From assembly GCA_001557035.1 (NCBI GenBank), contig LSKJ01000341.1, forward strand, positions 1 to 11,421: 11,421 nt of DNA, read 5' to 3'. Positions 1 to 11,421 of the stretch are shown one piece after another. Position 1 is the stretch's first letter. Each line of letters starts with the position of its first letter. The notes beneath the pieces are model-generated. The model searched no databases. It was not told the origin of the DNA and was given only the letters and a program-made list of their open reading frames with translations. Made by a program: the position numbers and the translations under genes. This stretch comes from Rhodospirillaceae bacterium CCH5-H10. GTDB lineage: Bacteria; Pseudomonadota; Alphaproteobacteria; Reyranellales; Reyranellaceae.

Positions 1-1
1 G

Positions 2-3000
2 GCGCAGCTTGACGGTATCGCCGCCGGCATGCTGACCAGTTCGGACATCGTGACGATCGCAGATACGTCGGCGAAGATAAACGCACTGACAGACTCGGCC
101 ATTGCTGCACTCGCGGGCAAGGGTGTCGACAGGATTGATTCGACGGACGACGCGTTGTCGTTCACCGTGGCTAAGTATCTCGCGCTGGGCAGTGTCGCTT
201 TGACCGCGGCCGACACGATCACGTTGGCCGATACCGGCGCCAACCTCGGCACCCTCTCGGGCGCGCAGCTCGCGGCGCTGGCGGCAAAAGGCGTCGACAG
301 GATCGACGCGACGAACAATGTGTTGTCGCTGACGGTCGCGAAGCTGCAGGCGCTGGGGACGGTCGAATTGACCGATACCGACGTGGTGACGCTTGCTGAC
401 ACCGGGGCGGCGCTGGAGGCGATGTCGGTCGGTGAACTGTCGGCTCTGGCAGCCAAGGGGGTCGACAGAATCGATTCACTCACCAATGCGCTCACCTTGA
501 ACGTGGCGAAACTGCAGGCGCTGGGCACCGTGCTGCTGACGGCGGCCGATACCGTGACGCTGGCGGACACGGGGGCGAACCTCGGAACGCTGACGGCGTC
601 CGAGATTGCAGACCTTGCGGCCAGGCTGATCGACAGGGTCGACGCCACGGACAACGTGCTGACGCTCACGCTCGCCAAGTTTCAGGCGCTGGGAACCGTC
701 GCGCTGACTGCGGCGGACGTGGTCACGCTGGTCGATACCAGCGCCGTCCTGAATGCGCTCACGCCGGCCCAGATCGCGGCGCTGGCGGGGAAGGGTGTCG
801 ACCTGATCAACGCCATAGACGACGTGCTGACCCTCTCGGTGGCGCAGTACCGCGCGCTGGGCACGGTCGCGTTGACCCAGGCCGACTTCGTGACCTTGGC
901 CGACACGTCGGCAAATATCGCATCTTTGACGCCGGCCGAGAACGCTGCGCTTGCGTCTAAAGGCATCGACGAGGTCCAGAGCACGGGCGGAACGACCGTC
1001 GAGACGGCGCTGGCGAGCTACACGCTGGCCGCCGGTATCGATAACCTGACGTTCGTGGGAGACGGACCCTTCGCGGGTACCGGCAACGCCATTGCCAACA
1101 CGATTACCGGCGGCGCCTCGGGCGACACGCTGAGCGGCCTCGGCGGGAACGACACGCTGCTCGGACTCGACGGCGATGATCTGCTGATCGGCGGCTTGGG
1201 GGCCGACGTGCTGAATGGCGGCGCTGGTGGAGACTACGCCTCCTATCGCAACGCGACCGCCGGCCTCACCGTGTCGCTCGCCGACCCGTCCGCCAACACG
1301 GGCGAGGCCATTGGCGATAGCTTCATCAGCATCGAGCGTATCGAAGGGTCGGCGTTCAACGATACGCTGATCGGCGACGCCGCCGACAACACCCTGCGGG
1401 GCGGGCTCGGGGCGGATGTGCTCAATGGTGGCGCAGGCCGGGATACGGTATCGTACTTCACTGCAACCGCGGGCCTCACCGTTTCGCTGACTACACCCGG
1501 CAGCAATAGCGGCGAGGCGTCTGGCGATACCTTTGTTTCGATCGAGAATATCTCCGGCTCCGCCTTCGACGACAACCTGACCGGCGACGCCGGCGACAAC
1601 ACCTTTTTTGGCAATGGCGGTGCCGACAAGATGGACGGTGGCGCAGGCTTCGACTACGCGTCCTACCGCAATGCCACTGCCGCCGTGACGGCGTATCTCG
1701 GCGACACCGTCCACAATACCGGCGAGGCGGAAGGCGACAGCTACATTTCCATCGAGGGGCTTTCGGGCTCCAACTTCGACGATACCCTCGTCGGCGACGC
1801 GTCGAACAACTGGCTCGAGGGCGGTCTGGGCTTCGACATCCTCAACGGCGGTGCCGGTGTCGACTACGCCGCGTATTTCAACGCAACCAGCGGCGTGAGG
1901 GCATCCCTGCTTGATCCCTGGAACAACACCGGCGAGGCCGTCGACGCCTACACCTCGATCGAAGGCCTCGGTGGGTCCAGGTTCGACGACATCCTCATCG
2001 GCGATGGGCTCGACAACTATCTCCGGGGCGGCCTCGGAGCCGACTACATGGACGCCGGCAACGGCTTCGACTTCGCGGAATACTACAACGCCGCTACGGG
2101 CGTGACAGCGTCGCTGGCAAATTCTTCGGTCAACACCGGCGAGGCGGCGGGCGATACCTATGTCAGCATCGAAGGCCTGTCCGGTTCGTTGTTCAACGAT
2201 ATTCTGATCGGCAACAGCGGTGACAACTGGCTGATCGGCCTGGCAGGTGCCGACTATCTGGACGGCGGTCTCGGAAACAACGACTTCGCCGCCTACAGCA
2301 ACGCGACGGCCGCCGTGCAGGCGTCCCTTGCCAATCCGGGCACCAATACCGGCGATGCGGCTGGCGACACCTATGTGTCGATCGAATCCCTCAGCGGGAC
2401 CAGCTTCAATGACATCCTGATCGGCGACAGCGGCAATAACACACTCCGCGGCCGTCTGGGGGCGGACCAGTTGAACGGCGGCGACGGGTTCGATGTTGCT
2501 GAATACCTCAACTCCACGATCGGCCTCACGGTGACGCTGGACATCACGCTGTCGATTTCCAACACCGGCGAAGCGGCGGGAGACACCTTCATCTCGATCG
2601 AGGGTCTTTCAGGTTCGAACTTCAGCGACACCCTGGTCGGCGATTCCGGCATCAACACATTGTTTGGACGCAGTGGCGGCGACATTCTCTTCGGCGGTGC
2701 CGGCAACGACACCTTCTACGGCAACAGCGCCACTGCCGGCTTCGATGGCTCGGTTGATCGCGTGGACTACAGTCGCGTGACGGGCCTGTCGCAGGGCATC
2801 TCGGTCAACTGGCTCGCGGGCAGTGTGGTTGGCCAGGCGGGCATCATCGACACCGACTCGATGTTCCAGATCGAGGCCGTGTTCGGAACCGCCTTCGTCG
2901 ATACGTTCGATGCGACCGGCTTTACTAACCTGTCGGCCCGTGCCGGCGACTTCGGCGGCTTTCAGTTCATCCAGGGCGGTGGCGGAAACGACATCGTCAT

Positions 3001-5392
3001 CGGCAACAACAATACCGAGGTATTCTACGGCGATGCCACCAGCGGGGTGACCGTAAACCTCAGCATTACCGGCGGCGTCCATGGCGGCACGGTGACGGGC
3101 GGCGGCGTCGGCACCGACCAGGTCACGAACGTGAACAGGTTCGTCGGCTCGAACTTCAACGACACGTTCTTCGGTACGAACAACGTCGAGATCTTCGACG
3201 GCTACAATGGTGGCGACGACGTCTATCACGGCGGCGGCGGCCTCGACATCGTCGAGTTCGACGGCGGAGGCCGGGACGCCATCGACGTCAACATGGCCGC
3301 CGGCACCATCACCGGCCGCGCGCCGGGGTCCAACATCGGCAACGATACGCTGGATTCCATCGAGCGCATCCGCGGCTCGGAGTTCGCGGACCGCTACGAC
3401 GCCACCGGCTTCTCGAACCTCAGCACGAATGCCGGCTCCTCCGGCAATTTCAACCGGTTCGAAGGCCAGGGCGGCGCGGACGAGGTGATCGGCAACGGCA
3501 ACACCTACCTCGACTATTTCAACACAAGCGCCGCCATCACCGTGACGACGACCGGGCAGGGCATCGGTACGGCGACGGCCACCTACGGCAGCAACACCGC
3601 GACCGACACGTTCAGCGGTGTCGCCGCCGTCAACGGCGGCAACTCCAACGATACCTTCAATGGCGGCAGCGGCGCCGACCTGTTCTTCGGAGGAGGCGGC
3701 AACGACTTCATGAACGGCGGCGCCGGCGACGACACGCTGGAAGGCGGGGCGGGGGCCGACTCGCTGAATGGCGGCACGGGCTTCGACTACGCGCAGTACC
3801 GCAACGCGGGGGCGGCGGTGAGCCTCATCCTTGCCAGCGGCGGCTTTGCGGGCGACGCGCTTGGCGATCACTTCAACAGCATCGAAGGCGCGATCGGTAC
3901 GAACTTCAACGACACCCTGACAGGCAGCAACGTTGGCAACATCCTGGTCGGCGGCCTGGGGGCAGACACCCTGAACGGCGGCGCGGGCGACCACATGTCG
4001 TTCGACGATACCGACTACGCGTCGTACTTCACGTCCTCGGCCGGCGTGACGGTATCGATCGCCAATCCTGGCGCGAACACGGGGGAGGCGTTCGGCGACA
4101 CCTTCGCCAACATCAACGGTTTGATCGGGTCCAACTTCAATGATGTGCTGACCGGGTCCGATGTCTTCAATGATGTCTTCATCGGCGGGTTTGGCAACGA
4201 CACGCTGAACGGTATGGCCGGTACCGATCTTGCTCGCTACGACTCCGCGGTCTTCGGCATCAGCGTCACGATGGGCTCGGGTATTGTGAATGGCGGCGCC
4301 GGGCAGGATACGCTCCTGTCGATAGAAGGCATCTGGGGGTCCAACTTCGCCGACACCTACGATGCCTCGGCGTACACGGCCGGCACGCCGGGCGCGCCGT
4401 TCGACGACTTCAACTTCTTCGAGGGATTCGGCGGCACCGACACGATAGTCGGGTCGCCGACGGCTACCCCGGGCGGCATCCTCACCACGAGCATCCACTA
4501 TACGCAGGCCACCGCCGGCATCTGGGTAACCATGACCGGCGCGGCGGCAGGCAACGTGTCGGCGACCTACGGGGCCGATACCTCGGTCGACACTTTCACG
4601 AACGTGAACAGTATCGTTGGCTCGAACTTCAATGACACATTCAACGGAACCAGCGGTGCGCAATCATTCGACGGCGGAGGTGGCGGCGACGTCCTGCAGG
4701 GAGGGGCAGACAACGACTTGCTTTCCGGCGGGGACGGCAGCGATCAACTGATCGGCGGTACGGGAGATGATTTCCTCGTGGGCGGCGCCGGTGCCGATGT
4801 GTTGGATGGCGGCGATGGTATCGACATGGTTTCCTACTACGAGTATTCCCTGGGCGGAGGCGGCGTAATCGGCCTCACCGCATCGCTCGAGAATTCTTCG
4901 ATCAACACCGGCAGTGCCGCCGGCGACACTTACGTCTCGATCGAGAATCTCGCGGGAACCTTCGGGAACGACACGTTGGTGGGCAACAGCGGTAACAACA
5001 TCATCGACGGCGTCTTTGGCGCCGACTTCTTCAACGGTCGAGGCGGCCTGGATACGCTCAGGGGCCTGGGCGGCGGCGACACGTATGTCTTCGATTCGGC
5101 GATCGGCGCCGGCAACGTCGCCACGATTGACGGCTACGTGCATGGACAGGATCACTTCAACCTGGACAATGCCATCTTTACGCAACTCGGGCCCGAGGGT
5201 GGGCTCGACGCATTTACCTTCGTGAACGGTACCGCGGCTCTCGATTCGAACGATCGCATCATCTTCGACAGCACCACGGGCAACGTCATGTTCGATGCCG
5301 ACGGCTCGGGCGCAGGGGCTGCGGTGGTATTCGCGACGATGCAGAACCTGCAAGGCGGGCCGTTGAACCATACTGACTTCCTGATCGTCTGA
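2..5392 (+). CDS. Giant RTX calcium-binding repeat protein, type I secreted (5' partial)
   Basis: This is the 3' part of a gene for a large extracellular or surface protein. The frame is open from base 2, and the codons before the first ATG (base 29) read AQLDGIAAG, which matches the end of a repeat unit (AKLQALGTV). The ATG at 29 is therefore internal and the real start lies upstream. Numbered from that ATG (1787 residues): residues 1-280 are five tandem 56-residue repeats with a degenerate sixth. Glycine/aspartate nonapeptides (GGNDTLLG, DGDDLLIGG) begin near 372. Seven ~70-residue modules occupy 391-882. Divergent modules with YDATGF-like motifs and further RTX clusters (about 1211-1251 and 1549-1596) follow. 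The tail from about 1670 has DRIIFDSTTG, FDADGSGAG and a terminal DFLIV, typical of type I secretion C-termini. No cysteine was seen. In this family Ca2+ binding folds the repeats after export. The specific role (adhesion, matrix or enzyme scaffold) is unknown, and no ABC exporter gene is in view. Confidence 0.93.
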   Translation, partial: AQLDGIAAGMLTSSDIVTIADTSAKINALTDSAIAALAGKGVDRIDSTDDALSFTVAKYLALGSVALTAADTITLADTGANLGTLSGAQLAALAAKGVDRIDATNNVLSLTVAKLQALGTVELTDTDVVTLADTGAALEAMSVGELSALAAKGVDRIDSLTNALTLNVAKLQALGTVLLTAADTVTLADTGANLGTLTASEIADLAARLIDRVDATDNVLTLTLAKFQALGTVALTAADVVTLVDTSAVLNALTPAQIAALAGKGVDLINAIDDVLTLSVAQYRALGTVALTQADFVTLADTSANIASLTPAENAALASKGIDEVQSTGGTTVETALASYTLAAGIDNLTFVGDGPFAGTGNAIANTITGGASGDTLSGLGGNDTLLGLDGDDLLIGGLGADVLNGGAGGDYASYRNATAGLTVSLADPSANTGEAIGDSFISIERIEGSAFNDTLIGDAADNTLRGGLGADVLNGGAGRDTVSYFTATAGLTVSLTTPGSNSGEASGDTFVSIENISGSAFDDNLTGDAGDNTFFGNGGADKMDGGAGFDYASYRNATAAVTAYLGDTVHNTGEAEGDSYISIEGLSGSNFDDTLVGDASNNWLEGGLGFDILNGGAGVDYAAYFNATSGVRASLLDPWNNTGEAVDAYTSIEGLGGSRFDDILIGDGLDNYLRGGLGADYMDAGNGFDFAEYYNAATGVTASLANSSVNTGEAAGDTYVSIEGLSGSLFNDILIGNSGDNWLIGLAGADYLDGGLGNNDFAAYSNATAAVQASLANPGTNTGDAAGDTYVSIESLSGTSFNDILIGDSGNNTLRGRLGADQLNGGDGFDVAEYLNSTIGLTVTLDITLSISNTGEAAGDTFISIEGLSGSNFSDTLVGDSGINTLFGRSGGDILFGGAGNDTFYGNSATAGFDGSVDRVDYSRVTGLSQGISVNWLAGSVVGQAGIIDTDSMFQIEAVFGTAFVDTFDATGFTNLSARAGDFGGFQFIQGGGGNDIVIGNNNTEVFYGDATSGVTVNLSITGGVHGGTVTGGGVGTDQVTNVNRFVGSNFNDTFFGTNNVEIFDGYNGGDDVYHGGGGLDIVEFDGGGRDAIDVNMAAGTITGRAPGSNIGNDTLDSIERIRGSEFADRYDATGFSNLSTNAGSSGNFNRFEGQGGADEVIGNGNTYLDYFNTSAAITVTTTGQGIGTATATYGSNTATDTFSGVAAVNGGNSNDTFNGGSGADLFFGGGGNDFMNGGAGDDTLEGGAGADSLNGGTGFDYAQYRNAGAAVSLILASGGFAGDALGDHFNSIEGAIGTNFNDTLTGSNVGNILVGGLGADTLNGGAGDHMSFDDTDYASYFTSSAGVTVSIANPGANTGEAFGDTFANINGLIGSNFNDVLTGSDVFNDVFIGGFGNDTLNGMAGTDLARYDSAVFGISVTMGSGIVNGGAGQDTLLSIEGIWGSNFADTYDASAYTAGTPGAPFDDFNFFEGFGGTDTIVGSPTATPGGILTTSIHYTQATAGIWVTMTGAAAGNVSATYGADTSVDTFTNVNSIVGSNFNDTFNGTSGAQSFDGGGGGDVLQGGADNDLLSGGDGSDQLIGGTGDDFLVGGAGADVLDGGDGIDMVSYYEYSLGGGGVIGLTASLENSSINTGSAAGDTYVSIENLAGTFGNDTLVGNSGNNIIDGVFGADFFNGRGGLDTLRGLGGGDTYVFDSAIGAGNVATIDGYVHGQDHFNLDNAIFTQLGPEGGLDAFTFVNGTAALDSNDRIIFDSTTGNVMFDADGSGAGAAVVFATMQNLQGGPLNHTDFLIV
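29..868 (+). repeat. Five tandem 168-bp repeats (56-residue units)
   Basis: Units run 29-196, 197-364, 365-532, 533-700 and 701-868, each exactly 56 codons. A degenerate sixth starts at 869, and a further unit ends just before base 29. The protein consensus is roughly xLTxADxVTLADT, then GAxLxxL, a LAAKGVDRID stretch and VAKxQALGTV. The units differ from the RTX nonapeptides downstream. The pattern of alternating hydrophobic positions suggests a stacked solenoid, but I cannot assign a named domain. The array continues off the left edge, so the copy number is unknown. Confidence 0.92.
1199..2674 (+). repeat. Seven tandem ~210-bp RTX modules (~70-residue units)
   Basis: Residues 391-882 of the RTX protein divide into seven units of 70, 70, 70, 69, 70, 71 and 72 residues. 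Each starts with GADxLNGGAG and continues with DYASYxNAT, a hydrophobic strand, NTGEAxGDxxxSIEGLSGS and FNDTLIGD. Each unit thus pairs a calcium-binding glycine turn with a beta-rich insert. The near-constant length and differing sequence point to old tandem duplication followed by divergence, with single-residue indels in the last four units. Weaker relatives of the module recur further downstream, for example near 3760-3970 and 4770-5000. Confidence 0.9.
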
Positions 5393-5405
5393 CGTTAGAG
5401 ACGAT

Positions 5406-5433
5406 GGCCTGGACCGGATTTGCCGGTCCGGCC
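5406..5433 (+). terminator. Hairpin between the RTX gene and the next gene, no T-tract
   Basis: GGACCGG (5411-5417) pairs perfectly with CCGGTCC (5423-5429) around a 5-nt ATTTG loop. GGCC at 5406-5409 and 5430-5433 extends the stem by four pairs past a single bulged T. It begins 14 bases after the RTX stop codon. There is no run of T after it, so it is either a weak or Rho-assisted terminator, an mRNA 3'-end stabiliser, or a structure in the leader of the downstream gene, whose ribosome binding site begins four bases later. Confidence 0.5.
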
Positions 5434-5436
5434 TAC

Positions 5437-5442
5437 AGGAGG
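5437..5442 (+). promoter_or_regulatory. Shine-Dalgarno AGGAGG that sets the start at 5449
   Basis: A perfect AGGAGG lies six bases before ATG 5449. This favours 5449 over the in-frame ATG at 5404, which would add 15 residues, lacks a ribosome binding site and would place the hairpin at 5406-5433 inside the coding region. Confidence 0.8.
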
Positions 5443-5448
5443 CGTTTC

Positions 5449-5871
5449 ATGCCGTTCGCGCAAAGCAGGGCCTGGCGCACCGTAGCGGGCTTTGTCGTCG
5501 CGCCGATGATGCCGGCGCTGATCCTCGCCGCCGTGGTGCTCGCCGCCGGCGGCGATTCGCAGACGCTGGGGTATGCGGCCTTCGCCAGCTACGTCTCATA
5601 CCCTTTCGCGCTGCTGGTCGGCCTTCCGTCGTTCCTGGTCATGCGCCGCAAGCGCTGGGACGGCTGGCGTGCCTATGCGGTAGCGAGCCTCGTCCTCGGA
5701 CTCGTCTTCCTGGCAGTGTTTGCTGCTCTGGTGGGCGTGGACGGCGAAAAGGCCAACTCCGCCTGGCTGGCCCTGCTGGCCAATCTCGCTTTCCTTCTTC
5801 CGTTCGTGCTGGCCTGTGCGCTGGTATCGTCGATGGTCTTCTGGCTGGTGGTCCGGCCGGACCTTCGCTGA
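5449..5871 (+). CDS. Small four-helix membrane protein, function unknown
   Basis: The product has 140 residues and is highly hydrophobic. Four transmembrane segments are visible at about residues 11-34, 40-65, 75-97 and 104-135. The loops between helices 2 and 3 (RRKRWDGWR) are strongly basic and probably cytoplasmic by the positive-inside rule, which puts both termini on the cytoplasmic side. No catalytic motif or known transporter signature was recognised. The start is chosen for its ideal AGGAGG. It follows the RTX gene by 56 bases on the same strand, so readthrough transcription is possible, but nothing links it functionally to RTX export. A 14-base palindrome (GGTCCGGCCGGACC, 5850-5863) lies over the last codons and may contribute to a 3' hairpin. 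Confidence 0.75.
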   Translation: MPFAQSRAWRTVAGFVVAPMMPALILAAVVLAAGGDSQTLGYAAFASYVSYPFALLVGLPSFLVMRRKRWDGWRAYAVASLVLGLVFLAVFAALVGVDGEKANSAWLALLANLAFLLPFVLACALVSSMVFWLVVRPDLR

Positions 5872-5978
5872 CCCCGGGTCCGTGCCTTCGGCGATTTCAT
5901 CCGGCCATGAGAAGATGTCCATCGTGGTGCGGCCGACCGTGGCGCTAACGTTCGCTCCCTGAATAGGCGAGGTGTTCC
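5872..5978. other. Intergenic leader upstream of the selenoprotein pair
   Basis: This is the longest gap in the window (107 bases) and probably contains the promoter of the AhpD-like/GrdB-like pair. I see no convincing sigma-70 -35/-10 pair and no T-tract terminator for the preceding gene. GGTCCG (5877-5882) can pair with CGGACC at 5858-5863 across the stop codon of the membrane-protein gene, a weak candidate 3' hairpin. Confidence 0.35.
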
Positions 5979-6533
5979 ATGGCGCGGGTCAGCGAGATCG
6001 AGGAAGACGGTGGCGATCCCATCCTGAAGGCCGCCTTCGACAAGCAGCGCGAGATGTTGGGCGGCCTGCTCAATCCGACCAAGGTGATGGCGCACTGCCC
6101 GCCGATCCTGCGCGCCGCCGGCATGCTGGGCCAGTCGATCGAGCAGTCGGGACTTCTCCCCAAGGGGCTGCCTGCGCTGCTCTATGTGCGCGTCGCGACG
6201 ATCAACGGCTGTCCGTTTTGAATTGATATCAACTCCAGCCGTGTGCTGGAGACGACGGAAGGCGGGATGGAGAAGCTGGCGGACGTCACGACGTGGCGCG
6301 ACAGCACGCTCTTCAGCGAGGCCGAGCGGCTGGCGCTCGAATATGCCGAGCGTATCACCTACACCGACCGCAAGGTCGACGACGCGCTCGTCGACCAGCT
6401 CAAGCGGCACTACACCGAGGCCCAGATCGTCGAGCTGACGGCGGCCATCGCGATGGAAAACTTCCGTTCCAAGTTCAATCCCGCGCTCGGGATCGAGGCG
6501 CAGGGCTTCTGCATGGTGCCGAAACGGGATTAG
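5979..6533 (+). CDS. AhpD-like (CMD family) selenoprotein with CxxU active site; in-frame TGA at 6219
   Basis: Read through the TGA at 6219-6221, this is one 184-residue protein of the carboxymuconolactone decarboxylase/AhpD-like type. Residues 1-80 and 82-184 are in the same frame and together span the family: the N-terminal NPTKVMAHCPPILRAAG region, the LPALLYVRVATINGCPF core, then IDINSS, SEAERLALEYAERIT and the closing helices. The TGA is residue 81 in C78-P79-F80-U81, the place of the second Cys of the CxxC redox pair. AhpD relatives use this pair as a thiol/disulfide centre that reduces peroxides or partner proteins. The usual His four residues after that Cys is Asn85 here. A SECIS-like hairpin lies at 6233-6251. 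The start has GAGG six bases upstream, and the stop is TAG. The alternative is a nonsense mutation of TGC/TGT, which is less likely given the intact downstream frame and the identical situation in the next gene. The cellular substrate is unknown. Confidence 0.86.
6233..6251 (+). promoter_or_regulatory. Putative bacterial SECIS element of the AhpD-like gene
   Basis: CTCCAGC (6233-6239) pairs without mismatch with GCTGGAG (6245-6251) around loop CGTGT (6240-6244). The stem begins 11 nt after the TGA, and the loop begins 19 nt after it. Bacterial SECIS elements lie inside the coding region just downstream of UGA, with an apical loop roughly 16-37 nt away and a G at one of the first two loop positions. 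All these conditions are met. SelB would bind this loop to deliver Sec-tRNA. The bulged U known in the E. coli fdhF element is not present. Confidence 0.8.
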
Positions 6534-6564
6534 ACTGCCGACAACAATGAAGCTGGTGGAAACG

Positions 6565-7422
6565 ATGACCGAGACCGTCCGCTACATCGACCGCACGAGG
6601 GCCTATTACCGGGCCCTCGGTTATCCGTCGGACTATGTCTGGGCGCGCTTCGACGAAGTACCGTTCGCGCCGCTCTCCAGGCCGCTGTCGCAGGCCAGGA
6701 TCGGGCTCGTGACCACGGCGAGCCCGCCGGACCTCGGCAATCGCGATTCAGCCGGCAAGCGGCAGGTTTGGTCGGGCCCGGTCTCGCCGGCCCCGGCGAC
6801 GCTGTTCACCGCCAACGTCGCCTGGGACAAGGAATCGACGCACACCGACGACCGGGCCAGTTTCCTGCCGATCGAGGCCATGCAGGAGCGGGTGGCGGAG
6901 GGTACGGTGGGCGATCTGGCCACTCGCTTCCATGGCGTGCCGACCGAATACAGCCAGCGCAAGACGATGGAGATCGACGCGCCGCAGGTGCTCGAGCGGC
7001 TGCGTGCCGACGGCGCCGATGTGGCGCTGCTCAGTCCGCTTTGACCCGTCTGCCACCAAACCGTGAGTTTGGTCGCCCGTCATCTCGAAGCCAACGGCAT
7101 GCCGACCGTGATCGTTGGCTCCGCTCTCGACATCGTGGAATATTGCGGCGTGCCGCGCTTCCTGTTCACGGATTTCCCGCTGGGCAACCCCTGCGGCCCG
7201 CCGTGGCGGCGGGACCTGCAGCGCGTGATTGCGGGGCAGGCACTCGATCTTCTCGGGAGTGCCGAAGCGCCGCGCACGACACGGCGCTCCGATATCGCCT
7301 GGCCGTCCGATGACGACTGGCGGCCGCGTTACGGGAGCGTGAAGCCGGAAGAGATCGAGCGCCTCAGGAAGCTGGGCGAGGAGAGGCGCGAGCGACAGGC
7401 CGAGTCGAAGAAGCCCGGATAG
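6565..7422 (+). CDS. GrdB/PrdB-like reductase selenoprotein with UxxC motif; in-frame TGA at 7042
   Basis: Read through the TGA at 7042-7044, this gives a 285-residue protein resembling the glycine/sarcosine/betaine/D-proline reductase selenoprotein B family found as single-gene relatives in proteobacteria. Visible segments are VRYIDRTRAYYRALGY at the start, ARIGLVTTAS, FHGVPTEYSQRKTMEID, then ADVALLSPL-U-PVCHQTVSLVARHL, and EYCGVPRFLFTDFPLGNPCG. The TGA is residue 160 in U160-P-V-C163; cysteine homologues, as I remember them, have CPVCHQ here. Clostridial GrdB and PrdB use this Sec in reductive cleavage of amine substrates, but the role of stand-alone proteobacterial relatives is unsettled. 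A SECIS-like hairpin follows at 7055-7073. I favour ATG 6565, with GGTGGA upstream; ATG 6547 (six residues longer) is possible. It begins 31 bases (13 for the alternative) after the AhpD-like stop, so the two are probably one operon. Confidence 0.86.
7055..7073 (+). promoter_or_regulatory. Putative bacterial SECIS element of the GrdB-like gene
   Basis: ACCAAAC (7055-7061) pairs perfectly with GTTTGGT (7067-7073) around loop CGTGA (7062-7066). The stem begins 10 nt after the TGA and the loop 18 nt after it. Two more G-C pairs (7052-7053 with 7075-7076) extend the helix below a C-C mismatch. The closing pair and the first four loop bases (C then CGTG) are identical to those of the hairpin in the preceding gene although the stems are unrelated, as expected if one SelB protein recognises both. 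Confidence 0.82.
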
Positions 7423-7443
7423 GGCGGCTCTGCGCTCCCGGCG

Positions 7444-8421
7444 CTACTCCATCTGGATGTTGAGCTCGCGCAGCTTCTTGGCCCAGAAGGCATGTTCTTC
7501 GCCGACGAACTTGGCGAACTGGGCGCGGGTCCGATTCGGTGGCATTTCCAGTCCGTCGCGGGCAAGCGCCTCCTCGTACTTCGGGTTCTTCATGCCTTCC
7601 TTGGTCGCCTTCTCGATCTTGTCGAGGATGTCGGGCGGGGTCTTGGCCGGAGCGAACAGGCCCTGCCAGCTGGTGACGACGACGTCGATCCCCTGTTCCT
7701 TCAGGGTCGGCACGTCCGGCATCGAGCTCACCCGCTTGTCGCCGGTCACCGCCAGCGCCTTGAGGTTGCCGCCCTTCACCTGGGAAACTGCCGGCGGCAG
7801 GGACGAGAAGTTCATGGTGATCTGGCCACTGATCACGTCGGCAACCGCCGGGCCGGTGCCCTTGTACGGGACGTGGGTGAGCTTGACCCCGGCGGCTTCC
7901 GCGAACAGCGCGCCGGCCAGGTGGTTGTTGCCGCCCACGCCCGACGACGAGTAGGTGAGCTTCTCGGGATCCTTCTTGGCCAGCGCCACCAGTTCGGCCG
8001 CGTTCTTGACCGGAACCTTGTTACCGACCACCAGCACGTACTGGTAGTCCGTGATCTGGCAGATCGGCGCCAGGGCGGCGAGCGTGTCGATCATGCCCTT
8101 CTGGACATGCGGGTTGATGATCACGTTCGTGCCGACGGCGACGAACAGGGTCTGGCCGTCGGGCTTGGCGTTGGCGACGGTGCGCAGGCCGATCGAGCCG
8201 GCCGCACCGCCCTTGTTCTCGATGATGATCTGCTGCCCGATGACCGGCGTCATGACGTGCGCCAGCTCGCGGGCGTTGATGTCCGTGCTGCCGCCCGCGG
8301 CATAGCCCACGACGAAGGTGACCGGACCGGCCGGCCAGTTGGCCTGGGCGCGCACGGCCGATGGCAGCAACAGGGACGAGCCGCCAACGGCGAGGGCATG
8401 ACGTCGGGTGATTGGGAACAT
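7444..8421 (-). CDS. Bug/TctC-family periplasmic solute-binding protein
   Basis: The 325-residue product fits the tripartite tricarboxylate transporter (TTT) substrate-binding family, which captures carboxylates in the periplasm. An N-terminal signal peptide with a twin-arginine-like TRRHALAVGG core ends near residues 25-27 (VRAQA). Family features follow: WPAGPVTFVVGYAAGGSTDI, VIIENKGGAAGSIG, the HVPYKGTGPAVADVISGQI region and a final FAKFVGEEHAFW helix. The start at 8421 is chosen because AGGAGG lies six bases upstream and because the signal peptide begins there; an in-frame upstream start would bury it behind 29 charged residues. It lies 93 bases downstream of tcuA on the same strand, so co-transcription is likely. 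No TctA or TctB membrane partners are in view. Such orphan Bug proteins are common in bacteria with expanded families, and some act as sensors. The ligand cannot be read from sequence. Confidence 0.92.
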   Translation of the reverse strand: MFPITRRHALAVGGSSLLLPSAVRAQANWPAGPVTFVVGYAAGGSTDINARELAHVMTPVIGQQIIIENKGGAAGSIGLRTVANAKPDGQTLFVAVGTNVIINPHVQKGMIDTLAALAPICQITDYQYVLVVGNKVPVKNAAELVALAKKDPEKLTYSSSGVGGNNHLAGALFAEAAGVKLTHVPYKGTGPAVADVISGQITMNFSSLPPAVSQVKGGNLKALAVTGDKRVSSMPDVPTLKEQGIDVVVTSWQGLFAPAKTPPDILDKIEKATKEGMKNPKYEEALARDGLEMPPNRTRAQFAKFVGEEHAFWAKKLRELNIQME

Positions 8422-8427
8422 GTTCTT

Positions 8428-8433
8428 CCTCCT
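8428..8433 (-). promoter_or_regulatory. Shine-Dalgarno AGGAGG for the TctC-like gene
   Basis: On the minus strand AGGAGG lies six bases before ATG 8421. It decides the start in favour of the signal-peptide form. Confidence 0.8.
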
Positions 8434-8514
8434 CTGCCGCGCGCGGTTATCCGCGTCGCGCAACCTCAGTTTGCCAAAGACCTTGAAGCCAATCCCGCCC
8501 GGCAGCAAGCGGGG

Positions 8515-10005
8515 CTAGTTCTTTCCCGCGACGTACTTGCCCGCGCCATCGCCCGCGAGCTTGCCCAGCACCGCGCCGGAGACGAGGCCCGTGCCGCCCG
8601 GATAGTTGTGATAGAAAAGCCCGCCCACCAGTTCGCCCGCGGCGAACAGGCCGGGGATCGCCTGGCCGTCGGTGTTCTCGACCTCGCCCTCGTTGCTGAT
8701 CTTCAGGCCGCCGAAGGTGAAGGTGAGGCCGCAGGTCACGGCATAGGCCTCGAACGGACCCTGGTCGATCGTGTTGGCCCAGTTGCTCTTCGGCACGGCG
8801 AGGCCGCGCGTGCCGCGGCCGTCCTTGATCGCCGGGTTGAACGTCACGTCGGTCATGACGGCGGCGTTCCATTCCTTGATCGTCTTGAGGAACTGCTCCC
8901 GGTTCACGCCCTCGAGCTTGGTCGCCAGCTCCTCGATCGTGTCGGCGCGGACCTTGGTCATGCGCTTGATGCGATACTCGTCGCGCAGCTTGTCGAGCAC
9001 CTTCGAATCGAAGATCTGCCAGGCAAATTGCTGCGGCTGCGCCAGGATCACCGCGCCGTACTTGGCATAGGTGTAGTTGCGGAAGTCCGCGCCCTCGTCG
9101 ACGAAGCGCACGCCATTGGCGTTCACCATGATGCCGAGCGGGTAGGAGTGCTTCTGGAAGTTGTCGCCGACATCGAGATCGCCGAACTCCGGCGCGTTCA
9201 TGTCCCAGCCGACCGCGTGGCCGCCCGACCAGTTGCCGTGCGGCTTGGCGCCGATCGCCAGCGCCATGTTGATGCCGGCGCCGGTGTTGAAGCGGGTGCC
9301 GCGCACCTTGGCGAGATCCCAGGTCGGGCCGAGGTATCGCGTGCGCATCTCGGCGTTGCTCTCGAAGCCGCCGCAGGCCAGCACGACGGCCTTGGCGCCG
9401 ATCCGCACCTTGCGGCCCTTGTGGCGGGCGATGACGCCGCGAACGACGCCGTCTTCCTCGATCAGCGACACCGCCGCCGTCTCGTAGTGGATCGGGATGC
9501 CAGCCTTCACCGCGGCCTTGTGCTCCAGGTCGACGAGACCCGGACCGCCGCCCCAGGCCTCGACCGCGAGGCCGCCCCAGAACTTGTACTTGCCGTTCAC
9601 CTTGAAGGCCTGGCGGCCGTAGGAGGGCTGGAAGCGCACGCCCTTGGAGCGCATCCACTTCATCGTCTCGAAGCTGCGGCCGATCAGGATGTCGGTCAGC
9701 TCGGGGTCGCAGCGGTAGTTGGTGACCCGGCCCATGTCGTCGAGATATTCGTCGGCCGAGTAGCTGCCGAAATCGACGTCGCGCTTCTCGTCCTCGGTCA
9801 GGTCGTAGAGCTGGACCAGGTCGTCGACGCCGTGGAACACCACGCGCATGGCGCCGGCCGTGTAGGTGCTGTTGCCGCCGCGTTCGGCCTCCGGAGCCGC
9901 CTCCAGCATGGCAACCGAGGCGCCCGTCTCGCGTGCCGCGAGAGCCGCACAGGCCGCCGCATTGCCTGCACCCACAACCAGTACATCGACCTGAAAATCG
10001 TCCAC
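8515..10005 (-). CDS. tcuA: FAD-dependent tricarballylate dehydrogenase-like flavoprotein
   Basis: The 496-residue product belongs to the fumarate reductase/succinate dehydrogenase flavoprotein superfamily and best matches TcuA, which in Salmonella oxidises tricarballylate to cis-aconitate. The FAD-binding beta-alpha-beta fold is at residues 7-35 (VDVLVVGAGNAAACAALAA). GGNSTYTAGAMR follows at 43-54, then AVVLACGGFESNAEM, RFVDEGADF, and a C-terminal FAD segment with GLFAAGE (452-458) and HNYPGGTGLVSGAVLG (466-481). Length is normal for the family. Translation starts at a GTG with GAGGAG six bases upstream. It is the first gene of a probable two-gene operon with the TctC-like protein. No TcuB electron-transfer partner or TcuC transporter is in view, so the physiological acid may differ. 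Other members of the flavoprotein family, such as 3-ketosteroid dehydrogenases, are less likely. Confidence 0.85.
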   Translation of the reverse strand: MDDFQVDVLVVGAGNAAACAALAARETGASVAMLEAAPEAERGGNSTYTAGAMRVVFHGVDDLVQLYDLTEDEKRDVDFGSYSADEYLDDMGRVTNYRCDPELTDILIGRSFETMKWMRSKGVRFQPSYGRQAFKVNGKYKFWGGLAVEAWGGGPGLVDLEHKAAVKAGIPIHYETAAVSLIEEDGVVRGVIARHKGRKVRIGAKAVVLACGGFESNAEMRTRYLGPTWDLAKVRGTRFNTGAGINMALAIGAKPHGNWSGGHAVGWDMNAPEFGDLDVGDNFQKHSYPLGIMVNANGVRFVDEGADFRNYTYAKYGAVILAQPQQFAWQIFDSKVLDKLRDEYRIKRMTKVRADTIEELATKLEGVNREQFLKTIKEWNAAVMTDVTFNPAIKDGRGTRGLAVPKSNWANTIDQGPFEAYAVTCGLTFTFGGLKISNEGEVENTDGQAIPGLFAAGELVGGLFYHNYPGGTGLVSGAVLGKLAGDGAGKYVAGKN

Positions 10006-10011
10006 GCCTCG

Positions 10012-10017
10012 CTCCTC
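10012..10017 (-). promoter_or_regulatory. Shine-Dalgarno GAGGAG for the GTG start of tcuA
   Basis: GAGGAG on the minus strand lies six bases before the GTG at 10003-10005. This supports that unusual start codon; the next coding residues (DDFQVDVLVVGAG) immediately begin the FAD-binding strand. Confidence 0.7.
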
Positions 10018-10033
10018 GATTCCGGCACCAAAC

Positions 10034-10053
10034 TTGCGTTACAATAGGCGCAA
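10034..10053. promoter_or_regulatory. Divergent promoter region with a -10-like TACAAT inside an inverted repeat
   Basis: Only 47 bases separate tcuA (-) from the gene starting at 10053 (+). TTGCG (10034-10038) and CGCAA (10049-10053) form an inverted repeat with a 10-base spacer. Inside it TACAAT (10040-10045) resembles a plus-strand -10 box, and the shifted TATTGT reads as a -10-like box on the minus strand. Transcription from the plus-strand box would start about at the ATG, which suggests a leaderless message; the only ribosome-binding-like bases are a weak AGG. No convincing -35 was seen. Confidence 0.35.
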
Positions 10054-10700
10054 TGGGTGATCGTTTCGACCGTCTTGCGGTCCGACATGCAAATGTCGAG
10101 GTCCTGCTACGCCGTCCCGGCATCGGGCACAATAACGGGCCGACCTTCGACATGTCGTGGGGAGCCTGGGTCTGGCGCCGCGCCGCCGCCAAGGCCTGGA
10201 AGACGCCCAGCCCGGAAGTCGCGAAAATGCGCGTCCGTCGGGCCGAACGGTTGGGGATCACCTACAAGGAACTGACCGCAGCGCTCATGAACACCGGTGC
10301 CAATCTGGGTGCCGCGGTGATGCCGCTGTCGCTGGCTGCCCGGGTGCGCCGCGGACCCAACCGCGAGATCATCGTCGAAGCCCGCAATTCGGTGGCCGCC
10401 CTGGTCGCGAAGTTCGGAGGTCGGCTTTTTCTGCTGGGCGATATCGATGCCGTGCCGGCTCTCACCGAAGAGGAGCGCGCCAAGTTCCTGTCGACCGTCA
10501 ACCGCGCCTTCGACGGCAAGGTCGAGGCGATCGGCTGGGGTCATGACGGCAAGGCGATCCGCGCGATGCTCAAGGCGAATGCCGTACCGCATCAGGAGGC
10601 GTTCCTGGTCGGCGCCGGCGTCGGCCATCAGGTACTGGGCGAGGCGGCCGGCCTGCCGTTCACCAAGGACATCGATACGTGGCTCGCCCCGACAGGGTGA
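10053..10700 (+). CDS. Hypothetical protein with N-terminal GHNNGP motif
   Basis: The product has 215 residues. I recognise the G-I-G-H-N-N-G-P motif (residues 23-30) and the following tryptophan-rich, basic helix (WGAWVWRRAAAKAW) with AERLGITYKELT. This combination recurs in uncharacterised alphaproteobacterial proteins of unknown function. The second half (about 105-205) alternates strands and helices, with FLLGDIDAVP near 126-135 and AFLVGAGVGHQVLGEAAGLP near 183-202. It vaguely recalls the end of a HAD-like or nucleotide-handling fold, but no nucleophilic aspartate motif is evident and no function is assigned. No signal peptide or membrane segment is seen. The start at 10053 begins the conserved-looking MGDRFDRL; the frame stays open further upstream only as the antisense of tcuA. 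It ends 15 bases before the CoA-transferase gene, so the two are likely co-transcribed. Confidence 0.72.
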   Translation: MGDRFDRLAVRHANVEVLLRRPGIGHNNGPTFDMSWGAWVWRRAAAKAWKTPSPEVAKMRVRRAERLGITYKELTAALMNTGANLGAAVMPLSLAARVRRGPNREIIVEARNSVAALVAKFGGRLFLLGDIDAVPALTEEERAKFLSTVNRAFDGKVEAIGWGHDGKAIRAMLKANAVPHQEAFLVGAGVGHQVLGEAAGLPFTKDIDTWLAPTG

Positions 10701-10715
10701 GGTATTGCATGAGGC

Positions 10716-11421
10716 ATGACCTCATCGTTTGAACCGCCTCTCAAGGGCGTCCGCGTCGTCGAACTCACCCACACCATCCTCGGCCCGTCCTGCGGCATGA
10801 TCCTGGCCGACCTCGGCGCCGAGGTGATCAAGGTCGAGCCGGTCGACGGCGACCGCACGCGCAAGCTGCGCGGCTTCGGCGCCGGCTTCTTCGGCTACTT
10901 CAACCGCAACAAGAAGAGCCTGGCGCTCGATGCCGATTCGCCCGAGGGCCGCAAGGTACTGGTGAAGCTGCTGGAGAAGGCCGACGTGCTGATCGAGAAC
11001 TTCGCGCCGGGTTCGATGGCCAAGCGAAAGTTAGGTCCGGCAGACCTCGAGAAGATCAACCCGCGCCTCGTCTACTGCGCGCTGAAGGGCTTCCTGCCCG
11101 GGCCCTACGAGAAGCGGCCGGCGCTCGACGAGGTCGTGCAGATGATGGGCGGGCTGGCCTACATGACCGGCCCCAGCGGGCGGCCATTGCGCGCCGGCAC
11201 CTCGGTGATCGACATCGTGGGCGGCATGTTCGGCGCCTTCGGGACGGTGCTGGCGCTGAAGCAGCGCGACCGGACGGGAAAGGGCGGACTGGTCGAGAGC
11301 GCACTGTTCGAATCGGTCGTCTTCCTGATGGGCCAGCATCTCGCGATCACCGCGATCAACGGCGCGCCGCCGCCGCCGATGCCGGAGCGCGTGAGTTCAT
11401 GGGCGATCTACGAGATCTTCA
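10716..11421 (+). CDS. CaiB/BaiF family (class III) CoA-transferase, 3' partial
   Basis: The first 235 residues are present and the gene runs off the right edge; complete members have about 380-410 residues. Class III CoA-transferases move CoA between carboxylic acids in the cytoplasm. Diagnostic segments are LKGVRVVELTHTILGPSCGMILADLGAEVIKVE at the N-terminus, GYFNRNKKSLALD, DVLIENFAPGSMAKRKLG, and LDEVVQMMGGLAYMTG. In the last, Asp138 sits where the family's catalytic aspartate forms the acyl-anhydride intermediate. GTSVIDIVGGMFGAFGTVLAL and GGLVESALFESVVFLM follow. The ATG at 10716 is followed directly by the conserved N-terminus; GAGG is only one base away, and GTGAGG further off is the more plausible ribosome site. 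Substrate specificity cannot be inferred. Context with a tricarballylate-type dehydrogenase suggests organic-acid catabolism. Confidence 0.93.
   Translation, partial: MTSSFEPPLKGVRVVELTHTILGPSCGMILADLGAEVIKVEPVDGDRTRKLRGFGAGFFGYFNRNKKSLALDADSPEGRKVLVKLLEKADVLIENFAPGSMAKRKLGPADLEKINPRLVYCALKGFLPGPYEKRPALDEVVQMMGGLAYMTGPSGRPLRAGTSVIDIVGGMFGAFGTVLALKQRDRTGKGGLVESALFESVVFLMGQHLAITAINGAPPPPMPERVSSWAIYEIF

Follow-up and report, generated by a model that had tools for sequence, protein, structure and literature searches.

A PrdB-like selenoprotein encoded beside an AhpD-like selenoprotein gene in a Reyranella clade

Marine metagenomes have yielded PrdB-type selenoproteins with a UxxC motif since 2005, and the accessible text of the reports places them among the more abundant selenoproteins of ocean water (PMC1088965, PMC2398784). 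The Sargasso Sea data contained 42 such sequences (PMC1088965), and the GOS samples yielded 235 forms with selenocysteine (Sec) versus 110 with cysteine (PMC2398784). AhpD-like CxxU proteins were counted in the same collections (27 in the Sargasso Sea, PMC1088965; 299 in the larger of two GOS families, PMC2398784), and two reviews list both families (PMC9312934, PMC13188914). Adjoining selenoprotein pairs are mentioned in the GOS paper, and a PrdB/AhpD pair was not seen in its accessible text (PMC2398784). Likewise, the literature search, as far as the retrieved text extends, returned no publication describing selenoproteins paired as PrdB/AhpD or PrdB/CoA-transferase, and no reaction was found assigned there to stand-alone PrdB-type selenoproteins.

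Its relatives include the D-proline and glycine reductases, in which, according to the available text of PMC10298544, the selenolate helps to break a carbon bond and a selenenyl-sulfide arises on the way; the substrate is thought to be bound via the pyruvoyl group of another subunit in D-proline reductase, and possibly in glycine reductase (PMC10298544). FarB of Cloacibacillus is a GrdB-like protein proposed to reduce monofluoroacetate (PMC10838667, available text), and it resembles the protein described here as a Sec protein of the GrdB family with a proposed non-amino-acid substrate. However, FarB has FarE, a GrdE-like partner, encoded alongside it (PMC10838667), whereas no such partner was found for the present protein.

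In the current study, we analysed a window of 11,421 nucleotides, positions 1–11,421 of contig LSKJ01000341.1 from Rhodospirillaceae bacterium CCH5-H10, for a PrdB-like selenoprotein gene that occupies positions 6565–7422 of the forward strand and encodes 285 residues when one TGA is read through, as delimited by open reading frames, profile matches and the start seen in same-clade records. The TGA at 7042–7044 is the sole stop in this frame between 6547 and the TAG at 7420–7422, and the codons TGA CCC GTC TGC (7042–7053, forward strand) give the motif U-P-V-C in the translation and the alignment, which agrees with the UxxC motif of the original prediction. Two in-frame ATG codons were considered as the start, at 6547 and 6565. 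Position 6565 is the better start: every one of the 19 same-clade records, among which one genome is in part repeated, has ATG 6565, whereas ATG 6547 is not kept, and ATG 6565 is preceded by the Shine-Dalgarno-like GGTGGA (6555–6560, forward strand; identical or nearer to consensus in the same-clade records). Numbering from ATG 6565 makes the Sec residue 160, in agreement with the original prediction; the structural model and the profile comparisons are numbered from ATG 6547, which makes it residue 166.

The read-through protein matches the PrdB profile TIGR04483 over residues 40–236 (E 5e-20, 71.9 bits), below the family cut-off of 300 bits. The predicted GrdB/PrdB kinship is borne out. Each half also matches TIGR04483 separately, and the offset at the junction is equal (residue 162 corresponds to position 144 and residue 168 to position 150, counted from ATG 6547); therefore, the TGA lies in an ungapped column of the profile, and the two halves belong to one protein, as the original prediction held. 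The GRDB profile PF07355, whose search had been proposed as a check, was matched below its gathering score of 22 bits, with 15.6 bits for the read-through protein and 18.2 bits for the first half alone. As judged from dN/dS values of about 0.1–0.2 on both sides of the TGA against the 19 same-clade records, some of which repeat one genome, purifying selection acts both before and after it. A genetic code with TGA as a sense codon was rejected because other open frames of the window terminate at TGA, for example at 5390–5392 and 5869–5871.

Set against the known systems, the protein shares with D-proline reductase PrdB (TIGR04483) the Sec at the homologous column and the sequence U-x-x-C-H, but it is 22–26% identical to it in the alignment, scores below the family cut-off, is about 45–50 residues longer and is encoded without PrdA or PrdC. 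The C-terminal part of GrdB, GrdF and GrdH (PF07355, TIGR01918) aligns with it, although about 175 N-terminal positions of the GrdB models are missing and the match is below every cut-off. With the marine PrdB-type proteins it has in common PrdB kinship by name and Sec in UxxC. The accessible text on those proteins gives no gene context, whereas the present gene could be assigned to a Reyranella-like locus, next to the gene of another selenoprotein, with no PrdA-type partner found. As PrdB-type UxxC selenoproteins have been reported since 2005, the protein belongs to an already known kind; source databases name its relatives proline or glycine reductase.

Alignment of 82 related loci, a set that includes a few repeat records of one genome (L001 and L008, for example), showed that the position of the TGA is a Cys/Sec column throughout, with TGA in 47 loci and a Cys codon (TGC or TGT) in 35. 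The alignment around residue 160 asked for earlier thus supports the prediction, including its expectation of relatives with Cys. The same column holds the TGA at residue 151 in the annotated PrdB of Terrisporobacter glycolicus and Enterococcus raffinosus, and so Sec is documented by annotation at this column in clostridial and enterococcal PrdB, in line with the claimed equivalence to the active-site Sec of the reductase B subunits.

Downstream of the TGA, a SECIS hairpin was identified at 7055–7073 of the forward strand by folding, pairing across the family and covariation, consisting of a 7-bp stem (7055–7061 with 7067–7073) and the loop CGUGA (7062–7066), with a spacer of 10 nt between the UGA and the stem. 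From 157 sites, 82 distinct Sec segments and 48 distinct Cys segments were obtained, and pairing was counted at the fixed register. The Sec segments formed 6.74 of 7 pairs on average, 63 of them perfectly, compared with an average of 4.40 and no perfect stem in the Cys segments. Synonymous recoding lowered the Sec mean to 4.69 (maximum 5.01 in 1000 runs) and made no real difference to the Cys segments (4.40 observed, 4.30 recoded). The loop was CGTGA, CGTGG or CGTGT in 78 of 82 Sec segments and in 1 of 48 Cys segments, the latter being a Cys locus (L154) that still has CGTGA.

Among 36 Sec sequences picked for their spread, four of the seven pairs changed on both sides, and 500 shuffles never equalled this count or its covariation score. 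As kinship plays no part in the shuffling, the result is not to be read as a probability. Registers slid from the true one paired in at most 32.5% of cells, versus 95.6% at the true register. For the window sequence alone, 7 of 7 pairs were reached in 3.6% of recodings, and free folding gave z values of -0.83 for the 54 bases from the TGA and -2.11 for the 41 bases after it. On these figures, the window by itself gives a suggestive signal, and it is the family that decides. An Rfam scan of the window gave no match.

The Sec machinery was observed in relatives of the window genome. The nearest genome examined, judged to be Reyranella aquatilis KCTC 52223, contains SelA, SelB, SelD and tRNA-Sec. 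SelB exceeded its cut-off in 36 of 37 genomes of the same genus and in 38 of the 61 genomes overall, and tRNA-Sec was found at 71–76 bits in 35 of the 37; the exception for both is G019 (89% complete), joined for tRNA-Sec by G008 (73% complete). In five genomes tried, SelD was found in all and SelA in three (G001, the R. aquatilis genome, G009 and G016, not G019 or G049).

A PrdB-like match (E 1e-20 or better) was present in 30 of 385 alphaproteobacterial genomes, 21 with a TGA copy and 9 without. The first search found SelB in 18 of the 21 TGA genomes versus 0 of the 9 others (Fisher p 1.5e-5). A fuller look at the three SelB-less TGA genomes and at two of the nine others (G371, G397) added G160, giving 19 of 21 versus 0 of 9, where absence in the other seven non-TGA genomes was scored on at most three candidates per genome. 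The two TGA-bearing genomes in which SelB was not detected are G350, which does have tRNA-Sec (locus L162), and G049 (77% complete; locus L151), in which tRNA-Sec was not detected either. Among the nine genomes without a TGA copy, G108 has a TAG elsewhere in the match and TGC at the Sec column. In G128, a Cys copy coexists with a TGA copy that is more distant and has its TGA in U-P-V-C. In G160, the Sec copy (L155:1990) has an unusual SECIS loop, GGTCA, and the SelB of this genome scores 299 bits versus about 450–470 for full Reyranella matches; it is possible that SelB and the loop changed together. The PrdB-like selenoprotein of the window is not an isolated case: between one and five PrdB-like matches, some fragments included, were found in all 37 genomes searched within the genus.

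Since the column, the SECIS element, its covariation, the selection on both halves and the machinery agree, these five lines of evidence make it practically certain that UGA 7042–7044 is a selenocysteine codon recoded via the downstream SECIS.

The original prediction had left it open whether this lineage kept or regained Sec. A tree was made by a quick method from 133 rows, 96 of them Sec and 37 Cys, after removal of duplicates and of rows shorter than 190 residues; of the betaproteobacterial Cys rows, six were retained. The Cys rows fell into scattered groups nested among Sec rows, which takes 10 changes, and supported branches force a minimum of 6 of these; as the tree was quick and has some long branches, the number of changes is approximate. 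One nested group is a Bradyrhizobium-type Cys clade of 12 rows, 64–69% identical to the window protein. Within the genus, three Reyranella genomes (G014, G025 and G002; loci L122, L123 and L124) have Cys in their copy of a sister subfamily, type d, and the rest of the genus has TGA; these Cys copies retain a weakened SECIS stem of 4–5 of 7 pairs. The simplest reading, which the nesting favours, would be an ancestral Sec with repeated loss to Cys, so that, of the two options in the earlier alternative, keeping is favoured and regain is not.

Upstream of the PrdB-like gene, open reading frames and profile matches define an AhpD/CMD-like selenoprotein gene (5979–6533, forward strand) that is also read through a TGA (6219–6221) in the motif C-P-F-U, seen in the sequence and in relatives. 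Its SECIS (6233–6251, forward strand), recognised by folding and in relatives, has the sequence CTCCAGC-CGTGT-GCTGGAG, that is, a stem of 6233–6239 with 6245–6251 and the loop CGUGU at 6240–6244, and it shows a paired change in locus L136 (TTCCGTC with GACGGAA). The protein shares CxxU with the AhpD-like/YciW-related selenoprotein family NF053654, to which it scores 133.7 bits, not reaching the cut-off of 310. The gene ends 31 nt before ATG 6565 in the same direction, and the two genes are probably co-transcribed.

Neighbouring genes were compared by direct tblastn. The AhpD-like gene with its TGA is present in 34 of 37 Reyranella genomes, and its adjacency to the PrdB-like gene is confined, among the loci compared, to the one Reyranella clade of the window. 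In four of five other Reyranella genomes (L125, L126, L127, L136), the AhpD-like gene stands directly beside genes for a TctC-type tricarboxylate-binding receptor and a TcuA-like FAD-dependent dehydrogenase; the fifth, L128, is rearranged. The same two genes follow the PrdB-like gene in the window, both on the reverse strand: TctC at 7444–8508 (longest open reading frame; the older neighbour of the AhpD-like gene) and the TcuA-type gene at 8515–10005. This arrangement is most simply explained if an AhpD-TctC-TcuA locus came first and the PrdB-like gene was inserted into it later, in a single clade. The two genes are genuinely paired, but recently so, and because the near-universal AhpD-like gene adjoins a PrdB-like gene in one clade only, the functional link may be weak; any functional meaning is inferred. 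At the other end of the window, a large open frame (2–5392) contains many GGxGxD-like repeats, which to the eye look like the calcium-binding repeats of the RTX type.

The original prediction had also noted that the partner subunits of the clostridial complexes are absent. Two reference plasmids carry PrdA and PrdC genes beside prdB, whereas neither stands near the PrdB-like gene of the window; tblastn with PrdA and PrdC across loci L001–L165 and the window matched the two reference loci only. PF09338, the profile of the PrdA/GrdE-type pyruvoyl subunit, was found in none of 61 related genomes, an absence weakened by the fact that no control genome gave a match either, although the model detects the reference PrdA with 79.2 bits.

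An AlphaFold2 model, made with Cys in place of Sec, showed an alpha/beta protein (pLDDT 95.2, pTM 0.92) in which residue 166 lies between a strand (159–163) and a helix (167–182), counted from ATG 6547. Sequence searches of solved structures gave no match, and the fold search gave nothing clear, its LacI or periplasmic-binding-protein-like matches being too weak to name a fold. Among 38 sequences, U/C166 was invariant and C169 and H170 near-invariant. One distant paralogue has U-P-L-D without Cys169, so Cys169 is not required in every member of the family, and another paralogue is without the His. Pairs of differing TGA-bearing PrdB-like genes also occur in tandem (L120:5004-6660, L121:775-2406, L133:3959-5602, L033:250-2183); in L033, one gene has U-P-V-C and the other U-P-L-D without the second Cys. 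Such a pair would perhaps represent two subunits of one enzyme.

As no PrdA-like partner was found, we propose that the PrdB-like protein may act as a stand-alone selenolate reductase, a reading that we consider somewhat better than even. The Sec166 selenolate would attack an electrophilic substrate, and Cys169 would resolve the substrate adduct to a selenenyl-sulfide, which a dithiol protein would reduce again; in the clade of the window, the likeliest reductant would be the AhpD-like CxxU protein of the neighbouring gene. The selenenyl-sulfide cycle itself is given a similar, modestly favourable chance. Without a PrdA/GrdE-type subunit, the kind of substrate adduct that has been proposed in proline reductase would be impossible, and the substrate would have to bring its own good leaving group or activation, as an alpha-substituted carboxylate or a thioester would. 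That the substrate is an alpha-substituted carboxylate or CoA ester is a tentative suggestion.

A rival possibility, which we also regard as tentative, is the reductive cleavage of an alpha-substituted carboxylate or acyl-CoA at a C-halogen, C-N, C-S or C-O bond in the manner of FarB or GrdB and without the pyruvoyl subunit. It gains from the prediction, in the available text of PMC10838667, that a GrdB-type selenoprotein attacks the C-F bond of monofluoroacetate via Sec, and from the carboxylate-metabolism genes at the window locus. It gains further from type d, about 45–49% identical to the window protein within the genus. Outside the Polynucleobacter group, 21 of 35 type d loci, some of them in Rokuibacteriota, have a CoA-transferase III gene immediately after the PrdB-like gene, Sec or Cys alike (13 of 19 Sec loci and 8 of 16 Cys loci; examples are L131:4962-7158, L132:3731-5864, L053, L080 and L040-L044), but in the same direct tblastn comparison none of 29 Polynucleobacter-type loci had this neighbour, with a single short locus excluded. 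No adjacency rule was seen in the window's own subfamily: the CoA-transferase family III gene of the window (10716–11421, forward strand, cut by the window end) lies about 3.7 kb from the UGA and is part of the older AhpD-TctC-TcuA locus. A common partner was not found among relatives outside the window's clade either, since the most frequent family occurred in 5 of the 119 scanned neighbour ORFs; 127 ORFs had been listed, the scan covered 28 loci (one of the original 29 was dropped whole), and the ORFs were selected by length alone, so that some are not genes.

Slightly less probable, and in our estimate doubtful, is a general thiol/selenol redox protein that reduces peroxides, disulfides or selenenyl groups and helps the AhpD-like selenoprotein to defend the cell against oxidative stress. 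The UxxC motif and the co-directional CxxU neighbour are consistent with such a role, as is the weak match of the AhpD-like protein to the peroxidase-related TIGR01926 (33.5 bits; cut-off 81.8). Against this, the protein is a PrdB relative with no thioredoxin or peroxidase family among its listed matches, and the AhpD-like neighbourhood is limited to one clade.

It is very unlikely that the protein is a genuine PrdB subunit of D-proline reductase with its partner gene at some other place in the genome. The TIGR04483 match (E 5e-20) and the common Sec column speak for this; against it stand the score of 71.9 bits with a cut-off of 300, the lack of PF09338 matches in 61 related genomes (with no control genome matched), and the absence of PrdA and PrdC from the loci compared. 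Since no pyruvoyl subunit for the proline-reductase adduct was found, the protein is probably not a D-proline reductase. The least probable reading, that TGA 7042 is a true stop left by a recent nonsense mutation or sequencing error in a decaying gene, agrees with standard translation, which terminates there, but is ruled out for practical purposes by the conserved column (many assemblies contribute to the 47 loci with the same TGA, and the remaining 35 of the 82 loci have Cys), the covarying SECIS after the TGA, the purifying selection on both sides and the association of TGA copies with SelB across alphaproteobacteria.

Returning to the stand-alone selenolate reductase as the preferred reading, this case adds firm evidence for Sec, a partner that was looked for and not found, a count of paralogues and the clade-specific pair. 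The case also shows that standard gene calling cuts such selenoprotein genes into two pieces, as it does this one at TGA 7042. The function is directly testable, since the lineage includes a named strain, Reyranella aquatilis, the computational case for Sec is strong, no proline reductase partner is in sight, and natural Cys variants and a candidate redox partner are available. Speculatively, and at rather long odds, stand-alone PrdB-like proteins, present as several paralogous lines per genome, may form a two-selenoprotein reductase system with the CxxU AhpD-like protein, which would need no pyruvoyl cofactor to carry GrdB/PrdB-like selenolate chemistry to carboxylates or CoA esters and would operate beyond the anaerobic Stickland pathways.
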